Position numbers and translations under genes: made by a program | Assembly: GCA_963383645.1 (NCBI GenBank) | Contig: OY726560.1 | Span: forward strand, 65,465,823-65,529,822 | From: Muscardinus avellanarius | Taxonomy: Eukaryota > Chordata > Mammalia > Rodentia > Gliridae | Reading direction: 5' to 3' | DNA: 64,000 nt | Part shown: one piece after another, positions 1 to 64,000 of the stretch | Numbering within the stretch: position 1 is the first letter of the stretch | Layout: the number at the start of each line of letters is the position of its first letter | Notes under the pieces: model-generated | Databases searched by the model: none | The model's input: only the letters and a program-made list of their open reading frames with translations | What the model was told of the DNA's origin: nothing

Positions 1-84
1 GAATACTTGAGCCCTGTTTGAAGGCACACAAGGTCAGAAGAAGCAGAGATGAGAAACAAGTGCACTGATGGGACAGGAAATGGG

Positions 85-175
85 TTTTGCTCCCCACAGG
101 GCCACCAACCAGCTGTGTGACTTCAGATGTGTTCTTAAACCTCTCTGGCCCCAGAATTCCCAACTTTAATCAAAT
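85..175 (+). repeat. MIR-like fragment
   Basis: The stretch reads like the central part of an ancient MIR SINE: a 'ccagctgtgtgacttcag' core followed by 'aacctctctggccccag'. The MIR core normally runs 'agctgtgtgaccttgggcaa' then 'cctctctgggcctcag'. Divergence is high. The remainder of positions 1-710 holds nothing I recognise. Confidence 0.55.
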
Positions 176-710
176 TGATCCCAATGACAAACATTGCAAA
201 ATTCGATTCTGTGTGAGACATGAGTCTCAACTTGGTGCCAAGCCATGGCAATAGATGCTCAAATTCATCATAAAAGAGCAGTATTATTATTATTAACCAC
301 AAGCACTCCTTAGGATTTAGATACTCCACTGGTTATCACCCCTTCTCTCCCAGCCCAAGTTTTTGCTTTGATTACTGAGGCTTGATCAAAACCCATTGTT
401 CCAATAGTGTCAATGTTCCTGACCGTCTCTGGAGCCTCCGAGCGGTAAGGGAAGCTCATGCTTGAGTGTGATGTTCTCCCTTTCCACTCAGTTATGCAGG
501 ATACAGGGATCTCTCCATACTTTCCATCACTAACCCTGGAATCCATCAGCCCGGAGCTCTAAGCCATTAGCCTAGAAGATAAGCAGAAAATAACTGAACT
601 CAGAATAGCTTCAGTCTCTGCTAAGTCTTTACATTTCTAGTAATTATGAATTAATGGGCATTTGTCAAATGTTAATCTTTCATTTGTTTGCAAAAATCAT
701 GGAGCAACTG

Positions 711-915
711 CTTTTTTTTTCCCCCCCTGTACTAGGAATGAGCCCAGGGGCTCTACCTCCGGGCTACCTTCCCAGCCCTATTTTTTATTTTGAAACAGGG
801 TCTCACTAGGTTTATGAGAGTCTCACTATTTTCTGAGGCTGTTCCTTGAAGCTACGATCCTCCTGTCTCAGCCTCTCAAGTACTAGGATTACAAGTATGA
901 GCCACCATGCCTACC
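711..915 (-). mobile_element. B1-dID dimeric SINE
   Basis: Read on the minus strand this is a 7SL-derived B1 half, an A-rich linker and a tRNA-like ID half. On the plus strand it shows the T tract, 'gagcccaggggctctacctc', 'gaaacagggtctcac' and the B1 head 'gccaccatgcctac'. It is an old, diverged copy. Confidence 0.85.
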
Positions 916-1024
916 TTTGCAAAATATTTTTAAAAAGAAGTTATAAGTGAGGATTTATCTCCATATCTTCTGTTCTTTTCCACTGGTCTATGTGTATGTT
1001 TGTATGAAAATACCAAAAGATTAG

Positions 1025-1330
1025 GAATGTAATAACCCTATGACCCAGCTATACATTCCTAGGTATCTTTCCAAAAGAATTAAAAATTTATTATTGTGAT
1101 ACTTGCATAGCCAAATTAAGGAATCAATCTAGTGCCCACCAACAAATAAATGGATAAAATAATATGATAAGTATACACAATGAAGTTTTACTAGTCATTA
1201 AGAAGAGTAACATATGCCATTTGTAGAAAAATAGAACTTGACAACATTATACTAAGTGTGATCAGCCAGTCTCAGAAAGTCAAAGATCATATACTTTCTC
1301 TCATATGGAGAAACTATAGAGAAAATAGGA
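1025..1330 (+). mobile_element. Old L1, end of ORF2
   Basis: The stretch matches the well-known layout of the L1 ORF2 3' end: 'atgacccagctatacattcct', 'caacaaataaatggata', and a terminal block like 'catatggagaaactatag'. No open frame of useful length survives, so it is an ancient fossil. It continues into the 3' UTR-like segment that follows. Confidence 0.8.
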
Positions 1331-1900
1331 AAGAAAAGAGACTTTAGATAATTGAGAAGAGTGGCTGGTAGAATATTGGAAGTGGATAGAGAGAGGGGAG
1401 ACAGAGAACTGATAAAAGTCATTCAAATTATGCTATGCCCATGTATAAAGGTATCACTACCAATCTCACTCTGTGTGTGGGGAGGGAGTAGGGAGGGCTG
1501 GGACCTAAAAGGAAGCACATGGAGACCTGTCTGCATGTTTGTACCTGTGCCTTTGAACCTCATAATGTATAATTACAATGCATCAATAAAAGTAGAACAA
1601 AAAGGAAGCTATCTTACTCTTTCACGAAATCATATACCACGGGTGGAAGGAAAAGGGGACGGGTAAAGGAGGCTTGAGAAAAGAAACAGATCAAGTGTTA
1701 TGTACATACCTGAAGGTTTCACTGCCAATCTCACTAACATCTATGAGGAGGTGGGGGGGAAGTAGGGTGGGATCTGGAGGGATAACAAACAAGTGATGTG
1801 CACAGATATAAACCTACCACTCTGAATCTTACTATGCTGTATAATCCTGTATGGATAGAATTATTAAAAGAGCCTATAATAGCTTATAAGACACATGCCT
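1331..1900 (+). mobile_element. Old L1 3' UTR, apparently doubled
   Basis: Two similar blocks follow the ORF2 remnant, at about 1335-1600 and 1640-1870. Each has a GA-rich lead, 'accaatctcact', a G-rich tract, and an end near 'tataattacaatgcatcaa' plus 'taaaa'. The first ends with an AATAAA signal. The terminal motif resembles the tail of the composite elements at 13.3 and 18.5 kb. The doubling could be a tandem duplication or two L1 insertions side by side. Confidence 0.55.
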
Positions 1901-2040
1901 ATAAAATAATTATTAGCAGAGAGATGTTTTGTTTTTAAGGCAACATTTATTCCTAGTTCATACAAATTGTATCCCTAAGTTTAAAAATTCTAAAAATGTA
2001 CCAAAAATTGAATTAGTATACTATGAAAGCTTAGCTTCAT

Positions 2041-2203
2041 TTTTTTTTCTTTTTTGGTGGTACTGGGGATAGAACCCAGGGGCATTCTACCTCCAGGCTA
2101 CACTCCCAGACCTATTTTATATTCTATTTGGAAACAGGGTCTCTTAAACCAGCTGAGGCTGGCTTCGACCCTGCTGGATTCTCCTGTCCACCATGCCCGG
2201 CTC
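2041..2203 (-). mobile_element. B1-dID SINE, internally deleted
   Basis: It shows the minus-strand T tract, 'ggtggtactggggataga', 'cattctacctccagg' and the B1 head 'caccatgcccggctc'. The B1 half is shorter than in neighbouring copies because about 30 bases are missing before the head. Confidence 0.85.
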
Positions 2204-2543
2204 TTAGCTTCATTTTCAACCAAATTATCAATGCCATGAAAGTTCTATCCTTCTGTATATACACACTATTTTTGACAAGGCCACCTGTGGGTGTATAGAT
2301 TTGGTTATCTTATACATTCTCCAGCTCATTCATTCCCAGTAAGCACCAGCCTTCAGGAGCACCTGGCTTCCCTCTAGATCAGAGCCCTGGGTCTGAGTAC
2401 ACTCACCAGGTGGCCACGTAGCAGACCCCCATGGGGAAATGCAGCCTCCTTCTGCTCATGACTTTGTGAATGACTAAGGTTTTTAGTGATCATCCTCTTG
2501 CATCCTGCTCTCATACACACAAACACACACATACCATGCATTC

Positions 2544-2771
2544 TTTTTGAAGGAATTTTTTTTTTTTTTTTGGTGGTACTGGGGTTCCTGGAAGCCCTTC
2601 TACCTCCGGGCTACACTCCCAGACCTATTTTATATTTTTATTTAGAAACAGGGTCTCCTAAGCCAGCGCGCGCGGCTGGCTTCGAATCTGCGCGATCCTC
2701 CTGTCTCCGCCTCCCAAGCGCGGGGATTACAAGCGTGCGCCACCACGCCCGGCTTTTTTGAAGGAATTTTT
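2544..2771 (-). mobile_element. Young GC-rich B1-dID SINE with 17-bp TSD
   Basis: The element fills 2561-2754 and is flanked by the direct repeat 'tttttgaaggaattttt' at 2544-2560 and 2755-2771. Many CpG sites are intact (for example 'ccagcgcgcgcggctgg' and 'gtgcgccaccacgcccgg'), a sign of recent insertion. It belongs to the subfamily with a GCGCGC palindrome between the halves and an altered ID half ('gttcctggaagcccttctac' on the plus strand). Confidence 0.93.
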
Positions 2772-3109
2772 AGGAGTTGTTATATTTATTTTCTTGCGAG
2801 GTAAATAAGGCAACAGCGCATTCTTTCCTTCTTCGTTTAAAATGCCTGCTGAATACTCTCTGGAATGACTTCTGAGACAAAACACGTAATATGATAGATA
2901 TGTATATTATGGTGGTAAAATAAATCTGAAAATAAAAAGCCTGTCAAACAAAAAGCACAGGTATGCTCGAGGATGTGGGAAAGGCTGGTAGGAAAAAGCC
3001 AAGGCATCTAAGAGTCTAAGAAAGGCTGTTGCAGGCCCCAGTGACCACGACTATAATCACAGCAATTCAAACATGGAAAGCTTAGGCCGCTCCAAAACTG
3101 TATTTGGTT

Positions 3110-3197
3110 GGGTGGGGGGACAGTGCTAGAGATCAAACCCAAGGCCTCGCACGTGATAGGCAACCACTTTACCACCGAGCTATACCCTCAGGCCTGC
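3110..3197 (-). mobile_element. ID element (tRNA-derived SINE)
   Basis: On the plus strand 'agatcaaacccaaggcctc', 'gcacgtgataggcaaccac' and 'accaccgagctataccct' are the complement of a monomeric ID SINE with its B box and A box. Unlike the dID half it keeps the full spacer between the boxes. It is moderately diverged. Confidence 0.8.
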
Positions 3198-3235
3198 CTA
3201 TAGTATATTTACTTATTCATTTATTTATTTTTATA

Positions 3236-3396
3236 TTTGGGGGGTCACTCTATCTCTGAACTGCAGCACCAGCCAGTTTTAGGTTTTATTTTGAAACAAG
3301 GTCTTGTTATGTTGCTGAGGCTGGCCTCAAATTTGAGATTCTCCTGCCTCAAGATCCCAAATATTGGGGTTACGGGCATGTACCACCACACCGGGC
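3236..3396 (-). mobile_element. Diverged B1-dID SINE
   Basis: It contains 'tattttgaaacaaggtct', 'ttgctgaggctggcctc' and the B1 head 'accaccacaccgggct'. The ID half is badly decayed. It abuts the ID element at 3110-3197 across a TTTA-rich tract. Confidence 0.8.
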
Positions 3397-4142
3397 TTGC
3401 CTGTAGCATTTTAGCTTCGGGAACTTCTATGCTAGTGCAGGTCTTCACAGCCTCATATCAGGACTTCTGCAACATCTTGTCAATGATTTCCCATTCTCTG
3501 GTCCTACCCTCTTCTGTCTTCTTAAGAATCCACCTTCTTAAGAAAGTGGTGTTTACAGAGAATTACTTTCCTGCTCAGAACCCATTAGGTTTAGGAATCT
3601 TTAATTTTTATAACATTTTTCAACTTTATCAGTTCTCCAACTTTATCTATGCTATCTTCCCTACAGAAACCATCCACTTTAGGGAGGCCAGTTGCTCTGG
3701 CCCCAGAACTTATTTTAATTCTCACCTCCCAACTTTGTTCTAGATTATTCAGTATGCTAGCCCCACCCTAGAGAATCTGCACCTCCCCTCTGCTCAGCCA
3801 ATCAGGGGCGGCGTGGACAAGGCTCAGCTGAGAGCATGTGCCTGAGGGTCTGGCTGAATTCCAGCTACCTTTCACTAGCTGTACAATATGGACAGTTAAC
3901 TTTCTAAAACCATAAAAGGAAAAATAAGGTATAGCTGAATTTACCTTCAAAAGGCTATTGTAAAGACTATATGAGATTGTGTTTAATAAATAGCTATTTA
4001 TGTTACGCATTGTTGTTGTTATACAAACCTTGCCTAAGAGTCCAGCTTTTCCATGCCCATGAGGGCTTCTTGGACTCCTACATCCAATACTTTCTTCTCC
4101 CCCTCTCCCTGTTCTACTCTACTTACTGGTAGGGGACGTTCC
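3397..4142. other. No recognised feature
   Basis: This is AT-rich single-copy-looking sequence between SINEs. Open frames in it are short and show no family resemblance. Confidence 0.5.
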
Positions 4143-4230
4143 CATCTTTCTTTTGATACTAGGGATTGAACCTAGTGGAATTCTATCTTTGAGTTACATC
4201 CCAGCCATAAATAAATAAATAAATGAATAA

Positions 4231-4295
<65 letters not shown>

Positions 4296-4432
4296 TATTT
4301 TTAACAGGTTTTCACTGTGTTGCTGAGAGCCTTGCTAAGTTGCTGGGGATGGTCTCAAGCCACAATCTGAGCCTCCTGTCTCAGCCTCTCGAATGCTTGG
4401 ATTACAAATGTGTGCCACCACACCCAGCTGGA
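4143..4432 (-). mobile_element. B1-dID SINE with GA microsatellite in linker
   Basis: The ID half ('actagggattgaacctag') is at 4155-4207 and the B1 half ('ttttcactgtgttgctgag' to 'caccacacccagct') is at 4300-4430. The linker between them has expanded into an AATA run and then a pure GA run. Confidence 0.88.
4232..4294 (+). repeat. (GA)n microsatellite
   Basis: An almost uninterrupted run of about 30 GA units with one AA interruption near 4281. It arose inside the A-rich linker of the surrounding SINE. Confidence 0.97.
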
Positions 4433-5463
4433 AAGGTTTCCATCTTAATTTCCCAAGTGAAATAAGTGGCTGTGTGAAGTAACTCTTCTCTCCTCTGCCC
4501 ACATATGAGCATAGCTCTTTTCTGAGACCTGCCCAGCGCTGTTTCACCTGATTCAATAAATCCAATATGGGTGTCAGTGTTCCTCTCCTTTCCATAAAAT
4601 GATACATATAAACCAATTCTCTGCTGACAAGGAACAAATAAATGTCTTTGATCTATAACCTTGCCTTTATCTTGCCCTTCTCAGAACAGCTTAGGCAGAG
4701 TCTTCCTCTAGGATAATAAATCCATTCATTTGTAAAAGGAAACGCAAACAGGAAACATTTAATACAGAGAGGGAGATCTGATGATAGAATCATCCAGACT
4801 ACACAGAAGGAGGCCAAAGGCTGGTTGATCCTGGCTGCAAATCAATCCTACTGTGAAATGACTTCCAGCCGTCCCCAACTTCTTAGAAGTGGGCTGGGAA
4901 TTTATAGGCTTGAAATCTTCAGTTAGGGACTTGTCAGTCTGGGGTGGACATGGATGGTCACAGGGTATGGAGTCCCGGCTTGCTCACTGTGACTGTTCTG
5001 AGGTCAGGGACAGCTGCCTTGTGACCTGACAGACAGAGATGGCTCCTTCATCTCTGGAGATGGTCTTTCTGATCTGCCAAATGAACCAGGCTTGTTGAGG
5101 GGTCAAATTAGATAAAAACACACATGTACGCCTTTGGTAAGATTGATGTATAATGCCAAAATCAATCTAGCATAAAAAGTACTTTACAGATTAAAGGCCT
5201 GAAAGATTTGTGTATGTTATTCCTGAAATACTTTTTTAAAAAGTCTTATTCTTTTTTTTTTTAAAAAAAAGTCTTATTCTTATATAACCTGGAAACACAA
5301 AGATATTTATTTCTCTTTAAAGCATTATCAGGAAGGTAATCACTTATTATGTCTCAAAGGCATTATAATGCTGCAGATAGCAGGCATCAGATCTTTCTAA
5401 TACGCATATAATACTTTGATCTGATATTTTGGATCTCTGTCAGTGTTTTCATATTATCTTAGA
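4433..5463. other. No recognised feature; small tandem duplication
   Basis: There is no gene or repeat I can name. A short imperfect tandem duplication lies at 5231-5280: two copies of a T-run, A-run and 'gtcttattct'. Confidence 0.5.
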
Positions 5464-5665
5464 GAGGCAATACAATAGAGTTGCTGAGAATACAAGTTCT
5501 AGGAAGGGCTACCCTGCCAAGGTTCAAAGTCCTGTCAGGCTACTTGCAACCATGTGATCGAGCAAGCCATTTTACTTTTCTGGGCTTCAGTTATTTCGCT
5601 GATGTGCAGTGTAATAATATTTACATCATAGATCTGTTGTGAAAATTATAGGATTGTTGCTCTTG
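5464..5665 (+). mobile_element. MIR SINE
   Basis: The order of motifs follows the MIR consensus: an 'agttctaggaagggc' lead, a 'caaagtcctg' block, 'ttttctgggcttcag', then 'taataatatttacatcatag' and 'gttgtgaaaattat'. It is ancient and 5' to 3' nearly complete. Confidence 0.75.
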
Positions 5666-5689
5666 TTCCCATCATGTCCACATCCCAAA

Positions 5690-5920
5690 GCTATCTGATT
5701 TTTTTTTTTTTTTTGCAGTACTGGGGATGGAACCCAGGGATATTCTACCTCAGAGCTACACCTCTAGTTCTATTTTTTATTCTTTAGTTTGAAACAGGGT
5801 TTCACTGAGTTGCGAAGGACCTCACTAAGTAGCTGAGGCTGGCAGCAAACCACAATTCTCCTGTCTTAGCATCCTAAATGCTGGGATTACAAGCCACATA
5901 CCCAGTGCTATCTGATTTTT
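5690..5920 (-). mobile_element. B1-dID SINE with TSD
   Basis: The insertion occupies about 5704-5906 and is flanked by the direct repeat 'gctatctgattttt' (5690-5703 and 5907-5920). The B1 head is slightly shortened ('aagccacatacccag'). The right-hand duplication overlaps the start of the large inverted repeat by three bases. Confidence 0.92.
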
Positions 5921-6060
5921 AATATAATTATTTGAGTATAAAGAGTGTGAGAATCATTGGGTAACTGAAGGCTGAAAAGAAAACCATTGCCTAGTGATGT
6001 CAATGACATGCAAAAACAACTTTCTCCTGAAGCTGTCAAGGCAAATATGAAAGGCATAGC
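5918..6060 (+). repeat. Left arm of perfect 143-bp inverted repeat
   Basis: Every base of this arm is the reverse complement of 6426-6568; I compared both arms in full and saw no mismatch or gap. The arm starts inside the target duplication of the preceding SINE and ends at 'aaaggcatagc'. It contains no repeat family I recognise. Confidence 0.97.
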
Positions 6061-6425
6061 ATTTTCAGGTACTTCTTACTGTTATAGACATGGTATGGTA
6101 CAGTGCTTCTCCAACTTTGGTGAAAGGCTGGTTTCTGTTTTATTTCCAGTTTGTTGTAGATCAATACTTTTTTCAAATGCAATTAGAATGTGTGGTCATG
6201 TCAAATTGCTGTAAGAGTCATGATTGCTTATTCTCACTATCTCATTGGGCACCAACACAATACACTTGCCATCTTTCTTGGCTGCCCGGTATCTAAACTG
6301 TCTTTTCAGGTTTGGAGAATTTGCAGTGTCCTGAAACAAGGATCTATTCCAGAAGCTAAAAAGGTGAGCTACCTGAATTCCCAAGGCTTCTTTGCACCTA
6401 AAATATGGGCACATAAACCAACAAA
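6061..6425. other. 365-bp spacer of the inverted repeat
   Basis: Unique sequence between the two arms. It carries several short overlapping open frames but none resembles a known family. The block around 6104-6150 ('ttctccaactttggtgaa') faintly recalls DNA-transposon ends, but not enough to name one. Confidence 0.5.
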
Positions 6426-6568
6426 GCTATGCCTTTCATATTTGCCTTGACAGCTTCAGGAGAAAGTTGTTTTTGCATGTCATTGACATCACTAGGCAAT
6501 GGTTTTCTTTTCAGCCTTCAGTTACCCAATGATTCTCACACTCTTTATACTCAAATAATTATATTAAA
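6426..6568 (-). repeat. Right arm of perfect 143-bp inverted repeat
   Basis: Exact reverse complement of 5918-6060, beginning 'gctatgccttt' and ending 'ataattatattaaa'. Identity stops abruptly at both ends. Past 6568 the sequence diverges to 'tcaaagactctag', so no trace of the neighbouring SINE was copied. Confidence 0.97.
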
Positions 6569-6734
6569 TCAAAGACTCTAGACTTTGAATAAGAAGCCAT
6601 GAATTGGAGAAGTGGAGGCTATGGAAGCCATTTTGGTGAGACTGTTGGCAGATACATCATTTCCCAAAGGCAGTGGTAGTGATAGCTGCAGAGGCTGTTG
6701 CCCATGTTTAGGATTAGTCATTGTATTAGCTATA

Positions 6735-7215
6735 TATCTCTGTGTTATAAATTGCCCCAAAACTCCGTGGCTTTAAATAACAAAGAACATTATTTTTTTT
6801 TCTCTCAATTTCTGTGGATCAAAGATTTGAAACACTTGATTTAGTATTTGTGACTCCGAAATCTCAAAAGTTTGCAGTCAGCATATTAGCTGAGGCTGCA
6901 CTCATCTGAAGGTGTGACTGGGGGTGGAGATTGGCTTCCACTGGGGCCATTTAACTGGGAAATTGGTGCCTGATAGCACGTGGCCTCCGCTGTTTCCAAG
7001 GTTCCTGGTATGTTCTCAGATCATGGCAGCTGGCATCTCCTAGAGTATGAAACTTAATAAACCAAGTGTAAGCTTTTCACTGTCCTTTAGAACTGTTCCT
7101 CAGAGTTACACACACCATCATTCCTGCCAAATTCTCCTGATCACATAGAATAGCACTGACTCAGTGTGGAAGGAGAGAGTGCAAAGGCATGAACACCATA
7201 TGCAAGGCTCACTGG
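6735..7215 (+). mobile_element. Ancient mammalian LTR-like interspersed repeat
   Basis: The motif order matches a widespread old mammalian repeat: 'ataaattgccccaaaactcc', 'tggctttaaataaca', 'ctgaggctgcactcatctg', 'aaggtgtgactggggg', 'catggcagctggcatctcc' and 'tcctgccaaattctcctg'. I recognise the pattern but cannot place it firmly in a family; an old LTR is my first guess. Confidence 0.5.
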
Positions 7216-7287
7216 GGCCATCTTGCAGAGTGACTACCCAGGGCATGCTGTGGCAGCTGGCCTTCAGACAGCAGGGTCAAACCATGT

Positions 7288-8640
7288 TTTTATTTTATTT
7301 ATTTATTTATTTATTTATTTTTTAGTTCTTTGAAGAATTTTATTTGTATTTTTTTCTTTTAACAATTTTTTTACTGAACATAAATAGTATACATTTAAAC
7401 TATATTTGGTGCCCTCTCCCCCCCGCCCCGGTTTTCCCTTCCCCCCTCCCACCAATGGTTGTCCAGGTTAACCATGTCTTATTCATAATATTACACATGT
7501 TCAGATGTAGACCCTCATTAATCAAGATCGGCCTTCCTCCTCTCCTATCTTTCCATTCAAACTTAGCTAGTATTTCCCCTCTAATATCTGGAGTCCCACT
7601 GGTATCCTTTGTGTTTTCTAGTTTGGGCATATTAGAGGAAACATATGTATCTTCTCCTTCTGTGCTTGGCTGATCTCACTTAACATAATGTTCTCCAGGG
7701 CTTTCCATCTTCTTGCAAATGATATAATTTTGTTCTTCTTTATGGCTGAATAGAATTCCATTGTGTGTATTTCCCACAGTTTTGCTATCCATGCATCTGT
7801 TGATGGTGATCTGGGTTGGTTCCATTTTTTGGCTATTACAAATTGTGCTGCTATGAACATAGGTATGCATATGTTGCTGTATTTCTCTGAATTCAACCCC
7901 TTTGGAAAGATACCTAGGAGTGGTAGAGCTGGATCATATGGTGGATCTATTCCCACCTTTCTTAGGAATCTCCACACAGATCTCCATAGTGGTTGAACTA
8001 GTTTGCATTCCCACCAACAGTGTAAAAGAGTTCCTCTTTCCCCACATCCTCGCCAGCATTTGTTGTTGTTTGATTTCTTTATGCTTGCTACTCTGACTGG
8101 GGTTAGATGGAATCTCAGTGTAGTTTTGATTTGCATCTCCCTGATGGCCAATGATGTAGAACATCTTTTCATGTATCTATTGGCCCTTTGTATCTCTTCT
8201 TTTGTGAAGTGTGTATTTAGTTCATTTGCCCATTTCTTGATTGGGTTGTTTGTTTTGCCAGTGTAGAGTCTTTTGAGCTCTTTGTATATTCTGGATATTA
8301 GCCCCCTATCAGAATGGTGGCTGGTAAAGATCCTTTCCCATTCTGTCGGCTTCCTCTTTAGGTTATTGATAGTTTCCTTTCATGAGAAGAAACTTTTTAG
8401 TTTGATGCCATCCCACTTGTTTATTCCTGCTTTAATTTCCTGAGCTTTGGGGGTTTTGTTGAGAAAGTTATTGCCTGTGCAAATATGTTGTAGTGTTGAA
8501 CCTATGCTCTCCTCTACTAACTTCACAGTCTCAGGTCTAATTTCTAAGTCTTTGATCCATCTTGAGTTGATTCCTGTGTTTGGTGAGATATAGGGGTTTA
8601 GATTCATCTTTTTACAAATGGTTAGCCAGTTCTCCATTTT
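7288..8640 (-). mobile_element. 5'-truncated L1: end of ORF2 plus 3' UTR
   Basis: Read on the minus strand this L1 starts abruptly at about 8640 inside ORF2, runs through the ORF2 C-terminus (stop at 7618), then the 3' UTR with its polypurine tract (complement at 7415-7460) and an A-rich tail (TTTA run at 7288-7322). About 1.35 kb is present, the typical outcome of incomplete reverse transcription. It is among the better preserved L1 copies here. Confidence 0.93.
7618..8637 (-). pseudogene. L1 ORF2 C-terminal fragment
   Basis: This is the C-terminal end of the L1 endonuclease/reverse transcriptase polyprotein. The frame reads from 'ENWLTICKKMNLNPY' (8637) to a stop near 8380, then resumes in the same frame from 8172 to 7618. 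The segment includes '[15 protein letters not shown]' and the cysteine motif CX3CX7HX4C ('[18 protein letters not shown]'), with all four ligands present, and '[12 protein letters not shown]'. The endonuclease and catalytic RT domains are absent because the insert is 5' truncated, and an internal stop breaks what remains. Confidence 0.93.
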
Positions 8641-8930
8641 TAAAGCACCTCACATGACTGAGATGTCTCCAAGCCTGGTTCTTTGGCTCCCCTCTTAGAA
8701 ATGCAGTGAGTTACCGAATATTCTTTATCCAATTTCCTTTTGATTAAAGTTGTTAAATTAACTAGAGTTGGTTTTGGTTTGTTGTAAAAAAAAAAATAGA
8801 AGAGTAACAACAAACCTCTTTCAGATATATTTTGAGGAAAAGACAATGTTACATAATTTTATCTGACTTTCCTGGAAAGCAATCTAGTATGTTTTCACAG
8901 CATGGAAAGCTTGGTTATAAAATATTAGAA
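8641..8930. other. No recognised feature
   Basis: A short unique interval between an L1 and a SINE. An A run occurs at 8787-8797. Confidence 0.5.
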
Positions 8931-8933
8931 TAT

Positions 8934-9066
8934 AAACCGGCATGGTGGCACTTGCTTATAATCCCAATATTTGGGAGGCTGAGGCAGGAGGATCACAGGT
9001 TAACAGCCAGCGTCCGCTACTTGGTGAGGTCCTCTACAACTTAGTGAGACTCCATTTTAAAATAAA
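8934..9066 (+). mobile_element. B1 half of a SINE split by L1
   Basis: It begins 'aaccggcatggtggcac' and ends with 'gtgagactccattttaaaa'. The ID half of the same SINE reappears at about 9900-9978, so the L1 landed in the A-rich linker. Confidence 0.88.
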
Positions 9067-9860
9067 AATAATGTTCTCCAGGTCTTTCCATCTTCTTGCG
9101 AATGACATGATTTTGTTCTTCTTTACAGCTGAGTATAATTCCATTGTGTGTATTTCCCATAAGTTTGCAATCCATTCATCTGTTGATGGAGATCGAGGTT
9201 GGTTTCATATTTTGGCTATTATGAACTGTGCTGCTATGAACATGGGTATGCGTATGTTACTGTAGTCCTCTGATTTCAACCCCTTTGGAAAGATACCCAG
9301 GAGTGGTATAGCCAGATCATACGTGGGATCTATTCCCAATTTTCTAAGAAATCTCCATAGCGCCTGAACTAGTTTGTACTCCCACCAACAGTGTAAAAGA
9401 GTTCCTCTCTTCCCACATTCTTGCCAGCATTTGTTTTTATTTGATTTCTTTATGCTTGCCACTCTGATTGGGGTTAGATAGAATTTCAGTATTCGCAAGA
9501 AGATGGAAAGACTGGGAGAACATTATGTTAAGTGAAATCAGCCAAACACAGAAAGAGAAGGGACATATGTTTTCTCTAATATACCCAAACTAGGGAGTAT
9601 TAGGAATGCCAGAGGGACTCCAGATAATGGAGGGGAAACCTCAGCAGGGCTAGAATGGAAGAATAGGAGAGAAAGAAAGCTGAGCTTGATTAATTGAGGA
9701 GCTACATCTGAATATGTGTAAAAGTATAAATATAGCATGGTCAACCTGGACACTCATTGTTGGGAGGGAAGAAAGGGGAAGTAGGGAAGGAGAGGGCACC
9801 AAGTACAGTCTGAATATATGCCATTTTTAATATGTTCCACATAAAAATAAAAAATAAATG
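9067..9860 (+). mobile_element. 5'-inverted (twin-primed) L1 insertion
   Basis: Positions 9069-9490 are L1 ORF2 in minus orientation; 9491-9860 is the continuing ORF2 end and 3' UTR in plus orientation, ending in an A-rich tail. The two parts overlap by about 30 bp of L1 sequence: the start of the left part and the start of the right part are near-exact reverse complements ('cttcttgcg' and 'cgcaagaag'). This is the signature of twin priming. The 3' UTR contains 'ggtcaacctggacactc', a purine-rich tract and 'tatgccatttttaatatg'. Confidence 0.93.
9205..9498 (-). pseudogene. L1 ORF2 fragment in the inverted part
   Basis: The peptide keeps '[15 protein letters not shown]' and the cysteine-motif region '[18 protein letters not shown]', where the last cysteine ligand has become tyrosine. 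It is only the distal C-terminal part of ORF2 and is nonfunctional. Its homologue at 7618-8637 retains the cysteine. Confidence 0.92.
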
Positions 9861-9897
9861 TAAAAGGATATAAAGTAAAATAAAATATAAAATTTTA

Positions 9898-9985
9898 AAA
9901 ATAAAGAATAAAAATAGGGCTGGAAGTATAGCTCAGAGATAGAACGCCCCTAGGTTCCATGCCCAGTACCGCCAAAAAAAAAAAA
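9898..9985 (+). mobile_element. ID half of the split B1-dID SINE
   Basis: It reads 'agggctggaagtatagctc', 'agaacgcccctaggttcc' and 'cagtaccgccaaaa', then an A-rich tail. It pairs with the B1 half at 8934-9066. Confidence 0.88.
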
Positions 9986-10237
9986 CCAAAACAAAAAACA
10001 AACAAACAAAAAAACCCTACTCTTTTCTAGACACGTTTTGTAATAAAAGAGTTGTATAACATTGTTATCCAATAAGACACTGGGCTAATTTCTTGGCAGA
10101 GCAAGACAACACCTATTATGATTAATTTTAGGCACACTAGAATAAATTTTACTTCTCAAAATAACTTCTTCATGAGTTAATATTCTTTACATAATAAAAA
10201 GTTTGCAAAATTGTAAGAATAATAAAAATAATAAGAA

Positions 10238-10325
10238 ATAGGGACGAGGGAATAGCTCTAAGGTAGAATGACCATGGGTTCAATCTCCAGAACAGCAAAA
10301 ATAAATAAATTAATTAATTAATTAA
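10238..10325 (+). mobile_element. Isolated dID half
   Basis: It contains 'gggacgagggaatagctct', 'aaggtagaatgaccatgg', 'gttcaatctccag' and an AATT/AATA-rich tail. No B1 half precedes it, so it is a 5'-truncated B1-dID or a lone dID. Confidence 0.7.
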
Positions 10326-10475
10326 TAGAATATATTTTCTGTTTCCAAATGGACCACAGCCTTGTCTCACAGTGACTCATCTTTCATTGCAAAGCATAAA
10401 TATGTGTGTCCATAAGTTACAATTTAGGCCACAAAAAAGTTTCACTAAAATAACTACATTAGCAAAACATCTTTT

Positions 10476-10476
10476 C

Positions 10477-10566
<90 letters not shown>

Positions 10567-10612
10567 CTGTGTTTATATATACATATATATGTATATATAA
10601 AAAACCATTCTG

Positions 10613-10650
<38 letters not shown>
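10476..10650 (+). repeat. Compound (TA)n/(TG)n microsatellite
   Basis: Alternating purine-pyrimidine runs: TA, then TG with one TC interruption, TA, TG, TA, a 20-bp break near 10597-10617, then a pure TA run to 10650. Such tracts can extrude cruciforms (TA) or adopt Z-DNA (TG). Long open frames across it are low-complexity artefacts. Confidence 0.97.
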
Positions 10651-10652
<2 letters not shown>

Positions 10653-12984
10653 TTTTTCAGAGCACATTTGCAGTTGAAGAAAACTACTCATAACAAATGA
10701 GGTTAGGGAAGCAAGTAGAAAATGGAAGTGTGGACAGACACTTCACAACCACCCTGGCATTGTGGGCCATAATGAGTGTACACACACTTGACGACACACC
10801 TGACCCACTGCTCCAAACACAGACACATGTTTACCAAGGGATGTGTACAGCCTTATTGCAATCAGCACTATTCAATATCTAGTAAAGAAGAGAATATTCT
10901 ACAGAACTCTATTTGCATGAAACAAAAAACAAAATACAAGCAGAAGGTGTTTATGGTTTTAGAATTTAAGGCAGTAATTACTCTTAATGGGAAGGAATGG
11001 TTTTGAGAAGCAGAGGACAACAGAGGCTTCTGGGACAATGCTCTGGTGATGACTTAATTCCTGATATGAGTGATGGCTACATGATTGTATTCAGTTTGTG
11101 GGGGAAAAATGTAAAATTCTACACTCACAGGAGCATACTATTCATAGGTATAATATGTTTCACTAAAAAGTTTACTTAAATTATAATATGTATGTCCATC
11201 TACCGATCTATCAATTATTATTTTTTATTTTTCAAAGCTTTATGAGAACAATAAAATTAAGACATTATTTTCTTACACGACTTTTCTAATCTGTAAATTT
11301 TCCATGTAGCCAAATAAACAAGTGTATTATTTTAATTTTTGTAGTAACTAAATGTATTTATTACAAACTTATTCACAGTTAGAAATTTCCTTTCGGGAGG
11401 AAGACAGGAAGGGAAACATACACTTTATTTTTTCTAAAATGAAGAAGCCAATTTTTCTCTGTTATAGTTTAGAATCCACGACTTTTTAAACTTGGCAAAG
11501 AAATAGTCCAAGAGGAATTTACTGGGACAACCTAAGTAAGTGATGATGGAGCTGGAGTGAATGTTTGGACTTCACGTGCTATATATAACCATAACCAATG
11601 TGTTTAAACCCACTCCAGTAGCACCGAGAGACACCTGTGATGTGCGTCCCTTTGGATGAAAGTTGTGGCCAACTTGTTTACTTGACTGAATTTCCTGACC
11701 TTTATTTTAACAAGAGCCTTGAAGGGAGAAAAAACATTCTTTGCAAAAACATTTTATCTGGAATCCTGGAGGCAATTCTAAAGGACGCTTCAGCTATTTC
11801 AGGACACCGCTGCTAGCACTTAGCACTAAAACTTAGCATGAAAAATCCCTTCCCCGAAAGTCTATGAACAAACCCTGATAGATTAGCCTATCACAAATAG
11901 AGTCTTTTGTTACAAAAGAGATCTCTTTGGTTTAAGAAGCAATTCAGAATAGAAAGACTTCCTTTTTTTGACTCATTACTTTCTGTTTTGAGACCATGTT
12001 GAGAGCCTGCATAGACCTCCAAAAATAATAGCCACCTACCATTAGCCATGAAACTGAAAAGCACAGCCATGCTACAGTCCCATTCTGGGAATTATGCCAG
12101 CTAAAATCGGTGTCTTCTGAAGCTGTCACTCTAATGGCCGGCCTCTTAGGCTTTGATGTCAGGGTATGTCTGATCTGGGATTCTTCTTCCCTGGGTGATA
12201 AAGAATAGTTCAGTACTCTATCTCAGGCTGCCCTAGGTAAAAAGGATCCCAGAAAGTACATCACTCCCTGATACCTTACCTCTCATCTTATATTAAAAGT
12301 TGAAGTTTTAAATCCAACATATGAATGATGTATTCTCATTTAACTGGCATCAATGCTTTAGAATCGTTTTCTGATCCACTACTGTGCTCTTTGCCACAGC
12401 ACTTATCTTTAGAATCCTAGGAAGTATTCGAGAGATACGCTCAATCACTTTCTAGGTTACTTTTAATGATGTGGGCATATTTCTAGCACAATATCAAATT
12501 TGATTGCTTTTCCTTTCTGTAGCCCATCTCTAGCCAATTTCCCAGTAGATGGAGGTATTTAAATAGGCTTGATGAATAAATAAATGAATAACGTGAGATC
12601 CTAATCAGCAAAGAAGAATAGGAAACCCTCTATAGAAATGTAAACTGATGAAACTGAACAGTGTGGATTTGGAAGGATAAACTCATTTCTTAGGAGGGAG
12701 TTACTTCAGGACATCACCTGGGCTGTGTGAAGCCGGGGGGTTAAGGGAGAGCACAGATTTCCCAACAGCAATCACCTGTGGAGAGGTCCCAAGGCATCCA
12801 GATCCAACCACGCTGAGCATCCTGGGGACAAGCCAATGCCAGGTTTTAAGGCTTCAAAAACTCCTCTGTGGGGACAGCTGGACCAGCCACACTGGCCACA
12901 GAGCCCTCCTCCTGGCTTCATTCAATACTGCCATGCTTGTGGCTTTGGGCAAGTCTTCATTCACTCATTCTTAATTTAAAAAAA
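10651..12984. other. No recognised feature
   Basis: About 2.3 kb of AT-rich, apparently unique DNA. I see no splice-framed exon, no repeat I can name and no RNA gene. A modest GC-richer patch at about 12,700-12,930 holds only short frames. Confidence 0.5.
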
Positions 12985-13060
12985 ATTTTACTAAATGTCT
13001 ACTATGTGCCAGGCACCAAATTTGTTATGTAAATTCTTTAATGTGTTCATTTATTTCTAT
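12985..13060 (+). repeat. MIR/MIR3-like 3' fragment
   Basis: The line 'tactatgtgccaggcacc' followed by 'ttctttaatgtgttcattt' is characteristic of ancient mammalian MIR-group repeats. It is a short fragment only. Confidence 0.6.
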
Positions 13061-13194
13061 AAAATAATGATTAAAATAGCTATCAGGCAAAGTAATTGTA
13101 ATGTTAGAGAGATACAGTATATAAATCCCCTAATATTTTTATCTCATGTACAATAGTTCAAAAATAAAAAGCTACTCATATTAAATATAATGAA

Positions 13195-13337
13195 ATGAGC
13201 CAGGCTTGGTGGCACATGGTCATAATCCCAGCATTTGGGAGGCGGAGACCAGAGGATCAAGGTTCATGGACAGCTTCAACTAGTTAGCAAGGCCCTTTGC
13301 AACTCAGTGAGACCCTGTTTCAAAAATAAAATGACTG
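13195..13337 (+). mobile_element. B1 half of SINE, 3' end cut by composite element
   Basis: It runs from 'gagccaggcttggtggcac' to 'gagaccctgtttcaaaaat'. The ID half is missing; the sequence passes into the target duplication of the composite element and, beyond that element, into an L1 fragment. The L1 therefore probably inserted into this SINE's linker before the composite element arrived. Confidence 0.85.
13322..13337 (+). repeat. Left target-site duplication of composite element 1
   Basis: The 16 bases 'aaaaataaaatgactg' are repeated exactly at 15963-15978. The A-rich start fits an L1-endonuclease cut. Confidence 0.95.
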
Positions 13338-13705
13338 GAGGAAGGACCCCGGGCCCCCGACCATGGGCGGGTGGTCAGGCACCGGAGGGGCGCCCCTAGG
13401 CGACCCCCCTCTCCACCCAGAAGGACCCTGGGACCCCCCCCCGACCCTGGGCGGGTGGGCAGGCGCTGGCGGGGCGCCCCTAGGCGACCCCCCTCTCCAC
13501 CCGGAAGGACCCTGTGGTTCGGGACCTCTGGGCCCCTGACCCTGGGCAGGTGGGCAGGCGCTGGCGGGGCGCTCCTAGGCGACCCCCCTCTCCACCCGGA
13601 AGGACCCCATGGTTCGGGACCCCTGTGCCCCCGACCCTGGGCAGGTGGGCAGGTGCTGGCGGGGCGCTCCTAGGAGACCCCCGTCTCCACCCGGAAGGAC
13701 CCTGT
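13338..13705 (+). repeat. 5' GC-rich tandem units of composite element 1
   Basis: Units begin with 'ggaaggaccc'-like motifs at 13340, 13419, 13503, 13598 and 13693, giving periods of 79, 84, 95 and 95 bp. Each unit holds 'gggcgggtgggcaggcgc'-type and 'cgacccccctctccaccc' blocks. The two longer units add a 'ggttcgggacc' insert. Their position at the 5' end and their GC boxes suggest a promoter role like the mouse L1 monomers; this is inference. Confidence 0.9.
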
Positions 13706-14285
13706 AAAAAAGGAAAAGAAAAAGAAAAAAGGAAAATATTGGAGAGGGGTCAAGGAGGTGGCGGATGCCAGGATACTGGAGATGCAGACAAAACTTATCC
13801 AAATGAACTGGAATTATTGGAAAAATTCCCCTCTGAGGAGAACTGCTTCTTCTCTACATTGTTAAGAATCTTGGACATCACCTGTAAGGAGAGAGACTTT
13901 AGCGGAGACCAAGGAGAAAGGCGGTGCTGAAAGCGGTCTCCACGTTGGCGGTGGAGAATTGTATTCAGGAGAAGCAGAAATTGGAGCCTACCAACCTTAT
14001 TTATTTATTTTCTTTTTTTTGGAGAAATTACACCAAAGGGTGAATGCTACCGTCTCGCATACTTAGGAAGATTGGACAACATTCAGAGTGAAAAGAGAGC
14101 TTGGGAAAGATTTGAAATGGTGGAGGCAGTGGCAATGACAGTGGCCAGTACTCAGGGGAGGCAGAGATCTGATATATTACACCTGGAACTTTTAAAGTAA
14201 TGACCCCAGAGGCAGAATGCTACCACCACCACGCACCCTCGAGAATGTGGGACAAATAGTTGGGCGAAGAGGGTGCTCGGATTAG
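13706..14285 (+). other. Unique middle module of composite element 1
   Basis: It starts with an A/G-rich run ('aaaaaaggaaaagaaaaag') and continues through moderately GC DNA without an intact long frame. About 14,020-14,150 aligns, with many differences, to about 18,535-18,680 of the second element (for example 'ggacaacattcagagtg' against 'tgacaacatgctaagtg'), so it is a true part of the family. Its origin is unknown to me. Confidence 0.7.
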
Positions 14286-15545
14286 AGCCTGCCAAGAGGT
14301 AAGGCCGGTGACGAACACAGCAAAGCTGGGATCGGAGCCTGCCGTGAGGCAAGGCCGGTGCTGCGGCCTCCGAGGCTGGGATTGGAGCCTGCTGAGGTGT
14401 TAGGCCAGTGCCGGTGCCAATGGCCGGCATCGGAGCCTTCCGTGAGGCAAGGTCGTTATTGAGGCCTCCGAGGCCAGGATCAGAGCATGCCGAGGGGTTA
14501 GGCTGGTGCTGGGGCCAGCGAGGCCAGAATCGAAGCCTGCTGTGAGGCATGGCCGGTGCTGGAGCCTCCGAGGCCGGGATCAGAGCCTGCCGAGGGGTTA
14601 GGCCGGTGCCGGGGCCAGTGAGGCCGGGATTGGAGCCTGCCATGAGGCAAGGCCGGTGCTGGGGCCTCCGAGGCCGGGATCGGAGCCTGCCGAGGGTTTA
14701 GGCCGGTGCTGGGGCCAGCGAGGCCAGGATCGGAGCCTGCCGTGAGTCAAGGCCGGTACTGGGGCCTCCGAGGCCGGTATTGGAGCCTGCCGAGGGGTTA
14801 GGCCGGTGCCAGGGCCAATGAAGCCGGGATTGGAGCCTGCTGTGAGGCAAGGCCGGTGCTGGGGCCTCCGAGGCCAGGATCAGAGTCTTCCATGAGGCAA
14901 GGCCATTATTGAGGCCTCCGAGGCTGGGATCGGAGCCTGCCGAGGGGTTAGGCTGGTTACTGGGGCCAGCGAGGCCAGGATCGGAGCCTGCTGCGAGGCA
15001 AGGCCGGTGCTGGGGCCTCCGAGGCCGGAATCGGAGCCTGCTGAGGGCTTAGGCTGGTGCCGGGGCCAACGAGGCCGGGATCGGAGCCTGCCGAGAGGTC
15101 AGGCCGGTGCTGGGGCCAGTGTGGCCGGGATCGGAGCCTGCCGTGAGGCAAGGCCGGTGCTGGGGCCAGCGTGGCCGGGATCGGAGCCTGCCATGAGGAA
15201 GGCCGATGCTGGGGCCTCCGAGGCCGGAATCAGAGCCTGCTGAGGGGTTAGGCCGGTGCCGGGGCCACTAGCCAGCATCGGAGCCTTCCGTGAGGCAAGG
15301 CCGTTACTGAGGCCTCCGAAGCCTGGATTGGAGCCTGCCAAGGGGTTAGGCCGATGCCGGGGCCATCGGCTAACATCGGAGCCTCCCATGAGGCAAGGCC
15401 ATTGCTGGGGCCTCCGAGGCCGGGATCGGAGCCATCTGAGGGGTTAGGCCAGTGTCAGGGCCAGCGAGGCCAGAACCGGGGCCTCCCATGAGGCAAGGCT
15501 GCTGCTTGAGCCAGCGAGGTCTGATCAGTCCACCGGGTAGCCAGG
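14286..15545 (+). repeat. VNTR of about 50-bp units, composite element 1
   Basis: Two alternating 50-bp subunits: one with 'ggtgctggggcctccgagg' and ending 'cctgccgaggggtta', the other with 'ggggccagcgaggcc' and ending 'cctgccgtgaggcaa'. Together they form a roughly 100-bp higher-order unit repeated about twelve times, with some local departures from strict alternation. The 50-bp period is not a multiple of three, so the long proline/alanine-rich frames on both strands drift through all phases and are not genes. CpG density is high. Confidence 0.93.
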
Positions 15546-15962
15546 CCATAACTGGGGCCGTCAAGAATGGGATCGGTATTTTCAATGCGGCATGCACAGA
15601 GAAATATTGCAGAAAATTAAAACCAGATGCTTCCCCTAATCAGCAATAACTAGGAGGAAAGGGGCAATAGGAAGTGGTCGAGCTATAGAAAGGGCCCTAT
15701 AGTGAATCAATTAAGGTGACCAATCAGAGGGTATGGAATAGGGGAGGATGGAGCCTCTTTAAAAAGCAGGAGGTACATAAACATATGTATCAAAGTTAGT
15801 CACCAAACAAGCATGGGATCGAGGGAGGGGGAGGGAATGGGATGGGGACTGGATGAGGGCTAATTGGATGATGTGTGCTTGTATATCCTCTCAAGTCTTA
15901 TATTCCAATGTGATGTATGATTATAATGCACCAATAAAAATAAATTTAAAAAAATAAAAATA
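15546..15962 (+). other. 3' module and A-rich tail of composite element 1
   Basis: It holds 'gaccaatcagagg' (CCAAT context), 'cctctttaaaaagc' (TATA-like), a G-rich stretch 'ggagggggagggaatggg', and an end 'ataatgcaccaataaaaa' with AATAAA at 15933. The box order would suit an LTR (U3 boxes, R, polyA), but the G-rich tract and terminal bases equally resemble an L1 3' UTR such as the one ending near 1591. The same module ends copy 2, and a piece of it stands alone at 46205-46425. Confidence 0.85.
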
Positions 15963-15978
15963 AAAAATAAAATGACTG
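15963..15978 (+). repeat. Right target-site duplication of composite element 1
   Basis: Exact copy of 13322-13337. Confidence 0.95.
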
Positions 15979-16235
15979 TAGCTCCTCCATTAATCAACCC
16001 CTGCCTTCTTCCTCTCCTACTTTTCCATTCTAGCTTTGCTTGTTTGGGCATATTAAAGCAAAACTACATTCAAATATGTGTAAAAGTATGAACGTAGCAT
16101 GGTTAACATGGACACACGTTGTTGGGAGAGAGAGAAGAGGAAGGTGGGGACAGGGCACCAAGCACAGTCTGAATATATGCCATTTTCAATAAGATCCACA
16201 TAAAAAATAAATTTAAAAATAGAAAAAATATTTTA
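15975..16235 (+). mobile_element. 5'-inverted L1 3' end
   Basis: About 15975-16055 is the L1 3' region in minus orientation ('gtagctcctccattaatc' to 'tccattctagctttgc', the complement of the segment near 9650-9705). From about 16058 the same L1 continues in plus orientation ('catggttaacatggacac', the purine tract, 'gccattttcaataagatcc') to an A-rich tail. The junction lies at the shared 'ctaca', a short-overlap twin-priming product. Confidence 0.88.
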
Positions 16236-16257
16236 CCTTTAAAAAAAATAAAAAGAC

Positions 16258-16500
16258 TAATGCTGGGCGTGGTGGAGCAAGTTTGTAATCCCAGCATTTG
16301 GGAGGCAGAGACTAAAGAATCGCGGTTTGTAGACAGCCTCAGCTACTTAGTGGTGCCCTTTGCAACTCAGTGGAACCCTGTTTCAAAAGTAAAAAAGACT
16401 AAAAATTAGGGCTTGGGGTGTAGCTCAGAGGTAGAATATCCCTAGGTTCCATCCTCAGTGCTACAAAAATAAATAAATTAATTAATTAATTTAATTAAAT
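16258..16500 (+). mobile_element. B1-dID SINE
   Basis: It runs from 'taatgctgggcgtggtgg' through 'ggaaccctgtttcaaaag' to the ID half 'gggcttggggtgtagctc' and a tail of AATA/AATT repeats. It follows the A-rich tail of the L1 directly. Confidence 0.9.
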
Positions 16501-18224
16501 GCAACTTAATACTAGTCAAAAAACATAATTTGGGAGACATTAAGGTAGTTAAAAGTAAAATACTAGTAGTCTATAGGACTTTTCCTATAGAAAGCTGATA
16601 TTTTGGTATTTAAACCAATATGGTGAAAGGCAAAATTATGCATTTTCAAATTATAAAACTCTAGTAATGATTATATTATAGTGATTTGTTGAATGGATAG
16701 TGGTTAAATGTTGAGTTCCTTTTCCAAGGACTACCACTGTTCCTCAGGCTAAGTAAATCTCTTTTTATATAAGCACTTTAATGGCTACATAATCAGCAGT
16801 GTTTTCCCAAAGTATGTGACAATTCATGTGTATGAAGACTTAATACTAGGCTCTTTTGACCCAAACTGAGGTTTCATCACTGAAGCTTAAGACATTATCT
16901 TCTCTTATGGAGCACATACTTCAATATAGAGTGAACTGATGTGTTTATCCCTTGATATCAGTAAATTTGAAAGACCTTTTCCTAAGCAAAGTTTGAGAGG
17001 GATGGAGTAGAGTGCCTTTCTAGAGGCAAATGGTTTTTATGTATTGGAACTCATAGAGTTATGTATTGGAACTCATACCGCATGGTTGATGGATCTAGGG
17101 GAAATGGTGCTGAAAGGGGAGGCTAACTCCACCGGAGTCACAGTGCCCATATATGAATGTTTTAAAATTTCTAGCCTTCAAATAAATCACAATCAAATTG
17201 TTCATCACAATTCATTAAATCATTCTGCCCAAAGTGGTTCTGTGACATTGATCCAGGCACGGAAGCTCTCTGGACTTTAATCTCTTTACCTACAAAATGA
17301 GAATTGTATCATCCTATGAAAATCTATGATTCACTGGTTAATAGCTTGTGTTAGTGGCTGTCAAACTTTTCATGTGTGAGGATGATTTCCATGCACACGT
17401 TTTTAGGTCACTTGCAGTAACTCCGCCTGCCATTGCCAGTGCCCCACCGCTATTTCATGAACCTCACTACTCAGTTACTCCAGATGACTTTCAATGGCCA
17501 GGGTCAGCCTTTCTGTGCTGGAAGACTCTTGCCAGAACCATGGAATTACAAGTGCTAGGGAATTAACACTCTTTGAGAGCAGCCTTCAACTGAGAATGAC
17601 AGGAGCTAGTGCATACACATGCGCACTTACTTTCCTCGTCAAAGGAGCTATTCCAAGACATATGCACCAGTTCTCAGTGTTTTCCCATGAAATTAAGCTC
17701 CATTTCTTTACAGTGGTAGCTACCTTAATAATTTACCATTTTTTTCTGCATCCATTCCTTGTACTAGTACTCCCTAGAGTCTAATAAATACCTCCAAATC
17801 AAAGAAATCTAATTCTTCAGAATTGTCTCACAATACAAACATTCATTTTCTATTAAGACTTGAATTAACTAAGATTTAAGAAACACTGCATGCTGATAAT
17901 GTATTGCCTATCTCTATGCCCAGAAATAAAGGGCATATGACTTTAAAGGCAAAACCAAATCAAAACAGATAGCTAAATACTACCTCCTCAAAATGAACCA
18001 TCTGCCCCTAGGAGATTTCCCCTATAAGGAGAAATTCAGAGATAGAAAGTTATGTGCTCTCACATTTTTCTATTAAAACTTTTTATTACCCAAATTCCCC
18101 TATTAAATGTTTTTATAATCATAATATTTGATATCCTAAAACAATTTAATACTTGCATAATCACATCAACAACCCAATTTCTATATTACTATGTGTTTCG
18201 TAGATTCAATACATGACAACATAG
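16501..18224. other. No recognised feature; short tandem duplication
   Basis: Mostly unique AT-rich DNA. A 19-bp direct repeat 'ttatgtattggaactcata' occurs at 17037-17055 and 17059-17077 (22-bp period). About 17,238-17,335 faintly recalls a MIR 3' part. No exon candidates. Confidence 0.5.
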
Positions 18225-18225
18225 A

Positions 18226-18438
18226 CTCTTCTTTTTAATGTTACTGGGGATTGAACCCAGGGACATTCTACCTTCGAGCTACATCCCCAGCCCCAATTTT
18301 TATTCTTTATTTTGAAACAGGGTCTCACTAAGTTGCAGAAAGCTTCACTAAGTAGTTGAGGCTGGACACAAACCCAGATTTTCCTGTCTCAGCCTCCCAA
18401 GTACTAGAATTACAAGTATGCGCCACCACACCAGACCA
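18226..18438 (-). mobile_element. B1-dID SINE
   Basis: On the plus strand: 'actggggattgaacccag', 'gagctacatccccagcc', 'ttgaaacagggtctcac' and 'cgccaccacaccagacc'. Full length, moderately diverged. Confidence 0.9.
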
Positions 18439-18496
18439 TGTGATTATAAAATTATTCTTTACAAAGATAGCATTAATATGCCAATATGGATTTGTT

Positions 18497-18511
18497 AAAT
18501 AGAATAACTAT
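18497..18511 (+). repeat. Left target-site duplication of composite element 2
   Basis: The 15 bases 'aaatagaataactat' recur exactly at 19795-19809. Confidence 0.93.
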
Positions 18512-18883
18512 CCAATCCACCTTGAACTTTTGAGGAAATCTACCCAAAAGTAGACTGCTCCTGCCACACATGCTCGGGAATTCTTGACAACATGCTAAGT
18601 GGTAAAAGGGTTTGGGGAGTATCAGAGGTAGCTCTGCATAGCCGGGATGGGCCACCACACTGTGTATTCTGGGAGATATCAGCCCTCATGGCCACCACGT
18701 TCCTCTGCGCGAGCTGGAGGCTAGGGTGCACTTGGAGCAGAGAGCCTGCTCTCTGAAGTAAAGCTGTAGACCTCTGTCTTTGGAGGGAAGATAAAATTAA
18801 TTGCCACTAGTTATTTGGGGGGGGGTCCCAGCTTTTGCAAAAGACATGTACTGCTTTCTTATATTAAAAAAAAAAAATGGAAG

Positions 18884-19078
18884 AATGCCGGTCGTGATGT
18901 CGCACGCTTGTAATCCCCGCACTTGGGAGGCGGAGACAGGAGGATCGTGCAGTTTTGAAGCCAGCCTCGCTGGCTTAACAGACCCTGTTTCCAAATAAAA
19001 ATATATTAAAAAAAAATAGGTCTCCGGGAGTGTAGCCCGGAGGTAGAAGGGGTTCCAAGAACCCCAGTACCACCAAAA
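18884..19078 (+). mobile_element. Young B1-dID SINE nested in composite element 2
   Basis: It belongs to the GC-rich subfamily: 'taatccccgcacttggg', 'cctcgctggcttaacag', 'gtagcccggaggtagaag' and 'gttccaagaaccccagtac'. A-rich 'ggaagaa' sequences lie at both edges and are probably its target duplication. Confidence 0.9.
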
Positions 19079-19149
19079 AAAAAAGGAAGAAAAAAGGGAA
19101 CATTTATAGACAACATGCTCACAGTGACAGAGATCAGAGCCCGATGCAC

Positions 19150-19415
19150 AGCAAGGCCGGTATCGGGACCTCTCAGGACAGGATAGGAGCAAGGCTGGTA
19201 CCGGGGCCTCTGAGGCCAGGATAGGAGCCTGCCGAGGGGTGAGGCCGGTGCTGGGGCCTCCAAGGCCGGGATGGGCGCCTGCCTTGTAGTGAAGCCATTG
19301 CTGGAGCCAGCAAGGTGGGGATAAGAGCCTGCCATAAGGTAAGGCTGGTGCTGGAGCCAGCTAGGCTGGAATTAGAGTCTGCCGGGTGGCCAGGCCGGTG
19401 CCGGGGCCTTCAAGA
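19150..19415 (+). repeat. Short VNTR of composite element 2
   Basis: Five to six units of about 50 bp like those at 14286-15545, for example 'gtgctggggcctccaagg' and 'gcctgccgaggggtga'. CpG sites are partly decayed. Confidence 0.9.
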
Positions 19416-19794
19416 GAGGGATCAGAACATTCAATGCAGCATACACAGAGAAATATCACAGAAAATAAAAAATCAGATGCATTCCCTAATATGCAAAAAC
19501 TAAGAAGAAATGGGTAATAGGAGGAAATCTAGTTGAAGAAAGGGCCCTATGGAGGAGCAATTAAGGTGACCAATCAGAGGGGATGGGAGGGGGGAAGATG
19601 GAATCTCTTTAAAACACATGATGTACTTAAACAAATATATCAAAGTTAATCACTAAATCAAGAATGGAATCGAGGGAGGGGGAAGGAATGGGATGGGGAT
19701 TGGAGGCTTGTATATACTCACAAGTCTTGTATTCCATTGAGATGTTTGACTACAATGCACCAATAAAAATATATTAAATAATAAAAAATTTAAA

Positions 19795-19809
19795 AAATAG
19801 AATAACTAT
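19795..19809 (+). repeat. Right target-site duplication of composite element 2
   Basis: Exact copy of 18497-18511. Confidence 0.93.
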
Positions 19810-19913
19810 ATTTAAATTGTAGAATAGTTTATACATTCATAGAACAAAATATAAATATTAGTGAGGACCCTGAAATTAACTATCAACTGTTTCTCCCTTA
19901 AAAACATGGCTTT

Positions 19914-20130
19914 CAAGCTAGGCATAGTGGCACACACTTGTAATCCTACAAGGTTTACAACAGGAGACTGAGACAGAAGGATTGCAGGTTCAAGAACAGC
20001 CTCAGCTAGTTATCCCCTCTGCATTGTAGTGAGACCCTGTTTCAAAATAAAGAATAAAAAAATAGGGCTGGAGGTATAACTCAGAGACAGAATGCCCTGG
20101 GTTCAATCCCTAGTACCACAAAGAAAAAAC
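19914..20130 (+). mobile_element. B1-dID SINE with small insert
   Basis: The head 'aagctaggcatagtggcac' is followed after 'taatcc' by an extra block ('tacaaggtttacaacag') before 'gagactgagacag'. The ID half is 'gctggaggtataactcaga' to 'ccctagtaccaca'. Confidence 0.88.
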
Positions 20131-22164
20131 AAACACACCAACAAAAAATAAAAACTTGGCTTTGGCATGTTCCACTGAAGGATCCTCTGAGTAGTCTGGA
20201 GCACAGGTGGTGGTAACATGAACAATTTCAACATATTCTTGACTCTTGGTGTACCCAGGTCAAGAAGACTGAAAAACAGCTAACCCAAACACCTGGAAGT
20301 CTAGCTCCTTGCCTTCTTGACTTTTCTTGATTCTGAACTATCCCACTCTGAGCCAAAGAGTCCTGAGAGAAGCCAAGTGTGTTCAGCATAACAAAGCCAC
20401 TAGCTTTTAGTAAGTCTACCCACAATCTTTCTCTGCTTTACTCCTGTCCAGCTTTGGGAAACATAATCAAATACATTATGTGAGCCTTTTACACAAGGTT
20501 TCATCAGATCAAATATCTCTAGATAATGTAATATTTTCCAGTTTTCTAGATAGAGGCCAACATAAACCCTTTTCTTCTAGATCTAACTGGAACTGAAACT
20601 TTGTTTGTGGAAAGAGTATTGCGTAACTATCAGATAATTTTTTTCCCACAGGCTTGCTACCTAATCCAAGTTCTGTACAAAAAAAAAAAAAAAAAGGCCA
20701 ATATCAATTTTGATTTGGGAAGTAGCTGAACTAGAGAATAAATACATATGAAATATTACTGGAGGATAGACTTCTAGGAAAGACAATGTTGCTAAGAAGC
20801 CATTTCCTTTTTTCATTTTAAGAGCTATTTAAAGAGCCCTTTAAAAGTTAAGTCAAGTATAGTACTATTCAGCAACTTGGCTCATGTCTCTATTTCAACA
20901 GGACACAAAGGAGGCCTCTGATGAGCCTTTTCCAGTTTTCTTAATATAAAACCAGTTAATGATACAAATTTGCCCTTAGAATTCTCAGGAAGCATAACTA
21001 ATAACATTCCTGGTAAGTACTACATGAATATAAAAGATAAATATGCTGAGCACGAACACCCGAAAACAATAGAAAATTATTTCATTATCATCAAAAATGT
21101 TGTGTTCTTGGTTTTGTTTTGCTTTGTTTTTATTATTGTGTTTGAAATGTGAAGTTCTAAAAGGTAACTTGGTTTTACAAAAAAAAATACTAGAAATAGT
21201 ATATTTTATAGAAGACACTTTCAGTGAATTTTAACTTTCAATTTTTTTTTAACTTTTATAGATTTCAAAGCCCTCCATTCAAACAGACTTTTTCTATTTG
21301 TCTTCACCACTTAGAGAATGTAAAGTTCAACGATATTAACACCTTTCTAAAGGTTCAAATCAAACATCTTCATAGCCAAGCCTCTGCCTGAAAAGAGAAC
21401 CACAAAGCTCATAAGATTGCACGTATCTCAGATGGCTTTTTATCCCTTCTGGATATGGGAGGGTAGAGAGGGAAATTTCACAAGGAAAGTTTCCCTGGAG
21501 TAATTAAATTTTGGACTTTGACTCTAAAATAAACCAAAAATAACAGAGATACAATTGGTATTTTGAAATTAAAAATGCTCTATCGTTCAAAACGTTCCAA
21601 AATATTAGCTGAGAGGAAACAGCAATAAATAAAACAAAAATTTTTGGAACTCCTGCTCTAGCTTTCCCATAACACTCCGTTTTCTTCCCCCTCTCACCTC
21701 CTAAGGGACTTTTGCCTCTTGCTCTTCTCAATCCCAAATGGCCTTTCCTGACCTTAAAGGATCTGCTAACTTCAGCAGTACCAGGATCAGAAACTACTCC
21801 CAAACTCCAAGAATGGAATTGGTATCTTAATGGATGAATCATTATAAAGTTATCAAAATACTGGAAAATATAGCTCAGAGAAAATTGCAGCAAATGACTT
21901 CATTTTTGTATAGTGTTCATTACATTTGTACCTCATCTATGCAAGCAATACCTCATTAATTACTCCCAGGACTTCTACAGGATACTGTCCAAAGGCATAT
22001 ACTCTGTGCCTTTTCTCAGCCCACCCAGAAATATCTGAAACACAGGACAGCATTTAATAAAAAAAATTACATGAAAAGTTTTAGTTAAGAGAAAACTCAC
22101 ACAATGTAGATGTCATATGAATAAGTAATGTGCCAATAGCCTGTATCAGTATAGTTTTACTATA
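20131..22164. other. No recognised feature; source of the SINE insert
   Basis: Unique AT-rich DNA. Positions 21319-21356 are the reverse complement, with one mismatch, of 38 bases found inside the SINE at 22165-22420. A 17-base A run sits at about 20,680. No gene is visible. Confidence 0.5.
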
Positions 22165-22425
22165 TTGGTGGGCGTAGTGGCGTACACTTGAACCTTTAGA
22201 AAGGTGTTAATATCATTGAACTTTACAGCAATCTGGAGGCTGAGACAGGAGAATCCCAGTTCGCAAATAACCTCAGCTACTTAGTGAGGCTCTTTGCAAC
22301 TCAATGAGACACTGTTAGACCCTGTTTCAAAATAAAGAATAAAAATAGGGTTGGGGCTGTAGCCCACTGATAGAATATTCCTGGGTTCCATCCCTTGTAC
22401 CGCAAAATAAAATAAAATAAAAGTT
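22165..22425 (+). mobile_element. B1-dID SINE carrying a 38-nt foreign insert
   Basis: The head 'ggtgggcgtagtggcgtac' and the tail parts are ordinary. After 'acttg' the usual 'taatccca' is replaced by 38 bases (22190-22227) that match 21319-21356 in inverted orientation. The SINE then resumes at 'gcaatctggaggctgag'. The ID half is 'ttggggctgtagcccact' to 'cccttgtaccgc'. Confidence 0.92.
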
Positions 22426-22451
22426 TATTATAGCCTCAATAAATTGCAGAT

Positions 22452-22915
22452 AATTTCTTTTTTTCTTTTTTTTTTTTTTGGCAGGTCTGGGGATGGAACC
22501 CAGGGGCATTAAACATCCGAGCTACACCTTCTGCCCTATTTTTTATTCTTTATTTAAAAAAAAAAAGAAAAACAAAGAACAGTTTCTCACGCTGGGTGTG
22601 GTGGCTCATGCTTGTAATACCCGCGCTTGGGAGGCAGAGACAGGAGGATCGAGCGGGTTGGAAGCCAGACTCACTGGCTTAAGAGACCCTGTTTCCAAAA
22701 AAAAAAATATAAAAAATGAGTGTCTGGGAGTGTAGCCCGGAGGTAGAAGGGTTTCCAGGAACCCCAGTACCACCAAAACAAAACAAAACAAACATGTCTT
22801 ACTAAGTTACGGAGTGCCTCACTAAGTAGCTGAGAATGTCAGCGAACTGCGAGCCTCCAGTCTCAGCCTCCCAAATGCTGGGATACAAGCATGTGCCACC
22901 ATACCTGGTGAAATA
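22452..22915 (-). mobile_element. B1-dID SINE split by a nested SINE
   Basis: The ID half of the outer minus-strand SINE is at 22465-22555 ('gtctggggatggaaccc') and its B1 half at about 22793-22915 ('ttactaagttacggagtg' to 'ccaccatacctggtg'). A plus-strand young SINE (22590-22785) sits in the linker. Confidence 0.9.
22590..22785 (+). mobile_element. Young B1-dID SINE nested in another SINE
   Basis: Same subfamily as the copies at 2.5 and 39.5 kb: 'acccgcgcttgggaggc', 'ggatcgagcgggttggaag', 'gtagcccggaggtagaag' and 'tttccaggaaccccagtac', then an AAAAC-rich tail. Confidence 0.93.
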
Positions 22916-25539
22916 ATTTCTCTTATATAATAACTGTGAAGGTGGGTAGATGCTGGTGTTCATTCAGTAGCTCCACAGTCTTGGGAACAGGAACTCTAAA
23001 GTTCTGTTGGCCTTCCATGCTTTTATAATAGGGTTGCCTGAAGCTTCTGGAAACACCTCCCCATTTAAGGCAGAAGTAGGAGAAAAAGGGGGAAAGGGCA
23101 GAGCTATCTGTCCTTTTCATTAGGAAAGCTAAGTTTTTTCCAGAGTCTCACCCTTAAGCCCCCTCCAGAAGACTTCTGATTGTATTTCTTATCTGCCTCC
23201 TATGGCAAGGAAGATTATGAAAGCAAACATTTAGCTTTCCCAGCTGCTGTAGTAGAAGCCTGCCACTGGGAGTGGGCATTACATTATACCGCTCATGATC
23301 TACTCATATATAAACCCTGAGACAGAAGGCCACTTGGGTTTGTGTTACCCTTTCACCACGGTTGAGCTCACTGCTAAGAATTCCTTTTCTTCTCAAGGTA
23401 GGTTGAGATCTTGGACAACATCAGTTTCTATATTTGGCTTTCCAGTGTCTGGAATCCCACTCTGTGCACTAAATTTTGAGAGCAACATAGAATTTTTGTC
23501 ATTTCTCTTATCCTTAGCACTTGACTATGTCTTTGATTGTTTGTTTCTTGTCCTCATAAGATGCAATCCCCTATGAAGCTAAAACCCATGTTGTCTTTTC
23601 CAAACCTGAGGTAGATATGTCACTAGAACATCTACAAAAGTGCATGAGTCCCACTGCCTGTTGTAATTGGGGTCATCTTCTGCTTCAACTTCTCTCCTTT
23701 TCTGTCTTTGCCAGGGCATCCCCGCCCATTAGTACCACCAAGAGCATATGGCGTGAAAGACTTGGCAACAGGTTTCATGAAGGCTATTAATAAATGTGGA
23801 ATATTATCAAATGCATGATATGGAAGAAAGGGAAAAAAACTAGTTCATCTCCACAACAGGCTAAATAATTTATTAACTGGAATTCTTGATGCATCTCATT
23901 AGCTGATTGGTTTACCTGTAGATTATTTTGTCCACTTTCTAGAAGTCAAACACAGCCTCCAGTTCTAGATGCCTCTTGAGTAGTCTTAAGAATCATTCTC
24001 TCCAATGGTTTGAGAATGCATTCAACTGGTTATCAGCAGGTTGGGAATTTTTCATACGCAGTAAGAAACTAAAATAGCACAGCAAATATCATAGTCTTGA
24101 ATCTATTGCAGAAGAAAAATAACACAAAGGAAACAGTTTGGTCAACAACAAAAATTATCACCTAGGGTTTCTTCGACGAGGGAACAGGTAACATGGCTAA
24201 TCCACATTCAAAGAGTAACCCTAAAGTCACTGAAGATTGGGTGTGTCCTCTAGACTAATGAATAATGTATTTGCAGAGTTACCTGTCAAAGCAAGGATGT
24301 GGACAGAACATCTTTTATTTCTCCATATATGCAGCAAGTGACGGAAGAGTAAAAGGGACATGGTTGCATAAGCTGACACTTGAGTAGTGGAGGCAGAATA
24401 AACTCAATCTTTTCTGCTATTTTTATTTCCTTAATTTATTCACATATATACGGAAGCAGTTTCTTGATGGGTTGTACTCAATAGTGGCAAAATTTTGAAA
24501 ACATAATTTTTATATCATTGTCATCATTCTACACATTTTCTAATACATGCTGCCCTCGGTTACATTTCTGTTTACCAAATATCTTTATGTTTTAAGATAT
24601 AGAGAAGAAAGAGATTCCAGAAAAAGGGCCAAACCCTATGTGGCCACAGTAATGTGGCACTGGGGCTTGGGTGAATGTCCAAAATTCCAGCTTTTTCTCA
24701 CAGGAGATGCTGTAAGGGTTTTCATACATCTTGTCACTAGGGACCTCCTACCTGCAGTTCCCAGTTAATGATAAATCCACTTTGGATCCGTCCATTACAA
24801 CTAGGTAATTTTAGGGTTTTTTTTTTAATATCAACCTGGAACTTACTATTTTTAGTGGTATTGGGAAGAGTCACTGTACAAAAATATTTCCTTTGCCCAG
24901 CTTTCCTCATAGGTGAATCTCCATCATGAGATATATCTGTAAGTTCCTCCTGGCTGCACTGAGCATTCTGGTGAATACTCCTAGGAGGGATGACAGTCAG
25001 TTACTAGCAGCATTCAGGTTCTCTTTCTCTGAGCCTTGTCATCTAAAGCATAGAGACTGGCTCAAGATAGGCTGATGGGAGGGCTGGGTGAATTGTGGCC
25101 AATCTCCTCGTGCCTTCAGACATCCGCTTTGCCAGCCCAGTTGCCTTCAGAATGAACCCTCAGGCTTCAGCCAGGTTGAGCAGGTCTCTACCTGCTCCAC
25201 AGAGTCATCAGTCCTAACCTCAGTGGATCCACAAAGACACTCACTGTCAAGGTTCTGTGGGACTTTGGGTAAATGATTCATGTGAGTATTTTGCAAAATC
25301 GCAAGCTTTTTTTTTTTTGTAAATGTCAGGTATGTATCTGGCATCTGGCATGGTGGTGGGTAAATGAATGAATTATAAATTAATGTCATTTCTTGAATCT
25401 CAATCTGTATTAGATCTAAGAATGACTGTAAACTACAATTGTTTTTTTTTTCTAGCCTTTTGACTCACATTTAAATAATGTTATTACTTTAAACACAAAT
25501 GAGAAAATGCAAAATAACTGTATTGAAATCATACTTCTA
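22916..25539. other. No recognised feature
   Basis: About 2.6 kb of unique DNA. The stretch near 23,505-23,610 vaguely recalls the tail of an L2/MIR3-class repeat but is too weak to call. I see no coding exon. Confidence 0.5.
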
Positions 25540-25712
25540 TGTGTTGGGGGGTACTGGGACATTCTACCTCTGAGCTAAACACCAGCCCCATTTTATTTTT
25601 AACTTTTGAAACAGGATCTCACTAAACTACTGTACAGTGGCCTCAAACCTATAGTTCTCCAGGCTCACCCTTACAAGCACTGGAATTACAGGTGTGTACA
25701 CACCATCTTGAA
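25540..25712 (-). mobile_element. Diverged B1-dID SINE
   Basis: On the plus strand: 'ggggtactgggacattctac', 'ttgaaacaggatctcact' and 'ttacaggtgtgtacacacc'. It is shortened in both halves. Confidence 0.75.
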
Positions 25713-25786
25713 ACCATAAATTTTAAGAACTAAAAATCATCCGATGAAAAATGCATTTGTATTCAATGATTAATTTTTGTTTTGAT

Positions 25787-25846
25787 TTGTTTATAGTGCT
25801 TGGAATCAAATCAACAGAGTCATACACACTAAGCAAGTACTTTTTC
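25787..25846 (-). mobile_element. ID-element remnant
   Basis: The plus strand 'agtgcttggaatcaaatc' followed by 'acactaagcaagtact' looks like the complement of an ID B box and anticodon arm. The other end is lost in a T/C-rich tract. Confidence 0.5.
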
Positions 25847-25849
25847 TTT

Positions 25850-27535
25850 TCTTTTTTAAATAAGAGCACGGCAGCCTGGGAGTAAAGTGACAAAAGAAAC
25901 TGTAGGTTGCGTGAACTTGTGGATCAGGATGAAGCCTTGTGGCTTGAGAAGCCTCTCAACCACCTTGCAGCATGAGTTGTATTTTCAGTTGCCCAACTGC
26001 CAACAGGGCAGCACCAAGAATTGCCTGTGCTAACTGCTCCCAGTGTGACTCTCCCTGCTTCTTGGGTCCCATGTGCTGCTCTGCGAAATGAAATGGTGCT
26101 ACTAAAATACCATACACATCATTCCCCAAGCAGCAGAAAGACCCATCTAATGTTAAATACGCCTCTCTTTTTTAGCTGGATCCAGGAACCTTTGCCCAAA
26201 TGGCCCTTCTACAGCTCCTATGGGAAGCCCCATAGGAAAGCCCAGTGATGCCCTCCCAGTCCTTTTTCAGCCTCCCCTCCCCAACCAGATTTGTGTGAAC
26301 AGTGCTCCATGTTGGCAAGTAGCCAAAGAATTTGCCATAAATAAATTTGCTGCCTGTCTACAAAAAGATAACTTAACTGCGTCCTTGGCCTTGCTAATCT
26401 GCCTGAGAGCTGGGAATAGCTGAGGGCTGTGGATACTGCAAACCTCTGAAGGATTGTGTGCATGGAAATCGAGAAATCCTACACTCCTGAATCTTCTACA
26501 TGCCAGTTAGAGGCGCAAGTCATAGAATGAAAGTTGCTTTGCCTCCTTAGACCCTAATTTCCCACTAGTGAGTGACACACACACCAGAAATTTATCTCAA
26601 GGATGGAGAATTAAGAATGAAAGAAACAAATGATTTTAATCTCTTCTTATCATTTGTCACTAAAGACAGTGGGGGAAGTGAAGGAATCAGTGTTGCCCAA
26701 GTGTAAATAGAAATGGTAGGAAGACAACACCAGGACTTCTTCAATATGTTGTCGACTTGAGCTGCAACAGCCACAAACCACATATTTCATCTACAGGTGG
26801 GTGTTGCTAAAATTTCTATTGATCTGGATTAAAATGGAAAGCAATCTATCTCTAGGTTTGTCCTTTTCACAATTGATTGCTGATCTAGACAATTTAAGAC
26901 CCCTAAACATTCATTCAGGCCTGAGCTTCTGATTCCATAGCCCTTTTAGTATACTCGTTTAACATGAACCAATGTTTGCTCTAAAAAATAAGTTCATTTT
27001 CTAAAATGCCCCCAAAGTTAAAACTTCTGAATTCTTATGAAAGTTCTTCATATTTTCATTGATAGACCAATGTGTACTCTAATTTGAATTGTCTATGGTG
27101 AGCTTAACAAGTGGGTCCCCGTTCAATATTTTAAAATTTAGAACATGAAATATAATAAAACAAGGAAAATAGAAGAAGGACAAACCTGAGTGAAGCTGGA
27201 AAGTGTGGGACAAGTGTTACTGTTGCTGAGGGGGAAACCTTCACAGCTGACTTCAAATGAGTTGGGTCTGTGTAACAGAGACGAGGGCAGCCTGCACCAG
27301 TGCTCATCAAAGGACAGGACCAGTGTTAACTGCTATTTGTCTGATAATAACCCTCTAGTGACTCAAGAAATTAAGACCAAAAGATATAAGTAAGGTTGCT
27401 TTTTTGTTTTTTAATAAAATGAAATGGAGTGGAATGGAATAGACTAGAAAATATAAAAAGATATCCTTGGTAATCAAATAATTGCTTCGTGAAAACTTTG
27501 TAAAAGCTTATTTATAGGTTACTGAGGTCATGGTC
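25850..27535. other. No recognised feature
   Basis: Unique DNA with a GC-richer portion (about 25,860-26,480). Its short frames on both strands match no family I know, and no intron-exon pattern is evident. Confidence 0.5.
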
Positions 27536-27536
27536 A

Positions 27537-27778
27537 TAAAAGCTCATAAAATTGTGGGGCATGGTGGTGCAGGCTTGTAATCCCAACGCTTGAGAGGCTG
27601 AGACAGGGGAATCACACAGGTTCGAAGCCAGCTTCAGCTACTTAGTGAGGCTCTCAGCAACTTAGTGAGGCCCTGTTTCCAAATAATGTATAAAAATAGG
27701 TCTGGGAGTATAGCCTGAAGGTAGAAAAGCTCCTGGGTTCCACCCCCAGTTCCACACACACACAAAAGCTTATAAAAT
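27537..27778 (+). mobile_element. B1-dID SINE, intermediate subfamily, with TSD
   Basis: Flanking repeats 'aaaagctcataaaat' and 'aaaagcttataaaat' (one mismatch) bracket the element. The ID half begins 'taggtctgggagtatagcc', intermediate between the old and the GC-rich young form. Confidence 0.92.
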
Positions 27779-27986
27779 AATCTTCTCTAGAAACTCATAA
27801 GTAAGTATTCATGTTTGGAATTGAAAGTCAGTATTTCTAAATTACTTCACATTCTGTACATTTGCATCCTCTAAGAATAAGCACTGAAATATATTTTATT
27901 AGTAGTAGTATGAATAAAATATCTGTGAAGCTTGTGAATGAATACTACATAGCAATAACCATAAAAACCTATAGATTAAGCACCAA

Positions 27987-28218
27987 CATGATTAAATCTT
28001 TTTTGTGTGGTACTAGGGATGGAACTGAGGGGCATTCCACCTCCAAGCTACATTCCCAGCCTTACTTCTTATCCTTTATTTTGAAACATGGTCTTACTAA
28101 GTTGTAGAGGGCCTCACTAAGTAGCTGAAGCTAGTAGCAAACCTGGGATCCTCCTGTCTCAGGCTTCCAAGTACTGGGATTATAAGTGTGTGCCACCATG
28201 CCCAGTTGATTAAATCTT
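27987..28218 (-). mobile_element. B1-dID SINE with TSD
   Basis: The repeat 'tgattaaatctt' occurs on both sides. On the plus strand the SINE has 'ggtactagggatggaactg' and 'gccaccatgcccag'. Confidence 0.92.
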
Positions 28219-28242
28219 AAATATAACATTAATAAATAATTA

Positions 28243-28498
28243 AAGCCAGGTGTGGAGGCTCAAGCTTGTAATCCCAGCATTCGGGAGACTGAGACAGGAG
28301 GATCGTGGTTCGCAGACAGCCTCAGCTACTTAGTAAGGCCCTCTGCAACTTAGTGAAACCCTGTTTCCAAATGAAGAATAAAAAATAGGGCAGGGGGTGT
28401 AGCTTGGAGGTTGAATGCCCCTGGTTTCCATCCCCAGACCTGCAAAAAATAAAAAAATAAAAAAATAAAAAAATTTAAAAAATTAAAAATCAAAGGAA
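28243..28498 (+). mobile_element. B1-dID SINE
   Basis: From 'aaagccaggtgtggaggc' through 'gtgaaaccctgtttcc' to 'agggcagggggtgtagc' and a long AAAAAT-rich tail. Confidence 0.92.
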
Positions 28499-29675
28499 CA
28501 TACACAATAGACACTTGAGCAGCATATAAATTTTAAATATTTATTGCATATATATATGTAATAAAATCCTAATGGAAATTACATGAATCACCTAATTTCA
28601 GGCTCACAGTTACCTTTAAGATAGAGGGAGAAGAAGAGATTTTAGAAGAAATGTAGACACTAAAAAGATACTGATAATATACTTTTTAAAATGGAATAGA
28701 GGGAATGTGGTCCTATTTCTTTTACTATTTACTAAAATATACACATGTTATTTATGTCCTTCTAGGAATTAAAAACATCATAATTTAAAAAACCTATGTT
28801 TTCATGATGTTTCCAGAATCAACCACAATCTTTTTGACTCATATTGTTCATCTCAACAATATAAAAAAATGATTCTTTAACAAAAAACCCAAGTACTGTC
28901 CATCACTCTGGGCCTCATTATAGATATACAATTACAATGCACCAATAAAAGTATAAAAATGAAAATACAGTTCTCTGTGCTCTAATAGCTGTATTTCAGA
29001 TGCTGCTTTTACCTTTCTTGCGCATTTATGATTTGTTACAGATTTTGAGGCTTCTAGAGCTGAGTGAAATACAATATTCAGTGAGGTCATGACATTACAT
29101 GTAGGAATCCATCCTCTGGCTTCAGTAGTTATAATAAACATGCTGAATTGTGTCTGTAACACATGAGGACATTCTTTACAAGTTTACTTTATGCTCCTTT
29201 CATTGACGCCGCTCCTTACCACCCGTAAGCACAGCATGTTGGGTAGGGCAGGGCTTCTGGGAAGACATGCGATCCCCCAACATAATCAAAATGTGGACAT
29301 CTGAACTTTTTTCTCTCAATATGGTTTGCAATTGGGTAAAATTAAATGTCTTTTTAGGAAAAAATAAAAATCATTTAAAACTGAGCATCTTCTTCTAAAG
29401 GACCTCATACTAATACATCTGATGGTGCCCTCTTCTCCTGCCCTATTATTCCTCCTTGACTGCCAGGACTGTCTTACAGGCAGACATAGGCACACTCATA
29501 CCAATCTAAGGTAATCAGATTGTATTAGGCCACAGAATCTATTTCATGCCTATTTATAGTGCTCATATATAAAGATCATGAAAATGCACAAAATATATTT
29601 AATAGATATTTAAGCTTATTTAGCTAACCATAAAAACAAAATTCAGCAACTACTCAGTTTGGATTTTAATTTGTC
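28499..29675. other. Mostly unrecognised; lone L1-type 3' tip
   Basis: Unique AT-rich DNA. At about 28,910-28,955 there is a short tail 'acaattacaatgcaccaa' followed by 'taaaa', resembling the L1/composite 3' ends elsewhere in the window. No coding evidence. Confidence 0.45.
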
Positions 29676-29679
29676 TAAA

Positions 29680-29681
29680 TG

Positions 29682-29714
<33 letters not shown>
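29680..29714 (+). repeat. (GT)n microsatellite
   Basis: About 16 GT units directly at the tail end of the minus-strand SINE that follows. Confidence 0.96.
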
Positions 29715-29715
<1 letters not shown>

Positions 29716-29928
29716 CACTTGGGATTGTACCCAGGGACATTCTATGTCTGAGCTATACACAAGCCTGTTTATTCATTTATTTATTTAATTCATTTGTTTT
29801 GAAACAAGAGCTTGCTAGGTTGCTGAGAGCCTCACTACATTGCCAAGGCAGTTCTCAAACCTGCAATCCTCCTGTCTCAGCCTCCAAAGCACTGGGATTC
29901 CAGGCCTGTACCACCATGCCAGATCTAT
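29714..29928 (-). mobile_element. B1-dID SINE
   Basis: 'cacttgggattgtaccc', a TTTA linker, 'ttttgaaacaagagcttgc' and 'taccaccatgccagatc' on the plus strand. Old copy. Confidence 0.88.
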
Positions 29929-29929
29929 T

Positions 29930-30152
29930 TTTTTGTTGTGTTGTGTTGTGTTGTGTTGTGATACCAGAGATTGTATCCGAGGGCATTCTGAACTACACCC
30001 CTAGCCTTATTTTTTATTTTTATTTTGAAACAGGGTCTTGCTAGGTTGATGAGTGTCTTACTATTTGTCAAAGTTATCTTTGAAAATGAGCTCCGTCAGT
30101 CTCCGCCCCTCAAGTACTAGGACTACAGGCTTGCGCCACCATGCTTGGCTGC
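29930..30152 (-). mobile_element. B1-dID SINE with (TTGTG)n tail
   Basis: Its A-rich tail has turned into five repeats of GTTGT on the plus strand. The B1 half carries a local rearrangement ('gtcaaagttatctttgaaaa') and ends with 'cgccaccatgcttggct'. Confidence 0.87.
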
Positions 30153-30225
30153 ATTCAAGTTCTGTATTCTCTCCATCTCCACCCAAAAAAGTGTAATGGT
30201 TCTTTCTCTGAATCCACAATCCAAT

Positions 30226-30300
30226 TACCTTTTCCTTCCTTCCTTCCTTCCTTCCTTCCTTCCTTCCTTCCTTCCTTCGTCCTTTCTTTCTTTCTTTCTT
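30226..30300 (+). repeat. (CCTT)n/(CTTT)n microsatellite
   Basis: About twelve TTCC units, then four CTTT units, at the tail of the SINE that follows. Confidence 0.96.
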
Positions 30301-30505
30301 TTTTTGCGGTACTGAAGCTGGAACCCAGGGGCATTCTACTTTGAAACTATACCCCCAGACCTATTTTTTATTCTTTATTTTGAAACAGGGTCTCACTGAG
30401 TTGCAAAGGGCCTCACTAAGTAGCTGAGGCTGGCTGCGAATTGCGATCCTCCTGTCTCCGACTCCCAAATCCTGGGATTACAAGTGTGCGCCACCACACC
30501 AGGCT
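30300..30505 (-). mobile_element. B1-dID SINE
   Basis: Well preserved: 'gcggtactgaagctggaac', 'ttgaaacagggtctcactg' and 'gtgcgccaccacaccaggct' on the plus strand. It is third in a row of same-orientation SINEs from 29.7 kb. Confidence 0.93.
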
Positions 30506-31136
30506 AACCTTTTATTTTAAACTTAGTTCCATTCCATAGTATTTCACAATTCTATATGTTTATTGCAATACACAATTAAATACAGGTTAAATATTACAGT
30601 ATGAATAATTATAGTGACTAAAGTAATTTAAACTGAAAAAAAGAAAACTATCATTCAGGATACTATGCTGTAAGCAACAGACACCTGGCTACACAAAGCA
30701 TTTATGAGACACATTCTGAAGGTCTCCTAGAAGGGTGTTTGGAGAACCAAGCTTGAGATAAAAAGAAACCTTGAGAGCTAAAGGAAGAGGGCCCTAGAAG
30801 AAAGAATGATCAGAACACAACCCCACAATAAAAGGCCTTCAGCCTTCCCTCAGAAATATTCCTTAGATAATTATGAAGTTATAGTTATTATCATTATAAA
30901 ACTCAAATACTGATTTTGTTGACATCTAATTTTATTTACATAAATACTCTAAATACTAAAGCAAATTATGCAGATTGTTGTACTTGAGTAGACAGGGATC
31001 ATCTATTCCTATGAAGAGTAGGTCAGAACAGAAACCTGACTCCCCTCTTCCATTTGAGCCAGTTCCTCACGCATAGCTTCATCACTGTACTTGAAGATAT
31101 TTTCAGATTATCAGCCACATCTATATTTAAAAGAAA
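30506..31136. other. No recognised feature
   Basis: Unique AT-rich sequence without open frames of note. Confidence 0.5.
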
Positions 31137-31137
31137 T

Positions 31138-31358
31138 TAGGAGCCAGGTGTGGTGCCACAAACTTGTAATCCCAGCATTTGAGAGACTGAGACCGGAGGA
31201 CCACGGTTCATGGACAGCCTCAGCTACTTAGTGAGGCCCTCTGCAATTCAGTGAGACCCTGTTTCAGATAAAGAATAAAAAATAGGGCTGGGGGTGTAGC
31301 TTGGAGGTAGAATGCCCCTGGGTTCTATTTCTAGTACAGCAAAAAAAAAAAAAAGTAA
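31138..31358 (+). mobile_element. B1-dID SINE
   Basis: From 'ggagccaggtgtggtgcc' to 'tctagtacagc' plus an A run. Full length, with 'gctgggggtgtagcttgg' opening its ID half. Confidence 0.93.
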
Positions 31359-31359
31359 T

Positions 31360-32480
31360 TATGAAAGCATTCCTGGACTCAAAATAATGTTTGATTATCT
31401 GATGTTTATATTATTAAACATTTATAGATTATCTTCAGTTGGTAGCTGCCTTTAAGATAGGACTCTTCTATTCTGGATCTGATACTTTATGGTTTTGTTT
31501 TTATTTTTCTATGCCACACCTTCTAATGTATGCAGATATAAAGATGTTTAACAAATTGTCTCTAAATGTTTTGTCCTGATCCTTTGTTTGCAACGACAAA
31601 TATGGATGGGTGACATGTTGCTTACAAATAAACAAATATGTCAAGTTAAAAGGAACTTGCAGTACAAGGGGCAGGTTACAGGTCAACTCTATATCACATC
31701 CATTCCAAAACAAGGACTGTTCAGATAAAGTGATATGGCCCCATTTTTTTCCACTCTTCTCTGCTAAGTGCAAGTATAAACCTGGAAATGGTGCCAAAGA
31801 AAACAAAACAGAAGCTTTGAAAGATACTAATTCAAAGGGATGGTGGTTTAGAAACCAGGACCAGAGGAACAACATCATAGCTGAATATCTTGTATTCCCC
31901 ATCCAAAAGACGGGAACATCTCAAAACTCTGTATTTCCTGACCCACAATCTAAAAAGGAAGACAGCCCAGGTAAGGTGCTCATTTCTCCTTCAGAGTGGA
32001 GTACCTCTGAGGGCATCAGGTGAGCCAGACAGCGGAACTGATTGTGAACTCTATCCAAAGCAACCAGCGAGGACAAAATCTCCTTTTTGTTACCTAGTCT
32101 GAAATGACCCTTTTCCTCTGAAACGACAAGGAGTAAGCAGATCTATAAAGAAAGACTCAGATACAGCACACATCATGGGTCAGGAAGCCTCTTGGCCTGA
32201 GAATATCTTCCTGTTTCCAGAGATACCAGGACAGGTAGATGGAGCCAGCAAGAAGAACACAACCACAACAAATGCACAGTATGGGAGCCTCTAGTCTCTG
32301 CAGGCCCAAGGCTCACCTTCCACCTGCTATCCCTAGGGACAACTGGGAAGCTGGGGTGGGGGCGACCAGTAAGGACATTCCACAATGCCCTCTCCCATTG
32401 AGGGATACCTGAAGACCTTTCCTATGGAAACCACTTCCATTTCCATAAGTAGCACAGGCAGACACCAGTGGAAGGCCCTG
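31360..32480. other. No recognised feature
   Basis: It contains overlapping open frames of about 130 codons on opposite strands at 31501-32023, but neither has family resemblance, repeats or splice context. The 3' part may belong to the ancient L1 that follows; I cannot show it. Confidence 0.4.
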
Positions 32481-32880
32481 TCACACCAGATAAACTAAAC
32501 AGATAGAAATTTCCACTAGGAATACTCTGAAATTTAAATTGCCACAGAAACTACAGCCCACAAAGACAGAGACCTGTATGCTAAGCCTAAAGAGAGTGAA
32601 TGTCTGCCAAAATGAAAAATGTAAATAGGAACTAAGGTTTTCTAATATAATGGACAAAATATCCAGGTTACAACAAAACATTACCCATATACCAAAGACA
32701 ATTACATTTCAATGAGAAAAGACAATCAACTGATGTAAATACTAAGATGAATCAGATGTTGGAATTATTTGACAAAACTTTTTCAGTAGCTGTCATAAAA
32801 AACTATTTAAGAATCAATTGTAACTTCCATTGAAACAAATTCAAAATAGAAAATCTCATGAAAGAAATGCAAGTTATAAA

Positions 32881-33080
32881 AATCAAATGGAAATCGCCGG
32901 GCGTGGTGGCGCACGCTTGTAATCCCCGCGCTTGGGAGGCAGAGACAGGAGGATCACGCAGGTTCGAAGCCAGCCGCATGCGCTGGCTTAGGAGACCCTG
33001 TTTCCAAATAAAAAAATGTAAAAATAGGTCTGGGAGTGTAGCCCGGAGGTAGAAGGGCTTCCAGGAACCCCAGTACCACC

Positions 33081-33122
<42 letters not shown>

Positions 33123-33134
33123 CAAATGGAAATC
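32881..33134 (+). mobile_element. Youngest-looking B1-dID SINE, 15-bp TSD
   Basis: Exact repeats 'aatcaaatggaaatc' flank it (32881-32895 and 33120-33134). The body keeps 'gccgggcgtggtggcgcac', 'taatccccgcgcttggg' and the hairpin 'agccagccgcatgcgctggct'-like core with CpGs intact. Its tail has become an AAT microsatellite. Confidence 0.96.
33081..33120 (+). repeat. (AAT)n microsatellite
   Basis: About 13 AAT units forming the tail of the preceding SINE. Confidence 0.97.
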
Positions 33135-34169
33135 AAAGAAATAAGAGTCCAGGATAGATTTTTTAAATGCAGAACTTTGGATGTCTCAGAGTTAGAGTTG
33201 AGAGACTGATAAGGAAACTCAGTAAACTTGAAGCAAATAACAATTCATCCAATCTGAACAACAGATAGAAAACAGATTTTAAAGTATTGAAAGAGCCTCA
33301 GGCATCTGAGACAATATTCAAAATCCAATATTCATATTATTTTCCTGGAGTCCCAGAAAGAAAGGAGAAATAAAGGGGGGCGAACATAATACTTGAATAA
33401 ATAATGTCTGGAAGCTTCCAAAATCTTGGAAAATGCACAGACCTACAGATCCGAGGAGCCCAGCAATCGCAAGCAGGATAAACTCAAAGGCACCCACACT
33501 GGGACAAATTATATTTAAACATTAGAAAACTAAAAATATGGAAAGCAGCTACAGAGACATGATAAGCTACCTTGGGGAAAGCAACAACCAACAATTTGAA
33601 CAGTGAATTTCTGCCCTGAAGCCATGGAGGTTAGAAGGAATATATCTCAAGTGCTAAAAGAAAAGAATTATTAATTTCAGTCTAGATTCAATTAGACTAA
33701 CCTTCAGGAAATATAGGGAAATATAATCAGGAAATATAATCTGATCAAAGGAATCTAAGAGATTTTGCCACTAGCAAACCTACCTCAAAGGCTGGCTAAA
33801 GAAATTCATTTAAACAAAAGCAAAGTAGTAAAATAAAGAATCGTGAGGCATGAGAAAACAAAGAATAACAAAAGCCAAAAATATGGGTACACTCAATAGA
33901 CTATGTTCATGAATTTTATGATCCATATAAAATTGAGACAAAAATTATATTACTTTTTTTACTCAGATGATGATATTTAAAAGTGGATCTAAATGGAAGT
34001 GAGGTTTCCACAGTTCTCTCAATATGGTAACATATTTAAACCAGCAGATTGTTATAAGTCATGTATGTGTATTATAATAACCTGAGTGACCAGTAGAAGG
34101 ACCATGAAAAGAGAGATACTAAAAAATACTTTGGGGAAAGAAAGTAAAAACTAAATTCTTAAAAAATGT

Positions 34170-34379
34170 TCAAATAAGCCAGGCATAGTAGTACACTCCT
34201 GTAATCCCATTATGTGAGAGACTGAGACAGGAAGATTGCAAGTTCAAGGCCAGCCTCAGCAACTTAGTGAAATCATGTTTCAAACTAAATCAATCAATCA
34301 ATAAATAGGGCTAGGAATGTAGCTCAGAGGCAGAATTCCGAGTTCAGTCCACAGTACCAATATGTATCCAAATAAGCCA
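34170..34379 (+). mobile_element. B1-dID SINE with TSD
   Basis: Repeats 'caaataagcca' flank it. The linker carries a short CAAT run. The ID half reads 'gggctaggaatgtagctc'. Confidence 0.9.
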
Positions 34380-34494
34380 TAGGAAGGCAAGAAAAGCAAA
34401 AGGATAAGAACAAGCTATCAAGAAAACAAGTAATAGTAGACTTAGCACTAACAGGTCGGTAATTACCTTTAGCGGTGTGATAGCTCTCCGTTAC

Positions 34495-34805
34495 CTGTAG
34501 CAAATACCTTACAAGAATCAACTTCTAGAGGGGTGTTTATTTTGGCTTATATATTTGGAGCTCATGATCGGATGGACCTTCACTTTGGGGCCAGCTGCAA
34601 GACAGAAGATCATTGTGATGGGAAGCATAGTAACTCATGGTGCCCAGGAAAAAAAGAGAATGGGAGCAGGGAGCCAGGGTCCCAATACCCTCCTCAAGGA
34701 CAAGACTCATAGGCTTAAAGGTTCTAGTATCTCCCAATAGCACCATGGTCTGGGGACTATGCATTTAACATGAGCTTTCAGGGACATGTTACCTAAACCA
34801 CAGCA
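34495..34805 (-). mobile_element. MaLR-type LTR, diverged
   Basis: In antisense, 'ggtgtttattttggctta', 'tcccaatagcaccatgg', 'tctggggactatgcattt' and 'gggacatgttacctaaacc' follow the order of a rodent MaLR (ERVL-related) LTR and parallel the better copy at 61.8 kb. Confidence 0.65.
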
Positions 34806-34847
34806 AATGCAAATGAACTAAATGCATTAATCAAAAGGTAGAGTGGG

Positions 34848-35050
34848 GCCAGGTGTGGTAGCTCAGCTCTCTAATTCCAGTACTTGGGAGGTGGAGACAG
34901 AGGATAGTAGGTTTAAGGTCAGCCTCAGCAATTTAGCAAGGAGAGGATATCCTCAGTGACTTAGTGAGGCACTATTTCAAAATAAATAATAAAATAGAGC
35001 TGGGAAATAGCTGAGAGGTCGAATTCTCCTGGGTTTATTCCCCAGTACCA
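34848..35050 (+). mobile_element. B1-dID SINE
   Basis: From 'ggggccaggtgtggtagc' to 'attccccagtaccatgc'. It has an internal duplication-like stretch ('gcaaggagaggatatcctc'). It abuts the L1 fragment that follows. Confidence 0.88.
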
Positions 35051-35935
35051 TGCACATGGTATTGGCACAACAACAGGCATACAGACCTATGGAACAGAAT
35101 AGATGATACAGAAACAAACTCACACACCTATAGTCAATTGATCTTTGACCAAGGGCCAAACTCATATGCTGGAGAAAAGACAGCCTTTTCAACCTATTAG
35201 AGGAGGGCATAGGATCAACACTCCAACATAGAGGCACAGGCAGTAACTTTCTCAACTTCCTCCAAAGCACAGGAACTTAAAGCAATAATTAACAAGTGGG
35301 ATGACATCAAACTAAAATGTTTCTTCTCATCAAAGGACACCACCGAGAACCTAAAGAGAAAGCCTACAGAATGGGAGAAGATCTTTACCAGCCACCACCA
35401 CTCTGATAGAGGGCTAATATGCAGAATATACAAAAAGCTCAAAAGACTACACTAGAAAAAAAACCCAATCAAGAAAGGGGTAACTTAGCTGAATAGACAC
35501 TTCACAAAAGAAGAGATACAAATGGCCAATAGATACATGAAAAGATGTTCAACATCATTGGCCATCAGGGAGACGCAGATCAAAACTACACTGATTTTCC
35601 ATCTGACCCCAATCAGAGTGGCAAGCATAAAGAAATCAAATAACAACAAATGCTGGTGAGGATGTGGGGAAAGAGGAACTCTTTTACACTGTTGGAGGGA
35701 GTGCAAACTAGTTCAGCCACTATGGATATCAGTGTGATTTCTTTCTATGGAGATTCTTTAGAAAGCTGGGAATGAATTCACCATATGATCTGGCTATAGC
35801 ACTCCTGTGTACCTTTTTCAAGTGGTTGAAATCAGAAAACTACAGTAACATATGCATATCCATGTTCATAGCAGCGCAATTTGTAATAGCCAAAATATGG
35901 AACCAACCTTTAGAGAAATATCAGAATAAAATTCC
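35050..35935 (+). mobile_element. L1 ORF2 3' fragment
   Basis: Plus-strand ORF2 sequence running from 'cagacctatggaacagaat' through 'atgggagaagatctttacc', 'tgaaaagatgttcaacatc' and 'aggaactcttttacactg' to 'agccaaaatatggaacc'. It corresponds to the same part of ORF2 as 7618-8637 but is more mutated, with stops and small deletions. No 3' UTR follows. Confidence 0.92.
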
Positions 35936-35959
35936 CTAAACACATAGAAATGAAACAAA

Positions 35960-36660
35960 ACCTTTTTGTATCATCCATGAGTAAATGAAAAAAAATTTAA
36001 AGAACTTTAAAATACAGAACTGAATGAAAACAAAACAATAACCAAAATATCCTGACAATATACAAAAGTGTGTGAGATGCATAAATAAAACATGGCTAAA
36101 AGGAAGTTTATAGCATTAAACTTCAATACTAAACTAAAATAAAAAAGGTCTCAAATAGTAATATAAGGTCTTAGCTCAAGAGCTTAGAACAAAATCAACC
36201 CAAAGCAAGCAGAAAGAAGGGAGCAATGAGGCCCAGAGCAGAAATCAATTAAATTGAAAAGAGGAAAGCAAAAGAGACCATTGATAAAATTGTAAATATT
36301 ATTTTTTAGAAAATCAATAAAATTGATAAAGTTCCATTAATATTAAAATATTTAAAAACCACACCAATATCAATAATCAAATACAAAGAGATGTAATAGT
36401 CATTAAAAGGAAATAAAGAAATATTGTGAAGAACTTGACTCATAAATGTGACAACTTAGGTGAAATGGACCAATTCATCCAGAACCACAAACTACCAAAA
36501 TTCAAACAGTATGAAATACACAATTTGAAGAAGATTATAACCATAAAATAAACTGATTTATAATTTAAAATTCTCCCCCAAATCATCTACAGGCCCAGGT
36601 ATTATCATCTCTCCATAAAGGCCAGAAAGTGGAAACTCAAAGAGAAAATTTTACTAAAGA
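35960..36660 (+). mobile_element. Ancient L1 ORF2 fragment
   Basis: Degenerate plus-strand ORF2: 'taaaaggaagtttatagc', 'agatgtaatagtcattaa', 'ggtgaaatggaccaattc' and 'cccaaatcatctacaggcc'-like pieces. It is far older than the L1 just upstream. Confidence 0.65.
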
Positions 36661-37088
36661 TTATATCAGTAGTAACTGGAAGAAATGAGATTTAAAGCTA
36701 CTATTTTCACAATGTCCCTTTTCTTCCCACAAAACCAGGCCAATCATTTCTAAGTTTTGATAAATGGCCCATCAAAACAATTACCATTGGTAATAGGTAA
36801 TTTTATTTCATTACTCTGTAACTAATGGAGTTTTTATGCTTTCTGACTCCTTTTTTAACAAAGGCCACTTTATACTTAAAAAAAAAAAAAGAAGAAAAAT
36901 ATCAAGAGGAAGGGACATGTAACTGGCGATGATTCTATTGGGGTTTTAGGTGCAGAGATTAATTGAGTAGAGACTCTCCAAGCTGAAGCTGAATGGTTAA
37001 TAGACCACCTTACACCATCATCCACTAGCACCCAGAGATTACTTCTGGAGACTTTTTTTTTTTTCTCCAGTTAGAATCACTTCCTAAA
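36661..37088. other. No recognised feature
   Basis: Unique AT-rich DNA with two homopolymer runs (36,879 and 37,053). Confidence 0.5.
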
Positions 37089-37268
37089 GCCGGACATGGA
37101 GGGGCACTCCTATAATCCCAGTACTTGGGAGGATCACAGATTCAAAGATAACCTCTACAAGTAGTGAGACTCCCACCAACCTAGAGGGATCCTATTTCCA
37201 AATAAGAAATTAAACAAATTGGGCAAGGGGTGTAGCTTGAAGGTAGAATGCTTATGCGTTCAATCTCC

Positions 37269-37304
<36 letters not shown>

Positions 37305-37305
37305 C
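37088..37305 (+). mobile_element. B1-dID SINE with (CA)n tail
   Basis: 'aagccggacatggaggggc' to 'caatctccagtaac', with a deletion in the B1 half. The A tail has been replaced by about 15 CA units. Confidence 0.88.
37272..37304 (+). repeat. (CA)n microsatellite
   Basis: Pure CA run at the end of the preceding SINE. Confidence 0.96.
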
Positions 37306-37915
37306 TCTTCAGAGATCAATCGTGATCTCCCAATCTACATACAAAATGAAAGCACAAAACCTCAGGAGCTTGAAGGAGGAGATCCAAAGGAACGAGAGAC
37401 CAGTGGTGGTCGCCTCCCTGGCTTCTACCCTTGTTGGGTTCCAAACTTTCTATTTATATGTTAGTTTACCGTGGAGCACATGATAAATCTATTCAATCTC
37501 TAAAAAATATACAAAAGGAAAACATAAGTCTAGCAATGATTTTCTTTAACCAGTTTCCACTACAACAAACAAAATTTATTCCAAAATATGTATGTATGTA
37601 TGTATGTGTGTATATATATATTCACAACCACATATGTACATATATGCATAAACTTGCACATATATCCTGTTTGTAAGTGTAATCCAGTAAAACATAACTT
37701 TTGTCAAAAGTTATAACAGCCTAAAGGATGATTCAACATCACTTTCTCTTCAAAATACCATTTGGCATTTTCTTGTGTAAAACTACATTCATAAAACAAT
37801 TTTACTTTGAGATCTAGTAGGTAATATAAGAAAACCTGGGTCTTATAGAAAGGTGAGCAATATAAACCTATAATTTTTAAGATAATTGGTTGTGTTTTAT
37901 GTCCTTTCTTTGCCT
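37305..37915. other. No recognised feature; small ATGT/TA repeat
   Basis: Unique sequence apart from a short (ATGT)n(TA)n run at 37588-37622. Confidence 0.5.
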
Positions 37916-37917
37916 AA

Positions 37918-38035
37918 AACAGTGTTTCTCAAACCTGACTGAATTAGAATCACCTGGCATGTTTTAAAATAAATACTTCTATTCATTCCCCTCCACACCT
38001 TTTCCCCTGGTTTCTAAGTGATTCTTACTTAATTG
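37918..38035 (+). mobile_element. MER5-like hAT DNA-transposon remnant
   Basis: It opens 'cagtgtttctcaaacctgac' and contains 'agaatcacctggcatg', typical of the Charlie-derived MER5 group. The 3' end is indistinct. Confidence 0.55.
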
Positions 38036-38221
38036 TCTGTGTTGAAGTCATATAATCAAATTTTTCTGCATGGGGCATTTGTCTATTCTTCCCCTATTCA
38101 ATTATTTAGATAATCTATTTGTCTCAGTGTGGCTTTATGAATGTTTAGTTTGTATTCTGGGTAATAATCTATTTTGTTTTTTTACTAAAAATGTTCCAGC
38201 TTTAGCCATCGAGAGTTCTTT

Positions 38222-38447
38222 TCTTTTCCTTTCTTTTATTTATTTATTTATATGTTTTTTTGCAGGTCTCGGGATTGACCTCCGAACTACACCCTCTGCC
38301 CAATTTTTTATTCTTTATTTTTAAACAGGGTCTCACTGAGTTGCAGAGGGCCTCACTAAGTAGCTGAGGCTGTCCGCGAACCGCGATCCTTTGGTCTTAG
38401 CCTCCCAAATGCTGGGATTACAAGTGTGCGCCACCACTCCCGGCTGA
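38222..38447 (-). mobile_element. B1-dID SINE
   Basis: 'gcaggtctcgggattgacc', 'taaacagggtctcactgag' and 'gtgcgccaccactcccggct' on the plus strand. Similar 'gttcttttaat'-like bases lie on both sides and may be the target duplication. Confidence 0.92.
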
Positions 38448-38911
38448 GGGTTCTTTTAATTGGCTTTTCAACATACCCTATTATTGTTAGTTTTACGTAT
38501 TTTAGTTCTTGGCATTACAGGAGGTAGTTGCTCCAGGTTTATCGTGTATATTTTCTGCCCTAGTCCTAGAAGCAGCCATTTCTCTAAGACATTGTTCCTT
38601 TACCAGAGGATGTTAGAAACCAAGAACTGGGTGGTAGCTATACTTATTTCCCCTAGAGTTCCATCGCCTCAGACCCTCAGTGTATGGACTCGATCATATG
38701 TACTGTTTATATTTTCAATTTGAGCCTTTAACCCACTGACTACAGTATTTTAAATCTCCTGTCTGATAGTTCTCGCATCTAAGACATGTTTAGCTTTGCT
38801 CTGCTGACTCCTTGGTTGCTTTAGACTAATTCTTCTAGCTTCTTCTGACTCCGGATATTTTGTTGAAAGTTTGACATGTTGTACAATAGATATTAAAATA
38901 AATATTGTTAT

Positions 38912-39275
38912 GGGACTGAATATTCCCCTGACCGGTTCATATGATAAAATTGTGACATCCTATGTGATAGTATTGGGAAATGGAGATTTGGGGAGACAAT
39001 TCTTTTAGACAAGATCAGGAAGGTGGAGTCCTAATAATAGATTAGTGACCTTATGAGAAGAGACCAGAGTTTGCTTTCTCTTTCTCTTTCTCTCTTCCGT
39101 CCACCCCCTTCTCTTTTATGTAAAGGAAAAGGAAGAACATGACTGTCTCCAAGGCCAAAGGAGGGCCTCACCAAGAACTCAGCAATGCGGGCACCCTGAT
39201 CTTAGACTTTCAGTCTCCAGAACTGTGAGAAATCACAGTGGCATTTTGCTATAGTAACCTGATCTAAGACAAATA
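38912..39275 (+). mobile_element. MLT1-type MaLR LTR
   Basis: The order is that of an MLT1 solo LTR: 'gggactgaatattcccctg', 'gtgatagtattgggaaatgg', 'cttatgagaagagaccaga', a CTTT-rich tract, 'accctgatcttagactttc' and 'ctccagaactgtgagaaat'. Only the LTR is present, as is usual after recombination. Confidence 0.85.
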
Positions 39276-39457
39276 TATATCATGCTTGGAGATAAGGACG
39301 CCTTTTCCTTCTGCTAGGACTGTAGCGTAGGAGTCTGTGTTAGTCTAGTCAGGAGCAGGGCTAGGTTTGCTGTTCGCTCTCTGCTTGTGTCTCCCTGATT
39401 AGCCTAGATTTTTTCCTAGTACAACACAGCATATGTCTCTTGCAGCTCTCCCAGCTA

Positions 39458-39686
39458 TACTCCACTCTTACTTTTTTTTTTTTTTTTTGGTGGTACTGGG
39501 GTTCCTGGAAGCCCTTCTACCTCCAGGCTACACTCCCAGACCTATTTTTACATTTTTATTTGGAAACAGGATCTCCTAAGCCAGCGCGCGCGGCTGGCTT
39601 CGAACCTGCGCAATCCTCCTGTCTCTGCCTCCCAAGCGCGGGGATTACAAGCGTGCGCCAACACACCCAGCAGTCCACTCTTACTT
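39458..39686 (-). mobile_element. Young GC-rich B1-dID SINE with TSD
   Basis: Flanked by 'tccactcttactttt' on both sides. It shares the diagnostic 'ccagcgcgcgcggctgg' core and 'gttcctggaagcccttctac' with the copy at 2544-2771, and shows few CpG losses. Confidence 0.95.
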
Positions 39687-40024
39687 TTATTTGATGCTTA
39701 TTAGGGTGATGGGGTAAGGACGCAGGGGAAGGAGGTATCCTCTGATGTTTTCATTAAGCCTCAGATTTAAGCAGGCATTGTGAATCTAATTCTGCTCCTT
39801 ATCCAGAGGTAACACTGGGTCTGGCATATGTTCCCAGTCCTCCCCCAGAGGTCTCCTTCTCCCTGCATGTGAGTGTTTTGTTGCTTTGTGATGGTAGAAA
39901 AGATGAGTCTGTCAGTGTTTCTCAGTGGTTTCTGTTCCCCTGCTCTAGTGTGCTGGGGCTAGTTTCCTTACGCCTTTCCCTGATCTTCCCTGTGAACACC
40001 TTAATTGTTTGATCCTATAGAAAT

Positions 40025-40096
40025 GCACACATGCACACACACGCACACACACGCACACACACGCACACACACACACTCACACACACTCACACACGG
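40025..40096 (+). repeat. (CA)n microsatellite, interrupted
   Basis: A CA-rich run with regular CG and CTCA interruptions. The histidine/threonine frames across it are artefacts. Confidence 0.95.
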
Positions 40097-40354
40097 AAAG
40101 AGTCCCCAAGGACTTTCAATTCACTCAGCCTTCAGCAATTCATTAGGAATTTCCAGATGTGTCTTCCTACTAGGTTATATGGAATCTGGCAACATCTTTG
40201 CAGGCCTTGTCCCTCCCAGATTTCAGATTGTTTACCCTGCAAATGTAGTTCTCTTGTGGACTCAAGAAAAGTCATTAATTTCTAATTTGTCATCCTTTCT
40301 TCTTATTGTTAGAGTGGGAATGACAATCTTTTTAGTTCTCTTCATCTCCAAGCT

Positions 40355-40645
40355 TGTCTTAGATCCTTTTGTGCTGCTATAACAAAATACCTGCGACTGA
40401 GTAATTTATAAAAATCAACTCTAGAATTGAGGAAGCTCAAGTTCAGGGGCCTACACCTGGAAAAGACCTTCTTTCTGCATCATCCCATGGCCAACTCACT
40501 TCTCTAACAAACCCGCTCCTCCCACAGTCATTACAGGAACCCATGCTCCCATGACCTAAGCACTTCTTAACATTTCCTACCTCTCAATACTGTGGCTAAG
40601 CTTCCAGCTTTGGAGGACACATTCAAACCAACCAGAATGATTCTG
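40355..40645 (-). mobile_element. MaLR LTR (THE1/MST/MLT1 group)
   Basis: In antisense: 'gtgctgctataacaaaatac', 'gactgagtaatttataaa', 'ccatgctcccatgacctaag' and 'tctcaatactgtggctaag', in the order expected for this LTR group. Partial. Confidence 0.85.
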
Positions 40646-42214
40646 AAATCAGAAGTTTTATTCTAAAAGAGGCAGTGTGACCCATTGTACATAGTATTCT
40701 CATAAAACAGTGAACAAGTACAGGTCAAAGTTCTCCAAAGTGAAAGAAAAACTAGTTCTCATTTCCTGCCGTGTAATTAACTAGTGAGGAGTGTGACTTC
40801 AAGCCAAGAAAATGGACTTAATAAGACTTAGTGAACCCACCGTCCCAGAAGTAACAAACAATACAACTGTAGGAAAGTGATCTGAACTGTAGAGAGATTA
40901 TGAGATTAGTTTAGGTGTGAGCTTATATTTTATTATTTAGTCAAATTTATTATGTGGCCAAAAAATAGAATAGATATTTCACATCTGTCAAATATAAAGA
41001 TTTGACCAGTTCAGCAACATTTAATGAGAACCTACAATGGTCGAAGCCTTTTTTATCCATCCCTGCCTCTGAAAAATAAAAGGACACAACCTGTGCCTTT
41101 AGTGAATTTGTATTCTGAGACAAATAAATGTTTAATGTGATCCAATCATTTAATGAGTCTTTCAAACCTCTTTTTATTTCATTTTTAGAAGAAACTGAGT
41201 AATATACATACATGAATGCAAAGTTTGTTCAGTTAAAATATTTCACATCAGGATCTTAAAGTAGAAGAAAATAACAACTGGTTTTCTATCAAAATATCAC
41301 CCTGTCTACAATTTTCATAAATGAATAAAAAATTTTTACAACTAAAAGAATATCTTACTCTTTGAATGATCCATTTGTATCTCAGATATGGAACTTGCAT
41401 GATGTAAGGAGTTAAAACTTGTCACTGCCAGGAAGATTGCATTAATGATACGTGGAAGCATAAACAATATTTTAATGTATTATTTAGGTAGCTCCTTAAA
41501 TGATTTACTCTTTCCTCCAGTAGGTCATTTATTATTAAAGTAATCCTAAAGCTGAACAGTTAGATGCAAAAACATGTGTTCAAAGTTGAGACAGAAATGG
41601 CAAATGGCCACATTCTTAAGATCATGTAATTGAGTGAAGTAGGAAATTCAATACCTCAGCAGATGACAAGTTCAAGGATGACGCCTGTTTTAGCAAAAGC
41701 TAAGTTGGAACACATGAAACCATCTGATTTTGAGTTTTCATGTGAATCATTTTGGAGTGCAAGGATTAATGAATGTATGAGAATGTGCCCTTGGATTAGA
41801 ATGCATTCCTACAGAATGAGAATAAGAAATATGAGAAATATTATAAGAAAACAAATACAGCATTGTTAATTTCTTATTATGTGACTGAAAGGCTTGAAGC
41901 AAGAGGCTCGTGTGACTTCAGTGATGGGTGACTTTCCCACAATGCACCTGCACGCAAAAGACAACTGTAAACAGTATATGATTCTATTCAGAGTCAGAAA
42001 ATGTTCAGAAGTTACCATCAAACTTGGCTCTGTTCTTTTTAAATGTTACTAGGTTTGTTTTGTGGAACTAATAAGATTAAAACTTAAATCTTTTCATACT
42101 TTAGGTTAAACAGTAGAACTTTCTAAAACCAAAGATATATAAATTAAATTACAAACTGCATGACTTAAAATATGTGCCATTTAAAAAGCCTGAAGTTAAA
42201 CTAAATGTGTAATT
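40646..42214. other. No recognised feature
   Basis: Unique, very AT-rich DNA. No long frame and no nameable repeat. Confidence 0.5.
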
Positions 42215-42215
42215 T

Positions 42216-42332
42216 AAAGTTTAGTTTGGGGCTGAGATGTAGCTCAGTGGCAAAGCACTTGCCTGGCAAGTGCACCGCCCTGGGTTCGATCCCCAGTACA
42301 AAAAGACAAAAAAAAAAAAAAAAGTTTAGTTT
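42216..42332 (+). mobile_element. ID element with intact pol III boxes and TSD
   Basis: The body is at 42228-42300: 'tagctcagtggc' (A box) and 'gggttcgatcccc' (B box), with a full tRNA-like spacer. An A-rich tail and the direct repeat 'aaagtttagttt' (42216-42227, 42321-42332) follow. It is the best preserved of the ID elements here and the only one with both promoter boxes near consensus. Confidence 0.96.
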
Positions 42333-44400
42333 GTATATGGAAAAACTCTTCAGATTATGTAAAATATTTCACCAACTATAACAATAGATGATGAATTAGG
42401 TGGATGAAATTTCCAACTATGCTCTGTTTATAACAATAGCAAGTCAAAGGTCTATGGGGATTGCAAACTTTTCTAAGGTTCAGAGTCAATCTGACCAAAG
42501 GTACCAGCTGTTCTATTAGATAATGTCTTGGATAAAGTCACTACTGAATGAAAATTTTCACACTTTATAATAATAATGCATCACTACTGAAATGAAAAAA
42601 TAAAAGGATGATGACAAATATCTGAGCGAGTTCGGAAATGAATTCTTTTCCATGACCAAATTTATCTTTCAAGCCAGGAAAGAAAATATTAATATCCTGC
42701 CAAGTCCAGACTTTTGCAGCAATTTGGAAATTAAAAATACACAACTACTACAATAAGAATATGTATTCCAAGTGCAAAAGAAATTTATCTCTGGTCTGAT
42801 CTCCCACTAGAAGAAAAAATGTTATTTTTTAAAGTAAGAAAAAATTAATTGTAAATAAACAGCCACTTTCCACTTTCAGACCTATTTAACAATAACTTGA
42901 AAAGGTTAGATAAATCAGTGCAATAACTAAGTTTACCCTAGAATTATTTCGTGTTCATTCTTCTAAAAAGTCATTCATCTTACACTTATCAATTGTTAGT
43001 AAGAGAGGATAAACATACTTGTCCATGGTAGAAATGCAACTTACTCTAACTGCACCTGTGCGTATAGTAGAACTGAGACTTAAAGAATACTTTTTAATTG
43101 TGCAGCCAAAATGTGCTTGTCAAACAATAAAGGTATGCTGTACAAATGGCTATTTCCAGGTTTTCTTTTTGTATTGCAGATTTCTTAGATGGCACAGATG
43201 TCACAAAATCACACGACAGTTTATTATGTTTCCTTCATTCACGTCATAATGATTGTGGGGAATTGGGTAGCAGTGTTGAAGGTTTGCTACTAGTAAATCA
43301 TGTTCTTTATTCCATCTGTGGCTTTATGATGATGTGAATTATGCTGGGATCCTGTTCTAGGCAATTTGAAATCAAACATGAGAATATTAATTTCTTGCAA
43401 CCAAGACATCTCATACCACAAATGTGATACGCATGGCTGCTCAACAGTAATAGCCAAGCAACATTTTTTAAGTTGAGAAAGTGTTCTTTTTCAAGGCAGA
43501 TGTTTTCCAGATTTGCTATTGCCACTCATTAAGAAAGCAAGAAGTCGAATTGTATATATCATCTCATCCATAAAACACCACGAATTTTCTCAGCTAACGT
43601 TTTCCTTTGCTTGTTTTAATTTTTTCAGTCTAATTGTTTTTCCATTAGTATATAAGTACTTAGTATGCTTGTGTGATAAAAATGTACTCATACATAGAAA
43701 ATAAGTGGAAGGTGGAAATGTTGATAAGTTGAAAAAGGAGTACTTTAGTTAATAGGACTTAAGATATATTGAATAATTATGTTGTTTTAATATTTTAAAA
43801 ATTTATAAATAATATTTATTATGTACATACTATGAGACTTATTTAACACATACATTTGAGTTTGGGGAACAATATGTACATTTTGAAGGGATTCAGGGCA
43901 GAAATTCAGGGCAGAAACAAAAATTATCCAATGGAAATTTCTGTGTAAGAGGATAAGAGGAAGTCTTCCCATATACATAAATCACTGGAGTAAACACAGG
44001 TAATACAGCATGATAGTGATGACTGTGAAGTACTTGATAAGATATAACAAAATCTGAATATTTCCCCCTAGAAATTTAGTTTAACACCTGAATTATTGAA
44101 AAAATAACATAGGCTATATATCACTTAGCGAATAAGTATAATTTTCAACTTAAAATATTTTTGCTTAAAGCTATATCCCTATCTAAATTAATCCTCAAAT
44201 TGGAAGTGAGATGGGCAGACATATATTACCTCATTTAAAAATCTGTGGCTCTAATAGGCATTATCATCAACTTTTTAAATAATAATTTGTCTTTGTATTT
44301 TCTAAATAATTGCGTTAATTCTTCTTTTAAAGAACTTGAGTGGGCTTTCTATAGCAATCATTTAAATGCGTCTTACTTTGGATTTATTGAATCGATGGGG
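42333..44400. other. No recognised feature
   Basis: Unique AT-rich DNA. Several frames of 60-80 codons exist on both strands; none shows a motif, and their number is what such composition gives by chance. Confidence 0.5.
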
Positions 44401-44594
44401 TCATCAGTGGTGGGAGGGTTTCTGCTTTCCCACAGCAGTGAAGCCCGGTATCTGTGCAGGCCTCCCAGCTGGCCAGCTGCTCAGGGCAGAACTTGCAAGC
44501 CCACATTCCAGGCTACCTCAGGATTGCAACACTAGATGGCTTAAAGAAGTAAAAACACAAATATCTTAGCAAAAAAAAAAAAAAAAAAAAAAAA
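44396..44594 (+). other. GC-richer block ending in poly(A)
   Basis: A 170-bp GC-richer patch ('ggccagctgctcagggcag') in AT-rich DNA ends in a 24-base A run at 44571-44594. The shape is that of a retroposed RNA, but there is no polyadenylation signal and I found no target duplication, so it is only a candidate. Confidence 0.35.
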
Positions 44595-45234
44595 CAAAGA
44601 AAGAATGACTATCTTGTTAAACTTTAAATGTGAAGCATCCAAAAGGTGCTTGTTTCTCAGGCAACTGAAAAATGCTGGGAAGAGCCATATAGTATACTGA
44701 ACAAAATATCAAGCATTATGCTGTAGAAGATCATAATTTATTAACAACATCCTCTGCACATAACTCTTAGCAGCAGCATGTAGGAATTCATATGCCAAGT
44801 ATAAACCCACAGACTTGGCTGTGGATATAATAATGGTTTCCAGAGTCTAGTAATTTCAAGTATGAGTATTGTGCACCTCTCTTCTTTTTCCCATTATGCC
44901 ATAACCATAAAATTTATTTCCATCACAGGCAGCCAGCATGTACTGCCAATTTATTATGATTAGAATGACATAAGAGGAGGGGGTACAAGCTCAAGAGGAA
45001 GGGAGTTCACAAATGTAGAACAACCTGTTTGCACAGATGTCAATACTGAGGGAATCCTGAGTCTGATGGGAATGCCAGAGGTCACTGGCGCGACTTCAAT
45101 GGAGGGATCGTGTAGCTCTCACCTGAGCTTTCCAGTGCCCTTCGATGAGAGCCCAGGTCTGAACTGTGTCTTGTTAGAGGCAAGGGTAGTGGTGTACTGA
45201 AAAACCCTGTTGTCAAAAAGTCCTACACAAATGC
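44595..45234. other. No recognised feature
   Basis: Unique sequence between an A run and a SINE fragment. Confidence 0.5.
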
Positions 45235-45324
45235 CCTATTTTATTTTAAAAGAGGGTCTCACAATCCTCCTGTCTCAGCCTCCCAAGTACTGGGATTACA
45301 GTTGTACACCATCATACTCAGCTG
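45235..45324 (-). mobile_element. SINE B1-half fragment with deletion
   Basis: 'aaagagggtctcacaatcc' jumps directly from the linker side of B1 to its middle, missing about 60 bases, then ends 'caccatcatactcagctg'. Confidence 0.8.
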
Positions 45325-45343
45325 TTTAAAGGCACTATTCTCT

Positions 45344-45601
45344 GCAAAATAAACACGTCTGGCTGGGTGTGGTGATGCACGCTTGTAATCCCAGCATTTG
45401 GGAGACTGAGACAGGAGGATCATGGTTCGTGGACAGGGTCGGCTACCTAGCGAGGTCCTTTGCATCTCACTGAGACCCTATTTCAAAATAAAGAATATAA
45501 AATAGGGCTGGGGGTGTACCTCAGAGGTAGAATGCTCCTGGGTTCCATCCCAAGTACTGCAAAAATAAAAATAAAAAATAGAAAAATAAACAAGTCTGGC
45601 T
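45344..45601 (+). mobile_element. B1-dID SINE with long TSD
   Basis: Repeats 'aaaataaacacgtctggct' and 'aaaataaacaagtctggct' (one mismatch) flank it. The ID half is 'gctgggggtgtacctcaga', where the A box has a C for G. Confidence 0.93.
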
Positions 45602-45851
45602 CCAGTCAGATTGGTATTATCTGGAGCAATCTAAAATTTATTAATCACACTAGTTTTGTCTCTGGCACCAAGCCAAGGTGGCTAGAGTTCGCAAATTAGC
45701 TTTTGACCACCCAGAATCCTCCAAACAGTGAGAGCTAACAGGAGAGACAAAAATCTCATTGTATTTAGTAATTTGTTACAATTGAGAGAACCCTACTCTT
45801 AGAAAATTAGAACGTACATAATTAAAAGACATCTCTTTAAAGAGAATTAAC

Positions 45852-46078
45852 TGACTGACTACTATGTGCTAAGTATGATCCTAGGGCACTTCATATAAGT
45901 TATCACAGTGGATTCTTAAAACTCTATGAGAGAGGTTTTATTATCTCCTGTTTGACAAATTGAGGTGAAGTCATCGCAGCTGGGCAGTGATGAAGCCCTT
46001 CTTAGAAAGTTTGAATAATCTGAAAGCTCGAGCTCTTTCCATGGTACTATACCACCTTGTGGTGGATTAAAGATGGCA
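45852..46078 (+). mobile_element. MIR-group SINE
   Basis: 'actactatgtgctaagtatg', 'gatcctagggcacttcat', 'aactctatgagagaggttt', 'tcatcgcagctgggcagtg' and 'cgagctctttccatgg' follow the MIR order, including the core. Confidence 0.8.
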
Positions 46079-46204
46079 GCCAATCTTACTTGCTGCGTCT
46101 ATCATTGAAAGATGGAGTCAAATATCTAACTCCTCTACCTCTTGAATGCAGCTTTACATTAATTTTAATCCAGCTTTACATTTTAGTTTAATTTATTTTT
46201 TATT

Positions 46205-46425
46205 ATTTTTTTTAGTTTTTATTTTTTTATTTTTATTTATTTATTTTTTTTATTTTATTGGTGCACTGTATTCATATATCATAGTGGGATACAAACTTTT
46301 GTAGACATACATGCACACATCGCCCAGTCAGCCCCCACCCGATCCCTACCCCATTCCCTCCCCATCCCTCCTTCCCATGCTTGGCTTAGTGGTTGACATC
46401 TAGTATTATAGCAATTTATCCAAAA
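46205..46425 (-). mobile_element. Isolated 3' module like the composite elements
   Basis: Read on the minus strand it begins near 'aagccaagcatgggaagg', has a G-rich stretch and 'gcgatgtgtgcatgtatg', and ends at 'cagtgcaccaataaaa' before a long A-rich tail (complement at 46190-46255). The layout matches the last 180 bp of the elements at 13.3 and 18.5 kb. It lacks the VNTR, so it is either a strongly 5'-truncated relative or the shared source (an L1 3' UTR or LTR). Confidence 0.75.
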
Positions 46426-46639
46426 TTAAAAATGTTAATCTCACATAACAGTTTCCTTTGTCTGATACCAAGCTTTTGATAACTTAAAGATAACATTTCA
46501 ATATTTCTTTTTGCTTTCTTTCTTACCAGAGCATATTTTTTTCTGTTTTTTTAGGTGAAACTATCATATATTCATATATTTATTTTTCAGAAAAAAATCT
46601 ATCCTAATATGGAATATGAATTCTAGATACCCAAAACGA

Positions 46640-47130
46640 TCTTGAAAAAGAACAAAGCTAGAAGATATATATTTTCTGATTTCAAACCATATAAAGCTAC
46701 AATAATTGAAACAGTGTAATACTGTTCTAAAGGCAGATATATAAACCATTGGAGTTAAATACAAGCCTAGAGCTAAATTCTTCCCTATATTGTCAAGTTA
46801 TTTTTGACAAGGTTTCCACGAACATTTGGTGGTGGAAATAATAATCTTTTAACTAAATATTGTTGAAAAATAATAATTACATGGAAAAGAATAAAATTGG
46901 ACCCTTACCTAATCCCACATACAAGTATTAACTCAAAATAGATAAAAGACCTAAATATAAATCTTAAGACTATAAACTTTTAGAAGAAAATCTGGGTCAT
47001 AAAACCTCACAACATTGAAATTGGCAGTGATTTCTTGGTTATGATTTCAATGGCACAGGCAACAGAAGAATATACAAACTCCCTAGAAAATAAAAAAAAA
47101 TATTGTATATCCAAAGACAATGTAAACAGA
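46640..47130 (+). mobile_element. Ancient L1 ORF2 fragment
   Basis: 'ttcaaaccatataaagctac', 'tggacccttacctaatccc' and 'agactataaacttttagaag' are classic old L1 ORF2 landmarks on the plus strand. Many stops. It lies tail to tail with the younger minus-strand L1 at 47.3 kb. Confidence 0.78.
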
Positions 47131-47299
47131 GTTAAAAGTTACTAATAGAATTGGATAAAATATTTCCAAATGCTATATCTGAAGGTATATTAATATTCCA
47201 ACTAGAAATCCTAAAAATTAACAACAATAAAGGCAAACAATACAATTTAGAGATAGGTAAAGACTAACAAAAATAATGAATCTCCACAGATAACCAATC

Positions 47300-48214
47300 T
47301 TAGTTGTCTGTTGAATGGAAAATCTTGTTTCTCTGGTTCTGGTGAGTGTTACCTATTTCTTCTTTGTAGTTAATCTCTTTGAGTATTTTCTCTAGCGCTG
47401 GTTTTGAAGACATAAATTCCTTCAGTTTCTGTTTGTCATGGAAGCTTCTTATTTCTCCATCTAATTTGATAGAAAGTTTTGCTGGATAGGAAATTTTTGG
47501 CTGGAAGTTGTTTTCTTTCAGAGTTTGGAATATGTTACTCCAAGCCCTTCTGGCTCTCATGACTTGGTTTGGGAAGTCTGGAGTGATTCTAATTGGTTTG
47601 CCTCTGAATGTCACTTGGCCCTTTGTTTTTGTTGCCTTTAAGATTCTCTGCTTGGCTTCCACATTGGTCATTTTGACAATTATGTGGCGTGGGGATCCTC
47701 TTCTCCGATCCTGTCTAAAGGGAGTTCTATAAGTTTCCTGGATCTGTGTATCAACCTCTTGCTCTATATTTGGAAAATTTTCTATTACTTCCTTGAAGAG
47801 ATTGTTGATCCCTTTGGTTTCACTTTCTTTTCCCTCCTCTATTCCAATTATTCTTAGGTTAGCTCTCTTAAGATGGGCCCATATTTCTTCCATGTCAGAT
47901 TCCTGCTGTTGGATATTTTTTTCTAGATTAGAAACTATGCGTTCATTTTTGGATTGCTCATCTTCTAAGAGCGAGATTCTGTTCTCCATGTGTTCTAATC
48001 AGTTGTTTGTGCTTTGAATTGAGGCCTTTTCTTCATTAATTGCATCCTTTATCTCTTTTTGGCTCTCTCTGAGTTCTTTTCGAAGCACCTCTATTATTTC
48101 TACAGTTATTTTCCTGATTTGATCTTCTAGAAATCTCTGATTTTCTGTTTTATCGGGTTCTGATGTTGTGGGGTTGTGCGCATTCATTACTCCAGTGTTA
48201 TTCCTCTTTCCCAT
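47300..48214 (-). pseudogene. L1 ORF1 (RNA-binding chaperone), one nonsense codon
   Basis: ORF1p coats L1 RNA as a trimer and acts as a nucleic-acid chaperone in the cytoplasmic L1 particle. The frame spans 305 codons including the stop, near the usual 300-360. Residues about 20-130 have coiled-coil heptads ('ENQRFLEDQIRKITVEII' and 'LLEDEQSKNERIVSNLEKN'). The RRM follows at about 'LRIIGIEEG', and the C-terminal domain shows 'RITPDFPNQVMRARRAW' and 'PAKLSIKLDGEIRSFHDK'. Codon 72 (47,999-48,001) is TGA, inside the coiled coil; otherwise the frame is open. It is thus the best-preserved L1 gene in the window but cannot give full-length protein. Confidence 0.93.
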
Positions 48215-49014
48215 GATTTCGGAGGTTTGTGCCTTCTCTGGGTTCTTCCCTTAGGTCACTATGGCTTCACTTAAGGTGCTCTGGATCTCGAGTCTGTATT
48301 ATCTCAGATCCCACTACTCCTTTACTGGGTTGTATCACAGAGTCTCCGACCCAGGGAGTCGATAGAGGCTGCTTTAAACTATGGGGGGTGCCAGGTTGCA
48401 CGTTCTCCTATGGTGTGATATCTCTGCCACCACCACTCCCTCACTGGGTCAAGTCCCAGGAGGTACAGTACTGGGATTTCTCCTCTGTGGCCCGCAATTT
48501 GACTCACTGTTCTTGAGTATGCAGATGTAGCTGTACTGGACTCGGTGAATTCACTGCTGCTGCCGCCGCCGGTGGCAATATGGCGCCTCTGCCACGCCCT
48601 CAGCCGTGAGGCTGGCGTCTTTTTTCTTCTCTGGTTTTGATTTCCACTCTGAATCCCTGCAGCGTGTGCTGAGCTCGGCCACTGGGAGCTTTAGACGCTC
48701 TCTGCGTGGAGAAATCCCTCCTGGCTGTTCCGCAGTGGCTCACCTTGGCTTGCTGTAGCCGTCCGTTGAGTTCGCCGCTGCCGCCGGCAGTATGGCGCTG
48801 CTGCCGCGTCCTCGGGCGCGTGTGTCTCCTCTGTGGCCCTGAGCTCTGTTCTCAGTCCGCTTTCTCTCTGGAGCCTGGTGGGTTTTTTTTGTTTTTCTGG
48901 TGATGGTGTTTTCTGGCTATGAAAGGCGCTGGTTTTGTGGTAATGGAGATTGGTTGTTAGCGGGGCTCTTAAGCCCTGCTTTTCTCGGTCGCCATCTTCC
49001 CGGAAGTTCTCTAG
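48215..49014 (-). promoter_or_regulatory. L1 5' UTR / internal promoter
   Basis: The GC-rich leader begins (minus strand) with an 'aagatggcgacc' motif near 48,987-48,998, a YY1-type site found at L1 starts. It contains two imperfect repeats around 'gccatattgccaccgg' (near 48,570) and 'gccatactgccggcgg' (near 48,785), about 220 bp apart, and two related blocks near 48,320 and 48,445. Such repeats recall promoter monomers. CpG sites are partly kept. Confidence 0.8.
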
Positions 49015-49165
49015 TTTTTATTTTTTATAAGTGGAACATATTGAGAGTGGTGTACATTTACATTGTGTTTCATGCCCTTCCCCCTCCCTTCCCCCCAATA
49101 GAGAGTGTCCAGGTTAATCATGTTGTATTTATGCTATTACCCATATAAATTTAGTTGGTGCTAGT
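49015..49165 (-). mobile_element. L1 3' end abutting the next L1's 5' end
   Basis: In antisense it shows the L1 3' UTR landmarks of this genome: 'tccaggttaatcatg', the pyrimidine complement of the polypurine tract (49,077-49,098) and 'ttttttataagtggaaca'. Its A tail meets the start of the neighbouring L1 at 49,014, so two L1s are joined tail to head, the second probably inserted at the A-rich tail of the first. Confidence 0.85.
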
Positions 49166-49344
49166 AACTTGCTTGACTGATAGAATGAGAAAGAAAAAAC
49201 CATTCTGAGACTTCTGGATTTAGGTAATAAGAAGCTTTGCAGCTCACACACAAGAACTCTCGAATCACTCATGAAGCCCTGAGCACCAAGAAATAATATG
49301 TGAAGAAGTCCTGAGGTTCAATGGGAAGGGGCCCCCGGTGAGCC

Positions 49345-49692
49345 CACTCAAGTTAGCAGTGCCCCAAAGTTGGCAACTGAATCTCCAGTAAATACAACAG
49401 CTCTGGGAGGTGGGACCTTTAAGCAGTGATGAAGTCATGAGGGTTCCATCTTCTTGAATGTATGAATGTCAGTTGTAAAAGGTCTTCAGGCTTCAGTGTG
49501 ATTTCTTGTGCTCATCATATTCTCTCATCTTCTCACATTCCTCCATGAAGTTGATGTAGCCAGAAGGCCAGTGTCAGACGGATATGCCTTGAAGTTGGAC
49601 TTCTTACCATCCAGAAGTGTGAAAAATGAGTGTCTATTATAAATGACCCAGTCTGTGGTATTCTATCATAGCAACACAAAATGGAATAGAAC
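49345..49692 (+). mobile_element. MLT1-type MaLR LTR
   Basis: 'agttggcaactgaatctcc', 'gggaggtgggacctttaag', 'gatgaagtcatgagggttcc', 'ttggacttcttaccatccag' and 'gacccagtctgtggtattc' are in MLT1 order. Diverged and solo. Confidence 0.8.
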
Positions 49693-50370
49693 ATCAGGCA
49701 TAAGCCATCAGGGAAGCATCAGAAAAATTATCCAGCCAATTTCTGGCCAAATGCTTGACAGACAATATCAAAAGATATAATAATAGTCACCGTTGCTGTA
49801 AGTCATACATCCTGGGATTACTTTTCAACAATGAGTAAAAAGTTTTCTATTTCTGTCTTATTACCACACCATAAGAATAAAGAGTGAGGGAGAGGAGATG
49901 GGGAAACATAAACACACAACACATACACATACACGTATAGCCTTCTGATCTTTAATAAACAGGATATAAATTTCTGCTTTATTATTCAGCAGTATACTAG
50001 CCAGGATTTATCATCAGGTTAGGAATAAGGAGGCAAAAGGAGGCAGGAAAGAAAAGATCAACACTACTCACAGGAAACATGTTTGAGAGGTAAGAGAAAA
50101 TATATGAGGAGTCTTCTGACGTCAGTTTATAAAAATCCTATTTAAACTGCTTTAAACAAAAATCAAGTAAGGAAGAAAAATATTCAGATGATCAGGAATG
50201 TATATAACTAAATAAAATGAAGAAAAATAGCGGTATGCATTTTAAAAGAATTATGAAATTATATGTCAGTGCTTAGAATGGGTCTAAGGGAATGCTGAAA
50301 TACAGCAAAAGATAGGCGGTAACGTAGCCTATCACCCACTGCAAATGTTTGCAAGTGGTTGTGTTTTAAC
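49693..50370. other. No recognised feature
   Basis: Unique AT-rich DNA. Confidence 0.5.
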
Positions 50371-50632
50371 TAATCAGGATTAGCCGGGCATGGTGGCACA
50401 TACTTGTAATCCCCTTGCTTGGGAGGCTGAGACAGGAGGATTACACAGGTTCAAAGCCAGCCTCAGCTACTTAGTGAGGCTCTCAGCAACTTAGTGAGAC
50501 CCTGTTTCCAAATAAAACATAAAAAAATAGGTCTGGGAGTATAGCCCAGGGGTAGAATGCACCTGGGTTCCACCCCCAGTACCACCATAATAATAGTAAT
50601 AATGATAATTAATAATAATCAGGATTATTACA
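50371..50632 (+). mobile_element. B1-dID SINE, intermediate subfamily, with TSD
   Basis: 'taatcaggatta' lies on both sides. The ID half starts 'aggtctgggagtatagccc', as in the copy at 27.5 kb, and the tail is an AAT/AAC-like repeat. Confidence 0.93.
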
Positions 50633-51228
50633 GGTGATCTTTATGAATGTCTAAGCCTTGGCTTCCAGGCTTTCCATTATGTATATAGAAGGAAATATGA
50701 CAGTCCTAGGTGATTTGATCTTACTGTAATTACCTAAAACAGCTATAGTTTAATATTTTCAAAAATGATTGTAAAACTTATGGTTATCCTCTCGGCATCC
50801 ATTCTGCCTTCCCCACTGATATTTCAGAGCACCCTCACCTGGCCCAGAGGACCTCTGGCGGCCTGGTCTCCCACCAAGTCCTACCTCATGATGACTGACC
50901 AGTTTCTGACCTATTCTTCCTTCTAAGAACTAGTCAACTGATAGCTGAGCCAGGCCCCTTTATCCTACAGATGGAGGCACTAGCTAACACATCTTACATA
51001 ACCAACTACCTTGGGTGTCCACTGAGACAAACTCTATGAAGGCAAACTCTAATCCATTTGTATACCTCCTCAGTGCTGTAATTGGATGAGAAGGATTCTT
51101 ACTTCCCTCATAAATCCATACACATAAAGGGACATTTCTAATTTCTTTATCACTCTGGAAAAGGGATCCAACACTGCCAGTTACTTTGCTCCATTCTTTT
51201 GTTCCTCTGCACAGGAAAGGAAGACCCA
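50633..51228. other. No recognised feature
   Basis: Unique; a moderately GC patch at 50,800-51,230 has only short frames. Confidence 0.5.
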
Positions 51229-51428
51229 AGCCAGGCATGGTGGCACTTGCCTGTAATCCCAGTACTTGGTAGGTGGAGACCGTAGTATTGCAGATTTAAG
51301 GCCAGTCCCAACAATGTAGACTCAGCAACCTAACAAGACCCTGTTTCCAAATAAAAAAGAAAATGGGGTTGAGAGTTAGCTCAGAGGTAGAATTCCCTGG
51401 ATTCAATCCCCAGTGCCACAAAAAAAGA
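51229..51428 (+). mobile_element. B1-dID SINE
   Basis: From 'aagccaggcatggtggcac' to 'caatccccagtgccac'. Its ID half is shortened ('ggttgagagttagctcag'). The tail has expanded into a purine microsatellite. Confidence 0.9.
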
Positions 51429-51505
51429 ATGAAGAAAGAAAGAAAGAAAGAAAGAAAGGAAGGAAGGAAGGAAGGAAGGAAGGAAGGAAGGAAGGAAGGA
51501 AAGAG
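51428..51505 (+). repeat. (GAAA)n(GGAA)n microsatellite
   Basis: About seven GAAA-type units, then about eleven GGAA units; a pure purine strand that could form triplex DNA. It is the mirror case of 30226-30300. Confidence 0.96.
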
Positions 51506-53440
51506 GGAGGTCAAGTCTGTTTGGTGAAGGCCCGATTTCTACTAGGGCCCATTTCCCTACTGGATGGGACACAAATGACTGCCCATCAGTAGCCTGATGT
51601 CATTTCTCTGATGGTCCTGTGCTTGTCCAGTAAGTTTTCTCTCCTGTCTTGGCACATGCCTTTGTGTTTCCTATCCCTAATAACTACCCTACCTGGGGAG
51701 AGTCTGCTCCTTCAGTGGGGAGGTTTGCCATTCTGAGTTCCAGTCTTCTTCCTTTCAGAAGCATCCCGGAACTTGGAGTAGGGAGGCTAGGAAGCTATAC
51801 AGCAGAATCAGCTCACTTTGCTAATACAGGTTGTGGTGTTGTTGTTCATTTTAATTGGGGCGAGCACAATTTTTACCTCAAATCTAAGTCTTATTCTCTA
51901 ATTTCTACTTCTCAGCACTCTGAATTTTATTGGCTATTTATTTCCAAAATCAACAGTACTTTGAGAGCCCATTTGAGTGGTAACTCTTCTGTTCATAAGA
52001 AATTATGAAAACAGAAGTTTTCTAATCTTTATACATCATACAGAGTTATGAGCAAAAAGAAAATCATGCCGCTAAGGAAGTATCACAATATCAGGTACGT
52101 GATATAATTTCAAAGCTGCTGTGATAGTGTGATCATAAAAATCACAAAAATAACACTTTACAGATGTTGTATTCATGTGGATCTGAGTGGATATTACAGA
52201 GCTGTATGCCATGGTGAATATAGAAAACCGTGTTGCTTCTTTTGTTTTTAAGAACCCCATTGGATAGGATATTGTGTATCACTGGAGATAATGCAATCCT
52301 TAAAGCCTATCAAATTGAGACAGTCCATGCACCTGCAACCAGCCGTCCACCCCAGCAGCAGTTCTGGGCAGCTGTCAGTGTTCCCACCCTCCCCCACATA
52401 ACTGAGAGTATCAAGCTACATGTCAAATATATCTGTTTATGTGCAGAGAAATTATTGTGATAGACAATTAATAGGCACAATTTGGCACCCTTTATACCCA
52501 CAATACTAAATCAGGAATTCTGAACTCTGCAAAGTAAATTTGTAGAATATTTTGAAAATGGGAACTTGTACATATTTGATGTAGAGGTGGACTCTTTCAA
52601 TGTGAAAATATCTCCCACCATCTCACTATATCAAATTAGTATTTAACTATGTCTCTGTATGACTTGCCAAGCCAGTGAAAAAGAGAAAAATAAGTACAGA
52701 AGAACATTATTTACTGTGATTTGTCTCATATTAGTGGTATGAACCTAAAAAATTTCTCTGAACATTTCTTGTTTTTTTTTTAATTTTACTATGGGCAAGA
52801 AAGATAAAAGATGGAGCAACCAGTTTGTTCTGTATTTACGAATGAAGTAATGGGCAGTATAAAAGCTAATTCTAGTATTTATGATTCACAGCCAGAAAGA
52901 GGAAAGAATGGTAGGATTATGAAATTTGGGGAGAGCAATAGTAAAAATTTGAATCACCATATCTCCATAGTAGATGTTTTTGCTGAAAGAATTAACTGGG
53001 CTCACTTCATATTTTATTTATTAAATATAAGCTCAGATGACTATTTTTATTTAGTCATAGTGGAAGACTTGTGTTTCTATATGAAGGTAGTAAAGAGATG
53101 CAAATAAAAAAGAAACCAAATACATTCTTTATATTTTTATTATTCAACTAGAATTGTTTTGCAAAAAGACTAAAGAATATCAACTTGCCATCACCATAGA
53201 CACAAATAGTTAAACCCAGTTCTCCCTCTAAGTAGCTTTCCCTTTTGGATGTTAAAGGGAAAGCCTAAAAGACACAGCTATCCCTGGGCCAGACTCTGTC
53301 AAGGGAATAATTCAGCCTCAGACATGGGGTCTAGCTATGGAGACACTATAGAGGAAAATAGAGAAATAAAAATACAAATAAATGGGAGTGTGATTTACCT
53401 GTGTAGGAGGATGTGGCAAACAATGGGCATTATAGTCTCA
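51506..53440. other. No recognised feature
   Basis: About 1.9 kb of unique DNA. A frame at 51,649-52,008 (119 codons) and others show no motif. At 53,442-53,459 there is a perfect 18-bp palindrome, 'acataatttaaattatgt'. Confidence 0.5.
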
Positions 53441-53477
53441 CAACATAATTTAAATTATGTTGACAATGACACACATA

Positions 53478-55035
53478 CACAGAGTATTTTGTGCCCCCCC
53501 CGCATCCCCATTTCATTCCTTCCCAATACCAAGTGCCCAGATTGACAGTGTTATATTCACATATATATCCATATCTGACAGCAATATTTCCACTAATGGA
53601 CACCAGTCTTTCTCCTCCCCTCCCCTTCCTTTCTGGCTCCACTGAGGTTTCTCCTCCATTTTCTGGAGTCCCCCTGGTATTCCAAATACTTCCTAGCTCC
53701 CTCATATTAAGGAAAATATTTGTCTCTTCGTTTTCTGTGCGTGGCTAGTATCACTTCACATGTTCTGTAGGTCCTTCCATCTTCTTGCAAACGATGTAAT
53801 TTAGTGCTTCTTTATTGCTGAGTAGAATTCCATTGTGTGTATTTCCTATAATTTTGCAGTCCATTCATCTGTTGATGGACACCTAGTTTGCTTCCATAGT
53901 TTGGCTATTGTGAATTGTGCTGCTATGAACATGGTTTTGCATATCTTACTGTAGTTCTCTGATTTCAACCCCTTTGGAAAGATACCCAGTAGTGGTATAG
54001 CCAGATCATATGGTGGGTCCATTCCCAGTTTTCTTAAAAATCTCCACTCTGATCTCCATAGCAACTGAACCAGTTTGTACTCCCAATAACAGTGTATAAG
54101 AGTTACGATTTCCCCACATTCTCACCAACACTTACTGTTTTTGTCATCTTTATGATCGCCATTCTGATTGGGGTTAGATGAAATCTCAGTGTAGTTGAAC
54201 TTTTTTTCATGTATATACTGGCCATTTGTATCTCTTCTTTTGTAAAGTATCCATTCAATTCAGTGGCCCATTTCTTGACTGGGTTGTTTGTATTTCTAGT
54301 ATAAAGTCTTTCAAGTTCCTTATATATTCTGAACATGCTATCAGAAAGATAGCAGGTAAAGATCCTCTCCCATTCTGTAGGCTATCTCTTTAGACTCTTC
54401 GTGATTCCTTTGATGAGAAGAAATTTTTTAGTTTAATGACATCCCATTTATCAATTCTTGTTTTAATTTTCTGAGCTTTAAAGGTATTGTTGAAGAAGTT
54501 ACTACCTGTGCCTATATATTGGAGTGTTGAACCTATGCCCTCCTCAAATAGCTTTTGGTCTAACTTCCAGGTCTTTGCTCCATCTCAGATTGATTCCTCT
54601 CCAGGGTGAGAAGTAAAGATTTAGTTCCATTTTTCTACAAATGGATAGCCAGTTTTCCCAGCACCATTTGTTGAAAAAGCTATCATTTCTCTGGTGTGTG
54701 TATTTGGCCCCTTTGTTGAAGATCAATTGACTATACGTGTGTAGATTTGTTTCTGCATCATGTATTCTGTTCCATTGGTCTGTGTGCCTGTTTTTACGTC
54801 AATACCGTTCTAATTACTAGAACTCTGAGCTATAATTTTAATTCAGGAATTGTGATGCCTCCTGCATGGTTCTTATTGCTGAGAATTGCTTTGGCTATTT
54901 TGGGTCTTTTGTTCCTCCATATGAAAGTTATAATTTATTTTTCTAGGTCTATGAAAAAATGACATTGTTATTTTGATAGGTATTGCATTAATTCTGTAGA
55001 TCACTTTTGGTAGAATGGCCATTTTGATGATATTT
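53478..55035 (-). mobile_element. 5'-truncated L1: ORF2 end and 3' UTR
   Basis: On the minus strand it runs from RT-region sequence near 55,030 through the ORF2 C-terminus to the 3' UTR (polypurine complement at 53,480-53,520). It holds frame pieces at 54,544-54,726, 54,103-54,336 and 53,846-54,064 separated by stops and frameshifts. It is older than the L1 at 7.3 kb and reaches further 5'. Confidence 0.92.
53846..54726 (-). pseudogene. L1 ORF2 C-terminal fragment, broken
   Basis: Pieces carry 'WCWENWLSICRKMELN', 'WSKDLEVRPKAI', '[17 protein letters not shown]' and '[17 protein letters not shown]', in the order found in intact ORF2. The cysteine motif region is frameshifted. No catalytic domain is intact. 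Confidence 0.9.
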
Positions 55036-55075
55036 ATGATGTGAGACTATAATGCACCAATAAAAGGAAAAAAAA
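55036..55075 (+). repeat. Lone L1/composite-type 3' tip
   Basis: 'gatgtgagactataatgcac' then 'caataaaagg' and an A run repeats the terminal motif of the composite elements directly beside the truncated 5' edge of the minus-strand L1. It may be an extremely short insertion. Confidence 0.5.
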
Positions 55076-57185
55076 GAAACTAAATCCTTTAGAAGAAACC
55101 AACTTGTGATATAAACTGTGTCCTAAGTTCAAACCATTGTTATCTAATTATTAAAATATAATTCCTTAAAAATGTAATTGACATCTCATAAGCTGTTATT
55201 ATTCCCAGTTGATAGATAACACAATTGCCTTTTTTAAAGCAGTCCATAATTTGAACTTTTTACTAATCAGATACATTCTTCTAAATTAATGAGGTTTTAT
55301 AGTACATGAAAATTCATTAGTTAATCATTAACCCCATGACTAGTGACATTATTTAGTTTCAATCTCAACATGTGTAATAATTTTATGACTTTGAAATTAT
55401 GTGAAATGTATGAGTGCCAAGTTATGAGAATGATAAAATTAAAATTCATTTTCACTTTAAAAATAATAAAAAATAAAAAATATGAAGGTAACCTTGCTGA
55501 ATTCTACTGGGCAACTGATCATTGATTCTCCTGCTCTGCACTGAACAAAACTCCTGAACAAAAAGAAATTGAAAAGTCTAGGAAAAAAGTGAACATGGAA
55601 CTCTGCCTCCCCTTCCTATACATTAATAGGATAAATGGCACTTAATATGATATCCTTCTAATTGGTCTTTATGATATATAAAACACACATCAAGTTTTGA
55701 TAGCAGACAGAGTAATGTGGTCAAAAATAGAAGAGTGAGAACCTCCCAGAACATTCTCCCTCATAAAAATGGTAATAGCATTTGGAAAAAAAAAAAACAG
55801 TCAGAATCAATATTTTCTTTTTTTCATACTGATAAAAGTTTTAATAATTATATGTATCATGAATAGGATCAGTATTTTCTGAATGTTAAAAATTAACCAA
55901 AAACTTGAGCAGCAATCTAGTCTTTTCTCAAGAAAATGGCTGAATCTCAGTAAGAACAGTGATCTCTGTTGTGTTTAACTCTCTATCTCCATTCCCTTCC
56001 CCCTTCCCAGCTCCATAGTATCTTTGAAAACTTATATCTCATAAGCCCAATGAAAACCAACAGCCTGGCAGCCACACAGGGGAGCAGAATGGGGCACTGT
56101 TACATTAAAGCTTCATTCTAAGAGAAATGTCATTATTTCACTTGCCTGTTAGTTCCCTGAAGATCACACTTGTAAAGCTTTATTTATTTAACCTGACCCA
56201 GAGCTCACTCAGAATGAGAAGTCTTTTCTCCATAACTATTTATCAAAAGCAATTACTGATAAGGAGGGACTTCTGTCTGGGTTGGTAGGGAGTTTATATA
56301 CAAATTCTTTGAGGTTATCCTCATCGATCCATTCTACAAAACTATGAGAAGAAATCCTGGCATCCAATGGATTACTAAACCAGTCCATAAGTACAGGAGG
56401 ATGGGCTAACATCTTCAGGCCATAATAACCAAGTCTTTAAGAAAAATCACAAGTTCCACAACGTTATTGGTGGGTTTTGCTGTGTGAGAAGAGAATGGGC
56501 AGATACTATCCAGTTCCATCATTACTGCTGATAAAAATAATAATTATAAAATCTATATATAATAGTTAAAAGGGATTCTGGGAATATAGCAGAATGAAAG
56601 GTATGAAGAATTGATATTCCAAGCTATATAAAAATTGCACTGACAGAATCTCTATGGCATAACTGCTTTAGAAATATAGAATCTATTGAAGGCTTGAAAC
56701 TTTCAGAGGAAGTCTTCCAAAGTAAATTGTGGTTGATTTCAGTCACTTTTAGCCTTTAGCATAGTAGCAGGTATGCCTCCCTCATCCCTAGCACTGTAGC
56801 AAGAGGTTTTCATGCACATGTCACTGGAACATTTATATACAGCTTGCAGAAGCCAGGGTGGATAAAAAAGACTCTATTCCCCAAATATCACGGATCTGTG
56901 TTTACATAATTGCTGAAATGCTTCTGGTCACAAAGTACAGAGGTACAAAAAAAAGCGATTATTTTTGGCCACCACTCAGCCAAAGTGATTTCTAGGGTAC
57001 TTAAAAGGCTAGTGCCTTTACACCTTAATTTTCTCTTTTTCCCCCCTTTTGGAAAAAAAAGGTTAAAGAAGAAGATATTCAAACTGCATGTATAGGAAAA
57101 ACTAAAAATTGACTGTATATACTCAGAGAAAGAGTCAGGCTCAGAAAAAGACCTATGAAAAAATCTCAAGTTTACACCTCAAGCT
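55076..57185. other. No recognised feature
   Basis: Unique AT-rich DNA; no gene or nameable repeat seen. Confidence 0.5.
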
Positions 57186-58644
57186 GATCCTTGTCATAGA
57201 GACAGCCTAAAACAATTAAAGAGGGAGAAAAATGAAAAGAAAAGAAGAGAGAGTAGAGATAGAAAATAATAGCAAACCCTAAGAAGGAGAACTAAGTCCC
57301 AGAGTTACATTATTATATTAGAAGGCCCAGTTTTCCAAAAATAGATCAAAGGTCATATGATGAGAAAATATGATCCATTCAAAAAAAATCAACAGAAACT
57401 GCCCCATAAAACATCTGATGGCAGATTTACTAAACAAAGACTTTAAAATAACCAGCTTAAACATGATCGAAGAACTAAAAGAAGATGTGAAGAAAACAAT
57501 GTATAAACAAAATCTACCTCTAAAGAGATAGAAAAACTAAAAACAAAAAACAAAAAAGAAATTCTAGAGCTAAAAGGTACAATAACTGAAATGAAAAACA
57601 TTAGAGCAATTGAAAGGCAGATGTGAGCAGCCAGGAGAATTAGTGAACTTTAAGGTAAAACAACGGGAATAAATGTGTCTGAGGAACAGAAAGGAAAAAG
57701 AAGAAAATTGCACAAAGCCTAAAGCACAGTGGAACACATCAAAACCCCTACATACCCATTATGAGAATTTCAGAAGGAGAAAGGTGCCATAAAGGAGCTA
57801 AGAGAATATTTGAATAAATAATAGGTGAGTACTTTCCAAATTTGATGGAAGACATTAATATAAATATCTAAGAAGTTCAATAAACTCCAAATAGAATGAA
57901 GTCAAAGAAACCCACACAAAGACACATTATAACCTCACTTTTGAAGACAAAGACATGAAGAGAATATAAAAGCAGAAAAAGAAAAGTAATTAATCACATA
58001 CAAAGAAGACTGAAAAAATTATATGCAGAGTTTTCCTCAGAAACTTTAGAGGCCACAAAACAGAGAGTTGATATACTTAAAATGCTAAAGAAAAAAAAAA
58101 GTCAACTAAGAATCATTTATCTTGAAAAACTGTTCTTCAAAATTAAGGAAGAATTTAAGATTTTTCAGATAAATAGAAGTAGGAGTTCATTACCATTAAG
58201 ATCCACCCTATAAGATATGATCAATGATATCCTGTGTGCCAGAAGTCACAGAAATCAATGTCAACAAAGATCAATTATATGAGCAATTATAAAATCTGAC
58301 ATTATTATAACAATGATTTTGCTTCATTTTTTGTTTTCTGTGTGACTTGAAAGTATACAAGATATACTTAAATATTTTAAAATATTTTTTAAAATTAGAA
58401 GCCTAAAAACCAGCATTGTTGTAACTTTAGTTTACATATCCACATTTTGTTTCCTATATAATTTGAAAGGCTAATGCAGTTCAAAAAATTATTAGTTTGG
58501 TCACACAATGTATAAAGATGTACTTTTAGGACATCAACAACCAAAAAAGTGGGAGTAAGTAGTTTGTGTAAGTTATTGAAATTAAGTTGGTAAAAATTCA
58601 ACTTAGAGTGCTATAACTTCAGGATGTTAAATATAATTTCAAAG

Positions 58645-58922
58645 AGAAACAGAGAAATAAATGTATTTATTTATTTATTTTTATTATTATTATTATATTT
58701 TTTTTGCAGGTCTGGGGATGGAACCCAGGGGCATTCTACCTCTGAGCTATACCCCTGCCCTATTTTTTATTCTTTATTTTGAAACCGGGTCTCACTGAGT
58801 TGCAGAGGGCCTCACTAAGTAGCTGAGGCTGTCCACAAACCGCGATCCTCCAGGTCTCAGCCTCCCGAATGCTGGTATTACAAGCGTGCGCCACCACGCC
58901 CGGCTCGGAGAAATAAATTTAA
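58645..58922 (-). mobile_element. B1-dID SINE with TSD
   Basis: 'gagaaataaat' followed by 'gta' or 'tta' flanks it. On the plus strand it has TTTA/TTA repeats, 'gcaggtctggggatggaac', 'gaaaccgggtctcactgag' and 'gcgccaccacgcccggct'. CpGs are rather well kept. Confidence 0.93.
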
Positions 58923-59791
58923 ATGACTAAGTGCAACAAATAAATAAAAACAAAACTAAATACAAAATAACACATTAAAGTAGAAAATAACAGACCAAAA
59001 GCAAATAGTAAAATGAAGGTATTCCCTCCTTATCAGTAAATACTTTAAATATACATGTAAATCATCCCAGTTAAGAGAGATTGGAAGAATGGATTTAAAA
59101 ACCCACTACATTATCTTTAAATCTCAAAGATCAAGTACACTAAAAATGAAAGGATAGAAAATATATCCCATGTAAATAGTAGTCAAAAGAGAACAGAGGT
59201 GCTGATATAATATCCAAACAAAATAAACTTTAAATTAAAAGAAATCACAGTAAGGGATATAACAACTACGAATATTTATGTGCCAAATTATAGACCATAA
59301 AAATATACAAAAAATATAACATATATTCAAAAAGAACTATATAGTTTTACAATAATAATTAGAGATTTCAATACTCCAATCTCAGTGAATAAAATAACTA
59401 TACTTTAGATAAGTAAAGAAATAAAGGTCATAAAGAATATAATATGCTAAGTAGATCTAATATGCATATACAAAACCCTCTACCCAACAATAGCATGTAC
59501 ATTCTTCTTGAGGGCTATTAGACATTATCTAAAATAGGCTATATTAGGTAAAAAAAAAGTTATAGGTTTAAAAATAGAAATATCACACAAAATATTTTCT
59601 CCAACCACAAAGGAATGAAATTAGAAATTAATGACACAAATTTATCTGAATTTTAAAAAACATTCTTAAATAACTAATCAATTGAAAAAAATAAAAATAC
59701 ATTACAAAATGTTTAGAGGCAAATGCAAATAAAAAACAGCATACCAAACTTATAAGGCCCAGAAAAAGTAGTCCTAATGGGACAATGTATT

Positions 59792-59885
59792 GCTAGCAAC
59801 ACTTTAGTGGTAAAGTGTTTGTCTAGTATGCATGAGGCCCTGGGTTTGATCTCCAGCACCACAAAACAGAAACAAGCAAATAAAC
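59792..59885 (+). mobile_element. ID element
   Basis: 'ctttagtggtaaagtgtttg', 'ctagtatgcatgaggccctg' and 'ggtttgatctccagcacc' are an ID SINE with full spacer. The 5' end is worn; it lies within the ancient L1. Confidence 0.85.
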
Positions 59886-60352
59886 AAACCTTCCAGCCAA
59901 AAATCTAATATTTTACAACTTAAGGAACTAGAAAAAGAAGAAAAAAACTAAACAAAAGCTAGAACAAGAAAGTAAACAGTAAATATTAGAACACAGATTA
60001 ATGAGGCAGAGAATAGAAAGGCAACAGAGATGAATCAATGAAACCAAAAGTTGGTTCTTTGAAAAAAAAATTAACAAAATGTTCAAACCTTCAACTAGAT
60101 GAACTATGATAAAAGAAAAGAAAAAAAGAACTAAAATTAATAATAAAACTGGGAACAGACATTACTAATGATCCTACATAGATAAAAGAGTTTAGAAGAG
60201 TTCAATAAAAAATAGTATGCCAGAAAACTGGATAACCTAAATGAAAGGAACACATTCCTGAAAATAGAAAAACTATGAAGACTACATCATGAAGAAATAG
60301 AACATTTGAATAGACTTATAAGTTGTAAGAAATTAAGTCAGTAATCAAAAAT

Positions 60353-60562
60353 TTTTTGAAGTTGGACAGAGTGGTACATATCTATAATCCCAGTACTTAA
60401 GAGGCCCAGACAAGATGACTGCAGGTATGAGGCCAGCCTCAGCAACTTAACAAGATCCTTGACAACTTAGACCCTATTTCAAAATAAAGAGAAAAAGGAG
60501 CTGGAGTGTAGCTCAAAGGTAACATGTCCCTGCAGTCAAATCCCAGTAACAAAAACAAAAGA
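60353..60562 (+). mobile_element. Old B1-dID SINE
   Basis: 'gaagttggacagagtggtac', 'taatcccagtacttaagagg' and 'ggagctggagtgtagctc'. High divergence. Confidence 0.85.
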
Positions 60563-61602
60563 AAACAAGCAAATAAAAATTTTAGGACCTGATGACTTTA
60601 TTTGTGAATAAAAAACATTTAATGAATACTAATCCTTCTCAAAATACTCTAACAGAAGAGAGAAAAACATTTCCTAAATCATCCCCCATGAGGCAAGTAT
60701 TACTCTGATAATAAAGTCAAACATTTTTTTAAAAGAAGAGTGAGAACATGAGATCAATATCTCTTATGAACACTGATGAAAAACCTTCAAAAAATACTAA
60801 CAAGCCAAATTCCATAGCATATTAAGTGATTATACACCATGACTAGGTGGGATTTATTCATGGAATGCAAAGTTGGTTCAACATATGAAAATAGATCAGT
60901 GGAATAAATCTCATTAACAGAATGAAGAAAAAAGACACAAGCATCTCAATTGGCGCAGAAGGGGTATTGCACATGATTTAATGTTTTTTCATGTGAAATA
61001 CTCAATAAATTAGGAATATAAGGGAACTACCTCAACATAATTAAAGCCATTTATAGAAAAACGCATGGCAGACATCACACTCGGTGATGAAAGCTTTTTC
61101 TCCAAGATCAGAAACAAGATAACAATGCCAGTGTGTGCTTCTGTTGTTCAGAATTCTACAAGAAGTTCTCAGCACAGCAGTTAGGCAAGAAACAGAAATA
61201 AAGGGCATGCTGATTGGAGAAAAGAGGAAGATGATCGGCTTGCAAATGATATAAACTTGTGTGTATAAACTCTAAATAGTCCACCAAAAATACTGTTAAA
61301 ACTAACAAATAAATTCAGCAAAATGTCAAGATGCAAAGTCAACACGCAAAAATCGGTTGCATTTCTACACACTGATAATGAATAATGTGAACTGGAAATT
61401 ACAAAAACAATTCCATTTGGAATAGAATCCAAAAGCATAAAACTCCTGAGAATTAACTTAGCCAAGGAAGTGAAAGTCTGTTGCGAAGGAAAATATGAAA
61501 CTTTGGTGAAAGAATTTAAAGAAGTTCTAAACAAATGAAAACATATGTCATGTTGGTGGATGAGAAAACGTAATACAGTTAAGATGACAATACTATCCAG
61601 TG

Positions 61603-61796
61603 ATCTGCAGATTCTTGTTGTTGTGGCACTAGGAGTTGAATGTAGGGTCATTCTACCTCTGAGATACACCCCCAGCTTGATTCTTTACTTTGAAATAACA
61701 TCTCACCAAGTTGCAGAGGGCCTCACTAAGTAGCTGAGGCCGGCAGAGAACCTGAGATCCTCTTGTCTCAGCCTCTCAAGTACTGGGATTATAGTA
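61603..61796 (-). mobile_element. B1-dID SINE
   Basis: 'gtggcactaggagttgaatg', 'tttgaaataacatctcacc' and 'caagtactgggattatag' on the plus strand; the B1 head is cut off at 61,796. Confidence 0.87.
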
Positions 61797-62168
61797 CTCT
61801 ATGGTAAAACCATCTGTCCCTGTAACAAAATACTTGAATAAAGCCACTGGAAAGGAGGAAAGACATTTTGGCTCGCAGGCTCAGAGGTTTCAGTTCATGA
61901 TCACTGAGCCCAATTGCTCTGGTCTAGGGCCACACCATGGTGGGGAGTACACAGAGAGTGACGTTGTTTACCCCATGGTGGCCAGAAAGCAAAGACAGCA
62001 GATGGACCAGGGCCTGATATTCCCTTCAAGTGCATGCCTCCAACACCTACTTCTTAAAGAAGGAGGCCTCCCTGCCTAAAGTTTCTACTTTCTCCCAAGA
62101 ATGCCATCAGCTGGGGACCAAGCCTTTAACACATGAGATTTGCGGGGACATTTAAGATCCAAACCATA
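61797..62168 (-). mobile_element. MaLR-type LTR
   Basis: In antisense: 'tgtccctgtaacaaaatac', 'aagacattttggctcgcagg', 'cagctggggaccaagccttt', 'aacacatgagatttgcggg' and 'gatccaaaccataaa', the usual order for a rodent MaLR LTR. Nearly complete, solo. Confidence 0.85.
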
Positions 62169-63565
62169 AAAATAATGGTACTACAAATCTTTTCCTCTCC
62201 ATTAGCCCCCCAAAGATCAACAAATATATGCCTTTGTCCTGCTTCCCTTTTACCCCAACTATAGAACTTTATCTGAATCTCATAGAGTAACTCTTTTGAG
62301 TGCCATGTTTCTGAATTGCTTCTCTACCTCAAAATCTAGTGAACTCATTCATGACTTATTCTGGCAAGTTCTTGTTATCAAAGATGTAAATGGGCAACCT
62401 TATTAAGATTCAACTATTTCTAACTTAAATTTACTACATGTTAACTATTGTGCTGACTCATTCCATATTTGTTAATGGCTCTAAGTACTATCAGTCAACC
62501 CCATCAGGGCCCTGAACATTGCTTTGAATACTTTTACTTAACCCTAGTCCAACCCTTTTATAGTCTCCAGAATGTTTACTCCCCAATATTTCCCATTCTC
62601 TTGATACTGATGTCTCAAATCTGGTCATTCTAGGTAGAGTGTAGGTTTTCTCAGTTTATACTCTAGTTAGACAAAAGAGACTATCAGGGCTAACTTATTT
62701 AATTTCCCATCATAATCTGCTACTGATGTTCAATTACAGCCTATGTTATTTTTCCTCTTGTTTCAGGCAAAGAGGTGTACCTCCTCTTCTTCGAAGCTAA
62801 CCCATCTCTTCCGACCTGGGGGACTTTGGTCCATTGCTATTCCTTTCTCTTATTGGTATTTTTGACAAGTTTAATTTAATTTCTTCTTCTCCAGTATCTT
62901 GCCATAAAAACAGAGCAAATATCACCCTCCTAAAACAAAACAAAAAAAAAAACTAAATAAAAGCAAAATTTCCTGTTAAGGTGTCAGTCCAAAAACTTCC
63001 ACTATGGTCAAGACTAACACCAATGAAACTTACTCTTCTGCCTAAAATAACCATAAAAAAGAAAAAAAATAAGAAAAAATAAGAAAAAGTGGTTTCATTA
63101 AATTGGACATGAGGCAATGCAGGAAGGTGAGCCCTGAAAGATGGGAAACAAACATGTATCCGTCTCTGCTACTGCCGTGGCAGAGTTTCAAGCTGTGTGG
63201 CAAAGAGGAAGCTCTAAATGGGCCATAAAAACACCCTGAGCTGATCATTCCTAGGAAGTCCCAGGAAAGGGTACCAGAGAGAAAAATGGTACACAGAATA
63301 TTAACCTAGAGATCTGCAGAGGCTCCTCTGGAAGTATTCAGCTGATCTGAAAGTATCAGAGGCTGAAGGAAGAATCACTAAAAAGGAGGAAAGGGACCAG
63401 TACCAGGTACTCAGACAACGCCGAGAAGGACACCTGCTCCTGCCAGACTGGAAAGTCTCACAATCCACAGGACCCTGAGTGGACTGCACAGAAGAGTTTT
63501 GCATCAGTTGAGGTAGGTGAGGACCGCTCCATTCTGTCTGCACTCTTAAAGGCAAGATATAGAAG
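62169..63565. other. No recognised feature
   Basis: Unique sequence; GC-richer at 63,100-63,560 with short frames only. Its last part may be the start of the ancient L1 that follows. Confidence 0.45.
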
Positions 63566-63765
63566 GCTCATGCTAGTCCAAGTCACTTACCATAAAACAA
63601 ATATCATTAATATGTGTGAGAATATAAAAATGCCCAGCACCCAAAAGGCAAAATTCACTATGTTTGGCACCTAATTAAAAGTTACTAGGCATGCAAAGAT
63701 GCAAAAAAATATGACCCATAATTAAGAGAACAATCAGTCAAAACTGACCCAATCACAGAACCAAT
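63566..63765 (+). mobile_element. Ancient L1 5'-region fragment
   Basis: 'atatgacccataattaagag', 'caatcagtcaaaactgaccc' and 'ggcatgcaaagatgcaaaa' are landmarks of the old L1 5' region, equivalent to the part just before 32,700 in the copy at 32.5 kb. Confidence 0.65.
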
Positions 63766-63821
63766 ATGCTGGTTGTGTGGCTGGTTCTGGCTGGGCCTGC
63801 TGCTCTTTGATTTCTTTCATT

Positions 63822-63873
63822 ATCTACCTATCATCCATATCTATCTATGTATTTATCTATGTATCTGTCTATC

Positions 63874-63908
<35 letters not shown>

Positions 63909-63920
63909 ATCTATCTAGTG
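63822..63920 (+). repeat. (ATCT)n microsatellite
   Basis: Interrupted CTAT/ATCT repeats with a pure core of about nine units at 63,866-63,908, at the tail of the last SINE. Confidence 0.96.
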
Positions 63921-64000
63921 GTACAGGTGTTAGAACCCAGGGGCATTCTACCTCCAAGTTATACCCCAACCTTTTTTATTTTTTATTTTTTTGAAACAGG
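63917..64000 (-). mobile_element. B1-dID SINE, cut by window end
   Basis: 'gtggtacaggtgttagaacc', 'gcattctacctccaagtt' and 'tttgaaacagg' show the ID half and linker; the B1 half lies beyond the window. Confidence 0.92.

Follow-up and report, generated by a model that had tools for sequence, protein, structure and literature searches.

The stretch at 13322-15978 on the forward strand of the window (the whole 64 kb of Muscardinus avellanarius DNA analysed) is very probably a copy of a composite element that is dispersed and apparently non-coding, and that was likely transcribed from its own 5' repeats and copied in trans by L1 proteins. Between its two TSDs, which these coordinates include, it carries four modules in the order U5-MID-VNTR-T3, followed by an A-rich tail. 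It stands beyond chance because a second, diverged copy lies in the same window and its parts are found again at thousands of places in the genome.

The element is enclosed by two copies of the 16-mer AAAAATAAAATGACTG, a 5' TSD at 13322..13337 and an exact repeat of it, the 3' TSD, at 15963..15978. An older B1-type SINE (13180-13330, recognized by matches to other SINEs) holds the 5' TSD in its A-rich end. Across the 64 kb and on both strands, the 16-mer occurs at these two sites only, and its last 10 bases occur at the same two window sites and no others. The window has 140 A-rich tail ends, of which two, including that of this element, show TGACTG within the 30 bases examined. U5 (13338..13705), the 5' module, was delimited by TRF and unit alignment and comprises four GC-rich tandem units of ~95 bp that are likely promoter monomers (81-104 bp each; 76% G+C; TRF period 95), with two GGGCGG/CCGCCC boxes. 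MID (13706..14278), the middle module, is ~570 bp of unique sequence. The VNTR (14279..15577) consists of 25 units of ~50 bp, with the array called by TRF at 14285-15519 (period 50, 24.8 copies, 69% G+C) and a degenerate junction unit at its end (15520-15577). Its units are of two alternating types, the type switching in 22 of 24 neighbour steps, a number reached in none of 10,000 shuffles. T3 (15578..15945), the 3' module, is L1-like (ORF2 end and 3'UTR) by alignment to L1 3' ends, contains AATAAA at 15933 and 15939, and leads into the A-rich tail read from the sequence at 15946..15962. All these features lie on the forward strand.

This anatomy bears out what a sequence-only reading of the window had described, namely GC-rich 5' tandem units, a unique middle, about two dozen 50-bp units and a 3' module with AATAAA and an A-rich tail, all inside an exact 16-bp duplication. 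A BLASTN search at 1e-5 gave no second match to MID within the window; the more sensitive nhmmer finds one diverged relative of ~100 bp (18527-18632). Seven of the 23 ORFs listed for MID were scanned and gave no Pfam family above cut-off, the Pfam L1 ORF1 domain was absent from the nine ORFs scanned in the composite as a whole, and a protein search returned no homologue of the VNTR-frame ORF. Rfam, which would show an RNA polymerase III-type head (tRNA, 7SL or 5S) such as SINEs carry, reported no family between 13100 and 16000 at E up to 1, a weak test, as the window's own SINEs were also missed by it. Exact-pattern searches gave no matches in viral contigs for words from T3, VNTR, U5 and the tail, and none in bacterial or archaeal genomes for words from T3 and VNTR.

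Whole-genome searches with separate and joint modules, which the sequence-only reading had proposed, revealed a dispersed family with thousands of places in the host's own 2.5-Gb assembly, to which all genome counts refer. The type of its SINEs and its L1 ORF1 matches fit a rodent host. A MID 24-mer has 4,901 near-matches and a T3 23-mer 13,386, the latter being a count of T3 places that do not necessarily bear a VNTR; reversed controls returned 0 for both. First-look candidates numbered 1,521 for U5 (40 scored) and 7,303 for the VNTR end with T3 (40 scored), and the 39 others in this second set are 94-95% identical and spread over many contigs. The 39 other scored genome copies of MID are 94-97% identical, and T3 has a mean pairwise identity of 96.9% among 21 copies. 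The copies fetched are biased toward young ones, because the best matches were chosen; the copies comprise one older and one younger set.

The modules travel together. Of the 20 best-matching further copies, 10 show U5-MID-VNTR-T3 in unchanged order, while the remaining 10 break off within the VNTR and retain VNTR-T3 only. The possibility raised by the sequence-only reading against itself, that the modules might nowhere else occur jointly, is thereby excluded. MID lies between U5 and VNTR at all eight MID loci (the window copy is one of them), and all eight U5 loci have MID and then VNTR downstream (window copy included; two of these loci are one place). Among the exact matches listed for contig C1, which run to 58.35 Mb, 19 of 47 MID places have the T3 23-mer on their own strand at a downstream distance of 0.98-2.98 kb. 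Three controls, looking on the wrong side or the wrong strand, each gave 0 of 47, and random placement gave 0.15 on average. By the same measure of exact matches only, the T3 partner is missing at 28 of the 47 MID places and MID at 81 of 100 T3 places. VNTR length varies from 849 to 2,198 bp (17-44 units) in the 10 other copies with all modules. AATAAA lies close to the end in 20/20 copies.

The family also bears the traits of L1-type insertion: TSD, A tail and 5' truncation. TSDs of at least 9 bp were detected at the copies' own flanks in 14 of 21 cases, compared with 11 of 420 mismatched flank pairs, so that coincidence is strongly disfavoured; a clear TSD is missing in the other seven. The TSDs found are 10-17 bp long, and their nick sites are TT/AAAA-like, with T at -2 and at -1 in 10 of 14 each and A at +3 and at +4 in 12 of 14 each.

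The second, older copy in the window (19115..19800, forward strand; start estimated, BLASTN beginning at 19132) consists of VNTR units, T3 and an A-rich tail. It is 75% identical to 15348-15980 by BLASTN and has 39 other scored relatives at 80-86%; its best TSD match was no better than control. Upstream of it, with a SINE between, lies the diverged MID-like stretch (18527..18632, forward strand; nhmmer 24 bits), which scores 54-85 against shuffle maxima of 33-49 (11 MID copies, 200 shuffles each) and possibly belongs to this copy. The simpler view that the second copy is merely truncated at the VNTR is weakened by this piece. The two window copies lie 3.5 kb apart. Their 1-kb flanks have a single stretch in common per side, 36 bp on the left and ~179 bp on the right, and each was read as part of a B1-type SINE lying there.

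Sequence comparison indicates that T3 likely derived from the 3' end of an L1. An old L1 in the window, used as the comparison piece (1107..1603, forward strand; ORF2 end and 3'UTR), is colinear with T3, and the alignment covers most of T3's length. Without its tail, T3 scores 87 against this piece in the second copy and 55 in the first, in both cases more than any of 1,000 shuffles; taken by themselves, the initial ~220 bp of T3 from the first copy do not beat the shuffles (80 of 1,000 reach the score). T3 copies score near chance against some other L1 ends, and T3 has no BLASTN match to window SINEs. For both copies, the best two of 298 window chunks taken outside the copies were L1 1107..1603 and the tail of an ORF1-only element. 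The latter is a separate, HAL1-type L1 derivative (46215..49010, reverse strand; Pfam PF02994, PF17490), with ORF1 encoded at 47300-47998 according to Pfam, and over its final ~150-170 bp it aligns with the T3 end, at 79% by BLASTN. The ORF1-only arrangement with a T3-related tail recurs at 8/8 loci, window locus included. An ORF1-end 25-mer has 19,810 genome places, a figure not taken as the size of this family, since the 25-mer may also sit in full L1s; an exact 40-mer of the antisense middle lies at the expected distance at four of the first 20 listed ORF1-end places.

A different L1 lineage would supply the proteins. It is represented in the window by a C-terminal part of ORF2 (7618..8379, reverse strand), its own 3'UTR differs from T3, and its genomic copies include long open ORF2 frames. 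In a protein search with ORF2, the best identities among the 120 rows listed were about 64-65%. Open frames of 1,279 aa hold 34 of 150 scored ORF2 matches, suggesting an autonomous-type L1 partner with apparently intact ORF2 frames. The donor of T3 was likely an L1 lineage distinct from this one. The L1 copies examined carry a 3'UTR unlike T3, so that recognition of a shared tail by the present L1 is hypothetical.

The L1-like T3 could also be taken to mean that the element is a rearranged L1 rather than a composite, i.e. a non-autonomous derivative of one L1 with a true monomeric 5'UTR (U5 and MID) and a VNTR in place of the coding part. Rodent L1 5'UTRs are built of GC-rich monomers, and the ORF1-only L1 derivative of this genome ends in a tail related to T3. 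However, U5 and MID match neither the 5'UTR nor the ORF1 of the window's L1 derivative (the one element compared) and the scanned MID ORFs contain no ORF1 or ORF2 domain, and this origin is rather unlikely. It is highly improbable that T3 is instead a retroviral LTR piece and the element LTR-derived, as could be suspected from CCAAT- and TTTAAAA-like words preceding AATAAA in T3 and from the HERVK10-derived part that SVA carries (PMC5753468). Most of T3 aligns with an L1 ORF2 end and 3'UTR, and its last ~150 bp also terminate the ORF1-bearing L1 derivative. TSDs of 10-17 bp likewise exceed those of LTR elements, which are shorter. A local product of tandem repetition or segmental duplication, with GC-rich minisatellites formed in place and a coincidental 16-bp repeat, would fit the two tandem arrays within 2.6 kb and the proximity of the two related window copies, but is next to impossible and, as the whole story, refuted by module co-occurrence and TSDs, given the thousands of dispersed places, the module order and borders kept in the fetched copies, the separate TSD of each insertion and the window flanks that share SINE-like stretches only.

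VNTR composites have been termed specific to hominoid primates (PMC4432496, PMC7353768), and the composite described here resembles them in its central GC-rich VNTR, which in SVA, LAVA, PVA and FVA has 36-50-bp units of variable number; the likeness is one of layout. As in SVA of great apes, 5' repeats, a middle part, VNTR units of up to ~50 bp, a distinct 3' end and an A tail follow one another, and insertion is L1-type with TSDs of similar length (14-16 bp for SVA in assays; PMC7353768). The SVA-like layout proposed from the sequence holds, with some amendments. The 5' repeats are ~95-bp monomers rather than (TCTCCC)n CT hexamers, with no period-6 array listed within 13322-15978; no Alu-like (7SL-derived) region was found before the VNTR, and by BLASTN neither U5 nor MID matches any of the numerous B1-type SINEs of the window. 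The 3' end, compared with L1 ends and window SINEs, is L1-like, where that of SVA derives from HERV-K, and the host is not an ape. LAVA of gibbons shares with the composite L1 sequence in the 3' part after the VNTR and an L1-mobilized family with subfamilies; it has the CT/Alu-like 5' end of SVA and a 3' part containing Alu pieces (PMC7353768, PMC4432496), whereas the 3' part here is a single L1-like ORF2-end/3'UTR block. The composite is no member of SVA or LAVA, as neither CT hexamers nor an Alu-like part were found. HAL1 (half-L1) is likewise non-autonomous with an L1-type 3' end, but it encodes ORF1p (PMC5753468), a protein whose domain was not detected in the composite.

The composite was likely assembled independently of ape SVA and LAVA and works alike, to judge from its modules; the independent origin first suggested for this lineage is supported with the corrections given above. 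RNA polymerase II would transcribe it with the U5 units as promoter, and the transcript would be polyadenylated at the AATAAA of T3. L1 ORF1p and ORF2p may then capture the RNA, with target-primed reverse transcription frequently stopping early inside the VNTR. Both repeat blocks, U5 and VNTR, presumably change in length. SVA has a few thousand copies in apes, and the 4,901 near-matches of the MID 24-mer suggest that the composite outnumbers it.

No rodent family of this kind was found among the papers listed by literature searches. On balance, it seems probable that VNTR composites arose a second time, in a rodent and from unrelated parts, reaching thousands and perhaps more than ten thousand copies and having an L1-type tail in common with a distinct and abundant family of ORF1-only L1s; these would be two unrelated L1 parasites whose 3' ends are related and which an L1 with a differing 3'UTR now serves. 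If true, a second, independent and large VNTR composite family would be the natural comparison to the hominoid ones, bearing on the old questions of why GC-rich tandem repeats recur in L1-mobilized RNAs, and which of the two, VNTR or 5' repeats, drives mobilization. It would also address whether L1 favours certain 3' ends in trans, a preference made directly testable by two non-autonomous families with related tails alongside an L1 whose 3'UTR differs.

The composite at 13322-15978 (plus strand) opens with four GC-rich 5' units of 81-104 bp each (U5; 13338-13705), followed by a 573-bp middle (MID; 13706-14278), a VNTR of 25 units of about 50 bp each (14279-15519), a degenerate VNTR/T3 junction unit reaching to 15577, and a 368-bp 3' module (T3; 15578-15945) that carries AATAAA at 15933 and is followed by an A-rich tail. 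Every part proposed in a sequence-only reading (5' units, middle, VNTR, and 3' module with AATAAA and A-rich tail) is thereby present, and its estimate of about two dozen 50-bp units agrees with the 25 counted. These units are of two alternating types, with the type changing at 22 of 24 neighbour steps (reached in 0 of 10,000 shuffles), and next-but-one units resemble each other more than neighbours do (0.796 vs 0.726); the VNTR of this copy is a higher-order repeat of about 100 bp. The exact 16-bp duplication described in the same reading is likewise present, and occurs in the window at the two borders of the composite only. The insertion point is the A-rich end of an older SINE, which we take to be B1-type; the SINEs of the window look like squirrel B1-ID elements.

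The composite represents a dispersed genomic family. When the host assembly (2,497,143,478 bases in 104 contigs, with the window on contig C4) was searched module by module, as the sequence-only reading had suggested, each module recurred. The end of the VNTR together with T3 gave 7,303 first-look candidates, and among the 40 scored, the 39 other matches covered about all of the query at 94-95% identity. MID gave 4,028 candidates (39 others scored, 94-97% identity) and U5 gave 1,521 (40 scored, 74-90% identity excluding the window's own copy). Short patterns were also frequent: a T3 23-mer was found with up to two mismatches at 13,386 genome places, a count of 23-mer places rather than of T3 places with a VNTR attached; a MID 24-mer with up to two mismatches at 4,901; and a VNTR/T3 junction 33-mer with up to three mismatches at 1,999, a low bound because the pattern was taken from the window's composite and is two bases off the commonest listed form. 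The reversed-pattern control gave zero for each.

The modules also occur together elsewhere, one of the points on which the sequence-only reading had made its proposal depend. All four were present with conserved order and orientation (U5-MID-VNTR-T3) in 10 of 20 fetched copies, which are the best 20 of 39 other matches; the other 10 start inside the VNTR, which is present in 20/20. Loci found through MID had it between U5 and VNTR in 8/8 cases, and those found through U5 had MID and then VNTR downstream in 8/8 (the window's copy included in both sets; two of the U5 loci are one place). Co-location was further assessed free of best-hit bias from the listed exact matches on contig C1 of the assembly, up to 58.35 Mb. 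Here 19 of 47 MID places were followed on their own strand by the T3 23-mer, at a distance of 978-2,977 bp, with 0/47 for each of the three controls (upstream on that strand, and downstream or upstream on the opposite one) and a mean of 0.15 and maximum of 2 under random placement. Viewed from T3, MID lay upstream at 19 of 100 places. For 8 of the 15 junction places listed in the same stretch, the distance to the exact T3 23-mer is 165 bp to the base, as it is in the window.

Insertion signatures were sought in 21 copies (the 20 fetched and the window's) as TSDs that measure 9 bp or more, contain three or more non-A letters and end no further than 6 bp from the 5' border. Such TSDs flank 14/21 copies compared with 11 of 420 mismatched flank pairs; with the border condition dropped, the figures are 14/21 and 43/420. 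At the inferred nick, T is found at -2 and at -1 in 10/14 TSD-bearing copies each, and A at +3 and at +4 in 12/14 each, a pattern matching the preference of the L1 endonuclease. Half of the fetched copies (10/20) are truncated on the 5' side, as incomplete reverse transcription predicts, and AATAAA is close to the end in 20/20. Array length varies in the 10 four-module copies, from 849 to 2,198 bp for the VNTR and from 88 to 663 bp for the U5 block.

The copies of the family fall into an older and a younger set, because T3 has a mean identity of 96.9% across the 21 copies (a set biased to young copies), whereas that of a second window copy (about 19115-19800, plus strand) is 82% identical to them and its 39 scored relatives, from 9,603 candidates, are at 80-86%. 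A diverged MID relative (18527-18632), which may be part of this second copy, lies about 500 bp upstream of its VNTR with a SINE in between. Compared over 1 kb, the flanks of the two copies in the window share a single stretch per side, which appears to be SINE sequence.

T3 is likely derived from L1, judging by its similarity to L1 ends. It can be aligned to L1 ORF2 ends and 3'UTRs within the window, and among 298 chunks of the window outside the two composite copies, the top two for each of them are the tail of an ORF1-only element and an old L1 (1107-1603, plus strand). The ORF2 end of this old L1 was recognised from its DNA resemblance to a further L1, and the old L1's 3'UTR runs colinear with T3 to a common CAATAAAA end. 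With tails removed, the second copy scores 87 against the old L1 (shuffles 31.2, s.d. 4.9) and the first 55 (shuffles 28.9, s.d. 4.5), with 0/1,000 shuffles reaching either value; reversed-sequence controls score 36 and 38. After removal of the G-rich and terminal part, the second copy scores 70 (0/1,000 shuffles) and the first only 35, matched by 80/1,000. Three other L1 ends gave mixed results with tails removed (z of 4.5, 4.6 and 1.2 for the first copy; 1.6, 5.8 and 11.6 for the second), and a fourth, with tails included, gave z of 0.8 and 3.4.

The ORF1-only element (49010-46215, minus strand) begins with a stretch resembling an L1 5'UTR, continues with an ORF1 in which both Pfam domains of L1 ORF1 are present and a middle of about 850 bp, and closes with a T3-related tail 79% identical to the T3 end. 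Its middle, which apparently includes antisense old L1 ORF2, has no BLASTN match in the rest of the window. ORF1, middle and tail recur at 95-100% identity in 8/8 loci (L045-L052, window's included), these being the loci returned of 40 scored in the tail search. A 40-mer from the middle has close matches at 21,887 places (0 for the reversed pattern), a count of 40-mer places rather than of ORF1-bearing elements. The element belongs to a HAL1-type family whose tail is a relative of the composite's; HAL1 elements are described as coding for ORF1p alone, with several separate origins among mammals (PMC5753468).

A C-terminal ORF2 piece in the window (7618-8379, minus strand) has 150 scored relatives in the genome, and 34 of these fall within open frames of 1,279 aa, roughly as long as an intact L1 ORF2; L1 may therefore still be active in the host. 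In 8/8 L1 loci examined (window's included), ORF2 is directly followed by a 3'UTR of a non-T3 kind; frames are 1,279 aa at locus L059, 2,609 aa at L060 and shorter in the rest. At locus L055, a T3-like tail about 600 bp past the L1 3'UTR is apparently another insertion. Among the best named matches of the L1 ORF1 protein are those from Sciurus, Marmota and Spermophilus at 53-56%, with other matches up to 77%; one bat match scores above these three genera at 43% identity. The ORF2 protein search has no named squirrel in its 120 listed rows. The host is probably a rodent related to squirrels. The window also contains a 146-bp inverted repeat (5918-6063 and 6423-6568), with arms 99.3% identical and about 360 bp apart.

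Alongside the directly observed dispersal, module order, truncation, TSDs, nick sites and variable arrays, a route can be proposed in which the U5 units would act as promoter, given that they are GC-rich and carry GGGCGG-type boxes in 9/10 complete copies and the window's, and the RNA would be polyadenylated at AATAAA and copied in trans by L1 proteins. For SVA and LAVA, the same route is reported on the basis of cell assays (PMC7353768). Among the matches listed by full-text literature searches, no rodent family like the composite was found. In two sources the defining parts of a VNTR composite are CT hexamers, an Alu-like region and a VNTR, the 3' end being HERV-K-derived in SVA and of L1/Alu origin in LAVA; such elements are termed specific to hominoid primates (PMC4432496; PMC7353768). 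The rodent composite has the VNTR; neither CT hexamers nor an Alu-like region was found within 13322-15978. The composite is hence not one of the SVA/LAVA-type VNTR composites, but it works like one.
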